From Desulforudis sp. (GTDB taxonomy: Bacteria > Bacillota > Desulfotomaculia > Desulfotomaculales > Desulforudaceae), in NCBI GenBank assembly GCA_019084485.1, contig JAHRFU010000009.1, forward strand, positions 1 through 56,566: a DNA stretch of 56,566 bases, written 5' to 3'. Positions 1 to 56,566 of this stretch are shown here, in pieces. The position numbers were made by a program, and so were the translations under genes. The notes under the pieces are model-generated. The model was not told the origin of the DNA. It made no database searches and worked only from the letters and a program-made list of their open reading frames with translations. The stretch's first letter is position 1. Each line of letters opens with the position of its first letter.

Positions 1-250
1 GCTGTCCCCGTTTTTCACTCATATCCTTTTTGTGGTATACTACCACCTAGATACCGCCGGGTGGGAAACGGGGACAGGCTACTATTTCACGACGTAATCT
101 ATTGTACTACCTAGCGTTTTGTATCATAGAAGGCTTGGAACGGTGATGCGCCTTACATACAGGAAAAAGTAGCCTGTCCCCGTTTCCCACCCGGCGGTAT
201 CTAGGTGGTAGTATACCACAAAAAGGATATGAGTGAAAAACGGGGACAGC
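1..250. repeat. large inverted repeat, REP/RAYT-like element
   Basis: Bases 1-82 and about 169-250 are near-perfect reverse complements, with arms of about 82 bp around a spacer of about 86 bp. Each arm carries the phrase GGGGACAGGCTAC. The spacer, with its conserved GACGTAATCTA and CTTACATAC blocks, recurs in diverged form at 48062-48178. This shows a dispersed element rather than a single terminator. Such palindromes are known from Peptococcaceae and resemble the repeats mobilised by REP-associated tyrosine transposases; that link is inference, since no transposase gene is nearby. It ends 13 bp after the prmC stop, so the hairpin could also end transcription. Confidence 0.8.
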
Positions 251-263
251 TTTTTCACCCCGT

Positions 264-1124
264 CTAGGAGCAGCAGGCGAAGATGACTCGTTCCCGCCCG
301 GCGAGGTCATACTCGTGCCAGCCGGAAAGCCCCTCGGCGTGAACGATGTTGAGGAGAGGGATGGCCTGACCCAAACCGATTTCCATAAGCAGGTGTCCGC
401 CCGGCTTCAAATAGGCACACGCTGACGGAATGAGGCGGCGGTACACGTCTAACCCGTCCACCCCGCCATTCAGGGCGACACTGGGCTCAGCCCGCACCTC
501 ACGTGGGAGGAGGACGATTTCGCTTTCTGGAATATAAGGAAGGTTGGCCAGAATGAGATCAATCGTACCTCCGACCCCTCGCGGCAAGGGGGTCAGCAGG
601 TCTCCCTGGCTGAAGTGAATACGTGAAAGCACGTCGTGATAGGTGGCGTTGCGCTTGGCCACGTTCAGGGCGGCGGAAGAAACGTCGGTAGCCCAGATCT
701 CGGCGTCCGGCCGATGCTTGGCCACAGTCACGCCCAGAGCACCTGAACCGGTTCCAACGTCAACCACCTTGGGAGCGGTCACCGCAGTAAGCAGTTCCAG
801 ACCCCGCTGAACCAGCATTTCGGTTTCCGGCCTCGGTATTAATACTCCACGGTCGACCGCAAAGTCCAAGCCGTAAAATTCCTTTTGACCGGTCAGATAG
901 GCCACCGGCGTTCCCTGTGCCCGGCTCTCAACTAACCCGCAAAACTGGGCCTGGACCTGAGGCAAAACGGCATATTCAGGTCTACGGTAAAGCGTGGCGG
1001 GGTCACAGTTCAAGGCGTGCGCCAAGAGAACCCGGGTATCCAATACCGCAGTATCAACTCCAGCGGCCTGCAGCCGCTCACGCCCCCACAACAGGGCGTC
1101 CCGGATCGTATGCGTAACCACCAC
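264..1124 (-). CDS. prmC: release-factor glutamine methyltransferase PrmC (HemK)
   Basis: This enzyme N5-methylates the glutamine of the GGQ motif in release factors, using S-adenosylmethionine. The 286-residue length is normal. The N-terminal helical domain ends in the family signature PVAYLTGQKEFYGL (73-86). The SAM-binding motif VDVGTGSGALG follows at 121-131. The substrate-binding motif, normally NPPY, reads NLPY at 194-197, which is unusual. The GTG start lies 6 bp after the prfA stop, so the enzyme is probably translationally coupled to its substrate gene. The family call is secure; only the effect of the NLPY change is open. Confidence 0.95.
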   Translation of the reverse strand: MVVTHTIRDALLWGRERLQAAGVDTAVLDTRVLLAHALNCDPATLYRRPEYAVLPQVQAQFCGLVESRAQGTPVAYLTGQKEFYGLDFAVDRGVLIPRPETEMLVQRGLELLTAVTAPKVVDVGTGSGALGVTVAKHRPDAEIWATDVSSAALNVAKRNATYHDVLSRIHFSQGDLLTPLPRGVGGTIDLILANLPYIPESEIVLLPREVRAEPSVALNGGVDGLDVYRRLIPSACAYLKPGGHLLMEIGLGQAIPLLNIVHAEGLSGWHEYDLAGRERVIFACCS

Positions 1125-1130
1125 AGCTCA

Positions 1131-2198
1131 TCAATCCATTGTCTTTAGCTTTTCGGCCTGATCAGCCGTAATGAGGGCTTCAACCATTTCCTCAATTGAA
1201 CCCTGCAGGATTTCGTCCAACCGGTACAGCGTCAGGTTGAGCCGGTGGTCGGTCATCCGGTTCTGAGGGAAGTTGTAGGTTCGTATCCGCTGGCTGCGGT
1301 CGCCGGAACCCACCTGTGTCTTGCGCGTCGAGGCAATTTCTTGCTGCTGTTCCTGCATCAGTCTGTCCAGGATGCGTGCCCGTAGCACCTTCATCGCCTT
1401 GTCACGGTTCTTGTGCTGTGACTTCTCGTCCTGACAGCTGACCACAATCCCGGTCGGCACGTGGGTGACCCGGACTGCGGACTGCGTGGTGTTGACGGAC
1501 TGACCGCCCGGACCGGTGGAACAAAAGATGTCCACCCGCACATCCTCGGCCTTGAGATCCAGATCTACTTCTTCGGCCTCGGCCAGTACGGCCACGGTAG
1601 CCGCGGAAGTGTGGATGCGACCGCTGGACTCGGTGTCCGGCACCCGCTGAACCCGGTGCACTCCGCTCTCAAACTTAAGCCTGGAGTAGGCACCCCGTCC
1701 CTCAATCAGAACAACCGCTTCCTTGACTCCGCCGAGATCGGTCTCGTTGGCACTGAGCATCTCCGTCCGCCACCCCTGCCGTTCGGCATAACGCAGGTAC
1801 ATGCGCAGTAGTTCACCCGCGAATAGAGCGGCTTCATTCCCCCCGGTGCCGGCCCTGATCTCCATAATCACGTTCTTCTCGTCGTTCGGGTCCGTGGGTA
1901 GCAGGAGCACTCGGAGCCGCTCCTCCAGTTTGACACGCTGAACTTCCAACTCATCAAGCTCCGCTTCGGCCATCTCGCGCAGATCCGAGTCTTTTTCTTC
2001 ATCCAGAATCTCGCGCGCACCTTCCATTTCACCCATTACCTGACGATACTCGCGATAGACACCGACCACATCGCCCAGTTCGGCGTGGGCCTTCATATAA
2101 TTGCGCCAGCGCTCCTGATCCTGAATGACCTCCGGATCGCTGATCAGTGTGTTCAAGTTTTCGTATTTCTCTTCCAGGTGTTCAAGTTTAGCTAGCAT
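1131..2198 (-). CDS. prfA: peptide chain release factor 1
   Basis: RF1 ends translation at UAA and UAG codons in the ribosomal A site. The 355-residue protein has the catalytic GGQ at about 231-233. The stop-codon recognition tripeptide is PDT (187-189), of the PxT type of RF1 rather than the SPF type of RF2. The ATG start is preceded by AAGGGG and overlaps the end of the upstream yqhQ-like gene by 11 bp. The set yqhQ-prfA-prmC is a classical Firmicute cluster. Nothing in the sequence looks defective. Confidence 0.97.
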
Positions 2199-3081
2199 CG
2201 GGTGCCCCTTCTCTGTGTTCAGATACTTTTACGGCCTCAAAGGCGCGGATCGCCACTTCCACCTGATCGTCATCCGGCTCCCTGGTGGTCAGGCGCTGGA
2301 TCAGCATTCCCGGAGCAATCAACAGGCGGCAGAAAAAGGTCTTGTCATGACGCGCCGAAAACTTAATCAGTTCGTAGGCGATCCCAGCTACCAACGGTAG
2401 TAGCAGGATGCGGGACAATATCCGCCACCACAGTGGATCCGTGGCCAGAAAGGCGAAAATGAAAACCTTCAGTACAATCACCACCAGCAAAAAGCTGGTT
2501 CCGCAACGCGGGTGCTGGACTGAGAACTGTTGTACTTTGGCCGGCGTCAGTTCCGAACCGGCTTCGTAAGCGTTAATGGTCTTGTGCTCTGCCCCGTGGT
2601 ACTCGAAGACGCGCTGGATATCCTTCAACAGCCCGACCAGCCAGATGTAGGCGATGAAGACCAAAATTCGGATTCCGCCCTCCAGGATATTCTGACCGAC
2701 CGTGCCCTGCACCACTGGCGTAAACAGGTGCGCCAGCACAACCGGCAGAATGATAAACAGAAAGATGGAAAGACCGATCGCAAAGACGACCGTACCGATC
2801 ATCTCCAGCGGCGAGATCGGCTGATCTTCCTCTCCGGTCGCTTGGTTGGCCGAATGAGTGAGAGCCTTGATGCCGATGACCATAGATTCGACCAGAACCA
2901 CCGTTCCACGAATAAACGGCCACTTCAGAAACGGAAACCGCTTGGTAACCGATTCCACGGGCCGTTTTTCAACAGTTATGGAGTTGTCCGGACAACGGCA
3001 GGCAACCGCCCATTCTTCCGGTCCACGCATCATGACCCCTTCGATAACGGCCTGGCCGCCATATGCAGGGGGTGACTTCAT
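2188..3081 (-). CDS. yqhQ: DUF1385 membrane protein (YqhQ family)
   Basis: This 297-residue protein opens with the family signature [15 protein letters not shown]. It has hydrophobic segments at roughly 95-125 and 135-160 and another near 205-240, and contains the motif [14 protein letters not shown]. These are hallmarks of DUF1385. The family is sometimes described as a predicted metal-dependent membrane protein, but its biochemical role is not known to me. It sits between rpmE and prfA as in many Firmicutes, which supports the assignment. The symbol follows the Bacillus subtilis homologue. Confidence 0.85.
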
Positions 3082-3103
3082 ATTTCTCTCCCTTTAGGAA
3101 AAT

Positions 3104-3122
3104 AGCAGAGTTGGACTCTGCT
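3104..3122 (-). terminator. weak terminator-like hairpin after rpmE
   Basis: AGCAGAG (3104-3110) and CTCTGCT (3116-3122) form a 7-bp stem with a 5-base loop. On the minus strand it is followed by ATTTTCC. It overlaps the rpmE stop codon. The stem is AT-rich and the T tract short, so it may only attenuate readthrough into yqhQ. Confidence 0.35.
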
Positions 3123-3330
3123 AACTGCCCTTGTTAATACCGTACTTTCTGCGGAACTTCTCGGCACGGCCGTGCGTCTCTACCGTACGCTGAGTCCCGG
3201 TGTAGAACGGGTGGCACTTGGAGCAGATGTCAACACGCTGTTCCTTCGTGGTGGAGCCAACCTCAAACACTGCACCACAGATGCAGGAGAACTTGGCCGT
3301 CTGGTACTTCGGATGAAGATCCTTCTTCAT
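3121..3330 (-). CDS. rpmE: 50S ribosomal protein L31
   Basis: This 69-residue L31 is of the zinc-binding type. It starts [10 protein letters not shown] and carries cysteines in CICG (16-19) and CSKC (36-39), which together form the zinc site. L31 bridges the large and small ribosomal subunits. Zinc-containing L31 is typically replaced by a zinc-free paralogue under zinc limitation; no such paralogue is in the window. Its position next to yqhQ and prfA is the usual Firmicute order. Confidence 0.97.
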
Positions 3331-3417
3331 TCCATGTCACCTCTCTTTTTGGAGCAATACAGAACGCAAGTATTATATCACGCTCCCTCAACAGGGGGCA
3401 AGAGTCCCATTGGGAAA

Positions 3418-3448
3418 TGTGAGGTGAGAGGTAAGAGGTGGGATTTGT
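3418..3448. repeat. GA-rich spacer repeat
   Basis: The stretch is built from degenerate GAGGTGAGAGGTAAG-type units. Related strings occur at 18042-18063 on the opposite strand and at 20378-20392. All three are intergenic. The units are too short and degenerate to call a mobile element, and no function is suggested. Confidence 0.4.
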
Positions 3449-3451
3449 CTC

Positions 3452-4717
3452 TCACTTCTGAGTTGAATGGGTGTAGTTGCCCACTGTCAATCCCGGCACT
3501 GAACTTAGCAGCTTAACAAGCTGCGGGATACCTAGGACTTGGCCCCGACTGGACGGTAGCTGCCGGAACAGGTGGTAGGGGTCTATGTTCAGGTTGCGGA
3601 GTTGGACCATGTTCACCTGTCCTTCCCGGAACAGTTCCAGCAGGGCCTCGGTCTCATCCTTACGGTCGGTCAGCCCCGGCATTACCAAGAGATTAACGGA
3701 CACGCTCAGCCCGTACCGGTGGGCTAGGGCCAGGGATCGGCGCACATCATCAAGTCCAAATCCACCCGGACGGTGATAGGCTGCGTAGACTTCCGGACGG
3801 GCACTAAGCATGCTCACCCGAACGGCGTCCAGTCCGGCCTGACACAGTTTTTCCAAGGCCGCGGTGTCCCCGGCGTTGGTGTTCAAGTTGACGGTGCCAC
3901 GGTCCGTGTGCCGTCGGATCTCCCTGATCGCTTCCGCGATGAGGTCGGCCTGCAGCAGCGGCTCTCCCTCACAGCCTTGGCCGAAACTGATGATCGGCTC
4001 CACTCCTTCTTTCAGGTGCGGTACGGCCAGATCGACCACCTCTGCCACCGTGGGCACGAACTTGATGCGCTGCTGGGGCGAGGCACAACACTCCGAAGGC
4101 TGCAGTGAGATGCACCCCAGGCACTCGGCGTTGCAGCCAGGGGATACGGGGATCCCAGCCTCCCACCGTTCGTAAAAGATGTTCTGGGCGGTCAGGCAGT
4201 GGTACTCCATTGCACATCCGGCGAGGTGTTCCACCAGGCGGTTTTCCGGTAGTTTCTTCTTCTTTTGCTCGATCCGATTGGGCAGGCTGAGGTCATTATA
4301 ACCCAGGGGGTTCCACTTGTAGGTCTCATCGGTCTGCAGTGCGGCCACGTAGAATTCCCCGTCCTTGGCCGCCACCGCGGTATAGCCGTACAACCCGAGC
4401 ATCTCGGTCTTTCCATGCGGGCGATAGGCTGGTAGGAGCGTCCGGGTGTAACCCGCGGGCAGGGTTGCCGCGACCGCGTAAAGTCGGTCCCCGGCCTGTA
4501 CCCTTTTGATGTCCTTGACCGGCCTCTTTTTCGACTTGTCCCAACCAACCGGGGCCATCCCCGGTAGCAGCACCAGATCCGCCCCCTCGGGCAGGGGAAT
4601 GGTGTTCTCCCCGGTCAGGCGTAAGGAGGGACCGGTACCGTTCCCTCCGGCCGCATCATACTCCGGATCCTCATATAGGGTTCCATTTTCGTCAGCGTAA
4701 AGTAACTGCACCGGCAT
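3452..4717 (-). CDS. radical SAM protein of unknown function
   Basis: This 421-residue protein has an N-terminal region of about 190 residues with no fold I recognise, then a radical SAM domain. The cluster motif CX3CX2C is present in SPGCNAECLGC near residues 193-203. It supplies the [4Fe-4S] site that cleaves SAM. A downstream SFGQGCEGEPLL segment matches the usual GGEP-like SAM-binding motif. The substrate is not evident and there is no peptide or enzyme partner next to it. It stands alone between rpmE and a cell-wall hydrolase. Confidence 0.8.
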   Translation of the reverse strand: MPVQLLYADENGTLYEDPEYDAAGGNGTGPSLRLTGENTIPLPEGADLVLLPGMAPVGWDKSKKRPVKDIKRVQAGDRLYAVAATLPAGYTRTLLPAYRPHGKTEMLGLYGYTAVAAKDGEFYVAALQTDETYKWNPLGYNDLSLPNRIEQKKKKLPENRLVEHLAGCAMEYHCLTAQNIFYERWEAGIPVSPGCNAECLGCISLQPSECCASPQQRIKFVPTVAEVVDLAVPHLKEGVEPIISFGQGCEGEPLLQADLIAEAIREIRRHTDRGTVNLNTNAGDTAALEKLCQAGLDAVRVSMLSARPEVYAAYHRPGGFGLDDVRRSLALAHRYGLSVSVNLLVMPGLTDRKDETEALLELFREGQVNMVQLRNLNIDPYHLFRQLPSSRGQVLGIPQLVKLLSSVPGLTVGNYTHSTQK

Positions 4718-4793
4718 TAACTCCTTCCGGTCATATCATACCAAAAACAAGCCTCTGCTACCGCCCCACTCTCAATTTAATCCAGTCAAAATC

Positions 4794-4910
4794 GAGAAAG
4801 TTAAAAAAGTAAAGCCCCGACCCCAAAAACGACCCAAAAAAAGAAGCGGGATTAGTATCCCGCTTGACGATCCAAGTTTGAGAAATTAAATAATTTAAAG
4901 CCCCGACCCC
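4794..4910. repeat. pair of direct repeats ending AAAGCCCCGACCCC
   Basis: Two imperfect copies of about 31 bp lie at 4794-4824 and 4880-4910. Both start GAGAAA and end in the identical 14-mer AAAGCCCCGACCCC. The second copy contains the stop codon and last codons of the M23 gene that ends at 4895. A terminator hairpin lies between the copies. The shape suggests a small repetitive element inserted or duplicated at the gene's 3' end. Confidence 0.6.
4835..4865 (-). terminator. Rho-independent terminator of the M23 gene
   Basis: An 8-bp stem AAGCGGGA/TCCCGCTT (4844-4851 with 4858-4865) is followed on the minus strand by CTTTTTTT (4835-4843). It lies 30 bp past the M23 hydrolase stop codon, which fits termination of that transcript. 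Confidence 0.8.
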
Positions 4911-5752
4911 ACTGAGAGGTAGAGTAAGGGGTCGTATGGTTTGCCGTCCCACCTGGTTTCGAAGTGTAGGTGCGGACCGAAGGAGCGGCCGGTGGACCCG
5001 ATATAGGCGATCTGCTGACCGGCGTCGACCCGTTCGCCCACCTTCACGCTGACCGCTGAACAGTGCGCATAATAGGTCGTGAAGCCGCCGCCGTGATCCA
5101 GGATCACCAGCAACCCGAAGGTTCCGGCCGGGCCGGCGTGAATCGCGCGTCCGGCTGCGGCCGCCCAGATTTCCTGGCCGTGGTCGGCCGCCACGTCAAT
5201 CCCGTAGTGGGGATTGCCGTCTCGGATACCAAATCCGGAGGTCATCGGACCCATTGTCGGCCAAACCAGGCTTCTCCACTCGGTTCCTGCCGGCGTCACC
5301 GGACCACCCGTCGAGGCCACGGGAATTAACAGTTCCTGACCGGGCCTTACGAAGTCCGGATTGGTCAGGCTGTTCTCCCGCAGCAGCTGCGACACGGAAA
5401 CACGGTAGCGTTCGGCAATGACCGAAAGGTTCTCACCGTCACGAACAAGGTGTCTCTGGGTGCCGATGGCTCCCCCGGGCAGGGTCAGACTCTGACCCTC
5501 CCTGATGAAATCACCATCGCCCAGCCCGTTAATCTCGGCCAGAGTCTGTACGTCCGTTCGGTGCCTCTCCGCGATCGTCCAGAGGTTGTCCCCAGCCTTG
5601 ACGCGGTAAAGAGCGGTCGCGGACGGGGCACTTTCCTGGTTCTTGTGTTCAACGGTGATTCGCTCGTCCAGACGGGCTTCCGCCGGAACGAATACGGTCA
5701 GGGACAGGATTGCCCCGGCTACGAGACCACCGATTAACTTCTTGATGTTCAC
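4895..5752 (-). CDS. secreted LysM-LysM-M23 peptidoglycan endopeptidase
   Basis: The protein has a signal peptide (MNIKKLIGGLVAGAIL... AEA), two LysM peptidoglycan-binding repeats in the first half, and a C-terminal M23 (LytM) zinc peptidase domain. The metal site is visible as HYGID and GPHLHFE, with the SGFG motif before it. It should cleave peptide cross-links in cell wall or spore cortex. The GTG at 5752 is preferred because GAGTGGGG lies just upstream and it gives a clean signal peptide; the open frame runs to 5770. The last residues, SVGSGL, come from the direct repeat at 4880-4910, so the natural C-terminus was probably ...DPLLYL. Confidence 0.9.
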   Translation of the reverse strand: MNIKKLIGGLVAGAILSLTVFVPAEARLDERITVEHKNQESAPSATALYRVKAGDNLWTIAERHRTDVQTLAEINGLGDGDFIREGQSLTLPGGAIGTQRHLVRDGENLSVIAERYRVSVSQLLRENSLTNPDFVRPGQELLIPVASTGGPVTPAGTEWRSLVWPTMGPMTSGFGIRDGNPHYGIDVAADHGQEIWAAAAGRAIHAGPAGTFGLLVILDHGGGFTTYYAHCSAVSVKVGERVDAGQQIAYIGSTGRSFGPHLHFETRWDGKPYDPLLYLSVGSGL

Positions 5753-5760
5753 GTTACACA

Positions 5761-5810
5761 CCCCACTCAAAAAGACACATTCGCTAGTTAGTCTTGCCCG
5801 ATGAGTGGGG
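5761..5810 (-). promoter_or_regulatory. stem-loop that could mask the M23 ribosome binding site
   Basis: CCCCACTC (5761-5768) pairs with GAGTGGGG (5803-5810) across a loop of about 34 bases. On the minus-strand transcript the 3' arm is GAGTGGGG, which contains the Shine-Dalgarno sequence of the M23 gene starting at 5752. There is no T tract after it, so it is a poor terminator for rho. Translational control is inferred from position only. Confidence 0.4.
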
Positions 5811-5829
5811 TAATATACACCAATTCTGA

Positions 5830-7419
5830 CTACTTCCCTCCGTTGCCGTGCTCCACGGTCCGCCCGTTCCCGGTGGTTGCCCGCCGGAAGGCCTGGAAGT
5901 TTCGCAGCAGCTCCTCATTAGACTTGGTACGGCGCATCTCCTCAATCATATGCTCTATGGCTTCCCAGGAGGACATCTGGTTGACTGTCTTCCGGAAGTA
6001 CCACATCAGTTCAAGCTCTTCGGCATTCAGGAGCAGATCCTCGCGCCGCGTGCCGGAACGCTGCACGTCGATGGCCGGGAAGATGCGGCGATCGGCCAGG
6101 CGCCGGTCAAGGACCAGTTCCATGTTGCCGGTGCCCTTGAACTCCTCAAAGATAACCTCATCCATGCGGCTTCCGGTGTCAATCAGCGCTGTCGACAGGA
6201 TGGTCAGACTGCCACCCTCCTCAATGTTCCGGGCAGCCCCGAAAAACCGTTTCGGCTTATGCAGGGCGGCCGGATCAACGCCGCCGGAAAGGGTGCGGCC
6301 GGAGGTCGGAATGACCAAGTTGTATGCCCGGCCCAGGCGGGTAATGCTGTCCAGCAGAATAGCCACGTGCTGTTTCTGCTCGACCATCCGCTTGGCCCGC
6401 TCCAGCACAATCTCGGCGACCCGAACGTGATTGTCAGCCGGTTCGTCGAAAGTTGAGCTGATTACTTCGGCCTTTACAGAGCGCTGGATATCGGTAACCT
6501 CTTCGGGACGTTCGTCGATCAATAAGATCATCAGCTTGATCTCAGGGTGATTGGTGGTGATACTGTTGGCGATGTCCTTCAGAAGTGTGGTTTTGCCCGC
6601 CTTAGGAGGGGCCACAATCAGGCCGCGCTGGCCCTTGCCGAGCGGCGAGATTAAGTCGATGATCCGGGTCGCCTTGGAAGCGCTGCCGGTTTCCAGCTCG
6701 ATGCGTTCCTGCGGATACAGCGGGGTGAGGGTGTCAAAGTGCGGCCGGCGTGCGGCTGTGTTGGCGTCCTCACCGTTGATCTGTTCAACCCGTAACAGGG
6801 CCAGGTACTTTTCATTGTCTTTTGGCTGGCGCACCTGCCCCGAGACGAAATCTCCGGTACGCAAATCAAACCTGCGGATCTGAGAAGCGGAAACATAAAT
6901 GTCGTTGTTTGAAGGGACGAACTGGTAAGGCCGGAGGAACCCGTAGCCCTCGGATAGGATCTCGAGAACTCCGTGAGCCTGAAACAGGCCGTTTCGCTCG
7001 GCGTTTGCCCTGAGTGTTTCCTGGGTAATACGGGGTCCGGGTGCCTCCGGCTGGGTCACAGGTATCTCCTGGTGTGTTCCAGGACTCTCCTGGTGCGTTC
7101 TGGGTATCTCCTGGCGCGTCCGGGGTGCATTATGAGCGATCCTTCCGGTTGCAAACCGGTTCACCCTGGGAGCAGGTTTTGCAGCTCCGGGCGTTTCACG
7201 ATCCGCCCGGGGGGTCTCCGGCCTCGGCGCCCGTACAATCTGCTGGGTTACCTTGGCTTTCGGGGTCTCCTCTTGAATGGTTGCAGACTCCTGACTAACC
7301 CTGTTAATTTCTAGAATCAAATCCTTTTTTCTTAAACGGTAGTAAGCCGGAATATTCAATTCCTTCGCCATATTCTGCAGCTCGCTGACCGTTCGGCTTT
7401 CCAGATCGGTAATTGACAT
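5830..7419 (-). CDS. rho: transcription termination factor Rho
   Basis: Rho is the hexameric RNA helicase that terminates transcription. At 529 residues it is longer than the roughly 420-residue Rho of many bacteria. The N-terminal Rho-N domain (about 1-40) is separated from the cold-shock RNA-binding domain (from about 145) by a low-complexity insert rich in P, T, R and E. The Walker A motif APPKAGKTT lies at about 270-278, and the [18 protein letters not shown] and Q-loop regions are intact. The insert contains four tandem heptapeptides of the form TxQExPx (101-128). Such disordered inserts are known in some Rho proteins and can modify RNA binding. Confidence 0.97.
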
Positions 7420-7459
7420 GGCATCCCCCCCTCACTAAGGAGACTAGTAGTTTGCGTTC

Positions 7460-8104
7460 TTACTTCTTAAGGGTCGCCCAATCATCAAGGAACGCCTTGA
7501 TGCCGCTATCGGTGAGCGGATGCTTGAACATCTGCATCAGAACCTTATACGGGATCGTGGCGATGTGGGCACCGGCCCGCGCCGAATTGAGCACGTGCAG
7601 CGGGTTTCGGATCGAAGCAGCGATCACTTCTGTGGCCAGCTCGTGGATATTGAAAACGTCTACGATTTCTGCCACCAGTTGGACACCGTCGTGTCCGATA
7701 TCGTCCAGACGGCCCAGAAACGGGCTGACATAGGTCGCGCCGGCGAGAGCGGCCAACAAAGCCTGGTTGGCGGAGAAGACCAGGGTCACATTGGTTTTGA
7801 TGCCCTTGGAAGCAAGTACACTGACCGCTTTTAACCCTTCGGGAATCATCGGGATCTTAATCACCACGTTGGGGTGAATCTTCACCAGTTCTACGGCCTC
7901 GGCGACCATTCCGTCAGCCTCCAGGCTGATCACCTCGGCGCTGATCGGGCCGTCCACGATCTCGGTAATCTCTTTAACTACCTGAACAAAATCCCGGCCT
8001 TCCTTAGCGATCAGGGAGGGGTTAGTGGTAACCCCGGAGATTACTCCGATGGCCGCCGCCTCACGAATGTGTTCCACGTTTGCAGTGTCGATAAACAGTC
8101 TCAC
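7460..8104 (-). CDS. fsa: fructose-6-phosphate aldolase / short transaldolase
   Basis: This is a 214-residue member of the TalC/MipB/Fsa family of small class I aldolases. The motif [14 protein letters not shown] (23-36) and the Schiff-base lysine K83 in VVIKIPM are present. It transfers dihydroxyacetone units, or cleaves fructose 6-phosphate, in the non-oxidative pentose phosphate route. Sequence alone does not separate transaldolase from fructose-6-phosphate aldolase activity. It lies between fba and rho, the same order as in Bacillus. The start ATG is preceded by an AAGGTAG-like site. Confidence 0.92.
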
Positions 8105-8125
8105 GCTTTTCTACCTTCCTGAATG

Positions 8126-9154
<1,029 letters not shown>

Positions 9155-9817
9155 CTACTTATTGTCGTGTTTGCGGTGCATCCGAGGAGTTTTGGTTTTG
9201 GTGCATGCTTTGTGCGTAAGCTTAAGAACCTCGTCGTCCCGTAAATCGGAAGCATCCTGAGCCGTCATCGCGGAGAAGACGTGCATGCGGTTGCAGTGAC
9301 GGCAGTGGAGTTCGATCCGGTCAGGGAATATCTCAAGTTCAATCCGGTTGTTTTGGCAGGTGCAGTTAAGGTTACCTTCCTCGGCGAGGGTGTGAACATG
9401 GGTTAACACTGAAAGCATTACCCCGGCGTTTACGAAATACTCCTGACCGCCCATTTCCTCAACTAGAGCTTCCAGCGCCTCTTCATGATTCTTGATGTAT
9501 TCCTTAATCTTATTGCGGTCTCCAACGTGCCCCAACTCCAGGCCGGTTTCCTGGCAGGAAAGGTGAACCACGTCGTGCGACCACATTTCTTTGCTGGAGA
9601 GATGGTACAAGTGAACCGCCTCACAGATTACACAGTTCACCTCGAGCCAGTAGGACCGGTTGCCCTTGGTGCTCACCACCACTTGCGGGCTGCCGCAGGA
9701 ACAAGAGACCTCTCTGGAACGCCCCCCGCCCAATTCAAAGCGCGACAGGGTGTGCAAGACGAGACGCCCGCAGTCCGGGCAGCGCAGAGCCACAGTGTTT
9801 TCGGTCTTGATTAACAT
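9155..9817 (-). CDS. conserved zinc-ribbon-like protein of unknown function
   Basis: This 220-residue soluble protein has four paired-cysteine knuckles: CPDCG (about 14-18), CSCG (about 39-42), CVIC (about 62-65) and a C-terminal CTCQ plus CRHCNRMH. These suggest two or more zinc ribbons flanking a helical centre. I do not recognise the family by name. The gene has a good site (CGAGGAGG) before its ATG. It lies between a Spo0F-like regulator and fba, a junction where Bacillus has no such gene. Nucleic-acid or protein binding is possible but unproven. Confidence 0.6.
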   Translation of the reverse strand: MLIKTENTVALRCPDCGRLVLHTLSRFELGGGRSREVSCSCGSPQVVVSTKGNRSYWLEVNCVICEAVHLYHLSSKEMWSHDVVHLSCQETGLELGHVGDRNKIKEYIKNHEEALEALVEEMGGQEYFVNAGVMLSVLTHVHTLAEEGNLNCTCQNNRIELEIFPDRIELHCRHCNRMHVFSAMTAQDASDLRDDEVLKLTHKACTKTKTPRMHRKHDNK

Positions 9818-9851
9818 ACCCGGACCTCCTCGATAGTAGCCTACTTCGCCA

Positions 9852-10256
9852 CTACAAGCCAGATTCCTTTTTTACCAGGTTTTCAGCCGCAACCTTGTCC
9901 AAAACTCTACGTACCACTACTCGGACCTCATCCAAATCAAAGGGTTTTAGAATGAGGCACCGGACACCCATCCGCTCCGCCTCGCCCGGGTCTGATAATT
10001 CACCATAGGCGGTGATCAGAATCACGGGCAGTCCGGGAGCCACTTTGTTCAATTCACGCAGTGTCTCCAGACCGCTCATTCCGGGCATCTTCAGATCCAG
10101 CAGAATCAGTTCCGGCCAGCGCTGCTGCACCTTGGAAACCGCCTCACGGCCGTTCGCCGCCAATTCCACCTCGTATCCATCACTCGCCAGCGCCTCCAGC
10201 AGCAAGTGCCGGATCGCTGGTTGGTCATCTACGACCAACAGCATCTCCAATCCCAC
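9852..10256 (-). CDS. spo0F: Spo0F-like single-domain response regulator
   Basis: This is a CheY-fold receiver without an output domain, 134 residues from the GTG or 130 from the internal ATG at 10244. The acidic pair D10-D11, the phosphoacceptor D54 in LLDLKMPG, the T in ILITAYG and the K in LKPF are all present. Its place upstream of the fba-fsa-rho cluster matches Bacillus spo0F, the phosphorelay intermediate for sporulation. Clostridial-type spore formers often lack a full phosphorelay, so the Spo0F role is inferred from synteny. AAGGTGGG, 7 bases before the ATG, makes that start a real alternative. Confidence 0.8.
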   Translation of the reverse strand: MGLEMLLVVDDQPAIRHLLLEALASDGYEVELAANGREAVSKVQQRWPELILLDLKMPGMSGLETLRELNKVAPGLPVILITAYGELSDPGEAERMGVRCLILKPFDLDEVRVVVRRVLDKVAAENLVKKESGL

Positions 10257-10330
10257 CTTGCATTATTCCCTTACCCTATTCTTGGCGCGGTGCTGAATTC
10301 CTGCCCCAGAACTGGAAGAACGAAGGAAAA

Positions 10331-11107
10331 TTAGAACAAGCCCGGTATAGACGGAATCTGGGGCATGACCGCAGCGAATCCAAGGACGGCTACGAACAGG
10401 ATGATCAGCCCCAACAAAAGGATGGCGATGACCGGTGTAAAGACAGTGGCAATGGCCTGGCTCGTTCCAAAGCGGTGTACTTCACGTAGGCCTAGAACCA
10501 GAAGCACCAGGCTCCAGGCAAAGGCCGCGAATCCGGCCAATCCTATTAGGGAGGTCGTAACACTTTCGCTCAGACCGGCCACGATGATCAACCCCTCCAC
10601 CGGAAGCAGGAGCAGGCCCGGCAGCGTGGCCAGAGCATAGACCGACAGGGTGGCTTTGGGGCCGTTTGTTCCACCGAACAACTGCGCGACCAGGTGCAGT
10701 ACCGCACCGTAAACCAGCCACTTCACATACCACAGCAGGGAGTTAATGATCGCAAAGAGTGGCACGAGTGATCCAATGAGCACGTTGAGTTCGGAGATGG
10801 TGCTGATGCCGGCTGCTCGATAGGCAATTGTGCCCATCAGGGCGGCAGCGAGGTTGACCAGGGTGGCAATGACGACTGCCGTCCATAACGGCGGGCTTAG
10901 AGCCACACGGCGGAAGGTGGCGACAGGATCAAACAGCACCCCGTAGATCAATTCCAGAAACCCAACCGGTTTCAATGCCTCTACGAAGTTGCTTTCCGGT
11001 TCAACGGCCGGTTCTGTAGCTATGGCCTCGCCCGGGATTCCAGCCGGTTCCACGGCGGAGATCTCAGGCTGTTCCTGCTGGTCCCTTTTCTTCTCGGACA
11101 TTGACAC
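10331..11107 (-). CDS. Yip1-family multi-span membrane protein
   Basis: The 258-residue protein has an acidic, disordered N-terminus of about 45 residues. Then come a short amphipathic stretch with the FDPVATFRRV motif and about five hydrophobic membrane segments. The pattern matches the bacterial Yip1/DUF1282 domain. No catalytic residues are apparent and the role is unknown. It ends 6 bp upstream in position from the sppA stop, so the two are likely cotranscribed. Confidence 0.7.
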   Translation of the reverse strand: MSMSEKKRDQQEQPEISAVEPAGIPGEAIATEPAVEPESNFVEALKPVGFLELIYGVLFDPVATFRRVALSPPLWTAVVIATLVNLAAALMGTIAYRAAGISTISELNVLIGSLVPLFAIINSLLWYVKWLVYGAVLHLVAQLFGGTNGPKATLSVYALATLPGLLLLPVEGLIIVAGLSESVTTSLIGLAGFAAFAWSLVLLVLGLREVHRFGTSQAIATVFTPVIAILLLGLIILFVAVLGFAAVMPQIPSIPGLF

Positions 11108-11112
11108 CCTCC

Positions 11113-12012
11113 CTAACGCTGTGAAAACGACGGCATGATCATCATCCAGCCACCAGGCGGAACCAGATTCAAGGACATCCCGCCGAACAACTGCCGGAAC
11201 ACTCCGGTCGGGCCCGCCATCTCAAACACCTCAGGGTTCGATAGTCCAGCCATTTCGGTGGCTTCTTCCACCGCTTCCTCAAAGAAACCGAGCCGATCTA
11301 CTAAACCCAGAGTGTAAGCCTGACGCCCGGTGAACACGCGTCCATCGGCTATGGACAGGACTTCGTCCCGGGACAGGTTACGGCCTTCCTGAACGGCGTC
11401 CACAAACTGGCTGAACATATCGTCCACCATTTCTTGAAAAAGCTCGCGTTCCGTTCCGGTCAGCGGGCGGTTTGGCGATCCCATGTCCTTCAGTTGACCG
11501 CTCTTGATGACCTCGTTCTCAATCCCGAGCATCTCGTACAAACCCGCGAAATTAGTGGTGTTGATGATTACACCAATACTTCCGGTGACGGTGGTCGGAC
11601 TGGCCACGATGGAGTCACAACGGGACGCAATCCAGTAGGCCGCAGAAGCTCCGGTGTCGCCCATCGACGCCACCGTAATCTTCCCCGAGGCACGCAGATT
11701 ATCGATCGCATTGGCGATTTCCTGCCCGGCGGCTACGGTCCCGCCCGGACTGTTGATCCGGAAAATAACTGCATCGACAGTCGGATCTTCGGCCGCTGAT
11801 TTGATTTGGGCGGCCACGGTTTCCGACCAGGTCATCCCACCCTCAAAGAGCGATCCGCCGCTCCCGCCGATAATCGCTCCTTCAATCCGGATCACCGCAA
11901 TCCGGTCCCGGCCGCTACCGTAGTAGTCAGGCCCGTCTTGCGCCAACACCGCCACCAGAATCAGGGAAAATATAACCGCGAGCAAGATCAGCCCGGCCCA
12001 GATCTTACGCAA
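11113..12012 (-). CDS. sppA: signal peptide peptidase SppA
   Basis: SppA is a membrane-anchored serine-lysine protease that degrades released signal peptides. A single N-terminal membrane segment (IWAGLILLAVIFSLILVAV) is followed by a ClpP-like fold. The nucleophile is the Ser of DTGASAAYW and the general base is the Lys of KSGQLKDMGS. The short form (about 299 residues) is typical of Gram-positives. I prefer the TTG at 12012, with GGAGG 9 bases upstream, giving MRKIWAGL. An upstream GTG at 12057 directly abuts the pyrG stop and lacks a good site. Confidence 0.92.
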   Translation of the reverse strand: MRKIWAGLILLAVIFSLILVAVLAQDGPDYYGSGRDRIAVIRIEGAIIGGSGGSLFEGGMTWSETVAAQIKSAAEDPTVDAVIFRINSPGGTVAAGQEIANAIDNLRASGKITVASMGDTGASAAYWIASRCDSIVASPTTVTGSIGVIINTTNFAGLYEMLGIENEVIKSGQLKDMGSPNRPLTGTERELFQEMVDDMFSQFVDAVQEGRNLSRDEVLSIADGRVFTGRQAYTLGLVDRLGFFEEAVEEATEMAGLSNPEVFEMAGPTGVFRQLFGGMSLNLVPPGGWMMIMPSFSQR

Positions 12013-12057
12013 ATCAGCATTCCTCCACAGTGTATTTGGGAACCCGGAAAAGTGCAC

Positions 12058-13814
<1,757 letters not shown>

Positions 13815-13829
13815 GAATTCTGGCTCCAA

Positions 13830-15518
13830 CTACATTCTCTCCGGCGCGGTAACACCCAACAGGTTAAGACAATTATGGATTACGGTCTGAGTAGACCTGG
13901 CCAAAACCAGGCGGGCCTGTTCCAGACCATCCCCCGCGCCGATCACGCGGTGGGCGTTGTAGAAACTGTGGAACAACCCCGCTAGATCGTGCACGTAGTG
14001 GGCGATACGGTGTGGGGCGAGATCCACCGCCGCCTGGGCAGCCTCCTCCGGGAAATCGGCCAAACGCCTGATCAGGGCACGCTCGGCTTCTTCCTGCAGT
14101 AGCGAATAGTCCACCGTCGCGGTATCAGGCAACGTGCCTCCCCGCTCACCAAGCTGCCGGAAGATGCCGGCAATGCGGGCGTGGGCATACTGGATATAAT
14201 ACACCGGGTTTTCGTTGGACCGGCTCTTCGCCAGATCCAGGTCAAAATCCAGGTGGCTATCCGCACTGCGCATCACGAAGAAGTAGCGGGCCGCATCGGG
14301 GCCGACCTCCTCCAGTAGCTCATCCAGGGTGACGTACTGCCCGCTACGTTTGGACATCCGGACGATCTCCCCGTCGCGGTAAAGGCGTACCAGCTGCATA
14401 ATGACCACGTCCAGGGCGTCCGGGTCAAGACCAAGCGCATCCAGGGCACCCTTCATCCGGGCAACGTGTCCGTGGTGGTCGGCCCCCCAGATGTTGATTA
14501 CCCAGTTGAACCCGCGGTCAAACTTGTTCTTGTGGTAGGCGATATCCGCAGCGAAATAGGTGGGTACACCGTTGGCCCGAACCACGACTTCGTCCTTTTC
14601 CGCGCCGAAGGCGCTGCCTTTCAGCCAGAGCGCCCCGTCCTTCTCCAAGATGTGGCCGCGCCCGCGCAGGATATCAACGGTCTCAGCCACCGCCCCGCTG
14701 TCGTGCAGTGACTGTTCGGAAAACCAGACGTCGTACTCAACTCCGAAGGCGGCTAGGGTCTCCCGGATAGCGGTCAGCTTCTCGTCTAGGGCGTACTGTA
14801 GCAGTTTCTCCCGACGCACTTCAGGTGCTTCGTCCCGGTAACGATCCCCATGCCGGCCCACGAAGTGGCGGGCCGTTTCGATCAGATCCTCCCCGTGGTA
14901 GCCCTGCTCCGGAACCTCGGCCGCCTGCCCCAGTTCCTGCAGGTAGCGGGCCTCCATGGAGAGAGCCAGGTTCTCAATCTGGTGTCCGGCATCGTTAACA
15001 TAGAACTCCCGGGCGACATCAAAGCCGGCAAATGAAAGCAGGGAGGCCATACTGTCCCCCAGAGCCGCCCCTCTGGCATTACCCATGTGTAAAAGTCCGG
15101 TGGGATTGGCACTCACAAACTCGACCTGTACCCTGCGGGAGCCCCCGATACGGCTCCTCCCGTAATCCGGGCCAGCAGTCTCCACCTGGGGCAGGATCCG
15201 ATAAATCCATTCGGGATGGAGCTGAAAATTAATAAAGCCCGGACCCGCGATTGTTACCTGCTGTACCCCACATTCCTGAAGATTCAGGTGTTTGATGAGG
15301 GTTTCAGCAATCTGGCGCGGTGAACGCCGGGCTGGTTTGGTTAGCATCAGGGCCAGGTTGGTAGCGAAATCGCCGAAGTTCTTTTCACGCGGAACTTCGA
15401 CTGTAAACTCGGGAAGCGGGACTTCGGGATGGATTCCCAGGTCATCCCGGGCCGCTTCGGCGGCACTGCGCAGCGCCCGCTCGATTCCTGCGCGCAGGCC
15501 TGCCAGAAGGTAATCCAA
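13830..15518 (-). CDS. argS: arginyl-tRNA synthetase
   Basis: This class I synthetase has the HIGH-type motif NPTGLLHMGNARGA near residue 120 and the KMSKS counterpart RMSKRSG. The N-terminal Arg-tRNA synthetase (DALR-partner) domain and the C-terminal DALR anticodon domain are both full length (about 562 residues). The TTG at 15518 is favoured because GGAGG lies 7 bases before it. The longer frame begins at another TTG (15524), only one base after the site. It follows ywiB, as in Bacillus, and the ywiB stop overlaps the site region. Confidence 0.96.
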   Translation of the reverse strand: MDYLLAGLRAGIERALRSAAEAARDDLGIHPEVPLPEFTVEVPREKNFGDFATNLALMLTKPARRSPRQIAETLIKHLNLQECGVQQVTIAGPGFINFQLHPEWIYRILPQVETAGPDYGRSRIGGSRRVQVEFVSANPTGLLHMGNARGAALGDSMASLLSFAGFDVAREFYVNDAGHQIENLALSMEARYLQELGQAAEVPEQGYHGEDLIETARHFVGRHGDRYRDEAPEVRREKLLQYALDEKLTAIRETLAAFGVEYDVWFSEQSLHDSGAVAETVDILRGRGHILEKDGALWLKGSAFGAEKDEVVVRANGVPTYFAADIAYHKNKFDRGFNWVINIWGADHHGHVARMKGALDALGLDPDALDVVIMQLVRLYRDGEIVRMSKRSGQYVTLDELLEEVGPDAARYFFVMRSADSHLDFDLDLAKSRSNENPVYYIQYAHARIAGIFRQLGERGGTLPDTATVDYSLLQEEAERALIRRLADFPEEAAQAAVDLAPHRIAHYVHDLAGLFHSFYNAHRVIGAGDGLEQARLVLARSTQTVIHNCLNLLGVTAPERM

Positions 15519-15520
15519 AT

Positions 15521-16003
15521 TCAAACCTCCTCGACGGTTATCGAAAGGGCTTGGTAGCCTATTTTTTGCCTGTCCATTTCTAATTCATACTCTAGATTAA
15601 TACTTCCCCCCACCTCTGTCAAGTCGACCTCTACCTTCCACGGCAGGACGGCCACAGGCAGCATTCCGTAAGGGGTGATGTAGCTGGCACGGTCGTGTAT
15701 ACCGTACTCAAACACCTGGCGCACCTCGCTCGTACCCACCTTGTTCAGGATCACGCGGGAGGGCTCTGCCTTCCAACTGGTAGTGGTGCCGGCCTGACCC
15801 GACGCTTCAGACTCGTTATATATAATGTAGAAACAGTCTTTCCGCCGGTAGAAATCACCACGCGTGGCCAGTTCCACGGTTTCGTCTTCTCCAAGGTCGT
15901 CGGTGCGCACCGAACGCAGGGTAACCCAGACTTCCTTTCGGACGGAGACCACCACCTTATGAGATGTGGAAGGTGTGAGGCTAATCGACATTAAATTCCA
16001 CAA
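15521..16003 (-). CDS. ywiB: DUF1934 beta-barrel protein (YwiB family)
   Basis: This small soluble protein of about 155-160 residues is predicted to be mostly beta strand. It contains the family patterns YIIYNE and YITPYGMLP. DUF1934 proteins adopt a calycin-like barrel and are encoded directly before argS in many Firmicutes, as here. The ligand and role are unknown. The start is uncertain: TTG at 16003, or the ATG four codons later that gives MSISLTPS. Both are within reach of AGGAAGG. Confidence 0.8.
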   Translation of the reverse strand: MWNLMSISLTPSTSHKVVVSVRKEVWVTLRSVRTDDLGEDETVELATRGDFYRRKDCFYIIYNESEASGQAGTTTSWKAEPSRVILNKVGTSEVRQVFEYGIHDRASYITPYGMLPVAVLPWKVEVDLTEVGGSINLEYELEMDRQKIGYQALSITVEEV

Positions 16004-16055
16004 TTCTACATTGCCTTCCTCAAATCCTTCTCTTTGCGGCGCCGCAATATGTAAA

Positions 16056-17231
16056 TTATGGTGTTCGCTGCACTAAACGCCCGATTCTCTTAAAGGCCTC
16101 GGTCAGGTTATCTACCGAAGCGGCATAGGAACAACGGATGTACCCCTCGCCGCACTCCCCGAAGGCGTTACCCGGAACAACGGCAACCTTCTCCTCCTTA
16201 ATCAGGCGTTCGGTAAACTCTTCAGAACTGAGTCCGGTGGGACGGATATCCGGAAAAACATAGAACGCCCCCCCGGGATTGAAGCAGGGCAGACCGATCT
16301 CCTGGCAGGCTTTCAGGCACAGCCGGCGGCGGTGATTATACTGGTTAACCATCCGGTGCATATCTTCACGCCCGTTCTTAAGGGCCTCAATGGCCGCCAT
16401 CTGGGCGGTGATCGGGGCACAGAGCATCGTGAACTGGTGGATCTTGGTCATGGCGCCGATGAAGTCGGTATTCCCGAGGGCATACCCCACCCGCCAGCCG
16501 GTCATCGCAAAGGCCTTGGAAAACCCCTGCAACAGGATGGTGCGGTCACGCATGCCGGGCAGGGTCGCGAAACAGGTGTGTTCACTCTCATACGTGAGCG
16601 CGGCGTAGATTTCGTCCGAAATGACCAGAATGTCGTGCGTGGCACAGACCTCCGCGATCGCCTCCAGTTCAGCCCGAGAAATTACCGCCCCGGTCGGGTT
16701 GTTCGGATAACACAGTAGAAGTGCTTTTGTGCGCGGGGTAATGGCCGCTTCAATCTGGGCGGCGGTAACCACAAAACCGTCCTCACCACGGGTGGGCACC
16801 GGAACCGGGATGCCTCCGGCCAGGGCAACACAGGGCTGATAGGAGACGTAACAAGGTTCCGGTACGATGATCTCGTCCCCCGGAGCCACGATGGCACGTA
16901 AAGCGAGATCCAATCCTTCACTGACCCCGACCGTCACCAAAACCTCGCTATTGGAGTCATAGGTGCAGCCGAAACAATCGGCTGTGAAACGGCTGATCTC
17001 GCGTCGCAGCTCCGGCAGCCCGCTGTTCGCCGTGTACATTGTGTAGCCCTTCTCCAGGGCATAAATCGATGCCTCCCGGATCCGCCAAGGGGTAACAAAG
17101 TCTGGCTCGCCCACGCCAAGAGAAATGACCCCTTTCATTTCGGAAGCCATATCAAAGAAGCGGCGAATACCGGAAGGTTTCACCTCCCGCACGGTGGGGT
17201 TCAGCCTGTCAGCCCAATTGTAAGTGGTCAC
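16056..17231 (-). CDS. alaT: PLP-dependent aminotransferase, probable alanine transaminase AlaT
   Basis: This 391-residue fold-type I class I/II aminotransferase has the PLP lysine in GFSKAFAMTGWRVGY. It also has NPTGAV and SDEIYA, which contact the cofactor, and the C-terminal substrate arginine in YIRCSYA. It overlaps its Lrp/AsnC partner by 4 bp, so the two are translated together. The pair matches the Bacillus subtilis alaR-alaT arrangement, where AlaT makes alanine from pyruvate. A T-box leader ahead of the operon, with a probable alanine specifier codon, supports that substrate. Aspartate or aromatic substrates cannot be excluded from sequence. Confidence 0.85.
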   Translation of the reverse strand: MTTYNWADRLNPTVREVKPSGIRRFFDMASEMKGVISLGVGEPDFVTPWRIREASIYALEKGYTMYTANSGLPELRREISRFTADCFGCTYDSNSEVLVTVGVSEGLDLALRAIVAPGDEIIVPEPCYVSYQPCVALAGGIPVPVPTRGEDGFVVTAAQIEAAITPRTKALLLCYPNNPTGAVISRAELEAIAEVCATHDILVISDEIYAALTYESEHTCFATLPGMRDRTILLQGFSKAFAMTGWRVGYALGNTDFIGAMTKIHQFTMLCAPITAQMAAIEALKNGREDMHRMVNQYNHRRRLCLKACQEIGLPCFNPGGAFYVFPDIRPTGLSSEEFTERLIKEEKVAVVPGNAFGECGEGYIRCSYAASVDNLTEAFKRIGRLVQRTP

Positions 17232-17719
17232 GGTGACATTACCAGTCTGTGGTCACCGTCGGCCTCCTCCAGCAGAATCCCTTCTTTCTTAAATGTCTGC
17301 AGGACAAAATGGGTGGTGGTGCTCATCACCCCGTCGATCGGGGCCAGCTTCGTGGCTACGAAAAAGGCGACCTCCTGCATCGTCCGACCTTCAATGAAGA
17401 CCGCCAGGTCGTAAGCACCGGACATGAGGTGCAGACTCTTCACCTCGGGAAACCGGCCAATCCGCTCCGCTACCGCCCGGAAGCCCACGTCCCGCTGCGG
17501 TGTCACCTTCACCTCAATCAAGGCGGTAACCCGCTCCTTCTGTACCTTATCCCAGTTTACCAGAGTTCGGTATCCTAAAATGGTATGGCTCTCCTCCAAC
17601 TCCTCTACCAGGCGCCGGGCCTCTTGCTCGTCCAGATCGAGCATGGTTGCCAACTGCTCGATTGTCAGTCGGGCGTTTTCCGCCAGAAGCTCTAATACTT
17701 CCATCCGCACGTCCATCAT
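17228..17719 (-). CDS. alaR: Lrp/AsnC-family regulator, probable AlaR
   Basis: The 163-residue protein has an N-terminal winged helix (about 1-55; LTIEQLATMLDLDEQEARRL is the recognition region) and a C-terminal RAM ligand-binding domain. Such proteins sense amino acids and usually control the neighbouring gene. The start is the ATG at 17719, or the next codon, which is also ATG, with AGGAGGG immediately upstream. The frame extends to 17776 but runs back through the T-box terminator. The effector is inferred to be alanine or a related amino acid from the partner gene. Confidence 0.88.
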   Translation of the reverse strand: MMDVRMEVLELLAENARLTIEQLATMLDLDEQEARRLVEELEESHTILGYRTLVNWDKVQKERVTALIEVKVTPQRDVGFRAVAERIGRFPEVKSLHLMSGAYDLAVFIEGRTMQEVAFFVATKLAPIDGVMSTTTHFVLQTFKKEGILLEEADGDHRLVMSP

Positions 17720-17727
17720 ATTCCCTC

Positions 17728-17965
17728 CTAAAAAACAATAGGGCGCTGTCCTCCAAAGGACGGGCGCCCTGGCCACGCGGTACCACCTTCATTGGCCTGC
17801 CGAAATGGCAGACCCGCTCGAAACCCTGATAACGGAGGGCTGCCGGAAGGCTCCTCACCTTCTGCTCGGGGGTGGCTTCGGTATCGCTGTCGGCCGGACT
17901 CACACCGTCCCCGGCTCGCTGTGCAACGGGCTGATACCGTTGGTCCCTTCATCACCGTACCCTTT
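17728..17965 (-). ncRNA. T-box leader upstream of alaR-alaT
   Basis: The minus-strand leader contains the hallmark T-box AATGAAGGTGGTACCGCG (17776-17793). It is followed by a strong terminator hairpin (GGGCGC...GCGCCC, 17741-17769) and a T-rich tail at 17728-17736. Upstream is Stem I, with the helix CGGTATC/GATACCG (17933-17939 with 17880-17886) and the conserved distal segment GACGGTGTGAGTCCGG. Just 3' of the helix comes GAA then GCC (17874-17876) followed by A, so the specifier is probably an alanine codon; a one-base shift would read CCA (proline). Binding of uncharged tRNA should stop termination and turn on alaR-alaT. Confidence 0.9.
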
Positions 17966-17978
17966 TCACTTGTATTAC

Positions 17979-18007
17979 AACTTAGCATCGCTAAATTACT
18001 TTGTCAA
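17979..18007 (-). promoter_or_regulatory. candidate sigma-A promoter for the T-box/alaR-alaT transcript
   Basis: On the minus strand TTGACA (18002-18007) is separated by 17 bases from TAAGTT (17979-17984). The -35 is perfect and the -10 is weak. The predicted start, about 17972, falls just before Stem I of the T-box, which supports it. The rest of 18008-18175 shows nothing I can identify beyond a GA-rich spacer repeat. Confidence 0.5.
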
Positions 18008-18175
18008 TAACCCAGCCCGTACTATGTGGGATGTTCCAACCTCACACTTCGCACTTCCTGTCTTCGTAGCCCCGTTACTCTTCCTTCGGTCTGGAGTCGC
18101 GATAGCCGATTCTTTTCAAGGAATTAGGCTTTCTCGACCGCCGGGTGAAGTTATTTAACTTTTTAAGTCTGACCC

Positions 18176-19546
18176 TCACATGGTGAGTTCGCCTTCGGGA
18201 GTGTCGATCAGCTGCAGGATTTGTTCCTGACGTCCGTTGTTCGCATTGACATAAATGAGGTAAACATTTCCTGCCGCTTCACCCCTGAACTCCCAAGTGA
18301 GCAGCTCCCCGCCGCCCTCGGTCGGGATGACTGCCAGACGTGAGTTCGTTACCTGAACGCGCTCGTTAATCTTCTTCCTGGCCTGATCCGCGGATACGGC
18401 AGGCTCCAGGTTGTCCCGCCGGTGGTGGTGCATGACATACCCGTACCCCTCACGACCGATTACCTGTCCATTATCGAGGGCAACCGTGACCTTTAGTAAG
18501 TCCGGGTACATGATTACCCCGTCCTGTGCACCAGCGAAGTTGTAGGTAACGGTGTCGCCCTGCCTTACGGAATAGGTGACCCTCATCTTCTTTATGTTTC
18601 GCTCCTCAAGGTAGCGTTCCGCTCTTTCTTTGGCCTCGGCAACGCTCAGCTGCTCCGGCCCAGGCGGTCGGGAGTTCAGAAACCAGACAACCTCCCCGCC
18701 ACGGCGGGCCACATCAACGGTAAAGCGGTCGTCCCTGCCACCGCCCCGGCCGATTACCTCCACGCGCACCGCCGGAATCAGACCACGGGTCGTCCCAGTC
18801 ACTCTTGTCTGATAGTCAACCCCTTCACGGCGGTCCACGGCTTGCAGCGCAATTTCACGTGCCCGCTCCTGGTCGACCGCCTCGCCACCGAGCGCTCGGG
18901 GCTCCTGCCTCTGCAAATGATCCGAGAACGGCCCGTCATAGATCAGGGTCGGAAAGGCCTCCATCTCCCGGTTGATCGAACGGAACTCGTCTTGGGCCGG
19001 GTTTAGCGGGCTGGCCGCCATTGCCCCACGACTGGCGCGGATCAGCTGGTTGATTTCCCAGAAATGCGCCCCATTCTGCTCCATCTGACGCTCGATATCG
19101 TGAAGCTCATTGTTTAGGCTCCCGGCTTGGTTCTGCAGGCGGCGTAAGGTATTCCAATGCTCGTCCGAAACCGGTACCCCCATCGCGGACTGCCGCAGGA
19201 GAGAGCTACTGAAATCACCGACCTGGTTTAGGAACTTAGTAGTTCGGGCAACGGCGATCCCTTCCACCGGCAGACGGGTCAGGTTACTTTGAGCGGCCAA
19301 AGCCTGCTGATAAATTTCCGCGAACAACCGTGTGTCCTCTGAGTCTCCACACACGGCCAGACTCTTTCCAAGAAGCACTTCCAGCCCACGCACCTGCGAC
19401 AGAGTATCGTAGAAAGAACGCTGGTATTCATTGTTCAGAAAGTTCTCCATCTGAACCCGCGTCCGCGACTGGTCCAGCCCCCAGGCAAAGGATACCACGA
19501 ACAGTAGGGCTAAGACGGCCACGGGTATGGTCCACAAACGGGGCAT
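18176..19546 (-). CDS. ypeB: germination protein YpeB
   Basis: YpeB is required for the spore cortex-lytic enzyme SleB to be stably placed in the dormant spore. The 456-residue protein has one N-terminal membrane segment (IPVAVLALLFVVSFAWG), a long helical region, and C-terminal PepSY-type repeats (from about 220). The sleB-ypeB pairing is conserved in spore formers, and here sleB is directly upstream in the same direction. Transcription in the forespore (sigma-G) is expected from the family but I did not find a clear promoter. The ATG has AAGGGTG upstream. Confidence 0.92.
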   Translation of the reverse strand: MPRLWTIPVAVLALLFVVSFAWGLDQSRTRVQMENFLNNEYQRSFYDTLSQVRGLEVLLGKSLAVCGDSEDTRLFAEIYQQALAAQSNLTRLPVEGIAVARTTKFLNQVGDFSSSLLRQSAMGVPVSDEHWNTLRRLQNQAGSLNNELHDIERQMEQNGAHFWEINQLIRASRGAMAASPLNPAQDEFRSINREMEAFPTLIYDGPFSDHLQRQEPRALGGEAVDQERAREIALQAVDRREGVDYQTRVTGTTRGLIPAVRVEVIGRGGGRDDRFTVDVARRGGEVVWFLNSRPPGPEQLSVAEAKERAERYLEERNIKKMRVTYSVRQGDTVTYNFAGAQDGVIMYPDLLKVTVALDNGQVIGREGYGYVMHHHRRDNLEPAVSADQARKKINERVQVTNSRLAVIPTEGGGELLTWEFRGEAAGNVYLIYVNANNGRQEQILQLIDTPEGELTM

Positions 19547-19612
19547 TCACTATTCACCCTTTCCTTGTATGAAACGCTCCAACTTTAGGCGAAGGTAACG
19601 ACCTACGCTGCC

Positions 19613-20305
19613 TTAACGGGCAAACACGTGCTGCCCGATCCGGGTCTGGATCCGCCGGGTCCAAATCCAGGGGTTGACGGGCTTTCCGGGGTTCCAAAAG
19701 AAAAGCGCGCCACCAGACGGATCCCAGCCAGCCAAGCATTGTCTCGCGGCGCGATAGGCATCCTGGGAAACGGGCCGCCAAATTGTACCCCGGCTGACCG
19801 ATTCAAAGGCCAAGGGTTGATAGATCACACCGGACACCGTATTGGGGAATTGGGCGTCACGTACCCGGTTCAGTATCACGCCACCCACTGCCACCTTCCC
19901 CACATACGGTTCCGCACCGGCCTCGGCCATGATCACCCGGGCCAACAGGTGGACCACATCGTCACGCGCCACCACCCGGCCGGCCTGAGTCGGCACGGCC
20001 GAATCATAGGCATTACCGAACCCCAGCGCGCGCCACGTGTCTCCGTCCACGATGCCGCTAACCCGAATGCGGTGTTTGGCCTGGAATTCACGTACCGAGC
20101 GCCAGGTCGCTCCATCCAGCGTCCCATGGATGTCCCCCCGATAGAAACCCTGTGCAGCGAGACCTTCCTGAATCTGTTCCACGTGGAATCCTTTGCTGCC
20201 CCAAGTCAGGACGGGCATCGGCCCCATCCGGTTCTCCAGGTACAGCGCACCGGTAACCATGAAGATTAGTCCAAATGCAAGAATGGCTATACTACGCCGG
20301 TACAA
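19613..20305 (-). CDS. sleB: spore cortex-lytic enzyme SleB
   Basis: SleB is a lytic transglycosylase that degrades cortex peptidoglycan at muramic-delta-lactam during germination. It has an N-terminal membrane or signal segment, a peptidoglycan-binding repeat (WGSKGFHVEQIQ... about 34-95) and a C-terminal hydrolase_2 domain. The catalytic glutamate is expected in IMAEAGAEPYVGKVAV. The TTG at 20305, preceded by GAGGGGGCGG, gives 230 residues; the open frame begins at 20374 with an unlikely extension. It is followed by ypeB, its required partner. Confidence 0.93.
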   Translation of the reverse strand: MYRRSIAILAFGLIFMVTGALYLENRMGPMPVLTWGSKGFHVEQIQEGLAAQGFYRGDIHGTLDGATWRSVREFQAKHRIRVSGIVDGDTWRALGFGNAYDSAVPTQAGRVVARDDVVHLLARVIMAEAGAEPYVGKVAVGGVILNRVRDAQFPNTVSGVIYQPLAFESVSRGTIWRPVSQDAYRAARQCLAGWDPSGGALFFWNPGKPVNPWIWTRRIQTRIGQHVFAR

Positions 20306-20470
20306 TTTACCGCCCCCTCTGTACTTTTCCTTATTCTTTGTTGAAGGGCATAAAAAAATGAGCACCAAGTGCACATTTGAGAGGTGGGAAGTGAAAAAGG
20401 GACAGTCTCCTTTTCTTATGTATTTTATTTGGGGGTGCTTCGCTACCGTTCACTGTCCACAGAAACATCA

Positions 20471-20512
20471 GCACCTGCCACATAGCGAAGGTCAAATTCG
20501 CGTGGCAGGTGC
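20471..20512. repeat. stem-loop element with 11-bp perfect arms
   Basis: GCACCTGCCAC (20471-20481) and GTGGCAGGTGC (20502-20512) are exact complements. Inside them GCGAA and TTCGC pair again, giving a long composite hairpin. It lies in the 289-bp gap between sleB and cutA. A phrase GTGAAAAAGGGACAG at about 20389-20403 recalls the GTGAAAAACGGGGACAG of the repeat at 1-250. There is no gene in this gap, which looks like a decayed repeat island. Confidence 0.6.
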
Positions 20513-20594
20513 AAAGTAACACCATCGGACAGGCTTTTTTGAACCGCGACTGCTTGGGTCGGAGTTACGTCCCAAGAATGAAGGGGATTTACCC

Positions 20595-20912
20595 TCACTT
20601 GTGGACTACGCTCGTAATCCAGTCTAGGAACTCCGGATTACCGTCCTTAATCTCGATCACACTCACTGCCGGCAACTCGTATTCGTGCATTTCCTTCACG
20701 TATTGGATTACCGCAGGCACCTTGTCCTCTGTGGTCTTAGCTAGAATCAAGCTCTCCTGGTCCTCGTTCAACTTATCGTCCCACCAGTAAGTGGAGATAA
20801 TCTTCGGCACCAAATTGGTACACGCCGCGAGGCGCTCCTCCACCAGACCCCGCGCAATTCTCTCGGCGTCTTCGAAGCCGGCGGCCGTGATATAGACCAA
20901 AACTGCATTCAC
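20595..20912 (-). CDS. cutA: CutA1-type divalent-cation tolerance protein
   Basis: CutA is a small trimeric ferredoxin-fold protein linked to copper and other divalent-cation tolerance, although its true role is unsettled. At 105 residues it is full length. The family patterns ERLAACTNLVP, TYWWDDKL, LILAKTTED and the C-terminal YELPAVSVIEI are all present. It lies downstream of dsrN with a gap of about 60 bp and may be read from the same transcript. No metal-sensing regulator is nearby. Confidence 0.93.
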   Translation of the reverse strand: MNAVLVYITAAGFEDAERIARGLVEERLAACTNLVPKIISTYWWDDKLNEDQESLILAKTTEDKVPAVIQYVKEMHEYELPAVSVIEIKDGNPEFLDWITSVVHK

Positions 20913-20974
20913 TGCTATGACCTCCTTAAATGTTCCAAAGTATCTTTTCTATGCTTGGGCATAGTATTCCAGTC

Positions 20975-22372
20975 TCAGTTACCTTCCCGAAGCGTACGGT
21001 ACTGCGCTGCAGCCTTAACCAGGTTAGGTGCCCAGTCCGGAACGGCCAAGGCGTGAATGTGACAGTAGGCTGCGAAGGCATTGTGGTGCAGCATCCCGTC
21101 CCGTCGCCCATCGGTACCGTATCCCCGGTGCACATCCATACAGAAGACTACTCCCGGATCCACCCGGGTCACGCTGGAATGGTGGAACTCATGCCCCTTG
21201 ACCATGGTCCCCAGCGAAAAGAAGGGATTATCTTGCACAGCCTTTGCGACCATGTACCCGTGACCCCGGGGCTTCTTATCCAAGTCTGTCTCAAAGGGCA
21301 TCGCTCCAGCCATCTCGAATCCTTTGCCCTGCCACATCAAACGCTCACCGAGATACATCAGTCCACCGCACTCGGCGTAAGCCGGCATCCCGGCTTCAAC
21401 CCGTGACCGAACAGACTGCCGCAGAGCGTTATTGGCCTCAAGTTCTGCCGCGAACACCTCGGGAAACCCGCCTCCCACATACAGGGCGTCAATCACTGGC
21501 GGTAGATCCTCGCTCAAGGCGTCGACAAAAACCAGTTCGGCGCCGGCCATCTCCAAGGCCTCCAGGTTTTCGGGATAGTAGAAGGTGAAGGCGCGATCCC
21601 GGAGGATGGCGATTCGGGGTCGGATGCCAGGCATCAGCTCCGCTGCCTCATCAACCTGTACCGAGTCCAGCGGCGAGGCCGCCCGGGCAATCTCGACAAT
21701 CCGGTCCAGATCTAGGGTCGACTCCGCATCAGCCTGCCAGGTCTCCAGAACCCTTTGCAGAGCCTCGTTCTCCGCCGCCGGCACCAAGCCGAGGTGCCGG
21801 TCCGGTACGGTGTATTCCTTCTTCTTGGGAAACACTCCGAGCACGGGAAGGTTACAGTAGCGGTCAATGACGGCGGTGAGCATATCGCGGTGACGCGGGC
21901 GGGCCACATTATTCAAGATAACCCCGGCGATGTTCACGTCCGGGTCGAGTTTCTGGCATCCTAAAACGATAGCAGCGGCACTGCGGGTCATCCGCACCGC
22001 GTTTACCACCAGCAGGACTGGTGCCCCTAGACTCTTCGCGATCTCAGCGGTGCTTCCGCTGCCCTCTACGTCGACACCGTCATACAGGCCCATCGCACCC
22101 TCGACCACCGCGATCCCCGATTCCGTAGAGTGTTTGACAAAGGAATGTCGGATGGTGCTTTCGTCCATCATAAAGCGGTCCAGATTGCGGCACTGACGGC
22201 CGGAGATTAGGGACAACCAGCTCGGATCAATGAAATCCGGGCCCTTCTTGAATGGATGAACGTCAATACCACGGCCGCGAAGCCCGGCGATGAGTGAGGC
22301 CGTGACCGTTGTCTTCCCGGATCGCCCCTGCGGAGCAGCGACGACCAGCCGTGGGCGGTTCAGTTTCTCCAC
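20975..22372 (-). CDS. dsrN: siroheme amidase DsrN (CbiA/CobB-type amidotransferase)
   Basis: The 465-residue protein has an N-terminal ATP-binding synthetase domain (P-loop PQGRSGKTT, 14-22; FKKGPDFIDP) and a C-terminal CobB-type glutamine amidotransferase domain with the nucleophile C335 in YAECGGLMYLG. By homology alone it is a cobyrinate a,c-diamide synthase. Its place directly after dsrC, among dsrMK and with no cobalamin genes around, argues for DsrN, which amidates siroheme to siroamide for DsrAB. The GTG start has AAGGCGGG upstream. A strong terminator separates it from dsrC. The role is inferred; a cobalamin role remains possible. Confidence 0.8.
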   Translation of the reverse strand: MEKLNRPRLVVAAPQGRSGKTTVTASLIAGLRGRGIDVHPFKKGPDFIDPSWLSLISGRQCRNLDRFMMDESTIRHSFVKHSTESGIAVVEGAMGLYDGVDVEGSGSTAEIAKSLGAPVLLVVNAVRMTRSAAAIVLGCQKLDPDVNIAGVILNNVARPRHRDMLTAVIDRYCNLPVLGVFPKKKEYTVPDRHLGLVPAAENEALQRVLETWQADAESTLDLDRIVEIARAASPLDSVQVDEAAELMPGIRPRIAILRDRAFTFYYPENLEALEMAGAELVFVDALSEDLPPVIDALYVGGGFPEVFAAELEANNALRQSVRSRVEAGMPAYAECGGLMYLGERLMWQGKGFEMAGAMPFETDLDKKPRGHGYMVAKAVQDNPFFSLGTMVKGHEFHHSSVTRVDPGVVFCMDVHRGYGTDGRRDGMLHHNAFAAYCHIHALAVPDWAPNLVKAAAQYRTLREGN

Positions 22373-22395
22373 AGGTTATCCCGCCTTAATCCCTC

Positions 22396-22440
22396 GTAAC
22401 AAAATTAAACGCTTAACCCGGGGGGAACCCCGGGTTAAGC
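22396..22440 (-). terminator. Rho-independent terminator after dsrC
   Basis: GCTTAACCCGGGG and CCCCGGGTTAAGC (22411-22440) form a 13-bp GC-rich stem. On the minus strand it is followed by GTTTAATTTTGTT. It lies between the dsrC stop and the dsrN start. It should give dsrC a separate, abundant transcript, with partial readthrough to dsrN. Confidence 0.85.
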
Positions 22441-22460
22441 ATTTGCAGTAAACTCGATTT

Positions 22461-22778
22461 TTAGACGCAGCCGGTCGGCTTGGGTAGACCGCCGAGTTTG
22501 CAAGCACCCTTAGCAGGGCCGGACGGGAAGAGTTCGTAGATCTCCTTTAGGGGGATACCGGTTTCTTTACAGAGCTTGCGGATCATCGGAGCAATACCGT
22601 TGGTGGCATAGTACTCCTTAAGGTAATTGATAACCTTCCAGTGATCATCGGTCAACTGTTCGATGCCCTCACCCTTGGCAAAGTAGTACGCACAAGCCTC
22701 AAACCAAGCGGCCGGATCGGTCATAAAACCGTCCTCATCGACCTCTACCTGTTTCCCTTCGATTTCAACAAACGGCAT
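22461..22778 (-). CDS. dsrC: sulfur-carrier protein DsrC
   Basis: DsrC is the sulfur-carrying co-substrate of dissimilatory sulfite reductase. DsrAB places sulfur between its two C-terminal cysteines, and the resulting trisulfide is reduced by DsrMK. The 105-residue protein has both required cysteines, C93 and the penultimate C104, in the arm GACKLGGLPKPTGCV with the true DsrC spacing (CX10C). This separates it from TusE-like proteins that keep only one. It lies next to dsrK, its likely partner. A strong terminator follows the gene. Confidence 0.97.
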   Translation of the reverse strand: MPFVEIEGKQVEVDEDGFMTDPAAWFEACAYYFAKGEGIEQLTDDHWKVINYLKEYYATNGIAPMIRKLCKETGIPLKEIYELFPSGPAKGACKLGGLPKPTGCV

Positions 22779-22853
22779 TTTTCTAGCACACCTCCAAATT
22801 GATTTTTTTATTGTACACCGATGTTCCTTTATTCGGAGTTATCTTACCCCGTC

Positions 22854-24242
22854 CTATTCCTCAGGAAACACCAGCGCATGACCCACTAAGTCAATCAGTC
22901 CCACCACCTCAACCGGCAGTTTGTGTTCCTTCACCATCGGATAGAGCTGCGCTTTGCAGATGGAGCAAGGAGCGCACAGAACCTCGGCTTCGGTCTCACG
23001 GACCTGTTCAGCCTTCTTGTTCGAGGCCAGGATGCGGTACTCGTACATCGCCGGATCGTCAAACAGGACACCTGACCCACCGCCGCAGCAGAAGTTCCGC
23101 TCACGGTTCGGCGTCATTTCCACGAAGTCGCTCGTCACGGCCCGCATAATCACGCGCATTTGATCACAGAGTCCGCAGGCCCGTACGTAGTTACAGGGGT
23201 CATGCAGGGTGATCTTCTGGCTGTTCCGGGTCGGATCCAGATCCAACTGTCCAGACTCAATCAAAGCCGCGACCTCATCGTGAATGTGCGTCATCGGAAT
23301 CTTCGCCACACCCGGCAGGTCGCTGTAGCTGGCTACATACATCTTGGCGGCACGCCAACCGTGACCACATTCACCCCAGACGATCTTCTTGATACCGAGC
23401 GTGGTGCATTCCTCATAGAGGCGGGTCACCATCTCGCGCTGGATACGGGTCTGATCCATCAGGTAGCCGAAGTTGCCGGCCTCCGTGATACGACTGGACA
23501 TCGTCCAGTTGGCACCCACCCACTTGAAGAACATTCCCGCGCCCTTCAGGGTGTTGGGGTTTAACATAAAGTCCGCTGAGGACGGAATGTACAGGATGTC
23601 CGAATCCGGCTTGTCAGTGGGGAACTCGACCTTAAGACCGTTGCGGTCCTCCTCGATTTCCTCGGCTAAGAACTCCAGCGTGTCAATGATACCGGCCTTG
23701 GTCAGGCCCATATGGTTGCCTGTCTTAAGAATCGCACCGGCCGTAGCCGTGTGCAACTGCGGGCCGATGCCGAGCCAGAACAGGATCTGACGGCCAACCA
23801 TGGTTATTTCAGCAGTATCCAAACCGAACGGGCAGGTATGGGAACAGCGCCGGCACTCCGAACACTGGTAGAAATAGCTGTACCATTTCTCGAGGGTCTC
23901 CAGCGTCAGCTCTTCTGCTCCGACCAGCGGCCCGAAAAGTTTGCCCTGCGGTGTGAAGTAGCGTTTGTATGCCTTGCGGATCAGATCCGCACGACCGGCC
24001 GGAATGTTGTTCGGGTCCTTGGTTCCGAGATAGGTATGACAGTTATCGGCGCATAGGCCGCACTTCACGCAGTTCTCCATAGTCACAACAAAGGAACGGA
24101 GCTTATTCCTAAAATCATCCAGATGCCGGATTGCTTCTTCCACTTTCTTCTCGTCCGGCACCGGCTCTATACCCAGAGTCCGGAACAGTTTTTCGTTCGC
24201 TCTCTTGGGTTGTCTAAGTCCCTTGGCGGTTTCAGTGCTCAT
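22854..24242 (-). CDS. dsrK: DsrK, iron-sulfur subunit of the DsrMK membrane complex
   Basis: DsrK is related to HdrD and is thought to reduce the DsrC trisulfide. The 462-residue protein has two CX2CX2CX3C clusters (C58/61/64/68 and C127/130/133/137). Two CCG-type regions follow (HDPCNYVRACGLC, NFCCGGGSG and LCAPCSIC) that should hold the catalytic noncubane [4Fe-4S] site. The ATG at 24242 with AAGGGGGTG upstream is preferred to the longer frame to 24266. It follows dsrM by 27 bp, so the two subunits are cotranscribed. The absence of dsrJOP is typical of Gram-positive sulfate reducers. Confidence 0.96.
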   Translation of the reverse strand: MSTETAKGLRQPKRANEKLFRTLGIEPVPDEKKVEEAIRHLDDFRNKLRSFVVTMENCVKCGLCADNCHTYLGTKDPNNIPAGRADLIRKAYKRYFTPQGKLFGPLVGAEELTLETLEKWYSYFYQCSECRRCSHTCPFGLDTAEITMVGRQILFWLGIGPQLHTATAGAILKTGNHMGLTKAGIIDTLEFLAEEIEEDRNGLKVEFPTDKPDSDILYIPSSADFMLNPNTLKGAGMFFKWVGANWTMSSRITEAGNFGYLMDQTRIQREMVTRLYEECTTLGIKKIVWGECGHGWRAAKMYVASYSDLPGVAKIPMTHIHDEVAALIESGQLDLDPTRNSQKITLHDPCNYVRACGLCDQMRVIMRAVTSDFVEMTPNRERNFCCGGGSGVLFDDPAMYEYRILASNKKAEQVRETEAEVLCAPCSICKAQLYPMVKEHKLPVEVVGLIDLVGHALVFPEE

Positions 24243-24269
24243 TGCAGTGAACACCCCCTTTCTCATACA

Positions 24270-25037
24270 CTACTTAGTTACTTGAACCTTGGCTCCGGGC
24301 ATTCCAGGTGCCCACTCCTTGAACGGTCTGTTTACCATCCAGCGCATCCAGAAGAAGCCGAAGACGTGCATCAACTTGCTGAACGGGAAGATGATCATCA
24401 GACACTGGACGAAGAAGAAATGCCACATAAAGAAGGCATTCTGCGGGAGCGCCACCGGGTTGAAGGTAAAGAGCCCGGCCATGAAAGTACGTGCCTCGAG
24501 ATAGGTCGTATGGGCATCGGGAACCAGACGCATGTAGTTGCCCAGACCGGCGATTGTTAGCAACAGGAACAGATGCAGGAAGTCACTGGTTGAAGAAATC
24601 GCACGCACCTTCTCAACGGTGAAGCGACGATACAACAGATACAAGACGGCAACCAGGAAGACTAGTCCCATTGTAGTACCCAGCAGATCGGAAAGCCACA
24701 CGCTGAGATCGGCCGAAACGAGTAACGGCGCGATCATGTGGAACTGCAGCCCCAGCGTATAAATACCCATTGCGTGGCCGGCAATGATCGCGATCAGTGC
24801 GGCGTGGAAGGGAAAAGCGCCAATCCAGAGCGCCCGGTCAAACTTTAGAATGTTCCAGAAGATAGCAATCTGCCACACCCACCAGGTGACTGCGGCCGTC
24901 CAGGTACCCGGGAACGGGGAAAGGGTGATGTTGTGCATAATCCGGGGGATCATCCAGCGCCAGAGGCGCCATGTAACACCGCCCAAGAATATGGCTACGG
25001 TAAAGTACGGCATAATCTGACCAACAAATTGTTCCAC
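24270..25037 (-). CDS. dsrM: DsrM, heme-b membrane subunit
   Basis: DsrM is a NarI-like membrane cytochrome b that passes electrons from menaquinol to DsrK. The 255-residue protein has about five membrane segments. Histidines suited to heme ligation appear in FPFHAALIAIIAGHAMG and FFMWHFFF. The GTG start is preceded by GGGGAGGTG. A 260-bp gap (25038-25297) separates it from the upstream ferredoxin gene. I found no convincing promoter or RNA element there, so this leader deserves a look. Confidence 0.95.
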   Translation of the reverse strand: MEQFVGQIMPYFTVAIFLGGVTWRLWRWMIPRIMHNITLSPFPGTWTAAVTWWVWQIAIFWNILKFDRALWIGAFPFHAALIAIIAGHAMGIYTLGLQFHMIAPLLVSADLSVWLSDLLGTTMGLVFLVAVLYLLYRRFTVEKVRAISSTSDFLHLFLLLTIAGLGNYMRLVPDAHTTYLEARTFMAGLFTFNPVALPQNAFFMWHFFFVQCLMIIFPFSKLMHVFGFFWMRWMVNRPFKEWAPGMPGAKVQVTK

Positions 25038-25297
25038 CTAGTACACCTCCCCTGGTTATAACTGGCACAAAGGCATCTGTAATACACCTTCGTTGCCGTA
25101 GTGGTAACATAAGATGACACCGACACCCAAACCACAGCACAGGGCTCCCGATTCTGCACCGGAGTCCCGATTTGCGGCCCGGGTTAAGACCACCTTTCGG
25201 AGCCGGCGCTAAGAATTACTCCTGTGCTGGCTCGTTTTCCGGGATTCTCTGATCTCTCACCTCCCGGTCGTCCACTCCGGGGACGGGTTGAATCGGC

Positions 25298-25483
25298 CTA
25301 TAACTCCTGTAATGTAACCGACCCGCTCGGGCAGACCGTCACGCAGGTCTCACAGCCGAGGCAGTCTGTGCCGTCCAGGACCACCGCTTTGCCGTCCTGC
25401 ATCTCGAGGCATTGGGCGGGACAGGCCTCAACGCACTCGGTGCACCCCTCACAGGTGGATGCTTCAATGGTCACCACGAACAT
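25298..25483 (-). CDS. 2[4Fe-4S] ferredoxin
   Basis: The 61-residue protein has two canonical CX2CX2CX3CP motifs, CEGCTECVEACP and CLGCETCVTVCP, so it is a small bacterial two-cluster ferredoxin. Its place just ahead of dsrMK, in the same direction, suggests that it carries low-potential electrons for sulfite reduction or another Dsr-linked step. The specific partner is not shown. The start ATG is preceded by AAGGGGG. Confidence 0.95.
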   Translation of the reverse strand: MFVVTIEASTCEGCTECVEACPAQCLEMQDGKAVVLDGTDCLGCETCVTVCPSGSVTLQEL

Positions 25484-25634
25484 TACCGTTTACCCCCTTA
25501 AAATAGTTTTGGTTTCTTAGTCAACGAGCCGAATTCGGCTCTCAGCTAACGCAGATGCAAAACAGATCGGCACAAAACCACATGATGTATTTCGGTACAC
25601 AAGCCCCGATTCCTGCTGTCGGGCGACAAGTTTT

Positions 25635-25798
25635 TCAGATTTTAGAACCTGATTCGGGATACTCCTCCAAGCAAACGCGAAGGGATTCAATGCCGTCACA
25701 GAAACCCTTATTGTAGTGATCCATTTTGTATTCCCTTATCTCACGGATCAGATCCTCGTCTCAATGATCCAGCGGTTGATCGCCTCGTATATGGTCAT
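25635..25798 (-). pseudogene. small frameshifted reading frame
   Basis: An ATG at 25798, with GGGAGAGG upstream, reads MTIYEAINRWIIETRI and then stops at 25748-25750. In another frame the text continues as DLIREIREYKMDHYNKGF..., ending SGSKI at 25635. Joined by a one-base shift near 25750, the two pieces make a helical protein of about 55 residues. I do not know the family. A frameshift mutation or an assembly error are both possible. The rest of the 520-bp gap 25484-26003 holds only the palindrome at 25963. Confidence 0.35.
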
Positions 25799-25962
25799 TA
25801 AGAACGCCTCTCCCGAATTCGTCGGTACGGTACAGGCGTACCGGCCCTATTCTATCCGCAATCGCACTGCAAAGCAAGGGCACCTGCGGCAGTTGCACTG
25901 GTTGTCTCCCTTGTGGTAAATTTAATTCTGGATACGTCAGTAAAGGATAACGGAAAATCTTG

Positions 25963-25980
25963 GACGCAATCAATTGCGTC
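25963..25980 (+). promoter_or_regulatory. palindromic operator-like site before the fmdB-like operon
   Basis: GACGCAATCAATTGCGTC is a perfect 8+2+8 inverted repeat that ends 23 bases before the GTG start of the zinc-ribbon gene. There is no T tract, so a dimeric regulator site is more likely than a terminator. The regulator is unknown. I saw no clear -35/-10 pair here. Confidence 0.45.
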
Positions 25981-26003
25981 TAACCTAAGAGGTGAATTAG
26001 GCC

Positions 26004-26246
26004 GTGCCTATTTTTGAGTTCCGCTGTGCCGCTTGTGGGAAGCTTTTTGAGAAGCTCTTCGGACAAGCCGATGAGAAGGTAGAGATCAAATGCCCCGAAT
26101 GCGGTTCGGAAGAGGCCGACCGGGTGATCAGCAGGGCCAATTCCATTATGGGTAGAGGGAAAGGAAAGGACACGAAGTTGACCACCAAGTCCTGCGGCCC
26201 TGGAAGTTCGTGTCATACTTTGGAAATACCCGGAGCGGGGGATTAA
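26004..26246 (+). CDS. FmdB-family zinc-ribbon protein
   Basis: This 80-residue protein begins PIFEFRCAACGKLFEKLF and has a second CPECG, the CxxC...CxxC ribbon of the FmdB regulator family. The C-terminal tail is rich in G, S, K and two further cysteines (KSCGPGSSC). Members often sit beside metal or sulfur enzymes, with no defined mechanism. Here it heads a two-gene plus-strand operon inserted between the dsrMK and dsrAB blocks. The GTG start has AGAGGTG upstream and a perfect palindrome lies at 25963. Confidence 0.82.
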   Translation: MPIFEFRCAACGKLFEKLFGQADEKVEIKCPECGSEEADRVISRANSIMGRGKGKDTKLTTKSCGPGSSCHTLEIPGAGD

Positions 26247-26249
26247 ACG

Positions 26250-27365
26250 GTGGGGCGGCGACCATCAATTGAACAAACTTCGGAAGGGGCAGCTTGTGTC
26301 TTCTGTGGTTTGTCCATAGAAAGACCAAGAGAAGTGGATGACGGAATCGCCCGGGAGATGGCTGTGGGGTGTTGCACAAATTGCGGTGCCGTCTATGTTT
26401 GTGACGTCACCGGTCACAACCTGGGAGAGGCTTTCTCGGAGGCGCTGGTCTTTGCCTGTGATATGGACTGGGAACTCGCGTGGGATTTCCTGCCCGAGGA
26501 GGACTACCTCCACATGATCGTCGAAGGATATGACCTTGAGACCAACCGGATCTATCCAGAGAGGATTATGGCGGGCCGTGCGGTTAAAGGGGCTCTTTCT
26601 TTTGTCAGGCTACACCAGGACGTTCAGGAACTAAAGGGAACAGGTGTGACCAAAAGGCTGGCAGCAAGCAGAGCCCGCTCCCCGAAGAAGGATGTTGCTC
26701 TGGAACCGGAAACCACGGGAGAAACGAAAAAGCTGACCAAACAAGAGGTTGAACAATGCATCAAGGAGTACCGGCTGGAACCGGTTGTGGCCTCCGCCCG
26801 GCTCGACAAGAAGACCGGCCGGTACCTCCAGCGGCTGCTCCACTCGAACGATGAACTGATCCGGCTTCGCGCCTCCGAGGCCCTGGGGCGGGTGACCAAG
26901 GTATTGGCGCCGGCTGACCCTACCGCGGCCGTGGCGATTCTAAGGGGCTTGTTTACCCCCTTTGAAACATCCAGCGCCTCTTACTGGGGAAGCATCGACG
27001 CCATCGGAGAAATCATGGCCGCAGCACCCGGTCTTTTTGGGGGCTACCTCCCTCGGCTATTCCCGCTCCTTGAAGACGATGCCCTGAGGCCCGTCGTGGT
27101 AAGGGCCTTAACCCGGATCGCACAGGAGAGACCCGACCTTGCCGGGAAGGCCGGCAGGCGGGTCAAGCCGTTACTGAACAGCCCTGATCCTGAGACCCGA
27201 GGCAACGCAGTCCGTCTCTTCGGCTATCTCGGAGCGGACGGTATGCGCGAGCGTCTGTTGGAACTGCAAAATGACAGTAATGAGGTGAAGGTCTACCAGA
27301 CCGGGAAGCTGGTGAAGAAAACCATCGGCGAACTGGCCGGAATAGCGCTGAGCGCTGAGCGCTGA
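26250..27365 (+). CDS. HEAT-repeat protein conserved with dsr genes
   Basis: The 371-residue protein starts with a cysteine-rich module (C16, C19, C41, C42, C45, C51) likely to bind zinc or iron-sulfur. A linker rich in K and E follows, then HEAT-like helical repeats from about residue 165 (for example LLHSNDELIRLRASEALGRV and LLNSPDPETRGNAVRLFG). I recall similar proteins annotated as the DVU0298 family in sulfate reducers, but could not check. It starts 3 bp after the fmdB-like stop. The coding end consists of three GCGCTGA heptamers overlapping the stop codon. A scaffold or maturation role for Dsr proteins is speculative. Confidence 0.7.
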   Translation: MGRRPSIEQTSEGAACVFCGLSIERPREVDDGIAREMAVGCCTNCGAVYVCDVTGHNLGEAFSEALVFACDMDWELAWDFLPEEDYLHMIVEGYDLETNRIYPERIMAGRAVKGALSFVRLHQDVQELKGTGVTKRLAASRARSPKKDVALEPETTGETKKLTKQEVEQCIKEYRLEPVVASARLDKKTGRYLQRLLHSNDELIRLRASEALGRVTKVLAPADPTAAVAILRGLFTPFETSSASYWGSIDAIGEIMAAAPGLFGGYLPRLFPLLEDDALRPVVVRALTRIAQERPDLAGKAGRRVKPLLNSPDPETRGNAVRLFGYLGADGMRERLLELQNDSNEVKVYQTGKLVKKTIGELAGIALSAER

Positions 27366-27384
27366 CCTACAGCCTAGCATAATG

Positions 27385-28029
27385 CTATTTTGTTTCCGGC
27401 CCGAACTCGCCGCGCACCGCGTTTTCAAGCGACGCCTTCAGGGCAGCAGACACGGAAACAAGCAGGGCCGCACGATCCAAGTCGTGCTGGCCACCCTTCT
27501 CCAGAACAGACCGAGACATCTCGTAGAGTTCCCTGTGCAGGCGATCCACGTTGAACGCCGGATAGGACTTGCCGGCTTTAAACGCTGCCTTCCAGCAGGT
27601 GCGTCCAACTCCCTGAACGGTGGTGGGAATGCCGTAGGCACGGCAGGTAACCGGTCGATTAGAGTAAAGGACACAGTCGCCTTGATCGTTGAGCAACGGG
27701 CACCGGATTCGCTCCCTGGCCATGGCGTAGGCCTGCATCTGCGGGTCGTCTGCATGAGCCTCGTTGATCATTGTCTGGAATTTTGTCAGATGCTCTTCAG
27801 CTTGGTTCGCCCGCTTAAGGACTTCCTGCTGTAGTGCTGGATCAAGTTTAGCGAAGCGCTCTCTGAGATAGGCCGCTTCAATCGGGAAAAGGCCAACCAG
27901 CGCGTGACAGCAATCCGTACAGCCCCGCTTGCACTGGACCGCATCGGTGTACTCGCGCTGCACCCTCTCAAAAGCCAGGTCGGCCGCCAGCCCTAGTTGT
28001 TCGTAGCGGGCGAACCACTCATCAAGCAT
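27385..28029 (-). CDS. YkgJ-type cysteine-cluster protein
   Basis: This 214-residue protein carries CX3CX2CC (C33, C37, C40, C41), then CPLL...C and RPVTCRAYG, the pattern of the YkgJ/UPF0153 family, which probably holds a zinc or iron-sulfur cluster. The function is unknown. It overlaps the TPR gene by 8 bp at its start and faces the HEAT-protein gene tail to tail. Its place at the end of the dsrAB-dsrD-TPR run suggests a link to Dsr biogenesis; that is inference. Confidence 0.78.
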   Translation of the reverse strand: MLDEWFARYEQLGLAADLAFERVQREYTDAVQCKRGCTDCCHALVGLFPIEAAYLRERFAKLDPALQQEVLKRANQAEEHLTKFQTMINEAHADDPQMQAYAMARERIRCPLLNDQGDCVLYSNRPVTCRAYGIPTTVQGVGRTCWKAAFKAGKSYPAFNVDRLHRELYEMSRSVLEKGGQHDLDRAALLVSVSAALKASLENAVRGEFGPETK

Positions 28030-28666
28030 CGCCGTCCCCGCCTGGCTCTCGGTATGGTTCCAGTTCCTTGAGGAAGTCGGGATGGACCGGGAAGCCGTAC
28101 GCTACGGCCAGGTCCACGTGCTGGACAGCCCGTGCGTATTCACCATTAAGGTAGCAGGCATAGGCCAGGTTGTTCTGACCCAGGCCGAATTCAGGGGCCA
28201 TCGCCACCAGTTTCTCGCCGGTCCGGACCGCTAGCTCGATGTCATCCTTCTGAAGATAGGCGCTGACCAGGTTGGCCCACGCCTGGACGATTTCGGGATT
28301 GAGTTCAACCGCCTTTTCCAAAGCGACGATGGCTTCGTCGGTCTGCACCTGTTGCAGGTACGCAAAACCGAGGTTGGCGTACCCCCGGGCATAGCGAGGC
28401 TCAACCTGGACCGACCTGAGGTTGGCTTGGACAACTCCCTCGAGATCACCCTTCTTGAAAAAGATGTAACCTAGGTTGACCCAGGCCTCAAACATGCGCG
28501 CACCGTCTTCAATAGCGTCCTTAAAGTACCTTTCCGCCTCATCCAGCCGTCCCTGCTCCATCGCCGCCACACCCAGGTTATAAAGAGCTGTGGCGCATTC
28601 AGGGTTGTCTTTGAGCAATTGCTTCTGCTCGTGGATCCAACTATCCGCATTTCGGGGTTCAGACAC
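28022..28666 (-). CDS. TPR-repeat protein of the dsr locus
   Basis: The product is built of about five tetratricopeptide repeats (for example ATALYNLGVAAMEQGRLDEAE and EAWVNLGYIFFKKGDLEG). There is no signal peptide, so it should act in the cytoplasm as a protein-binding scaffold. I take the GTG at 28666, which has GGAAGGAG upstream. The longer frame to 28714 would start inside the dsrD terminator. It is translationally linked to the YkgJ gene and lies downstream of dsrABD, so it is expressed with them by readthrough or from its own promoter. Confidence 0.82.
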   Translation of the reverse strand: MSEPRNADSWIHEQKQLLKDNPECATALYNLGVAAMEQGRLDEAERYFKDAIEDGARMFEAWVNLGYIFFKKGDLEGVVQANLRSVQVEPRYARGYANLGFAYLQQVQTDEAIVALEKAVELNPEIVQAWANLVSAYLQKDDIELAVRTGEKLVAMAPEFGLGQNNLAYACYLNGEYARAVQHVDLAVAYGFPVHPDFLKELEPYREPGGDGDA

Positions 28667-28694
28667 CGACCGCTTCACTCCTTCCGTGTAAGGG

Positions 28695-28726
28695 AAAAGG
28701 CCGCCCGCCAGCAACGGGCGAGCGGC
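28695..28726 (-). terminator. Rho-independent terminator after dsrD
   Basis: On the minus strand GGCCGCTCGCC and GGCGGGCGGCC (28699-28726) form a GC-rich hairpin followed by TTTTCCC. It lies 24 bp past the dsrD stop, so it probably caps the dsrABD message and limits expression of the TPR and YkgJ genes. Confidence 0.8.
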
Positions 28727-28749
28727 CTCTCCAATTCCTGCGGTAAGCT

Positions 28750-29001
28750 TTAAGCGTCGTCCTGGGTTGTAGTTTCCCCTTGACGGCTCGTCAGCGTGTA
28801 CATGGTGGTGCTACCGGTCATGAAGTAGGCAACTACATTATCGGCGACCAGCGCGTTGCACGCCTTCTTAACCTCGCGCATACCCACATCGGGGTACTGC
28901 TTCTTCGTGGCGTTAACCAGATCGTTGAAATAGTGCTTGGACTTCTTAGCCTTGGTTAGGTAATCCACGATCGCTTGTTTCATCTCGTCCATTGAAGCCA
29001 C
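28750..29001 (-). CDS. dsrD: DsrD, activator of sulfite reductase
   Basis: This 83-residue winged-helix protein (EMKQAIVDYLTKAKKSKHYF at the start) belongs to DsrD, a marker of sulfate-reducing rather than sulfur-oxidising dsr clusters. Published biochemistry shows DsrD binding DsrAB and stimulating sulfite reduction allosterically. The GTG start has GGGAGG 9 bases upstream. It follows dsrB by 39 bp and is followed by a strong terminator. The acidic C-terminal tail is short. Confidence 0.96.
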   Translation of the reverse strand: MASMDEMKQAIVDYLTKAKKSKHYFNDLVNATKKQYPDVGMREVKKACNALVADNVVAYFMTGSTTMYTLTSRQGETTTQDDA

Positions 29002-29040
29002 TCATCAAACCTCCCCTCAAATATCTGGGGTAAGACGGTA

Positions 29041-30228
29041 CTATTCGATGCCGCCCGCCGCCTTCGAAACCGCCCACGCAGCGTCTGTGTACTTGAACTG
29101 GGTGCTCGTCCGGTACGAATCGTACTGCAGACGATAGTCGTCGATAAGGTGTTCGGTAAAGGGCAGTTCGCACTTCTCAAAGAACTTCTCCCAGCCGATT
29201 CTCTCCGCCCAGTCACCGAGCCGCTCATACTTGTTAGCATTCGCCGCGTAGACCTCGACAATACGCTTAACAACCTCGCAGGTCTCGGGGAACCGCGGGA
29301 AGTTGTTGGGCAGGAAGGGAACGATTACCTTCGAGAACTTCGGCGGCGAAATGCGGTTGGAGAGCTTGCCGCCCGCCAGCACGACGATACCGTCACCCTC
29401 TTTGTCGGAGAGCGGCAGGGCCGCGCACATGGTGTAGCAGTTGCCGCAGAACATGCAGCGCTCTACCTTCAGCTTAACCGTCTTCTTGCCTTCTGGGGTC
29501 GTGGCCGGCGAGAAGGCGGCCACTGGGCAGGAAGCGATAACCGTGGGAATCTCGCACATCTTGGCGAGAAACTCGTGGTCGATGATCGGCGGCTTGCGGT
29601 GGTAGCCCAGCAGCGCGACATCCGAGCAGTGCACGGCACCGCACATGTTCAGGCAGCAGGCCATGGAAACGCGAAGCTTGGCCGGCAGGGTCATGCTTTG
29701 GAAGTATTCGAATAGATCATCCATCAAGGCCTTAACCATCGAAGACGCGTCGGTGGCCGGCGTATGGCAGTGGATGTAGCCCTGAGTGTGCACGATGTTG
29801 GTGATGCCGGCACCGGTTCCCCCAATCGGGAACTTGAGGCTGCCGGAGAAGAACTTGCTGCTCTCCAACTCCTTCTTCAGGGGCTCGAGTTTCTCGTAGC
29901 TGTCAACGAGAAACTCGATGTTGTTACGCGTGGTGAAGCGGACATAGCCGTCACAATGCCTGTCGGCAACGTCGCAGATGTCGCGCATGAAGGCTGAACT
30001 CAAAATGCGCATTCCGCCGGCACGTACGGTATAGACCTTCTCACCGGTCTCCGAAACGTGCACGAGCACGCCGGGCTCCAGGACTTCGTGATAGAGCCAC
30101 TTGCCGTAGTTCCGCTGGATGATCGGCGGGAAGAAATCCCAGAAGTGCCGCGGCCCAATATCGGTAATACGGTCCTTGGTGGGGTTTTCGGGGTCGAACG
30201 CCCCAAACCTAGTCGAAGAAAGACCCAT
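29041..30228 (-). CDS. dsrB: dissimilatory sulfite reductase beta subunit
   Basis: DsrB carries the catalytic siroheme-[4Fe-4S] centre in the alpha2beta2 enzyme. The cysteine-rich region [12 protein letters not shown] (about 190-201) and the inserted ferredoxin domain [11 protein letters not shown] (258-268) are intact. The ATG at 30228 with GGGAGGGTG upstream gives 395 residues, and the product begins [13 protein letters not shown]. It follows dsrA by 78 bp. All expected features of a reductive, bacterial-type DsrB with an adjacent dsrD are present. Confidence 0.97.
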
Positions 30229-30306
30229 GTTAACACCCTCCCGTGAGAGAAATTGAGTTTCACTGGTACCGGTTAAGCCGCCGTCAAGCGACATCCGTAA
30301 GCCTTA

Positions 30307-31734
30307 CTATCTTGCGTGGCGCTTCCTGTAGTCGTCGATGTCGCGCTCGAAACCACCCGGTACGTCCTCGGCCTTCCAGAAGATGTACGGGTTTTCACGT
30401 GGCCGCCAGACGTGCTGCGGCATCACCGGGAGTCCGCAGGCTTCCAGGAACTTCGGCAGGCCGATACGCTGAATCATCTCACCGATACGCTCGCGGTTCT
30501 TGCCCTCTTCAATCCAGTACTCCTGAATTCTGTCGATGGCGTCCTTGATGTTGTCATACGGGGCTTCGGCCTTCATAAAGGGAACGACCAGGGTCGACAT
30601 CTGAGCGCCTTCCAGAATGGGAGCCTTGGCGCCGCAGAGGATGCTGAGACCGGTATCGGCACCCGGCCGGACAGCCCGTGGCATGGTGTTGATACAGTGC
30701 ATACAACGGACGCAGTTGGCATCGTCAACGGTCAGCACACCGTCTTCATAGGTCATGCAATCGCTCGGACAACGGTCCACGACTTCCTTGAAGATGTCAA
30801 ACTTGCCCCAGTCGCGGCCACTGTGCGAGCCGCCGCCGGGAGCGAAATCACCAGCGACATACCCCTTCACTGCATCCTGGTCAATGCGGATGTTGTCCCG
30901 CCAGGCACCGATGAAGGACAGGTCGGAACGGGCGATCGACGCCACACAGCCGTTGGGGCAGCCGTCGAACTTGAACTTGAACTTGTACGGGAACATCGGG
31001 CGGTGCAGCTCATCCTGGTAGTGCATCGTAAGTTCGTAGCACAGCGCCTGCGTGTCATAAAGGGCATACTGGCAACGCGCCTTACCGATACAACATTCCG
31101 GGGTACGTAGGTTTGAACCCGATCCACCGATGTCATTGCTGAGGTGGTGGGCGGATTCCTGGAAGATCGGCTCCAACTGCTCGGTGAAGGTGCCCAGAAG
31201 GATAATGTCACCGGTGGAACCGTGCATGTTGAAAATACCGCTGCCGCGCAGTTCCCACATATCGGCGAGACCGCGGAGAAAGGCGCTCTTATAGAACTTG
31301 CTGGACGGCTGGTTCAGACGCACGGTATGGAAGTGCGCAACGCCGGGGAACTTGGCGGGCAGGTCGGAATAACGACCGATAACACCGCCGCCGTAACCGT
31401 TGACGCCCACGATACCACCGTGCTTCCAGTGGGTCTCGCCGTCCTCAAACGAAACCTCGAGTTGGCCCAGCAGGTCTTCCACGACATCCCTGTTGATCAG
31501 TAGCCGGTCATCGGCCATCTTCCTTCTGCGGAGTGCCTCGACCTTAAGGTCGGCTACGAAGCTGGGCCACGGCCCGGATTCCAAATCTTCCAGCATGGGA
31601 ATGTCGTACTTAATCTTAAAACTTTTTAGCTCTTCGTCGGACGGATTCTGTAGTTCCTCGTCGGTATAGATCCGCAATTCCTGATAATCGAGATCCTTTT
31701 GCGGGACTTTCGGCTCAAAAGACATAGCTATCAT
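30307..31734 (-). CDS. dsrA: dissimilatory sulfite reductase alpha subunit
   Basis: DsrA pairs with DsrB to reduce sulfite by up to six electrons. The siroheme-cluster ligands appear as CX5C (C216-C222 in the numbering from GTG 31737) and CX3C (C260-C264 in DGCPNGC). A ferredoxin domain carries CPSDC and CVRCMHC (about 323-348). I choose the ATG at 31734 after AAGGAGG; a third candidate ATG gives MSFEPKVP. It is the first gene of the dsrABD operon, and a 585-bp non-coding region lies upstream. Confidence 0.97.
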   Translation of the reverse strand: MIAMSFEPKVPQKDLDYQELRIYTDEELQNPSDEELKSFKIKYDIPMLEDLESGPWPSFVADLKVEALRRRKMADDRLLINRDVVEDLLGQLEVSFEDGETHWKHGGIVGVNGYGGGVIGRYSDLPAKFPGVAHFHTVRLNQPSSKFYKSAFLRGLADMWELRGSGIFNMHGSTGDIILLGTFTEQLEPIFQESAHHLSNDIGGSGSNLRTPECCIGKARCQYALYDTQALCYELTMHYQDELHRPMFPYKFKFKFDGCPNGCVASIARSDLSFIGAWRDNIRIDQDAVKGYVAGDFAPGGGSHSGRDWGKFDIFKEVVDRCPSDCMTYEDGVLTVDDANCVRCMHCINTMPRAVRPGADTGLSILCGAKAPILEGAQMSTLVVPFMKAEAPYDNIKDAIDRIQEYWIEEGKNRERIGEMIQRIGLPKFLEACGLPVMPQHVWRPRENPYIFWKAEDVPGGFERDIDDYRKRHAR

Positions 31735-31737
31735 CAC

Positions 31738-32322
31738 GCCTCCTTACACTGAACTAGTGGGCTAGATGCCTCGGCGACAAAAGCCAGAAACAACTCTCTT
31801 TTCCGTACCCCCCCTCTGCAGTGAACTGACTAATTGACTGACAACTTGTACTCTAATGTATCCCCGAGGAAATGCCACAAAAACGCAACGATTTCTTTAG
31901 ACTGGTTTTTAGCGTAGCATGTCCCCTCATGGTCTGTCAACTAGACGTCCACCCTGGTCTGCCGATAGACAACAAACGGCCAGGACCGCCCCAGACAAGC
32001 AAAAAACAGGGACAAGGTATCCCCTTTAACCTTCACTTATCCGGCAGCGTTCAAGGCTGCGCAACCCAATGATAATGCTATTCGTTGTACGGGCTTAGAT
32101 TCCTTCTCAATGAAGTAATAATTTAAATCCAACTTTAACCCTCAGATGCAATGCGGAACGCCGATAGACAGTAGTTGGTAACATGTGGAGGCTATAGTAA
32201 CACGCGCAGTCAGATCAATCCAGTACCCTGTTAGGCACCCTGCAACATATGAGGTCCTTTCATCGCATCTCTTCCTAAATGAAACAGGATAGTATGTTAG
32301 CAACGATCCGGATGCGCAAGGC
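31738..32322. other. non-coding region between murA and dsrA
   Basis: This 585-bp stretch has no convincing gene. It holds the dsrA leader, one candidate promoter (31911-31940), the direct repeat GCCGATAGACA (31962-31972 and 32160-32170), and a short GGGACAAGGTATCCCC palindrome near 32009-32024. The distal half is AT-rich. A long regulated leader for dsrAB is plausible. Confidence 0.5.
31911..31940 (-). promoter_or_regulatory. candidate sigma-A promoter for dsrABD
   Basis: Reading the minus strand, TTGACA (31935-31940) is followed after 18 bases by TACGCT (31911-31916). The -35 is perfect and the -10 is poor (3 of 6). It would give an untranslated leader of about 170 bases before dsrA. Confidence 0.3.
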
Positions 32323-33615
32323 TTATTCCCGCCGGATATCCGCACCCAGTGACCGGATCCGGTTCTCCAGATTCCAGTAACCACGGTCGATGAAGTGCAC
32401 GTTTTGAATTTCGGTACGCCCCTCGGCGATCAGGCCGGCGATGATCAGAGCGGCACCGGCCCGCAGATCGGTAGCCCGGACCTGAGTGCCCTGGAGACGG
32501 GCGACGCCCTCAATAATGGCCACCCGGCCTTCGACCTTGATCCGGGCACCCATCCGGCGCAACTCCTGCGCGACCTGGAAACGGTTCTCAAAGATGTTCT
32601 CGACAATCACACTGGTACCCGGAACCATGGACAGCAGGCTCATCAACTGCGACTGCATGTCCGTCGCAAACCCGGGGTAGGGCATCGTCTTGATGTTGAT
32701 CGGATAGAGCGGTTCGGCAGCGGAAACCCGTATGGAATCGTCCCGTTCCTCCACAAGCACATTGGCCTCCCGAAGCTTGGCGTTCAAAGGCTCAAAGTGA
32801 GGCGGGATTACGTTTTCGACCACGATGTCGCCGCCGGTAGCGGCAGCCGCGACCATGAAGGTCCCGGCTTCGATCCGGTCCGGGATGATGGAGTAGCGGA
32901 CCTGATCCCGGAAACGCCGGACACCCTCAATCTTAATCACGTCGGTCCCAGCACCCCGAATCTTGGCCCCCATCGCATTCAGGAAGTTGGCCAGGTCCAC
33001 GACCTCCGGTTCCTTGGCCACGTTTTCGACCACAGTCTGGCCTTCAGCCAAAGCCGCAGCCATCATAATGTTCTCGGTCGCACCCACACTCGGAAAGTCG
33101 AGGTAGATCTTACTCCCCTGGAGACGGCCCGCCCGTCCCGAAACATAACCCCGATCCATACGAAGCTCCGCTCCCAATCCGATCAGACCCTTGAAATGGA
33201 GGTCCATCGGCCTGGAGCCGATGTTGCAGCCGCCGGGCAGGGCCACACGGGCGGCACCGAAGCGGGCCAGCAGGGGCCCCAACAGCAAATTCGAGGCCCG
33301 AAGTTTTTTAACCAGCTGATAAGGTGCCTCATACCCCATTTTCGGGGAGCACTTGATAGACAGGGTATCCTCAGCCAACCAGGTGCTTTGCGCGCCCAAG
33401 GCCTCGATAATCTCGACCATCACTCGGACATCACTAATGTCCGGTACGTTGTCTAAGATTACTTCGCCATCGGTCATAATCACTGCGGAGAGGATGGCCA
33501 GCGTGGCGTTCTTAGCGCCGCAAACCTTGATCCGGCCTTGAAGGGGCTTTCCGCCACGGACGACGATCCTCTCCAAGGTTTGGTTGTCCCCCTGTTGTTC
33601 AAGCAGTAATTTCAT
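32323..33615 (-). CDS. murA: UDP-N-acetylglucosamine 1-carboxyvinyltransferase
   Basis: MurA performs the first committed step of peptidoglycan synthesis, adding enolpyruvate to UDP-GlcNAc. The fosfomycin-target cysteine is present in LPGGCNIGSRPMDLH, so the enzyme should be sensitive. Other landmarks are GAKNATLAILSA and GFATDMQSQ. The open frame gives 430 residues from the ATG at 33615. A TTG at 33576 with AGGGGGA upstream would give a 417-residue product beginning ERIVVRGGKP, closer to the usual MurA start. The gene stands apart from the dsr operon. Confidence 0.95.
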   Translation of the reverse strand: MKLLLEQQGDNQTLERIVVRGGKPLQGRIKVCGAKNATLAILSAVIMTDGEVILDNVPDISDVRVMVEIIEALGAQSTWLAEDTLSIKCSPKMGYEAPYQLVKKLRASNLLLGPLLARFGAARVALPGGCNIGSRPMDLHFKGLIGLGAELRMDRGYVSGRAGRLQGSKIYLDFPSVGATENIMMAAALAEGQTVVENVAKEPEVVDLANFLNAMGAKIRGAGTDVIKIEGVRRFRDQVRYSIIPDRIEAGTFMVAAAATGGDIVVENVIPPHFEPLNAKLREANVLVEERDDSIRVSAAEPLYPINIKTMPYPGFATDMQSQLMSLLSMVPGTSVIVENIFENRFQVAQELRRMGARIKVEGRVAIIEGVARLQGTQVRATDLRAGAALIIAGLIAEGRTEIQNVHFIDRGYWNLENRIRSLGADIRRE

Positions 33616-33633
33616 TAATTGCCCATCCTGTTG

Positions 33634-34476
33634 TTATTCAAGTATCCAGGCCTGCCAAGCCTGGAAAAACTGCCGCAGATCAGATCCGGTAACCGTGACA
33701 AAAGCCTCATCCAGCGAGCGCCCGGTACCAAGTTCGGTCAGAACCTCCAGCACCGCCGGCCAGCCCCTGGACTCAACCAGAAAAAGGACCATACTAAAGG
33801 ACTGGTGGTAGGCCCGGTTCTGGTTCTCTAAAGCATCGAACTTTTCCAGATCAGTCAATGTATATGCAAGTCCGGACGGAAAAGCTCTGGCTTCACCAAA
33901 GTGGAATCCGGTCAGTCGGTATTCCTGGTACTGAGCCACTCCTTCGTTGAACCATCGCGGGCAGTTTCCCCGCGCGACTTGGTCGACGAACAGATGGGCG
34001 ATCTCGTGGGCCATCGGGCCGGATTCCATGAACAACGCACGGAGTTCTTCTTCCGAACCATCCCCGATCCAGGCCTGTGGGGCGAGCACCCGGATCGAGC
34101 CCGCCCAATAGACGCCCATCGTGTTGACGTTCAGCGGCCATCCGAAGCTGCGGTTGATGTCCCGCATGTCGGAGTGCAACCGGACCGGTGTCCGGCTCCG
34201 CACCTCCACTCCGAAATCCGAGGCCAACTGTGGGTAAAAGGCCTCCGCTGCGTCCAGTACAACCTGGGCATCGGTTAGTTGTCCATCCTCATAGAAGACT
34301 ACGAAACGCTCACCGGGAAGGCTCTCCATTCCACGGGCAAAGTACAAAACGAGTGCCCGCTTATTTAATTCCCTGTACAGGGAATTAATATACAGATTGG
34401 CATTAATAGGGATATTTATCAGAACCAGTACACTGACTAGTAAGCTAACTAGGGAAAGTTTCCACAGTTTAAGCAT
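33634..34476 (-). CDS. membrane-anchored peptidase-MA-like metalloprotease
   Basis: This 280-residue protein has an N-terminal membrane or signal segment (LSLVSLLVSVLVLINIPI). The zinc-binding HEIAH motif sits in GPMAHEIAHLFVDQ, with a downstream glutamate in WFNEGVAQYQEY as the third ligand. This matches peptidase-MA-like gluzincins. It would act outside the membrane; the substrate is unknown. It precedes murA with a gap of about 18 bp in the same direction, hinting at a cell-envelope role. Confidence 0.8.
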   Translation of the reverse strand: MLKLWKLSLVSLLVSVLVLINIPINANLYINSLYRELNKRALVLYFARGMESLPGERFVVFYEDGQLTDAQVVLDAAEAFYPQLASDFGVEVRSRTPVRLHSDMRDINRSFGWPLNVNTMGVYWAGSIRVLAPQAWIGDGSEEELRALFMESGPMAHEIAHLFVDQVARGNCPRWFNEGVAQYQEYRLTGFHFGEARAFPSGLAYTLTDLEKFDALENQNRAYHQSFSMVLFLVESRGWPAVLEVLTELGTGRSLDEAFVTVTGSDLRQFFQAWQAWILE

Positions 34477-34564
34477 TTCTCCGGCGACACCGCCTCTCCT
34501 TCCGCCTACATTGCTTATTATAAACGTTCTGTCCTTTTGGGCGATAGAGGTAAAAAACGGACGT

Positions 34565-34589
34565 CGGTCGTCAGAAGTCGGTCGTCGGA
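34565..34589. repeat. dispersed GTCGTCAGAAGTCGG spacer repeat, copy 1
   Basis: This 25-base string matches the reverse complement of 39447-39470 at about 22 of 24 positions. Both copies are intergenic. The copy lies in the 180-bp gap before the peptidase-MA gene. Confidence 0.6.
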
Positions 34590-34634
34590 CTGTAAGTAGA
34601 ATGAAATTCGTTCGTTAGCGGTCGGGGAAAGCGA

Positions 34635-34660
34635 GTAACCGGTCGGAGCCGACCGGTTAC
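34635..34660 (-). terminator. perfect palindrome at the end of the TPR gene
   Basis: GTAACCGGTCGG and CCGACCGGTTAC (12-bp arms, 2-base centre) overlap the stop codon of the TPR gene ending at 34657. The minus strand continues TCGCTTTCCCC, a weak T tract, so termination is likely but not certain. Confidence 0.5.
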
Positions 34661-35226
34661 TTGTTGCTCCATTCTTCAATCATCGCCTTGGCCTCGTCCA
34701 CGTAAGGTCCGCTGCCAGCGAGTTCCACAAAGCGTTCCATCTTTTCTACAGCGGCTGGATAATCTTCCAACCCGTTACCCAGGATATACCCGGCCAAAAA
34801 ATGACCAAACTGGTGTTCCGGGTTAGCCTCCAGGAGCCGCTCCACCTCGGCCAGCGCCTCTTCATCACGCTCAAGGGCGAAATAGCTTTCGGCCAAGCTC
34901 AGACGTGCCGATTCGTATTCCGGATCGGTCTCCAGCACCGCAACATACTGCTCAATGGCTGCGTCAAACTGACCCATCTGACCGTAGGTGTTTCCGAGCA
35001 CTATTCGGGACGACAGATCCTCAGGGTTCTCCTTGACCTTTTCTTCGAGTTCCTGCAAGGCCCTCACAAATTCGCCGAACTGGTCCTCGTCAGACGGGGG
35101 AGTCACCGGCTGGGTACTGTCCGGGCTGAAGATCATAGCCACCGAGCCGCCAACCAAACCAAAGGCGATCATGATCGTGATCACCCAAAAGAAAAGCTTT
35201 TGCCCAAACTTTCTTGGTCTACGCAT
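34657..35226 (-). CDS. membrane-anchored TPR protein
   Basis: This 189-residue protein has a basic N-terminus and one membrane segment (FFWVITIMIAFGLVGGSVAMIF). An outward-facing linker and about three TPR motifs follow (SRIVLGNTYGQMGQFDAAIEQY and neighbours). It resembles Gram-positive periplasm-side TPR scaffolds. There is no catalytic motif. It is flanked by two terminators, so it is probably monocistronic. Confidence 0.75.
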   Translation of the reverse strand: MRRPRKFGQKLFFWVITIMIAFGLVGGSVAMIFSPDSTQPVTPPSDEDQFGEFVRALQELEEKVKENPEDLSSRIVLGNTYGQMGQFDAAIEQYVAVLETDPEYESARLSLAESYFALERDEEALAEVERLLEANPEHQFGHFLAGYILGNGLEDYPAAVEKMERFVELAGSGPYVDEAKAMIEEWSNK

Positions 35227-35275
35227 ATTTCATCACCCAGAGTCTATTATAGCGGATTTACGCAGGATTTGCATG

Positions 35276-35300
35276 CAAAAGGACCCCTTTCCGGGGTCCT
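35276..35300 (-). terminator. Rho-independent terminator after the M23/G5 gene
   Basis: GGACCCC (35281-35287) pairs with GGGGTCC (35293-35299). On the minus strand the stem is followed by TTTTGC. It lies within 10 bp of the hydrolase stop codon. Confidence 0.8.
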
Positions 35301-35305
35301 CTGTC

Positions 35306-36658
35306 CTACAAGTAGTTTATTGGGTTTAACTGGGTACCGTTAACGATCACCTCGAAGTGCAGGTGCGGCCCGGAAGAGTTACCGCTGCTGCCTACGTACC
35401 CGATCAATTCCCCGCGGTTCACTTCCTGTCCTGAAGAAACGGCAATGCTGGACATGTGTGCGTAGCGGGTAACCACCCCTCCGCCGTGGCTGATATCCAC
35501 CATCCGGCCATAGCCGCCTCCCCATCCGGCGGTAGTCACCCGGCCATTCTCAGCTGCGGCGATCGGTGTACCGAGACCGGCCGCAATGTCAATACCGGTG
35601 TGCATCCGTCCGTACCGCATCCCGAAACCAGAACTGATCCCGCCCCGAACCGGCCACGCCAGTTGGCCGCTACCCTGACGGGAAGCCACCATGAGCATCG
35701 CGCCACGAACCTCGACCTGCGTCTTGGGCGGCTCTAACTGAACCGTATCAATCCGCTCCCGCTCAACCAAGCGCCCGTTTTGACGGGTCACTATGAAGGT
35801 CACATCTTCACGCCCCGGCTTACCCGGCTCAATGACTTTACGCTGTCCCATCGCAAGTTTGTTGTCCCGCTCCACCTTAACCTGAAAGGGGATAGCGCGC
35901 GTTTCAACAATTTCGGCCCTGGTGACTACCGTCAAGAGGGGCTCCTGTTTGGAGATCACCAGTTTCGACCCCAGCGCGAGGATGCTGTCCGGTTTAACGC
36001 CCGGATTCGACTTAAGCAGTTGTTCGACGGTCACCCCGTACTTGACGGCAACGTCCCACAGCGTGTCACCATTTTTAATCTCATGCTCCTGGTCATCCTT
36101 CGTACGAGACTTGTAGAGCCGCCAAGCACCCTCCCGGTCAATCACCTCGGCCCGGGCAACGGTCACCGGCGCCAGTTCAATGGTCTCCAGGATTACGGAC
36201 TCACAGTTTTGTTCAACTATATAACTGGCCTTTAACTGGTCCAGGAAGGCGTTAGCCTCTTCCCGGTTTTTGAAATACATCTTAACATTACCGTCTATGG
36301 ACATGGCTACGGCCTCTCCCACGAATCCGTACGCTCCGATCAGGCGCCGCTCGAGTTCCGCAACGGAGGCATATTCCGGCTCACCGGGACGGGGGACGCG
36401 TACCAGTTTGACCCTGGCCCGATCGGCCGGGGTCAGTCCGCCGTATTCTCTGGCAATTCGGGTCAAAGCGTTGTCCACTTCTTCGGTCTCGCCAACGAAA
36501 GCTACTTGTTCCCCGTCAAAACTAACCGACCAAGCACCGGAGCTGTTCCAAAACCCGGCCAATACAAAAATCCCGATTAGAAATATGGCTAAACCAAGCA
36601 AGCTTGGACGGTGTGCTTTTCTTTTTCGTATCCGCAGTGATGGTGTTGCTGGTGACAA
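35306..36658 (-). CDS. cell-wall endopeptidase with LysM, G5 and M23 domains
   Basis: The 450-residue protein has one N-terminal membrane segment (LLGLAIFLIGIFVLAGFW), a region with KMYFKNREEANAFLDQLK, and a LysM domain (EHEIKNGDTLWDVAVKYGV). A G5 domain with the EPGKPGRED motif follows, then an M23 zinc peptidase with MHTGIDIA and GPHLHFE. This architecture is common in spore-former cell-wall lytic enzymes and cuts peptide cross-links. The TTG at 36658 with GGAGGGG upstream is preferred to the longer frame to 36715. Confidence 0.88.
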   Translation of the reverse strand: MSPATPSLRIRKRKAHRPSLLGLAIFLIGIFVLAGFWNSSGAWSVSFDGEQVAFVGETEEVDNALTRIAREYGGLTPADRARVKLVRVPRPGEPEYASVAELERRLIGAYGFVGEAVAMSIDGNVKMYFKNREEANAFLDQLKASYIVEQNCESVILETIELAPVTVARAEVIDREGAWRLYKSRTKDDQEHEIKNGDTLWDVAVKYGVTVEQLLKSNPGVKPDSILALGSKLVISKQEPLLTVVTRAEIVETRAIPFQVKVERDNKLAMGQRKVIEPGKPGREDVTFIVTRQNGRLVERERIDTVQLEPPKTQVEVRGAMLMVASRQGSGQLAWPVRGGISSGFGMRYGRMHTGIDIAAGLGTPIAAAENGRVTTAGWGGGYGRMVDISHGGGVVTRYAHMSSIAVSSGQEVNRGELIGYVGSSGNSSGPHLHFEVIVNGTQLNPINYL

Positions 36659-36719
36659 GGTAACCCCTCCACGCAAAGAAACGGACCTAGACGATTCTAC
36701 CACAGCACATCGCACCCGT

Positions 36720-38105
36720 CTAAACTATTTTTTCCATGTTTACCAACTGTTCCTTCCTGGACCGGACATATAAGGCACATTCGAGTCGTCGGCGCATCAT
36801 TTGGCAGGCTAATTCGGGCGGATTCAGAATATCGTTGTTCTCCAGCTGGCAGTGTGCCTGACAACCACCGCTGCACAGAAACTTGGCCCAACATTGCCGG
36901 CACTTCGCCTTGGCATAGACGTGCGCAGTGCGGAACTGTTCAATCAAATCATCCCGAAGCGCTCCACCGCTCACATTTCCGATTCGGAATGATTCCCGGC
37001 CGATGAATTGGTGACAGGGATAGAGATCTCCCTGCGCCGAAACTGCCAGGTAGGAGTGCCCCGCACCGCACCCGCTTAGTAGCTTCGGGAGGCATGGACC
37101 ACCGTCCAGATCGATCTCAAAGTGAAAGAGCCGGATCTCCCGCCCACTTGCCGCGACTTCAAGATAGTCCTCGGCCAAGCGACGATATTCCTCGGCAATC
37201 GCCGGCAGGTGTTGCTGAAGCAGGGCATAATCCGCTTCAGACTTGGCCACTACCGGTTCGAGAGAAATGTCGTCAATGCCGAGTCCGGCCAGGTAACGGA
37301 ACTCCTGGGCAAAATCCAGGTTGTACCCGGTAAAGGTGCCGCGCACATAGCAGTAGCCCTTTGGATCCGGCCAAGTCCGGTGTAACTCCAGGTAGTGCAT
37401 TATTCGCGACACAACCTGTGCATGGGAACCCTTTCCACCGTGGGTGCGCCGCAGCCGGTCGTGGGTCTCGGGACGGCCGTCAATGCTCAACACAGCATTA
37501 ATCCCGTTTTCTAATAGAAAACGGGATACTTGGTCATCAAGTAATAAGGCGTTTGTGGTAAGCGTAAACCCGAATTTCTTCCCTTCTGCCCGGCCGCGCT
37601 CCCGGGCATAGGCCACTGTGGCCTCGACCACGGGCATATTCAGAAGCGGTTCACCGCCGAAAAAGTCGATCTCCAGGTTACGCCTGGTACCGGAATTAGA
37701 CAGCAGAAAATCTACAGCCTGCCGGGCCGTGGCCAGGGGCATGAGTACGTCCGTCCGGCCCAGGCTGCCCGCCCCCGCAAAGCAGTAACTACAAGACAAG
37801 TTACAGTTATGGGCCACATTCAGGCAGAGTGCCTTCACGATAAAGGGTGGCGGTGTGTATCCGGTATAGGGATCCGGAGCGCACAAGAGACCCTCGGAGA
37901 TGAGCTGGGCAATCTCCTCCTGTGCTTCCTCAATCTCCTGACGTGAGTATCCATCCGCAAGAAGCAACACGGATGAAGCCTGCTCCGGTTCCAGATGGAG
38001 TCCCCGGCTGAGAAGCGCCCACGCCAAGTCGTCCACCTCGTGGAGTGAATGGCTGTGAACGTCGTAGACCAGGCTTACTCCCCCAAGGGTAAAACAGTGA
38101 AGCAA
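36720..38105 (-). CDS. scfB: SCIFF-peptide radical SAM maturase
   Basis: This 461-residue radical SAM/SPASM enzyme has the SAM-cluster motif CNLSCSYCF, FFGGEPLL, and a cysteine-rich C-terminal SPASM domain (CGAGHSYLAVSAQGDLYPCH and CRQCWAKFLCSGGCQAHC). It installs thioether cross-links in the SCIFF peptide encoded just upstream at 38199-38348. The N-terminal part is the RiPP-recognition segment. The TTG at 38105, with GGAGGAG upstream, is preferred to the GTG at 38135. The natural role of the SCIFF product is not established. Confidence 0.92.
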   Translation of the reverse strand: MLHCFTLGGVSLVYDVHSHSLHEVDDLAWALLSRGLHLEPEQASSVLLLADGYSRQEIEEAQEEIAQLISEGLLCAPDPYTGYTPPPFIVKALCLNVAHNCNLSCSYCFAGAGSLGRTDVLMPLATARQAVDFLLSNSGTRRNLEIDFFGGEPLLNMPVVEATVAYARERGRAEGKKFGFTLTTNALLLDDQVSRFLLENGINAVLSIDGRPETHDRLRRTHGGKGSHAQVVSRIMHYLELHRTWPDPKGYCYVRGTFTGYNLDFAQEFRYLAGLGIDDISLEPVVAKSEADYALLQQHLPAIAEEYRRLAEDYLEVAASGREIRLFHFEIDLDGGPCLPKLLSGCGAGHSYLAVSAQGDLYPCHQFIGRESFRIGNVSGGALRDDLIEQFRTAHVYAKAKCRQCWAKFLCSGGCQAHCQLENNDILNPPELACQMMRRRLECALYVRSRKEQLVNMEKIV

Positions 38106-38142
38106 AACAACTCCTCCACTCACTTCCCGCCTCACAGAGAGC

Positions 38143-38185
38143 TAAGCAAACAAAGGAAAGCGTCTCTTGTTAAGGAAACGCTTCC
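38143..38185 (-). terminator. attenuator-like hairpin between scfA and scfB
   Basis: GGAAAGCGT (38155-38163) and ACGCTTCC (38178-38185) form an 8-bp stem with one bulge. On the minus strand it is followed by TTTGTTTGC. It probably lowers maturase expression relative to the peptide. Confidence 0.6.
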
Positions 38186-38198
38186 GTCGGAAGACCGG

Positions 38199-38348
38199 TT
38201 ACTTGGTTTTAGTTTTCAGACAGGTCTGGTTACCCACTGTGCAGGATGTCTTGCAGGCTGACTGGCAAGAAGTCTGACACTCGCCGCAACCGGTATGTTC
38301 CCGCTTCAGGAGCGGCGAACGGGTTATCGTCTTAATGTGTTTAGCCAA
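38199..38348 (-). CDS. scfA: SCIFF precursor peptide (six cysteines in forty-five)
   Basis: This 49-residue peptide has no ATG; the TTG at 38348 is preceded by GGAGGGG. It starts AKHIKTITRSP and carries six cysteines (21, 24, 28, 32, 36, 43) in GCGECQTSCQSACKTSC and the GNQTC tail, the near-invariant SCIFF signature of Clostridia. It is the substrate of the maturase that follows. Modified SCIFF carries thioether links; its biological role is unknown. The small size makes it easy to miss in automatic annotation. Confidence 0.95.
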   Translation of the reverse strand: MAKHIKTITRSPLLKREHTGCGECQTSCQSACKTSCTVGNQTCLKTKTK

Positions 38349-38383
38349 GTATCTCCCCTCCAAAAATCTCATTCCCCGTGCCG

Positions 38384-39016
38384 TTAGTTCACCGACACGA
38401 TCTTGAAGCCTCTGGCTTCAATCTCATTCACCAGCGGCGCCGGATCCGCCATGCTTACACGGAGAGTCAGGTGGAAGCGCCCTCCATCCACCTCCAGGCA
38501 AACTAGGCTAATAATGTTTATGTCCTTTTCCTTGAATACTTGCGTGATCTCAGCAAGAACTCCAATGCGGTCCGCCGTTTCCACGACGACCCGGCTACCG
38601 GCCTTGCGCAGCCCAAAGAGCCGAACCATCGCCTCGACCATATCGGTCTGGGTAACGATCCCGACCAGCTTTTCGTCGTCCCAAACCAGCAGGCTGCCGA
38701 TCTTCTTGTCCCTCATTATCTGGGCTGCTTCTTCAATCGGGCAGTCGGAGGGTACCGAAATCGGGTTTTTGACCAGAGCTTCCTTAACGGTCACCTTCGA
38801 GAGTACATAATTCAGTTCATAAACGCTCAGGGTCGTGGCCGGAGAAGGGGAAACCTGGAGTAATCCGCGCTCGGTGACCAAGCCGACTACTTTTCCGTCC
38901 CTAAGAACCGGAAGATGCCGCACCTTTTTCTTGAGGACGATATCCAAAGCCTGAAAAATGGGGGTTTCGAGTGTAATAGTAATGGGACTACGAGTCATGC
39001 AATCACGCACGAACAT
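38384..39016 (-). CDS. CBS-CBS-ACT domain protein (AcuB-like)
   Basis: This 210-residue protein has two CBS domains (VRDCMTRSPITI at the start; VKEALVKNPISV near 76) and a C-terminal ACT domain (VVVETADRIGVLAEI from about 143). It is a ligand-sensing regulator of the AcuB type; CBS domains usually bind adenine nucleotides and ACT domains amino acids. No target enzyme is fused. It lies 35 bp upstream of scfA in the same direction and may be cotranscribed, though a link is not implied. Confidence 0.85.
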   Translation of the reverse strand: MFVRDCMTRSPITITLETPIFQALDIVLKKKVRHLPVLRDGKVVGLVTERGLLQVSPSPATTLSVYELNYVLSKVTVKEALVKNPISVPSDCPIEEAAQIMRDKKIGSLLVWDDEKLVGIVTQTDMVEAMVRLFGLRKAGSRVVVETADRIGVLAEITQVFKEKDINIISLVCLEVDGGRFHLTLRVSMADPAPLVNEIEARGFKIVSVN

Positions 39017-39125
39017 GGTCTACTCCCCCTAAAGAGGTTTTGATCTCATTATATTATATTGGAAAAATCCACTGCAGACAAGTTTTAATGTGGGATCGGC
39101 CGGCGCGCTGGCCTTGTCAAGCACA

Positions 39126-39157
39126 AACAAAAAACCGCTCCGATCAAGGAAGCGGCT
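39126..39157 (-). terminator. terminator after tRNA-Gly
   Basis: CCGCTTCC and GGAGCGG (39135-39156) form a stem. On the minus strand it is followed by TTTTTTG. It lies 14 bp past the 3' CCA of the tRNA. Confidence 0.75.
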
Positions 39158-39170
39158 TCGTCGTTCATTA

Positions 39171-39245
39171 TGGAGCGGGCGAAGGGGCTCGAACCCTCAA
39201 CCCCCAGCTTGGGAAGCTGGTGCTCTACCATTGAGCTACACCCGC
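39171..39245 (-). tRNA. tRNA-Gly (anticodon CCC)
   Basis: The 75-base gene has a full cloverleaf: acceptor GCGGGTG pairing with CGCCCGC, D arm GCTC...GAGC, anticodon stem CCAGC/GCTGG with loop TTCCCAA, T arm with TTCGAGC, and an encoded CCA. The loop gives anticodon CCC, reading GGG. It is followed by its own terminator. Confidence 0.96.
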
Positions 39246-39325
39246 GTGCAACACTGATTATACTACTTAACAAAGACCCACGCAAGTCGCCGCCGTGGAA
39301 ACACAAACGGCACCGTACCTGGCTC

Positions 39326-39355
39326 TAAAAAAACAAAGTGGGCGGAATCCGCCCT
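39326..39355 (-). terminator. terminator after tRNA-Glu
   Basis: GGGCGG/CCGCCC (39340-39345 with 39349-39354) is followed on the minus strand by ACTTTGTTTTTTT. It lies about 130 bp past the tRNA-Glu gene. Confidence 0.65.
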
Positions 39356-39446
39356 CATTATTTCTCTATATCTTTCCGAAGTCTGATGACGGCGACTGAC
39401 TTCTATTCTAATCGTCCCCAGTCGGTGAAGCCGACTTTCCTCTGCT

Positions 39447-39470
39447 TCCGACGACCGATTTCTGACGACT
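39447..39470. repeat. dispersed GTCGTCAGAAGTCGG spacer repeat, copy 2
   Basis: The reverse complement matches 34565-34589 closely. The surrounding 39375-39480 is full of related GACTGAC and GACGAC phrases. It also includes a small AGTCGG/CCGACT hairpin at 39420-39436. It lies between the two tRNA genes. Confidence 0.6.
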
Positions 39471-39482
39471 GACTACTGTTTT

Positions 39483-39558
39483 TGGTGACCCCACCGGGAT
39501 TCGAACCCGGGTTACCGGCGTGAAAGGCCGGTGTCTTAGTCCACTTGACCATGGGGCC
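39483..39558 (-). tRNA. tRNA-Glu (anticodon TTC)
   Basis: The 76-base gene has acceptor GGCCCCA pairing with TGGGGTC, anticodon stem CCGGC/GCCGG with loop CTTTCAC, a T loop with TTCGAATC, and an encoded CCA. The loop gives anticodon TTC, reading GAA and GAG. Confidence 0.96.
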
Positions 39559-39631
39559 ATAAAAACCTCGCAAGGGCTATCTTACTATACGGCTAAACGA
39601 CTGTCAAGGGTAATTGCCGGCTTCACTGGAG

Positions 39632-40933
39632 CTATTCCTCAAATACGTCCGCGAACACATCCTGGACCACAATCGTCTGCGAACGGCGCACCCCCACTCC
39701 GACCATGGCCACCGGTACTTCAACCAATTCAGTGATGCGCTCTAGGTAACGGCGAGCCGCCTTTGGAAGATCCTTCAGCCGACGTGCTCCGGTAATGTCT
39801 TCACTCCAGCCCGGTAATTCCTCGTATACCGGCTCACATTCGGCGAGCACCTCAACGTTGGCCGGAAATTCGGTGAGGAGTTCACCCCGCCAACGGTAGG
39901 CATTGCAGATTTTCAGCGTGTTGAGGCCGCTCAATACGTCTAGTTTGGTCACGGCTAGGTAATCCAGACCGTTCACCCGTGCCGCGTAGCGCCCGATAAC
40001 CGCGTCAAACCAGCCGCAACGCCGTGGGCGACCGGTGGTGGTGCCGAACTCGCGCCCCTTGGCCCGAATCTCCTCCCCGGCCGGGCCGTCCAGCTCGGTC
40101 GGAAACGGACCCTCACCGACACGCGTGGTGTAGGCCTTGGAGACCCCCAGCACCTGATCCAGCGCAGTGGGACCGATACCACTACCCGCGGCCGCCTCGG
40201 AGGCCGTGGGGTTGGAAGAAGTCACAAAGGGATATGTTCCATGGTCAATGTCCAGCAGGGTTCCCTGTGCCCCCTCGAAAAGGACGTTTTTGCCCTGATA
40301 AATGGCTTGGCTCAGAATCTGAGAGGTATCGGCCGCGAAAGGCCTCAGGAACTCGGCGTGGATCCGGTATTCGTCCAGGATGCTTTCATAATTCAGGCCC
40401 GGTGCCCCGTAAATTTTTTCAATATATTCATTTTTAAGTTCCACATTGCGTCGCAGCTTTTCCGGAAAATGCTCACTGTCCAACAGGTCAATCACGCGAA
40501 TGCCTTCCCGGCTGATCTTGTCGGCGTAGCATGGTCCGATGCCCCGGCGGGTGGTGCCGATCTTGGCCTCCCCCTTGCGTTCCTCCTGCAGTTTATCCAG
40601 GTAGCGATGGTAGGGCATGATTAGGTGAGCACGTTCACTGATGTAGAGACGTCCAATTTTCACGTTGCGGCCGGCCAGGGCTTCGAGTTCCCCCCGTAGC
40701 ACAGCCGGATCGATGACAACGCCGTTTCCGATCAGGCATTCTTTATCAGGGTGCAGGATGCCGGAAGGCAGGAGATGTAGCCTGAACTCTTCCGATCCTA
40801 TCACCACCGTGTGTCCCGCATTATTCCCACCCTGAAAGCGGACCACAATCCGGGCCTGTTCAGCCAGAAAGTCAGTGACCTTCCCCTTACCCTCATCGCC
40901 CCACTGGGCACCTACTAGCACGACTAACGCCAT
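39632..40933 (-). CDS. purA: adenylosuccinate synthetase
   Basis: PurA converts IMP, GTP and aspartate into adenylosuccinate in AMP synthesis. The P-loop GAQWGDEGKGK lies near the start, and the IMP-binding GIGPCYADK and GVSKAYTTRVG regions are intact. The ATG at 40933 has AGGAGGAG upstream and gives 433 residues, the normal size. The open frame to 41041 adds an unrelated extension that overlaps the next gene. It follows the FAD protein with a 13-bp gap. Confidence 0.96.
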   Translation of the reverse strand: MALVVLVGAQWGDEGKGKVTDFLAEQARIVVRFQGGNNAGHTVVIGSEEFRLHLLPSGILHPDKECLIGNGVVIDPAVLRGELEALAGRNVKIGRLYISERAHLIMPYHRYLDKLQEERKGEAKIGTTRRGIGPCYADKISREGIRVIDLLDSEHFPEKLRRNVELKNEYIEKIYGAPGLNYESILDEYRIHAEFLRPFAADTSQILSQAIYQGKNVLFEGAQGTLLDIDHGTYPFVTSSNPTASEAAAGSGIGPTALDQVLGVSKAYTTRVGEGPFPTELDGPAGEEIRAKGREFGTTTGRPRRCGWFDAVIGRYAARVNGLDYLAVTKLDVLSGLNTLKICNAYRWRGELLTEFPANVEVLAECEPVYEELPGWSEDITGARRLKDLPKAARRYLERITELVEVPVAMVGVGVRRSQTIVVQDVFADVFEE

Positions 40934-40946
40934 CGGGAAACTCCTC

Positions 40947-42329
40947 CTATACTCTCCGCAGGATCTCTCTGGCCGCCACGACCCCCGCCGCCGAAGCCTG
41001 CACCAGGCCCCGGGTAACACCGGCACCGTCACCGGCCGCAAAGAGGTTCTTAATCTTAGTCTCCAGGCCCTGATTCAGGGCCAGACGGGATGAATAAAAC
41101 TTCACTTCGGCTCCATACAGCAGGGTGTCCCGGGAAAAGACCCCCGGCGCGATGTGATCCAGCGCCTTGAGCATTTCCAAAATCCCCATCAGGTGCCGAT
41201 AGGGAAACACTAAGCTTAAATCACCGGGTGTAGCCTCGGTAAGCGTGGCCCGCACCAGCCCGCGCTCAATTTTCTCCTTGGTACTCCTTCGCCCGTTCGT
41301 TAGGTCTCCAAGGCGTTGCACCAACACTCCGCCACCAAGCAGATTCGCAAGCCTGGCGATCGAACGCCCGTAGGTAATCGGCTCGTGAAAAGGCTCGGTG
41401 AAGTTTTTGCTCACCAGCAGGGCGAAGTTGGTGTTCTCGGTCTTATTATACGCATGACTATGCCCGTTTACAGTGATTACTCCGTCGTTGTTTTCCATTA
41501 CGACCTCACCGTACGGATTCATGCAAAAAGTACGTACCCGATCCTCAAAGGTCTGGGAAACGTAGGTGCACTTCAATTCGTAAAACATGGAGGTGATCTT
41601 TTCCATTACCACAGCCGGCAGTTCCACACGTACGCCGATGTCCACGGGGTTGACCGTAGTACTGAGACCAAGCCGGTGTGCTTCCGCGGTCAGCCACTCC
41701 GAGCCCTCCCGCCCTGGGGCGGCGATTACGTATTCAGCCGAATAAACCCGGCCGTCAGCGGTTTCCACGCCCACAACGGCGTTGTCTTTGGTGACGATTC
41801 CGGTCACCTGTACGTCCGTCCGGACGTCGACCCGGGCCGACAGCTCCTCGAACATCTTCTGCAGGATCTGAGCGCAACGTCCGGTACCGAGGTGCCTGAT
41901 CGGCAACGGCACCAAGCGCAACCCGGCTAGGGTAGCCCGCTTGCGGATGTCGGCAAGCTCGTCGGGGCTCGTCACCCCGTACACTTTCTCCGGTGCCCCG
42001 TACCGCAGGTAGGCCCCGTCCACATAAGAGATCATGGACTCCAGGGCCTCTTCCCCGATGTACTGGCCCAGATGCCCCCCTACTTCCGGGGAAAGGGTCA
42101 GTTTACCGTCACTGAAGGCCCCGGCACCACCCCAACCGCAGACTGTTGCACAAGGTGAACAGTTTAGGCAACGGTTATGCTTAACCCGTGACGGGCAAAC
42201 CCGACGCTTGATGTCGCGTCCCTTCTCAAGCATCAGGATCCGGATGTCGTTATTGTCTTTTACAAGCTCAAGGGCCGCGAATATCCCCGCCGGCCCCGCT
42301 CCAATAATGATTACATCATACTTTTTCAT
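40947..42329 (-). CDS. FAD-dependent oxidoreductase of the COG2509 type
   Basis: This 460-residue flavoprotein begins with the dinucleotide-binding motif VIIIGAGPAGIFAALEL and ends with the second FAD motif NLFAAGDGAGVTRGLVQASAAG. A cysteine-rich N-terminal segment (VCPSRVKHNRCLNCSPCATVCGWGGAG) may hold an iron-sulfur cluster or a redox thiol. The substrate is unknown; family members are labelled only as uncharacterised FAD-dependent dehydrogenases. Its place between purA and dnaB is shared by many Firmicutes. Confidence 0.85.
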   Translation of the reverse strand: MKKYDVIIIGAGPAGIFAALELVKDNNDIRILMLEKGRDIKRRVCPSRVKHNRCLNCSPCATVCGWGGAGAFSDGKLTLSPEVGGHLGQYIGEEALESMISYVDGAYLRYGAPEKVYGVTSPDELADIRKRATLAGLRLVPLPIRHLGTGRCAQILQKMFEELSARVDVRTDVQVTGIVTKDNAVVGVETADGRVYSAEYVIAAPGREGSEWLTAEAHRLGLSTTVNPVDIGVRVELPAVVMEKITSMFYELKCTYVSQTFEDRVRTFCMNPYGEVVMENNDGVITVNGHSHAYNKTENTNFALLVSKNFTEPFHEPITYGRSIARLANLLGGGVLVQRLGDLTNGRRSTKEKIERGLVRATLTEATPGDLSLVFPYRHLMGILEMLKALDHIAPGVFSRDTLLYGAEVKFYSSRLALNQGLETKIKNLFAAGDGAGVTRGLVQASAAGVVAAREILRRV

Positions 42330-42377
42330 TGTCCATCACTCCGCCGGGTAAAACTGTAGCAGAAGGGGTTTGCTTTG

Positions 42378-43700
42378 TCAATGGCGGGCGAGGTTTACGA
42401 AACGGGTGAACTCTTTTAAAAAGGCAAGCTTTACCGTGCCGGTCGGACCGTTACGCTGTTTGGCAACGACCAGCTCGGCAATCCCTTTTTCTTCCGTTTC
42501 CTGGTTATAGTATTCTTCGCGGTAGATAAATACGACCACATCGGCGTCCTGCTCCAAGCTACCGCTCTCACGCAGGTCGGACATCTGCGGCCGCTTATTC
42601 GGACGGGACTCCACGGCACGGCTCAGTTGGGAGAGAGCCACCACCGGGACGTTCAGTTCCTTGGCCAAACCCTTCAGAGTGCGGGAGATCTGGGCGATTT
42701 CCTGCTGGCGGTTTTCCACACGGGTGCCGGACTGCATCAGCTGGATGTAGTCAATGATCACCAAACCTAGGCCCTTTTCCCCCTGCAGACGCTTTGCCTT
42801 GGCCCGGATTTCGCGCACCGAGGCCCCCGCAGTGTCGTCAATGTAGATCGGTAGATCGCTGAGGTTCGCGGCCGCGTCGTGCAGGCGCTCCCAGTCTTCT
42901 TCCCGCAGGTTCCCGGTTCGCAGACGGTACTGATCAACCTTGGCCTCCATGCTTAGCAACCGCTGCACGAGCTGTTCCTTAGACATTTCCAGGCTGAACA
43001 CGGCCACCGGTGTGCGGTCGTTGGAGCCTGCTACCTGGTAGGCGATGCTGAGCGCCAGTGCGGTCTTCCCCATACTGGGACGGGCGGCCACGATCACCAG
43101 GTCGGACGGCTGCAATCCGGCACAGAGGTTATCCAGATCCACAAAACCGGTGGGCACACCGGATAGGCGCCCCTTGTTGGCATAGGCCTGTTCGATGGCA
43201 CCCCATGCCTTCAGCAGTACCTCTCTGATCTGGGCAAAGGCCGTTGAGCCGCGCCTGGAACTCAGCTCCATGATCATCTGCTCGGCCTGGTCCAGCAGGC
43301 GGGGGGCTTCGTCATTCTCCTCGTAGCTCATCTCCGCAATCCGACCGGCCACCAGAATCAGGGTGCGCAACAGCGCCTTCTCTTCCACAATCCGGGCGTA
43401 CTGTTCCACGTTCGCCGTGGTTGGCACCAGGTCGCTCAACGAGGCGATGTAGGTCGCCCCACCGGCCTTCTCCAGTAAGCCTTCACGCCGTAGCTGATCA
43501 GTCACCGTAACTAAATCCACAGGCTGTCCCACATCCTGCAAGCTCAGGGCAGCCTTATATATTAACCGGTTAGCGGAATGGTAAAAATCATCGGGTTTGA
43601 TGATCGAGACCACCCGGAAAATCGCGTCCTGATCCATAAGCAGGGCGCCGAGCACCGCCTGCTCGGCGTCCAGGTTCTGGGGGGGAATCCGTTCAAGCAT
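42378..43700 (-). CDS. dnaB: replicative DNA helicase DnaB
   Basis: This is the hexameric helicase of the replication fork. It has an N-terminal DnaB domain (NLDAEQAVLGALL) and a RecA-like C-terminal domain with Walker A ARPSMGKTALAL and Walker B LVIIDYIQLM. The ATG at 43700 overlaps the rplI stop by 8 bp (ATGCTTGA), giving 440 residues; the frame extends to a TTG at 43712 with no proper spacing. The rplI-dnaB link is typical of Firmicutes near the origin. Confidence 0.97.
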   Translation of the reverse strand: MLERIPPQNLDAEQAVLGALLMDQDAIFRVVSIIKPDDFYHSANRLIYKAALSLQDVGQPVDLVTVTDQLRREGLLEKAGGATYIASLSDLVPTTANVEQYARIVEEKALLRTLILVAGRIAEMSYEENDEAPRLLDQAEQMIMELSSRRGSTAFAQIREVLLKAWGAIEQAYANKGRLSGVPTGFVDLDNLCAGLQPSDLVIVAARPSMGKTALALSIAYQVAGSNDRTPVAVFSLEMSKEQLVQRLLSMEAKVDQYRLRTGNLREEDWERLHDAAANLSDLPIYIDDTAGASVREIRAKAKRLQGEKGLGLVIIDYIQLMQSGTRVENRQQEIAQISRTLKGLAKELNVPVVALSQLSRAVESRPNKRPQMSDLRESGSLEQDADVVVFIYREEYYNQETEEKGIAELVVAKQRNGPTGTVKLAFLKEFTRFVNLARH

Positions 43701-44145
43701 TGCCGTTGACAACCTCCACCGTAAACTCAGCCTGAACTCCCGGATGGAGACGGACCAAGGCTGGATATGAGCCTAGAGCCTTCATGCTCTCCTTCAACTC
43801 GATCTTCTTCCTGTCCAGTTTGATACCGGACTGGGCGGCGAGGGCCTGGGCTACATCCTTGTTGCCCACCGACCCGAAGAGTTTTCCGCCCTCTCCGGCC
43901 CGGGCCTCCACCTTAACGCTGAGTCCCTTGATCCGAGCCGCCAGTTTACGGGCCTCCTCAGCCATCCGCTCTTCTTTGGAGGCCTTAGCCTGGCGGTTCC
44001 GGGCAATCTCCCTCACCCGCCCATCGGTCGCTTCCTGGGCCATCCCCCTGGGAATCAGAAAATTACGCCCGTGGCCCTCGGCCACATTCACAATCTCGCC
44101 GCGCTTACCAATCCCCGCTACATCCTTCAACAGCACTACTTTCAC
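43693..44145 (-). CDS. rplI: 50S ribosomal protein L9
   Basis: L9 is a two-domain protein joined by a long helix that binds 23S rRNA near the L1 stalk. The 150-residue product begins MKVVLLKDVAGIGKRGEIVNVAEGHGRNFLIP, quoted here only to its motif GRNFLIPRG. The central charged helix and C-terminal domain are complete. The GTG start has AAGGAGTGGAG upstream and overlaps the stop of the DUF2232 gene by 4 bp. It is followed by dnaB in an overlapping operon. Confidence 0.96.
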   Translation of the reverse strand: MKVVLLKDVAGIGKRGEIVNVAEGHGRNFLIPRGMAQEATDGRVREIARNRQAKASKEERMAEEARKLAARIKGLSVKVEARAGEGGKLFGSVGNKDVAQALAAQSGIKLDRKKIELKESMKALGSYPALVRLHPGVQAEFTVEVVNGNA

Positions 44146-45044
44146 GACTCTCCACTCCTTTTCTCCACACGGGAACGCACGTCAATTACGGCGTCCACAA
44201 AACCGACATTAGCCACCAGGAATACCACCACCGGGGAGTAAATCAAGACCGTGAGCACCAGGGCGATCTTCATCCACCGCGGAGGCGGAAACGAACGATA
44301 GAGGAAAACACTGAGCGAAAGCCCCGCCAGAAACAGACCGAATACTGTTACAAAAAGCAGATTCTTGGCGAGAGCATCCACCCATTCGACCGTCCAACGG
44401 TCTCCAGTCAGGAGCAGTATCAGACCGCCGATGAGTCCCCATATAACGTACCAGGGTAAACGCCATGCAGTAAAGTCCGGCAGGGGTTCCCTGATGAAGC
44501 TTAGCCGGTGAAGCAGACTGCCGGTCAGAAAGAAACCCCCGAAGGCCACCGCCATTGCCCAGACTACCAAACTGCCCGGCATCACCACCGCCATTATCGA
44601 CATCGCTTGTTCCATCGTTTCGGAAAGAGGCTCGGCGGCCGCAATTAAGGCACTGATGTCAAAAGGATCCTGGCCGGTCAGCAGATAGTTTAAACCCAGG
44701 CTCGCATAAACCAGGATTACCGCCAGAACCACCCCGATATTCAGTGTCCAGCGATAGGCCACCCGATTCTTGAAGCACAGTCCGAAAAAGACTCCCAGTA
44801 TACCGAACTCGCCCAAAAGCAGAACCGGATCCAATGTCCGCAGGGCAAGACCGGCCGCGACAGCCGCCAGGATCAAGTAGGCCAAGGCGTGTAAGGCCGT
44901 ATTACGGTTGGTCATCGCGGCGGTCATCAGGAGCACAACCAAACCGGCGATCAACGACATAAAGACCAAGGTCACGCCGGACACCGCCAGAAGGATCAGA
45001 GCCGACGTGAACAGGATCCCTTCCCTAATTGTTCCCGCCGGCAT
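44142..45044 (-). CDS. yybS: DUF2232 membrane protein (YybS family)
   Basis: This 300-residue protein has about eight hydrophobic segments, with the pattern of DUF2232. It is the usual gene between rpsR and rplI in Firmicutes. The role is unknown; an S-component-like or sporulation-linked function has been suggested. The ATG at 45044 with GGGGTGAG upstream is preferred, because the open frame to 45227 would run through the rpsR terminator. It overlaps rplI by 4 bp. Confidence 0.85.
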   Translation of the reverse strand: MPAGTIREGILFTSALILLAVSGVTLVFMSLIAGLVVLLMTAAMTNRNTALHALAYLILAAVAAGLALRTLDPVLLLGEFGILGVFFGLCFKNRVAYRWTLNIGVVLAVILVYASLGLNYLLTGQDPFDISALIAAAEPLSETMEQAMSIMAVVMPGSLVVWAMAVAFGGFFLTGSLLHRLSFIREPLPDFTAWRLPWYVIWGLIGGLILLLTGDRWTVEWVDALAKNLLFVTVFGLFLAGLSLSVFLYRSFPPPRWMKIALVLTVLIYSPVVVFLVANVGFVDAVIDVRSRVEKRSGES

Positions 45045-45173
45045 CAACTCACCCCACCACATCTCGCCTGTCACACAATACTTATTTTGAGGGCGATTCT
45101 TGGTGTTATTCGTCAAAGCAACCACCCATTCCTGCCAGGGTTCCGGCGTCTTAATGCCTATCGGATTTAGGGA

Positions 45174-45214
45174 GAGAAAAGGAAAACCCCGGGGCCACAG
45201 AGAACCCGGGGTTT
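45174..45214 (-). terminator. terminator after rpsF-ssb-rpsR
   Basis: AAACCCCGGG and CCCGGGGTTT (45183-45214) form a strong stem. On the minus strand the T-rich stretch TTTTCCTTTTC follows. It lies 26 bp past the rpsR stop and separates the ribosomal operon from yybS-rplI-dnaB. Confidence 0.85.
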
Positions 45215-45239
45215 GCCAAAAATTCACGGTCTGCAGGTT

Positions 45240-45467
45240 CTAGTCCGTCGAATACGGCAACATGGCCATATTGCGGGCCCGTTTGATGGCGACGGTCAGC
45301 ATCCGCTGATGTCCGGCGCAGTTCCCCGAGATCCGTCTCGGCAAGATTTTGCCGCGCTCGCTGACATACTTCTTAAGTCTGTTTACGTCCTTGAAATCAA
45401 TTACGGGAATCTTATCCACACAGAAGCTGCAAATGCGCTTCCGGCGACGTCCCCTCTCGCGTCTCAT
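45240..45467 (-). CDS. rpsR: 30S ribosomal protein S18
   Basis: This 75-residue S18 has the basic N-terminus [15 protein letters not shown] and the family core [27 protein letters not shown]. It contains three cysteines, with CSFC perhaps binding zinc (the C+ form of S18). It lies in the classic rpsF-ssb-rpsR operon and ends at a strong terminator. Confidence 0.97.
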
Positions 45468-45479
45468 CCAGTTTCCCCC

Positions 45480-45887
45480 TTAGAAAGGAATATTCTCGGT
45501 GTCGTCCGAAAAATCGATTTCGCTGCCAAGCGGCCGGTCTTCACGCCCGCCGCCTTCCTTGCCATCCTTAGGCCAGTCCAAAAAACGCACGGCCTCAGCC
45601 ACCACTTCGGCCGCCTTCCGCCGCACCCCTTGACTATCATCGTAGGAACGCACTTGGAGTCGTCCGTCAACCGCCACAAGTCTGCCCTTCCCTAGGTTGT
45701 TGGCGCACGTCTCCGCAAGCTTTCGCCAAGTCACGATGTCGATGAAGTCGGCTCCGCGCTGCCCCTGGCTGTCGGTAAACGGCCGATCAACGGCCAGATT
45801 AAACTTCGCCGTGGCCACGCCGCCGGGCGTGTAGCGTAATTCCGGGTCGCGGGTCAGTCTCCCGATCAGAATTACCTTGTTGAACAT
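45480..45887 (-). CDS. ssb: single-stranded DNA-binding protein
   Basis: This 135-residue SSB has the OB fold (MFNKVILIGRLTRDPELRYT) and ends with the acidic tail FSDDTENIPF, which recruits DNA-repair and replication partners. It stabilises single-stranded DNA at replication forks. It lies between rpsF and rpsR, with 12-27 bp gaps. Confidence 0.97.
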   Translation of the reverse strand: MFNKVILIGRLTRDPELRYTPGGVATAKFNLAVDRPFTDSQGQRGADFIDIVTWRKLAETCANNLGKGRLVAVDGRLQVRSYDDSQGVRRKAAEVVAEAVRFLDWPKDGKEGGGREDRPLGSEIDFSDDTENIPF

Positions 45888-45914
45888 TTAACAACACCGC
45901 CTTCAGGGCGAAGA

Positions 45915-46202
45915 CTACTCGTCTTCGCGAATGATGATGTACCTGAGAACACCATCAGTGATCCTGAATACGCGATCAAGCTCTTTGGCAACCGCCGATT
46001 CGCCTTTGAATTTCAAAACCACGTAAAACCCATCACGCAGGTCATCAATTTCGTAGGCTAGACGTCTCTTACCCCAAATGTCAGTCTTGGTAATTTCGCC
46101 GCCTTGATTCGCAATCAGATCACTGAATTTGTTAACCAGTGCGGTGTTAGCTTCTTCATCCAGACCAGCATTCAGAATGTATATTACCTCGTACTGCCGC
46201 AC
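45915..46202 (-). CDS. rpsF: 30S ribosomal protein S6
   Basis: This 95-residue S6 begins MRQYEVIYILNAGLDEEA and holds the family's GKRRLAYEIDDLRDGFYV. It binds 16S rRNA with S18, which is encoded two genes later. It leads the rpsF-ssb-rpsR operon; the promoter should lie in 46203-46340, but no clear boxes stand out. Confidence 0.97.
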   Translation of the reverse strand: MRQYEVIYILNAGLDEEANTALVNKFSDLIANQGGEITKTDIWGKRRLAYEIDDLRDGFYVVLKFKGESAVAKELDRVFRITDGVLRYIIIREDE

Positions 46203-46332
46203 AGATTCACCTCCTCCCTATGGACTAACGGCCCCATAACAGGGCAGGGTGGGAACAGGGCAGACCCAAAACATGATAACCCATTTGTCCACCCAACGTC
46301 AAGCAACTCCTGGCATTTTGTGTCAGATAATG

Positions 46333-46360
46333 AAAAAGCCCTCCGAGGGCTTCGGAGGGC
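46333..46360 (-). terminator. Rho-independent terminator in the rpsF upstream gap
   Basis: GCCCTCCGA and TCGGAGGGC (9-bp arms, loop GGGCT) are followed on the minus strand by TTTTTC. It should end the transcript of the membrane protein at 46593-47246 before rpsF. Confidence 0.85.
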
Positions 46361-46365
46361 GTAGG

Positions 46366-46398
46366 CCTATGGCCATAATGTGGCCTTATGGCCATAGG
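46366..46398. repeat. 12-bp palindrome CCTATGGCCATA/TATGGCCATAGG
   Basis: The perfect arms at 46366-46377 and 46387-46398 flank a 9-base centre. It stands directly beside the terminator at 46333-46360. A third hairpin, GTAACCGGCTT with AAGCCGTTAC, lies at about 46508-46534. The 390-bp gap 46203-46592 holds no gene that I can see. Confidence 0.6.
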
Positions 46399-46592
46399 AA
46401 GGAGCTCCGATATTGAAATGAGGAGTGGTCGCCATTTATCTCTAAAAAGGTGAACCATAGAATCATGGTTTTCAGGTTATGGATACTCAGTATGAGAAGC
46501 GGGAGAGTAACCGGCTTGCGTCCAAGCCGTTACCCCCACACAGTCCATTTTACTTAGGAAAGAAACCAGTTCGCATCCTCGTTGACGGACCT

Positions 46593-47246
46593 CTAAAAAT
46601 AGCGGTCCAGGGTTTCTTTTGAGACCATGGTACGCCGGCGTGCCGGAGGCACATCATAGTGCACGGCGTTAAGCCGTAAGGCCTTGGCCGCCATCCACAA
46701 AGCAGTCAGGAGCACCGCTCCCCCGCCAACCAGTGTGGTCAGGCTGGCCTGTCCAAACCATCCCGTGATGGCGGTTACCGTCGCAGTTAGCGCTATAACT
46801 GCGGGACCGAGCAGTCCTAATTGACTTTCCACCGCCATTCCTGCGGCAATCGCCGCGATAATTACCAGAATCGGGGTCACTAAAGGTCTGAAGTTGACAA
46901 CACCCATTAAATCTACCAAACTGAATCGCATCAACTGGGCACGACGACGTCTCGGTACGTCGGTCTCGTAGTCATCATCCGGATCAATGTCCGGCTCGTA
47001 GTAGTCCCCGTGGTCGTGGTCATGGCGCACTTCCCGCACGCGCCTTGACCCTCTTGTTTCCGCAGCCCTTGGTTCGGGCTCGTCCAGAATATCAATCCGC
47101 CGTCTGGACTTCGGAACACAGGCCCACTGATTCACCGCCTGCTGTTCCTCCAGAACGTACCGTTTGTTGGATGCATCTGCGGACGACAGCTTCTTGCGTA
47201 CGTACCTGCGCGAGGTACGGCTGCCGCCGTCGGTCGTTCCAGGCAT
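46593..47246 (-). CDS. hypothetical membrane protein
   Basis: This 217-residue protein has a long polar N-terminus rich in R, D, E and H. It includes an acidic stretch HDHDHGDYYEPDIDPDDDYE, followed by about three hydrophobic segments (for example ITGWFGQASLTTLVGGGAVLL). I do not recognise a family. The ATG has TTGGTGAGG upstream. The His/Asp-rich segment could bind a metal, but that is speculation. It lies upstream of the rpsF operon and ends at its own terminator. Confidence 0.6.
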   Translation of the reverse strand: MPGTTDGGSRTSRRYVRKKLSSADASNKRYVLEEQQAVNQWACVPKSRRRIDILDEPEPRAAETRGSRRVREVRHDHDHGDYYEPDIDPDDDYETDVPRRRRAQLMRFSLVDLMGVVNFRPLVTPILVIIAAIAAGMAVESQLGLLGPAVIALTATVTAITGWFGQASLTTLVGGGAVLLTALWMAAKALRLNAVHYDVPPARRRTMVSKETLDRYF

Positions 47247-47394
47247 AGCCTCACCAACTTTCCAGAAAGGATTGGAATGGTTACCCCGGGTAACTGGTGC
47301 TGGGCCCGCAATCCGGCCTTAATACCTTGATCAAAACATTTCTATCTAGGCTATGCTGTCCGTCCTCCAAAATAGTCAGTCAGTCCCTAAGTTC

Positions 47395-47760
47395 CTACCC
47401 TGGTCGACCCTGGACCAGGAAACCGGTGGTGACCGGTAGCTGTTTGTGTTTAGCCCAAAGCGCGTAACCGCTCTGGGTAATTTCCCCACCTGCGGCAAGA
47501 GAACCATAGGTGGGGGCAAGCCATATGTTCGCCGGAATCGCTAAGCTGCCTCCGACTGCTTGTCCGGTTCGGTATCTGATTCCTGCCAATCGCCGCCACT
47601 GTCCCGGCTCCTTTCCTCCTATCGGTACCGTGTATTTACCGGTAGGGTTTTGAAGGAAGTACTCCGGTCTGTGTCACAAACCTTTTCTTACCCCCCCAGG
47701 AGATCCCCGGGTTGACGGATCGGATCGGATGGAATAACCCATACCCGTCACCACTCTCTT
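47395..47760 (-). pseudogene. decayed reading frames of unknown origin
   Basis: Minus-strand text reads like protein but is broken. An open frame covers 47395-47673 with no usable ATG or GTG start and passages such as YFLQNPTGKYTVPIGGKEPG. The neighbouring frame supplies GYGLFHPIRSVNPGISWGGK just upstream, so one or two frameshifts would join the pieces. The DNA also forms several hairpins, such as CCCCACCT/AGGTGGGG, so a structured RNA cannot be excluded. I do not know the family. Confidence 0.35.
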
Positions 47761-47761
47761 A

Positions 47762-47923
47762 TTAGCTTAGGTTGTCCACATCCTCAACCATCGTCCGATG
47801 CGCCTGCCGACCCACCTTGTGGAGGGCGATTGAGGGATAATCGCCGATATACGGCGCGTTCAGCATTTTTGCCCTAATGATAGCATAGCGGCGCAAACCC
47901 GCTGTGAGCCGGTTGGCGGGCAT
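47762..47923 (-). CDS. possible 53-residue protein
   Basis: The ATG at 47923 opens MPANRLTAGLRRYAIIR and ends DVDNLS before a double TAA. The composition is protein-like, but the ribosome site (GAGGGTG at 13 bases) is weak. It is in the same frame as broken text downstream, so it may be the start of the same decayed gene. I do not recognise the family. Confidence 0.3.
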   Translation of the reverse strand: MPANRLTAGLRRYAIIRAKMLNAPYIGDYPSIALHKVGRQAHRTMVEDVDNLS

Positions 47924-47990
47924 TGGCAGGCTGTCACACCCTCACTCTTCCAATTACTTCCATTTCCATAGATTCCCATATTGAAAAATA

Positions 47991-48178
47991 AGGGGACAGG
48001 CTACTTTTGTGGGTAAGTGCGGTTTTCTGTGGATAAGCCTGGGCTGAAGATGGGCAGGAAACGAGGACAGGCAACTTTTTCGCGACGTAATCTACCCTAA
48101 CACCTATCGTTTTGTTTCATATAAGGCTTAGAACGGGGATTTGTCTTACATACGAGAAAAAGTAGCCTGTCCCCGATT
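47991..48178. repeat. second copy of the 1-250 repeat family
   Basis: The segment 48062-48178 aligns with the 72-184 part of the first repeat: ACAGGC-A/T-AC...GACGTAATCTA...CTATCGTTTTGT...CTTACATAC...AGTAGCCTGTCCCC. The ends are again inverted (GGACAGGCAAC and GTAGCCTGTCC). An extra half-site, GGGGACAGGCTACTTTT, lies at about 47993-48009. It ends 10 bp from the DUF951 stop. The copies differ at many positions, so the family is old or under loose constraint. Confidence 0.75.
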
Positions 48179-48187
48179 CCTGCCCTC

Positions 48188-48379
48188 CTAGTCGGGCAGG
48201 GTGACCTTTACGCGTACCCCTTTTAGAAACTTCGGCCTGGGTAACAGTACGGTGCGCGCACAACCGGTACAACGGATACGATAGTCCACGCCGGTACGTA
48301 AGACCTCCCAGCGATCGGAGCCGCACGGGTGTGCTTTTTTCATCCGTACAATGTCCCCCACTCGAAACTCAACGCTCAC
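48188..48379 (-). CDS. DUF951 family protein
   Basis: This 63-residue protein has the family signature GDIVRMKKAHPCG and a CTGC knuckle, RIRCTGCARTVLLPR. DUF951 members are small, possibly nucleic-acid-binding SH3-like or zinc proteins, with no established role. The GTG at 48379, with GGAGG 10 bases upstream, is preferred to the frame start at 48412. The DUF951 gene near the origin and beside yyaC-like genes is common in Firmicutes. Confidence 0.88.
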   Translation of the reverse strand: MSVEFRVGDIVRMKKAHPCGSDRWEVLRTGVDYRIRCTGCARTVLLPRPKFLKGVRVKVTLPD

Positions 48380-48435
48380 GGTTTCCGTACCTCCGATAAC
48401 CATCATAACCATCTGTTTTGGTAAGGTGTATCAGC

Positions 48436-49116
48436 CTACTTAGACACAGGCATTACAAAAGTCCACAGGTAGTCCAGGAAACTCATGTAAGACGGAGCCA
48501 CTTGGGACTGCGCCAGTCCTTCGGATACCATGTTCGGCCCCATGAATACGCTGGACAGGCTAGCCAATTTTAGGGCACCCACGGCCAGCGCCCCAAACAC
48601 AAAACCTTTAGCAAGGCCGAAACAGAATCCGCCGGCCCGATCCAGCGGCATTAGCAAGGGCAGGCGCGGAACAACCGACAGTACCCGCCCTACGACGGAC
48701 GCCGCAATTAGGAAAACCAGCATGAAGGCCCCTGTATTAACCGTGGCAGTGGCCAAAGTATCCGCGAAACCCTGCCCAAAGACCGAAACCTCACCGGCGA
48801 GGAAGAGGTCAAAACTACTGATCAGTGCATCGAAGCTGGCCGGGAGCGGCCACTCCCCCTCCCCACCGACTACGGCGGGAAAGCCGCTGACCGGTTCAGA
48901 TACCGGAAACTTCTGTTCATAGAAGGTGGTCAGTACCGAGGTCAGCCCCAAGTGCCCTTCAATGTACTGCGCGACGGGGGTGTAGTATTTGAGGGCGACC
49001 ACAAACCCCAGGGCGAGGGAGACCAACCCGAGCACACTGCGCACCAATCCCCGCGTCAGACCGCCCCAGGCCGTCAGCGTCAGAATGACAACAAGCAGAT
49101 AATCCACCCAGTTCAG
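48436..49116 (-). CDS. CvpA-family membrane protein, probable CTG start
   Basis: This CvpA/colicin V production-type protein of 226 residues has four membrane segments. A long extracellular loop of about 70 residues lies between the second and third. I propose CTG at 49116 as the start. It has AGGAGG exactly 8 bases upstream and gives (M)NWVDYLL, matching the conserved CvpA opening MNW(L/V)D. The next GTG (49107) is 17 bases from the site. The biochemical role of the family is unclear. Confidence 0.8.
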   Translation of the reverse strand: MNWVDYLLVVILTLTAWGGLTRGLVRSVLGLVSLALGFVVALKYYTPVAQYIEGHLGLTSVLTTFYEQKFPVSEPVSGFPAVVGGEGEWPLPASFDALISSFDLFLAGEVSVFGQGFADTLATATVNTGAFMLVFLIAASVVGRVLSVVPRLPLLMPLDRAGGFCFGLAKGFVFGALAVGALKLASLSSVFMGPNMVSEGLAQSQVAPSYMSFLDYLWTFVMPVSK

Positions 49117-49169
49117 AGTGATTCCCTCCTAAACAAAGCTACACGCTAAATATACCCGATTCGGGGCGC

Positions 49170-50237
49170 TTAGACATGGTTTTCGCGTCCGGCTACAAAA
49201 AACCTGCTCAACGGCCTTACCAACAGCGCCAGGATCAGTATCAGACCGGCATAGCCGAAGAGGGGGTAGAAAAACCCGATCAAGAAAGAGAAATCGATGA
49301 AGGCCAGAGGCACAACCAGAAGTGTCGCGCTCACTCCAACCACCCGGTAACGCGTCGTACCCGGCAGGGCCCAGCGGCTGGCCAAGCCGTGCGCGTTGGC
49401 GATGGCCGTAGTAAAGACCGCCATCCAGATGACTACAGAAATTATCGTCCGTACGGCAGGGTGCACAATCCCGGCCAGAAAAAGCATCGGTACCTCGTAA
49501 AGCGCCAAATCCGAAAAGAAGGTGACTACGGCTAGGGTGACGATGCTCGCTGCCACCCCCAGCGCCAGGCCGCCCGCTACCGCGCCCCGTATGGCCTGCT
49601 GACGGTTCAGGTGGCAGCCCAGCGAAGACAAAACGGCCACCGGCACTACCATGTTGTAGGACACATAGAGGAAAGCAGATACCAGCCAACTACCCACGAC
49701 TGTCCTCTCCGTGACTGCTTCCTCAATCACTTCCGAACCTCCGCCGCCGACCAGCAATGCCAGCAGACAGACAACAACCACCAAAATAATTTTCAGTGGA
49801 ACGAGCACCGCGTTTACGGCCAACAAACCGTTTAAGCCGGAGTAAATTACGACACACACAAAGGCGGCCAACACTAACACTCCGGCACCGGCCGGAAGTC
49901 CAAACTGCTCCTGGAAAACGGCACCGCTACCCGCCAGCATGATGCCCAGGCCGGCTACGAGCATGCCGATGCTCACCAGATCCATAATGCGGCCTAACCG
50001 GCGCCCGAGCAGGTAATTCAAGACCTCACGATAACTGGACGCTCTCAGGTGTACCGCAGTACTCTGGATAACCGCCCCGAGGTAGGCAAACAGCACGGTA
50101 GCCAAAGCCACCCCCCAAATGCCTTTGGCTCCGTAGACGCCAAAAAACTGTAGAATCTCCTGGCCGGACGCGAATCCGGCCCCGATAACCGCTCCAACGT
50201 AGAGCAGAGCCACCTTCAGCGCCCCTGTTTGAAGCAC
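49170..50237 (-). CDS. ykvI: YkvI-type membrane transporter-like protein
   Basis: This 355-residue protein has about ten hydrophobic segments. The first is broken by the motif GAVIGAGFASGQEILQFF, as in the APC/LeuT-fold superfamily and the YkvI family. The substrate is unknown. The GTG at 50237 with GAGGTG upstream is preferred to the longer frame to 50342. It is transcribed away from yyaC, so 50238-50400 holds both promoters. Confidence 0.8.
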   Translation of the reverse strand: MLQTGALKVALLYVGAVIGAGFASGQEILQFFGVYGAKGIWGVALATVLFAYLGAVIQSTAVHLRASSYREVLNYLLGRRLGRIMDLVSIGMLVAGLGIMLAGSGAVFQEQFGLPAGAGVLVLAAFVCVVIYSGLNGLLAVNAVLVPLKIILVVVVCLLALLVGGGGSEVIEEAVTERTVVGSWLVSAFLYVSYNMVVPVAVLSSLGCHLNRQQAIRGAVAGGLALGVAASIVTLAVVTFFSDLALYEVPMLFLAGIVHPAVRTIISVVIWMAVFTTAIANAHGLASRWALPGTTRYRVVGVSATLLVVPLAFIDFSFLIGFFYPLFGYAGLILILALLVRPLSRFFVAGRENHV

Positions 50238-50400
50238 GCCGTTCTTCACCTCAAACCTTTTTCCGATCAACCTCCCTGATTTGTATGCTATAACCCGCGA
50301 AATCACTACTTGTTGGGGAATAACTGGTTTGTTGAGTGGCAATAACTATACCAGTTAAGCATAAACTTTCACACCATATCAAAGGGGGTTCGTATATCTG

Positions 50401-51012
50401 ATGTCTGAACAGGCCCTTGAATGCAGAATCGGGACACCCGCGCTATCGCGGATTCATATAGATGACTCTCTGGCGGCTATGAAACTAGCCGAGGAACTGT
50501 ACCGTCGGCTGTCCGAGGCGAACCTCGAGGCGGGGCAAAGGCCGATTGTCTTACTATGCATCGGCACGGACCGTTCTACGGGAGACTCGTTGGGACCACT
50601 AGTTGGAAGTTTGCTCTCCGCTACCGGTCAGAACCTCTTCAGCGTGTACGGCACCCTGGAGGAACCGGTTCATGCCACAAACCTGGAGCAGGTTATGGCG
50701 GTAATCCGGGAGACATACCAGAACCCGTACATTATCGCCGTCGATGCCTGCCTCGGGAACCAGGAGAACATCGGCTACGTCAACATTGTGGACGGTCCGC
50801 TTAAGCCTGGGGCCGGAGTGAAGAAGACCCTGCCGTCTGTGGGTGAGCTACACATCACCGGTGTGGTAAACGTTGGTGGTTTCATGGAATATATGATCCT
50901 GCAGAGCACGCGGTTAAACATTGTAATGCAGATTGCCCACGTGATCACAGACGGAATTAAACAGACTATCTACAATCATAAGCAGGCTGCAGCAGCGGTT
51001 GACCGTGCATAA
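50401..51012 (+). CDS. yyaC: YyaC-type spore protease-like protein
   Basis: This 203-residue protein of the DUF1256 family (YyaC) is related to the GPR spore protease and HybD-type folds. Signatures are CIGTDRSTGDSLGPLVG and AVDACLG. It occurs almost only in spore formers. The ATG is preceded by AAAGGGGGT. It is one of the few plus-strand genes here and ends at a strong terminator. Confidence 0.88.
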   Translation: MSEQALECRIGTPALSRIHIDDSLAAMKLAEELYRRLSEANLEAGQRPIVLLCIGTDRSTGDSLGPLVGSLLSATGQNLFSVYGTLEEPVHATNLEQVMAVIRETYQNPYIIAVDACLGNQENIGYVNIVDGPLKPGAGVKKTLPSVGELHITGVVNVGGFMEYMILQSTRLNIVMQIAHVITDGIKQTIYNHKQAAAAVDRA

Positions 51013-51038
51013 ATTTTAGGACTAGGCTGTCCCAGGCG

Positions 51039-51070
51039 AAACCCCGGGGGCTTTCCCCGGGGTTTGTTCT
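51039..51070 (+). terminator. terminator after yyaC
   Basis: AAACCCCGGGG and CCCCGGGGTTT (51039-51065) form an 11-bp stem, followed on the plus strand by GTTCTTTCT. It also stands at the end of the opposing ykuS gene. Confidence 0.85.
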
Positions 51071-51081
51071 TTCTACTCACT

Positions 51082-51327
51082 TTACTGGATTTCCGCGACC
51101 CGCTCAACCTGTTCAAAAACTTCCTGAGGGGTCTTACCTTCGGCACTGACCACCGGAACCTTAAGCGATCTTTTTTGCACCCCGGTGAAGTCATCGGTCA
51201 TTCCGGACACCACCAGAGCCGCTGAGTGATCGGCCTCATCCGGCGGCACCACGGTATATCCCCGTTTCTGAAAGAAGCTACCGAGATCACCCAAACCTTC
51301 ACTGATTGCTACCTTCTTCAAAAACAA
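51082..51327 (-). CDS. ykuS: UPF0180 family protein (YkuS)
   Basis: This 81-residue protein matches UPF0180: GLGDLGSFFQKRGYTVV near the start, ALVVSGMTDDFTGVQ in the middle, and a helical end. The function is unknown. It has one ATG with TGACGGGAGGTG upstream. It faces the yyaC terminator. Confidence 0.82.
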   Translation of the reverse strand: MFLKKVAISEGLGDLGSFFQKRGYTVVPPDEADHSAALVVSGMTDDFTGVQKRSLKVPVVSAEGKTPQEVFEQVERVAEIQ

Positions 51328-51360
51328 TCACCTCCCGTCAGTGATAGTATCGGGGAGGTG

Positions 51361-52026
51361 TTACCGTTCTATACAACCGCAAACGGCCCAGGCCTTGTTA
51401 CGATTCAGGATGTCAATGACCTCTTCGTCTGAGGTCTGGTCAAAATGATCATAGAACTGGCCCACGGCGTAAAACGGATCAGGAGCCTCGAGACAGATGA
51501 TCCGGTCCACTTCTGGAGCCAGACGGTCCAGAGTTTCGGGCGGGGCCACCGGCACTGCCAGGATAACTGTTCGGGGATTCCCTTTGCGGATCGAACGTAG
51601 AGCGGCGAGGGTCGTGCTTCCGGTTGCAATCCCGTCGTCAACCAAAACCACGGTCCTGTCCCTGTATTCCGGTTCCGGACGGTCACCCCGGTACAGTCTT
51701 GTACGGCGGGCGATTTCAGCGATCTCTTGCTCGATTTGGGGTCTGAGGTCGGCTTCATCCAACCCAGTAAGCGTCATCAGACGGTCGTCCAGGATCACTG
51801 TTCCGTCTTGGGTGACTGCGCCGATGGCCACTTCGGTGTTGAAAGGCACCCCGATTTTACGCGGAATAATGATATCCAGCGGCAGTCCCAGCTTCTCGGC
51901 GACTTTGGCCGCCACGATCACCCCGCCACGGGGGATACCTAAGATTAGCCCGTCCTCCAAGGACTCATCGGCCATATTTTCCGCTAGTCGACGGCCCGCT
52001 TCGGTACGGTCAGAGAACATATCCAA
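51361..52026 (-). CDS. phosphoribosyltransferase-family protein
   Basis: This 221-residue type I PRTase-fold protein has the PRPP loop VVLVDDGIATGSTT and an N-terminal GIPRGGVIVAAKVAEKLG. It resembles the stand-alone predicted phosphoribosyltransferases of COG1926. The base substrate is not known. A C-terminal region with two cysteines (AVCGC) is unusual. It reads in the same direction as ykuS and may share its transcript. Confidence 0.82.
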   Translation of the reverse strand: MDMFSDRTEAGRRLAENMADESLEDGLILGIPRGGVIVAAKVAEKLGLPLDIIIPRKIGVPFNTEVAIGAVTQDGTVILDDRLMTLTGLDEADLRPQIEQEIAEIARRTRLYRGDRPEPEYRDRTVVLVDDGIATGSTTLAALRSIRKGNPRTVILAVPVAPPETLDRLAPEVDRIICLEAPDPFYAVGQFYDHFDQTSDEEVIDILNRNKAWAVCGCIER

Positions 52027-52057
52027 CCACCTTCATCATCGTCCCGATTCACAGATT

Positions 52058-52570
52058 CTACGGCCGGGCGGTAGGGGTCCCATCACCCCCGGACTGCTTA
52101 ATTGCCGCCTGCTCTTCTTCGGTCAACGCGTACGTTGAAACACCATCCTGAACGGGCTTGCAGTAGGTCCTAGACTCTGTACGTGAATACAACCCAGTTA
52201 CAACTGCACCATTCTTGCGGGCGTCCAGAATAGCCACAGAGAAGCTCAAGTCGCTGCCTACATCGCCAAAGGCGTTGTAGCGGATCGCTTTCGGGGTACG
52301 AACACACTCATCCAGTTTATCCTCGATGGTGCGCTGCCGACGCCCGGATGCCTCCAGATCGGATTCGATCCCCTGGAGGCGGACGGTGCAATTCTCCAAG
52401 CCCTTTTCAATACCATCTCCGCCGTGCTGGCGTATGAAGCCGAGTAACCGATGCTGCTGCCGAAGCATTCGGCGGTAGACGAGGATCTGTGCCAGGCTGA
52501 CTAATAGTAGGATACCCAAGCCGGCGAGGATAATCTCGTTGAGGTAGGCGGAGAATTGTATTTCTGGCAT
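52058..52570 (-). CDS. DUF4446 family membrane-anchored protein
   Basis: This 170-residue protein has an N-terminal membrane segment (IILAGLGILLLVSLAQILVY), a coiled-coil helix and a C-terminal domain with RYNAFGDVGSDLSFSVAILD. These are hallmarks of DUF4446. The function is unknown. The ATG at 52570 starts MPEIQFSAYL; the longer frame to 52687 overlaps the divergent larE gene and its promoter. Confidence 0.82.
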   Translation of the reverse strand: MPEIQFSAYLNEIILAGLGILLLVSLAQILVYRRMLRQQHRLLGFIRQHGGDGIEKGLENCTVRLQGIESDLEASGRRQRTIEDKLDECVRTPKAIRYNAFGDVGSDLSFSVAILDARKNGAVVTGLYSRTESRTYCKPVQDGVSTYALTEEEQAAIKQSGGDGTPTARP

Positions 52571-52603
52571 TACACAGCCCCATTTCTCTAAAAGTGGATG
52601 ATG

Positions 52604-52632
52604 TTGACAACCGGAAACCGGTACTCTAGACT
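52604..52632 (+). promoter_or_regulatory. sigma-A promoter of larE with a palindrome in the spacer
   Basis: TTGACA (52604-52609) and TAGACT (52627-52632) are separated by exactly 17 bases. The spacer begins with the perfect palindrome ACCGGAAACCGGT (52610-52622), a candidate repressor or activator site. Transcription would start only about 15 bases before the larE ATG. Confidence 0.6.
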
Positions 52633-52653
52633 TCAGATCGGGGGGACTTCCTA

Positions 52654-53448
52654 ATGTCTCACAAAATCGAACGGGTACGGCAAGCACTCCGGACTTATGA
52701 CAACGCCCTCGTCGCCTGCTCAGGCGGCGTGGACTCGGGCCTTCTGCTGAGGCTGGCCGCAGAGGTACTTGGCAACCGTGTCACCGCAGTCACCGCCGTA
52801 ACCCCATTCGCCGTCCCCGAAGACCTGATGCGGGCCGCCGGATGGGGAGAGACATTGCCCATCCGATACTTAACGGTTCAGACTGCGCAAATGGACGATC
52901 CCGCATTTAGGGCCAACGGGCCGGACCGCTGCTACCACTGCAAATCAACACTGTTCAGAACCCTAACCGGTTTGGCTCGCTCTCAAGCGCTAGCCGTAAT
53001 CCTGGACGGCACTAACGCCGATGATGCTAAAACGCACCGTCCCGGTCTCCGCGCCACGGAGGAGTTCGGGATCCGCAGTCCGCTCCGCGAGGCAGGCCTG
53101 ACCAAGACCGAAATCCGGAAAGCCGCCCGTGAATACGGTGTCCCGCACTGGGATCAACCTTCCGAGAGCTGTCTCTGCACCCGAATTCCCTACGGCAGAC
53201 CCATCTCCCCGGCCGATCTGAGGCAGATAGCCCTGGCCGAGGATTTCCTTCGGAACGATCTTGGACTACGAGTGGTTCGAGTCCGGCACCACGGAGACAC
53301 CGCCCGGATCGAGACTGAGCCTGAGGTACTGGGTCGATTGGCGGAACAGCCTACCGCCCAAACGATCCATCGGTATCTCCGCTCCCTGGGGTTCCGGTTT
53401 GTCACTGTCGACCTCGCCGGGTACCGCAGTGGTGTGTTTGACCTGTAA
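52654..53448 (+). CDS. larE: LarE, sulfur-transferase for the nickel-pincer cofactor
   Basis: LarE adds sulfur to the pyridinium bis-carboxylate intermediate of the nickel-pincer nucleotide. The PP-loop SGGVDSG (23-29) activates the substrate with ATP. The catalytic region reads ESCLCTRIPYG, with cysteines at 173 and 175 where many LarE proteins have a single sacrificial cysteine. There are further cysteines at 93 and 96 (CYHC). A multi-cysteine type may hold a [4Fe-4S] cluster and act catalytically; that is inference. The gene is followed by larB after 118 bp. Confidence 0.93.
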   Translation: MSHKIERVRQALRTYDNALVACSGGVDSGLLLRLAAEVLGNRVTAVTAVTPFAVPEDLMRAAGWGETLPIRYLTVQTAQMDDPAFRANGPDRCYHCKSTLFRTLTGLARSQALAVILDGTNADDAKTHRPGLRATEEFGIRSPLREAGLTKTEIRKAAREYGVPHWDQPSESCLCTRIPYGRPISPADLRQIALAEDFLRNDLGLRVVRVRHHGDTARIETEPEVLGRLAEQPTAQTIHRYLRSLGFRFVTVDLAGYRSGVFDL

Positions 53449-53566
53449 AAAATGATACCGCCTGACAATGTTTTTCGCAACGTTTTACTTGTGGGCCGCC
53501 ACTTAAAAGCTGAGTACAATCAGCAAAACCGACACAGGCTAATTGTGAAATCCTGGAGGGTACGCT

Positions 53567-54337
53567 GTGGATAAAGAAAAGCTCCGCAACTTGCTAAATG
53601 GCGTTGCCGGCGGTCGGATAAGCCCCTACCAAGCCCTTGAAGATCTGAAGGATTTCTCTTACGAAAACATCGGTTGCGCCCGGCTGGACCACCACCGGCA
53701 CCTGCGCACCGGCTTCCCGGAGGTCATCTTCTGCCAGGGGAAAACCCCGGAACAGGTGGCCCACATCTTCCTCCACCTGGCCCGGCAGGACGCGCCGGTC
53801 CTGGCCACCCGGGCCACGATCGAGGACTATGAAGCCGTCAGCCGGATTGTTCCTGAAGCGGTATACCGTAACCTTGCCCGATGTATTGTACTTGAGAAAC
53901 CCGCGCACGCCCAGCCTGAAGAAAAGGGGTGGCCCGATGTTTTGATCCTAAGCGCCGGCACCGCGGATTTGCCGGTGGCTGAAGAGGCCGCCGTGTCCGC
54001 ACGGACGATGGGACACCGGGTGGAACTGGTTGCCGATGTAGGCGTCTCAGGCATTCACCGCCTGTTCGACCAAAAGAAGCTAATTCAACACTCCCGCGTG
54101 GTGATCGCGGTAGCCGGCATGGAAGGGGCACTGCCGTCGGTGGTTGCAGGTCTTACCGCCAGGCCGGTAATTGCCGTTCCGACCAGCGTGGGCTACGGAG
54201 CCAGCTTGGGCGGAATCGCGGCCCTGCTGGCAATGCTCAACAGTTGCGCCCCGGGTGTAGCCGTCGTTAACATCGATAACGGCTACGGCGCGGCAGCGAT
54301 GGCCGACGCCATCATCCGTACGGGGAGGGAAGATTAA
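53567..54337 (+). CDS. larB: LarB, nicotinic-acid adenine dinucleotide carboxylase/hydrolase
   Basis: LarB carboxylates nicotinic acid adenine dinucleotide and hydrolyses it to the pincer precursor. The 256-residue protein is PurE-like, with the signature GTADLPVAEEAA and a C-terminal VGYGASLGGIAALLAMLNSC. The GTG start has TGGAGGG upstream. Its stop overlaps the larC start (TAATG), so the two are coupled. A TACAAT -10-like box lies at 53517-53522, but no proper -35 was found. Confidence 0.95.
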   Translation: MDKEKLRNLLNGVAGGRISPYQALEDLKDFSYENIGCARLDHHRHLRTGFPEVIFCQGKTPEQVAHIFLHLARQDAPVLATRATIEDYEAVSRIVPEAVYRNLARCIVLEKPAHAQPEEKGWPDVLILSAGTADLPVAEEAAVSARTMGHRVELVADVGVSGIHRLFDQKKLIQHSRVVIAVAGMEGALPSVVAGLTARPVIAVPTSVGYGASLGGIAALLAMLNSCAPGVAVVNIDNGYGAAAMADAIIRTGRED

Positions 54338-55533
54338 TGCGGGTTCTCTACTGGGACTGCTTTGCCGGAATCAGCGGCGATATGGCGCTCGGTTCGCTCA
54401 TCGACCTCGGTGTCGATCCAGGCTCTCTGCAGTCTCTGTTCATAAACATCCCCGGTTGCCGTATAGAGGTACGTCCGGCCCGGAGTCACGGGATCGCCGG
54501 CACGTCCGTACGTGTAGTTGCGAAGCCCAACCAGCCGTACCGCCGCCTGCCGGACGTTCTCGCCATTATCGACACCTGTCCGGCGTCAGAACGCACCCGC
54601 CACCTGGCCAAATCCGTCTTTCACCGCCTGGGCGAAGCCGAGGCCAAGGTTCACGGAGTCTCCCCCGAGGAGATCCACTTCCACGAGGTCGGAGCAGTTG
54701 ACGCCATTGTGGAAATCGTGGGGGTAGTCGCCGCTTTGGAAATGCTTGGTGTAGAGCGGGTGTACGCCTCACCCCTGCCGATGAGTACCGGCTTTGTCCG
54801 GTGCGCCCACGGTATCCTTCCAGTCCCTGCTCCGGCGGTATTGGAACTGGTCAAGGGTCTGCCTACGAAGCCAATGAACGTCGAGGGCGAAATGGTCACC
54901 CCCACCGGAGCCGCACTGGTTGCCGTCCTGGCTGCAGAATGCGGCCCCATGCCCCCCCTACGCCCCGCAGGAACCGGCTACGGGGCCGGCACCAGAGCCT
55001 TCCCCTTCCCTAACATGTTGAGGGCTGTCCTGGGCGATCTGGACGTGTCGGTGAGCAGGATTACAGAGACGATCGTCGTTCTGGAAACCAACATCGACGA
55101 TGTCAATCCTGAGCTGTACCCCTACTTCATTGAACGCCTTCTTGCCGCCGGGGTGAGGGAGGCCTTCTACAACCCCGTCGCTATGAAGAAAGGTCGTGCG
55201 GGCGTCAAGCTCACTGTCCTCACCGAAGAAAAGGATATCCCCAGAATTACCGATCTCCTGATCCAGGAAACCGGAACCCTGGGGATACGCATCCACCGCG
55301 AGGAACGGATCACCGTCCCCCGCAAAATCTACAAAGTGGAAACCCCGTTCGGCCCGGTACGGATCAAGGTAGCCCAGATCGCACCAGGCCAACTGCAGGC
55401 CAAACCCGAGTTCGAAGACTGCCGCCACCTGGCCGAGACCACCGGAACCCCCCTGCGCACCATCACCGCCGCCGCCCAAAAGGAAGCGGAACGGTTACTA
55501 TCGGAGCTCGCTGTGGCACCAGCACAGGGATAG
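54337..55533 (+). CDS. larC: LarC, nickel-insertion protein for the pincer cofactor
   Basis: LarC inserts nickel into the cofactor by a CTP-dependent cyclometallation. The 398-residue protein begins MRVLYWDCFAGISGDM and includes HEVGAVDAIVE and the C-terminal half with ETNIDDVNPE. Here both halves lie in one frame. In Lactobacillus larC1 and larC2 are joined by programmed frameshift, so this is the continuous form. No larA (lactate racemase) is in view, so the client enzyme is elsewhere. Confidence 0.95.
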   Translation: MRVLYWDCFAGISGDMALGSLIDLGVDPGSLQSLFINIPGCRIEVRPARSHGIAGTSVRVVAKPNQPYRRLPDVLAIIDTCPASERTRHLAKSVFHRLGEAEAKVHGVSPEEIHFHEVGAVDAIVEIVGVVAALEMLGVERVYASPLPMSTGFVRCAHGILPVPAPAVLELVKGLPTKPMNVEGEMVTPTGAALVAVLAAECGPMPPLRPAGTGYGAGTRAFPFPNMLRAVLGDLDVSVSRITETIVVLETNIDDVNPELYPYFIERLLAAGVREAFYNPVAMKKGRAGVKLTVLTEEKDIPRITDLLIQETGTLGIRIHREERITVPRKIYKVETPFGPVRIKVAQIAPGQLQAKPEFEDCRHLAETTGTPLRTITAAAQKEAERLLSELAVAPAQG

Positions 55534-55541
55534 GCTAGTAT

Positions 55542-56372
55542 TTAGGTATAACTCCCCGCAACAACTGTTTCACCGTCAGGTTGCACGTGAAACATCTCAG
55601 GTAGAACCAGGGTGATGGTCGCGTTCTGACCTGCGGTAGTTGAATCAGCTACACAAACAGCTGTAAAGGATGTTGTTGTGTAACCCTCACCCGATACCTC
55701 GCCGGTATAACTCCCTGGTTGCAGATCTGAAACAGAGTAACTGCCATCCGAATTGGTGACCACCGTTTGGACGACCGAACCGGTGGTCACGTTGAGACCC
55801 ATACGGAAGTCAATTCGAAGATTGCCGACGCCTTGATTATCTAAGGCATTTGAGACATAACCGCTAATATCCCCCGTCTGGGCCGCTTCTGGTTGCATTT
55901 CGACTGTTTCCAGGTATGTTGTGTGGTTACCTGAGACGGTAATGCCCACATAGGACACCGGAAGAAAGCCTTCTTTAGAAAAGACGATCTTGTACCCGCT
56001 TCCGGCAGGAAGCTCCGCCACGATAAATGTCCCGTCAGTACCGGTTAGTGTATCTTTCACAAACGCTTCATTTTTGTAGACGGACACATTCACTCCGGAA
56101 AGTCCTAAGTCTGTACTGATCGTTTCTACTCTTCCGCTTAGAGAGCCAAATTCGGTGATAATTGTGTACTGATGGGTGGCCGTGTCACTTGGCAGCCGGT
56201 TGGGTGCAAACGATTTAGTATTGATAGTAATCGCCTCAACAATTGAGATCGGGTTTTCAAAACAACTACTAGTGGTATCCGGCTCGCCCCCGTCTGTTGT
56301 GTAGCGGATCAAGGCCCCAGCTTCAGTTGAAGAAAGGGTGACCTCGGTTCCGGCAAGTCGGGCAAAAACCAA
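55542..56372 (-). CDS. truncated surface protein with CHB_HEX_C and carboxypeptidase-regulatory-like domains
   Basis: The C-terminal portion of a large extracellular protein remains here. It starts with a chitobiase/beta-hexosaminidase C-terminal-like module (TLSSTEAGALIRYTTDGGEPD, split across its loop). Two carboxypeptidase-regulatory-like beta modules follow (LSGRVETISTDLGLSGVNVS and ISGYVSNALDNQGVGNLRID). The open frame starts at a TTG without a ribosome site. Just upstream the DNA codes for a transposase in another frame, so the real gene start is lost. It ends by convergence with larC, 8 bp away. Confidence 0.75.
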   Translation of the reverse strand: MVFARLAGTEVTLSSTEAGALIRYTTDGGEPDTTSSCFENPISIVEAITINTKSFAPNRLPSDTATHQYTIITEFGSLSGRVETISTDLGLSGVNVSVYKNEAFVKDTLTGTDGTFIVAELPAGSGYKIVFSKEGFLPVSYVGITVSGNHTTYLETVEMQPEAAQTGDISGYVSNALDNQGVGNLRIDFRMGLNVTTGSVVQTVVTNSDGSYSVSDLQPGSYTGEVSGEGYTTTSFTAVCVADSTTAGQNATITLVLPEMFHVQPDGETVVAGSYT

Positions 56373-56566
56373 GTCGGATCAATAGCATCCGTTGCAGTTC
56401 CCTCCTGGCGCGTCGGAGGGTCCACCCAGAAGTTTTCTTTACTCCGAAAGCCCTCCGTTACCAAAAAGTTGAAGGCAATCATTGTCAAGGTTACGTGGTG
56501 ATGCCACCCAGTCCAGGATCGACCCTCAAAATGATCAAGTCCAAGGTCGTCTTTCAGTTGTTGGTA
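56309..56566 (-). pseudogene. C-terminal fragment of an IS701-like transposase
   Basis: The minus strand, entering from the window edge, encodes YQQLKDDLGLDHFEGRSW and then TGWHHHVTLTMIAFNFL, the C-terminal hallmarks of IS701-family DDE transposases. It ends at a TGA at 56309. The frame overlaps the start of the surface-protein frame at 55542-56372, so an IS end lies inside that gene. The element continues beyond the window. Whether it is intact cannot be judged from here. Confidence 0.82.

Follow-up and report, generated by a model that had tools for sequence, protein, structure and literature searches.

A four-gene accessory module conserved beside dsrABD in one lineage of reductive DsrAB

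Introduction

DsrAB performs the terminal step of biological sulfate reduction, and in the literature searched we found no report of dedicated factors that load its siroheme and Fe-S centres. In a 56,566-nucleotide stretch of DNA from Desulforudis sp. (contig JAHRFU010000009.1, positions 1 to 56,566; hereafter the window), four genes lie inside the dsr region, raising the question of whether they belong to the Dsr system and, if so, what they might do for it. A sequence-only reading had proposed that they form an undescribed Dsr accessory module, suited either to assembly of siroheme/FeS-loaded DsrAB or to loading of DsrC. The individual protein families are already known; as a set, the dsr module appears to be undescribed. 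None of the four genes is named in large dsr synteny and genome surveys (PMC10504309; PMC10591310), the families are not mentioned in the main text of the D. vulgaris and D. alaskensis fitness papers, and the set is absent from the dsr surveys and sulfate-reducer papers that could be searched (most subscription papers lay outside the search, so a prior mention is possible). The only label that we found for the set is the NCBI DVU0298 model, a name without a function; a literature lead from that number was dropped, as it labels a CO dehydrogenase in one paper's table, apparently by a slip. DsrD, DsrN, DsrT, DsrL and DsrEFH likewise have their genes inside or beside the dsr operon and share the distribution of one DsrAB type, but have no sequence relation to the four proteins described here.

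Results and discussion

Organization of the locus

Open reading frame positions and domain searches bore out the presence, between ferredoxin/dsrMK and dsrABD, of four genes with the domains that had been claimed for them (Table 1). They are flanked by fdx-dsrM-dsrK-dsrC-cbiA on one side and dsrABD on the other, both on the minus strand. The FmdB and HEAT genes converge on the YkgJ and TPR genes, with the 3' ends of the pairs 19 nt apart; since the pairs lie on opposite strands, they represent two transcription units and not one operon. TPR-YkgJ directly follow dsrA-dsrB-dsrD on the same strand and form the end of the dsrABD operon, and their overlap, 8 nt in the window, is typical (median gap: -2.5 nt; 80 loci). 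The sleB-ypeB spore-cortex genes adjoin the dsrC/cbiA end, a neighbourhood that recurs in many Bacillota sulfate reducers.

Table 1. Features of the dsr region, in window coordinates.
Feature	Position	Strand	Basis or remark
sleB-ypeB	18176-20374	-	spore-cortex genes
Palindrome near FmdB	25963-25980		8+2+8, 18 nt
FmdB, dsr-type zinc ribbon, 80 aa	26004-26246	+	TIGR02605
Long DVU0298-family Cys-domain/HEAT protein, 371 aa	26250-27365	+	NF045662, HEAT repeats
YkgJ / CxxCxxCC protein, 214 aa	27385-28029	-	PF03692
TPR protein, ~214 aa from GTG 28666; longest ORF from TTG 28714	28022-28666	-	TPR_1 3e-25
Terminator-like hairpin, dsrD/TPR junction	28694-28732	-	conserved stem, covariation
dsrD	28750-29001	-	PF08679 81 bits
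dsrB	29041-30294	-	C-terminal tail coded at 29044-29085
dsrA, 472 aa	30307-31725	-	N-terminal extension ~38 residues coded at 31612-31725

A palindromic site near the FmdB gene had also been noted. The palindrome, GACGCAATCAATTGCGTC, is present in the window but is not conserved in relatives: a relative of the same genus and most other loci have nothing comparable upstream of FmdB. It therefore carries little weight, and we rejected it as a conserved operator. These observations bear on the idea that the genes form a regulatory or sensing module which, like DsrD, would adjust dsr expression or the activity of DsrAB in response to metals, redox state or sulfite. FmdB takes its name from a regulatory protein, and zinc ribbons would suit signalling, as would a kinase-like fold encoded at some related loci (see below). 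Moreover, TPR-YkgJ share an operon with dsrD, whose product is reported to be an allosteric activator of DsrAB (PMC10591310). However, none of the four proteins showed a DNA-binding or receiver domain in our domain search and, with the operator-like palindrome not conserved, we consider a regulatory role distinctly unlikely.

FmdB, HEAT and TPR proteins

The FmdB protein scored 57.8 bits against TIGR02605 (cut-off: 31.3), matched Zn_ribbon_8 and is a member of the FmdB family. Its two CxxC knuckles (C8-C11 and C30-C33) are invariant among homologues, and so are C64 and C70 in a conserved C-terminal tail, KSCxxGxxC...EIPG. In the 60 genomes of the order, dsr-type FmdB proteins scored 103-149 bits, compared to 58.6 bits or less for every other FmdB; TPR orthologues scored 348-399 bits in 34 of these genomes. 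Viral contigs yielded no homologue.

The HEAT protein belongs to the DVU0298 family (NF045662: 158.5 bits; cut-off: 75; residues 166-367), which is strongly tied to dsrA-bearing genomes. The match covers the C-terminal 200 residues; in addition to the family domain, the dsr-linked protein carries an N-terminal, zinc-ribbon-like Cys4 domain (approximately residues 1-130), a region in which no Pfam family was matched. In the homologue alignment C16, C19, C42 and C45 are invariant and C70 is nearly so. The conserved cysteines of this protein, which had been described as Cys6-HEAT, are four plus C70 and not six. The C-terminal half of the AlphaFold model (mean pLDDT: 81.6) consists of helical repeats; Foldseek returned only generic HEAT proteins, and a search for an informative PDB relative ended likewise in generic repeat proteins. 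The HEAT-like repeat fold is shared with the CpcE/CpcF bilin lyases, whose client carries a tetrapyrrole, although the similarity is weak and generic (Foldseek rank 27, E 8e-3) and has no sequence evidence behind it.

Other arrangements of these domains were also seen. The window's genome encodes a short 218-aa DVU0298-family copy (contig C66, 15364-15969; L086) and a fragment (contig C76, 3941-4207; L087) in its assembly, G000. The neighbours of short copies were considered as a clue to function and set aside as heterogeneous (alanine dehydrogenase, amino-acid permease, histidine kinase, chemoreceptor, PhoU). In eight Desulfobacterota genomes (G318, G252, G347, G374, G288, G214, G350 and G228) the Cys4 domain is a separate gene of ~118-179 aa, and in most of these the HEAT part is coded elsewhere. 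A candidate long form in genome G062 was rejected, since its HEAT part is joined to a methyltransferase-like domain.

The families are co-distributed with one type of DsrAB

We profiled 60 genomes of the order, 35 of which carry the window's DsrA type. The TPR protein and dsr-type FmdB were found in the same 34 of these 35 genomes, as compared to none of the other 25, and the lone exception is a genome that is 57% complete. YkgJ was present in 27 of the 34 TPR-bearing genomes and nowhere else among the 60. Many of the 25 genomes without the module, sulfate reducers included, carry a shorter DsrAB. Among 149 genomes of the phylum, exactly four encode a TPR orthologue, namely those with the long HEAT protein and this DsrA, and all 14 genomes with a DVU0298-family protein above cut-off belong to the 26 whose dsrA passes its own cut-off (Fisher 6e-13). 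Of 178 Desulfobacterota genomes, 88 carry dsrA; the same is true of 38 of the 39 with TPR (Fisher 3e-13) and of 33 of the 35 with the long HEAT protein (Fisher 5e-10). Far from being equally common in genomes without dsrAB, the families are depleted there.

The module does not accompany every reductive DsrAB, being absent with the shorter DsrAB types in both Bacillota and Desulfobacterota. Desulfotomaculum ruminis (G039) has another DsrAB type and no module, and it is a sulfate reducer (PMC3569383), indicating that the module is lineage-specific and not needed for DsrAB in general.

Gene order follows dsrABD

The order FmdB-HEAT> <YkgJ-TPR-dsrD-dsrB-dsrA recurs in Bacillota and Desulfobacterota, and within the window's order, loci with the same DsrA type (at least 69% identity) keep the full arrangement almost without exception. 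When we scanned GTDB genomes with the HEAT alignment, the best 80 of 132 relatives, which came from Bacillota including Moorella and from many Desulfobacterota, nearly all showed this arrangement beside dsrABD, subject to contig ends. Over 94 distinct loci, FmdB preceded HEAT in 78 of the 81 cases that could be tested; TPR was nearby in 77 of 78, YkgJ in 55 of 78, and dsrB in 77, with YkgJ missing in ~30% of module loci. The orientation was convergent in 70 and co-directional in 7; in the latter, FmdB-HEAT is flipped into the dsrABD-TPR strand and the linkage is kept. In the Desulfofundulus group YkgJ is lost and FmdB-HEAT lie in the dsr strand (dsrABD-TPR-FmdB-HEAT-dsrMK-dsrC-cbiA), and two genomes elsewhere in the phylum keep FmdB-HEAT> <TPR-dsrDBA. 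In divergent Desulfobacterota, TPR lies directly by dsrA, or a TPR-HEAT pair lies near or away from dsr: in an evenly drawn sample, 36 of 39 TPR orthologues were at most 8 kb from dsrA or at most 4 kb from a HEAT or N-domain gene, and TPR near dsrA is expected by chance ~0.2 times in the same sample. The gene set is far beyond chance, and its order and orientation are conserved in dozens of loci from two phyla. In a Syntrophaceae MAG (G208; L169/L219 and L220) we observed two dsrA copies on separate contigs and, unlike most other loci, CbiA upstream of HEAT.

Thirty loci extend for 8.5 kb or more in both directions; dsrB was within reach of the module in all 30 of them, dsrC in 19 and the cognate dsrK in 14. 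Since dsrB is always in reach and dsrC and dsrK often are not, the module follows dsrABD and not dsrC/dsrMK. This disfavours loading of DsrC, which had been put forward as one possible job: where dsrC and dsrMK lie apart, the module is still found beside dsrABD. The same linkage argues against an electron- or sulfur-transfer accessory, in which cysteine-rich proteins would supply electrons or handle sulfide or polysulfide near DsrAB. Many cysteines, the KSCxxGxxC tail of FmdB and a ferredoxin gene often near the module are consistent with such a function, but the conserved Cys4 pairs look like zinc ribbons, and neither TPR nor HEAT carries a redox motif. We regard it as very unlikely.

Together, order and distribution lend good support to a conserved accessory module, made up of the four genes, that belongs to one lineage of reductive DsrAB with DsrD. 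Both refutation checks that the sequence-only reading had set, on families equally common without dsrAB and on an order not conserved in other sulfate reducers, left its module idea standing, narrowed to a single DsrAB lineage.

DsrA phylogeny and terminal tails

In a DsrA tree of 107 rows, some of which were picked for their TPR or HEAT matches, the full module marks one well-supported group with members from both Bacillota and Desulfobacterota. The TPR gene by itself reaches other reductive Desulfobacterota lineages, and a group of short DsrA forms has none. In the full-module group, DsrA has a conserved extension of ~38 residues at its N-terminus, which every DsrA of solved structure lacks (residue 39 is the first to align with PDB 2v4j), and within the sample the C-terminal tail of DsrB is conserved only in module-bearing lineages. 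No locus in the sample had dsr-type FmdB without the DsrA extension; seven, mostly on short contigs, had the extension without an FmdB call. We treat the coincidence of tails and module as a lead and not as proof: both fall on a single clade, so it counts as one evolutionary event and not as repeated evidence.

A clade spanning two phyla could also arise by passive hitch-hiking, with unrelated genes moved along in lateral transfer of the dsr cluster. Lateral transfer of dsrAB between Bacillota and Desulfobacterota has been reported in the literature, and the confinement of the full module and its DsrA type to one clade is consistent with it. However, the linkage survives rearrangement, TPR and HEAT are paired even away from dsr, the divergent TPR orthologues of other lineages are also linked to dsrAB, and residues are strongly conserved. 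Hitch-hiking is, in our judgement, extremely improbable.

A conserved hairpin between dsrD and TPR

At the dsrD-TPR junction of most loci, in both phyla, we found a hairpin with a sequence-conserved stem, GAGGYYGC/GCRRCCTC, usually followed in homologues by a T-run that is weak in the window. At least 8 of the 9 pairs are kept in 70 of 78 distinct loci. The two inner pairs alternate between C-G and U-A (30/23 and 31/24; the rest are almost all U-G), a switch indicative of compensatory change. None of 222 loci has the pattern more than once, and nearly every occurrence is at this junction; no Rfam family matched the hairpin. Its likeliest role would be partial termination, an attenuation that holds TPR-YkgJ below DsrABD. 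The hairpin offers an RNA element for studying dsr operon stoichiometry.

A possible role in DsrAB biogenesis

The four proteins are probably helpers that build, modify or guard DsrAB, and the siroheme/FeS loading of DsrAB proposed earlier would be a plausible job for them. HEAT and TPR proteins are established protein-binding scaffolds. The combination of dsrABD linkage, two repeat scaffolds, metal-binding motifs, likely sub-stoichiometric expression and lineage-specific client tails best matches a set of proteins dedicated to biogenesis or quality control of the DsrAB heterotetramer; we put the chances of this at somewhat short of even, physical interaction and an assembly role being what we infer. 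The TPR and HEAT proteins would bind DsrA and DsrB as clients, perhaps via the lineage-specific tails, and would hold them during insertion of the siroheme-[4Fe-4S] and ferredoxin-type clusters. FmdB and the HEAT N-domain could act as small metal-stabilised zinc-ribbon adaptors, and the eight-cysteine YkgJ as an optional Fe-S-bearing helper or modifier. The hairpin after dsrD may keep TPR-YkgJ scarcer than the abundant enzyme, as would be expected of helpers.

In a broader form, which we advance only tentatively, a large lineage of reductive DsrAB (in many Desulfotomaculum-like Bacillota, Moorella and many Desulfobacterota) would have its own maturation or modification machine, comprising dsr-FmdB, N-Cys4-HEAT, TPR, YkgJ and sometimes a kinase-like protein, which recognises the DsrA and DsrB tails and is kept sub-stoichiometric via the hairpin.

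With members that occur almost only with DsrAB, the module provides concrete candidates for DsrAB-dedicated factors and explains unannotated neighbour genes in many sulfate-reducer genomes. Heterologous production of this DsrAB type may depend on it, and its genes are genomic markers that aid in distinguishing this DsrAB lineage.

YkgJ and a kinase-like fifth gene

YkgJ is a member of PF03692 (29.7 bits; gathering: 23), and C33, C37, C40, C41, C110, C119, C129 and C145 are invariant in 27 homologues; no solved structure homologous to it was found. A [4Fe-4S] cluster in the flagellin lysine methylase FliB, bound by CX4CX3CC, has been likened to PF03692 motifs, and FliB has eight conserved cysteines (PMC8598068). 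YkgJ resembles FliB in having an N-terminal cysteine cluster and eight conserved cysteines in all, but its motif (C33-C37-C40-C41) is CX3CX2CC and not of the FliB type, and its gene neighbourhood differs.

By analogy, the genes could encode a modification complex in which YkgJ, as a FliB-like Fe-S enzyme, would modify DsrA or DsrB, perhaps at the tails. TPR and HEAT would present the client to it, and in many Desulfobacterota a kinase-like protein would take part. The PF03692 membership with its eight invariant cysteines, the comparable cysteine pattern of FliB (PMC8598068) and the conserved client tails are in keeping with this, as is a fifth gene of ~380 aa that lies between HEAT and YkgJ in ~20 loci, mostly of Desulfobacterota. 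Its product matched no Pfam family, and its AlphaFold model (pLDDT: 86) resembles protein kinases, with low TM-scores and a divergent catalytic region. On the other hand, YkgJ is the most dispensable member (55 of 78 loci), its cysteine spacing differs from that of FliB, no catalytic site was identified, and the window's genome lacks the kinase-like gene, as do 59 of the 60 genomes of the order. Modification as the main task of the module hence seems unlikely to us. Examples of the fifth gene are found at 1024-2169 in L127, at 11234-12388 in L135 and in ~18 other loci (alignment A7).
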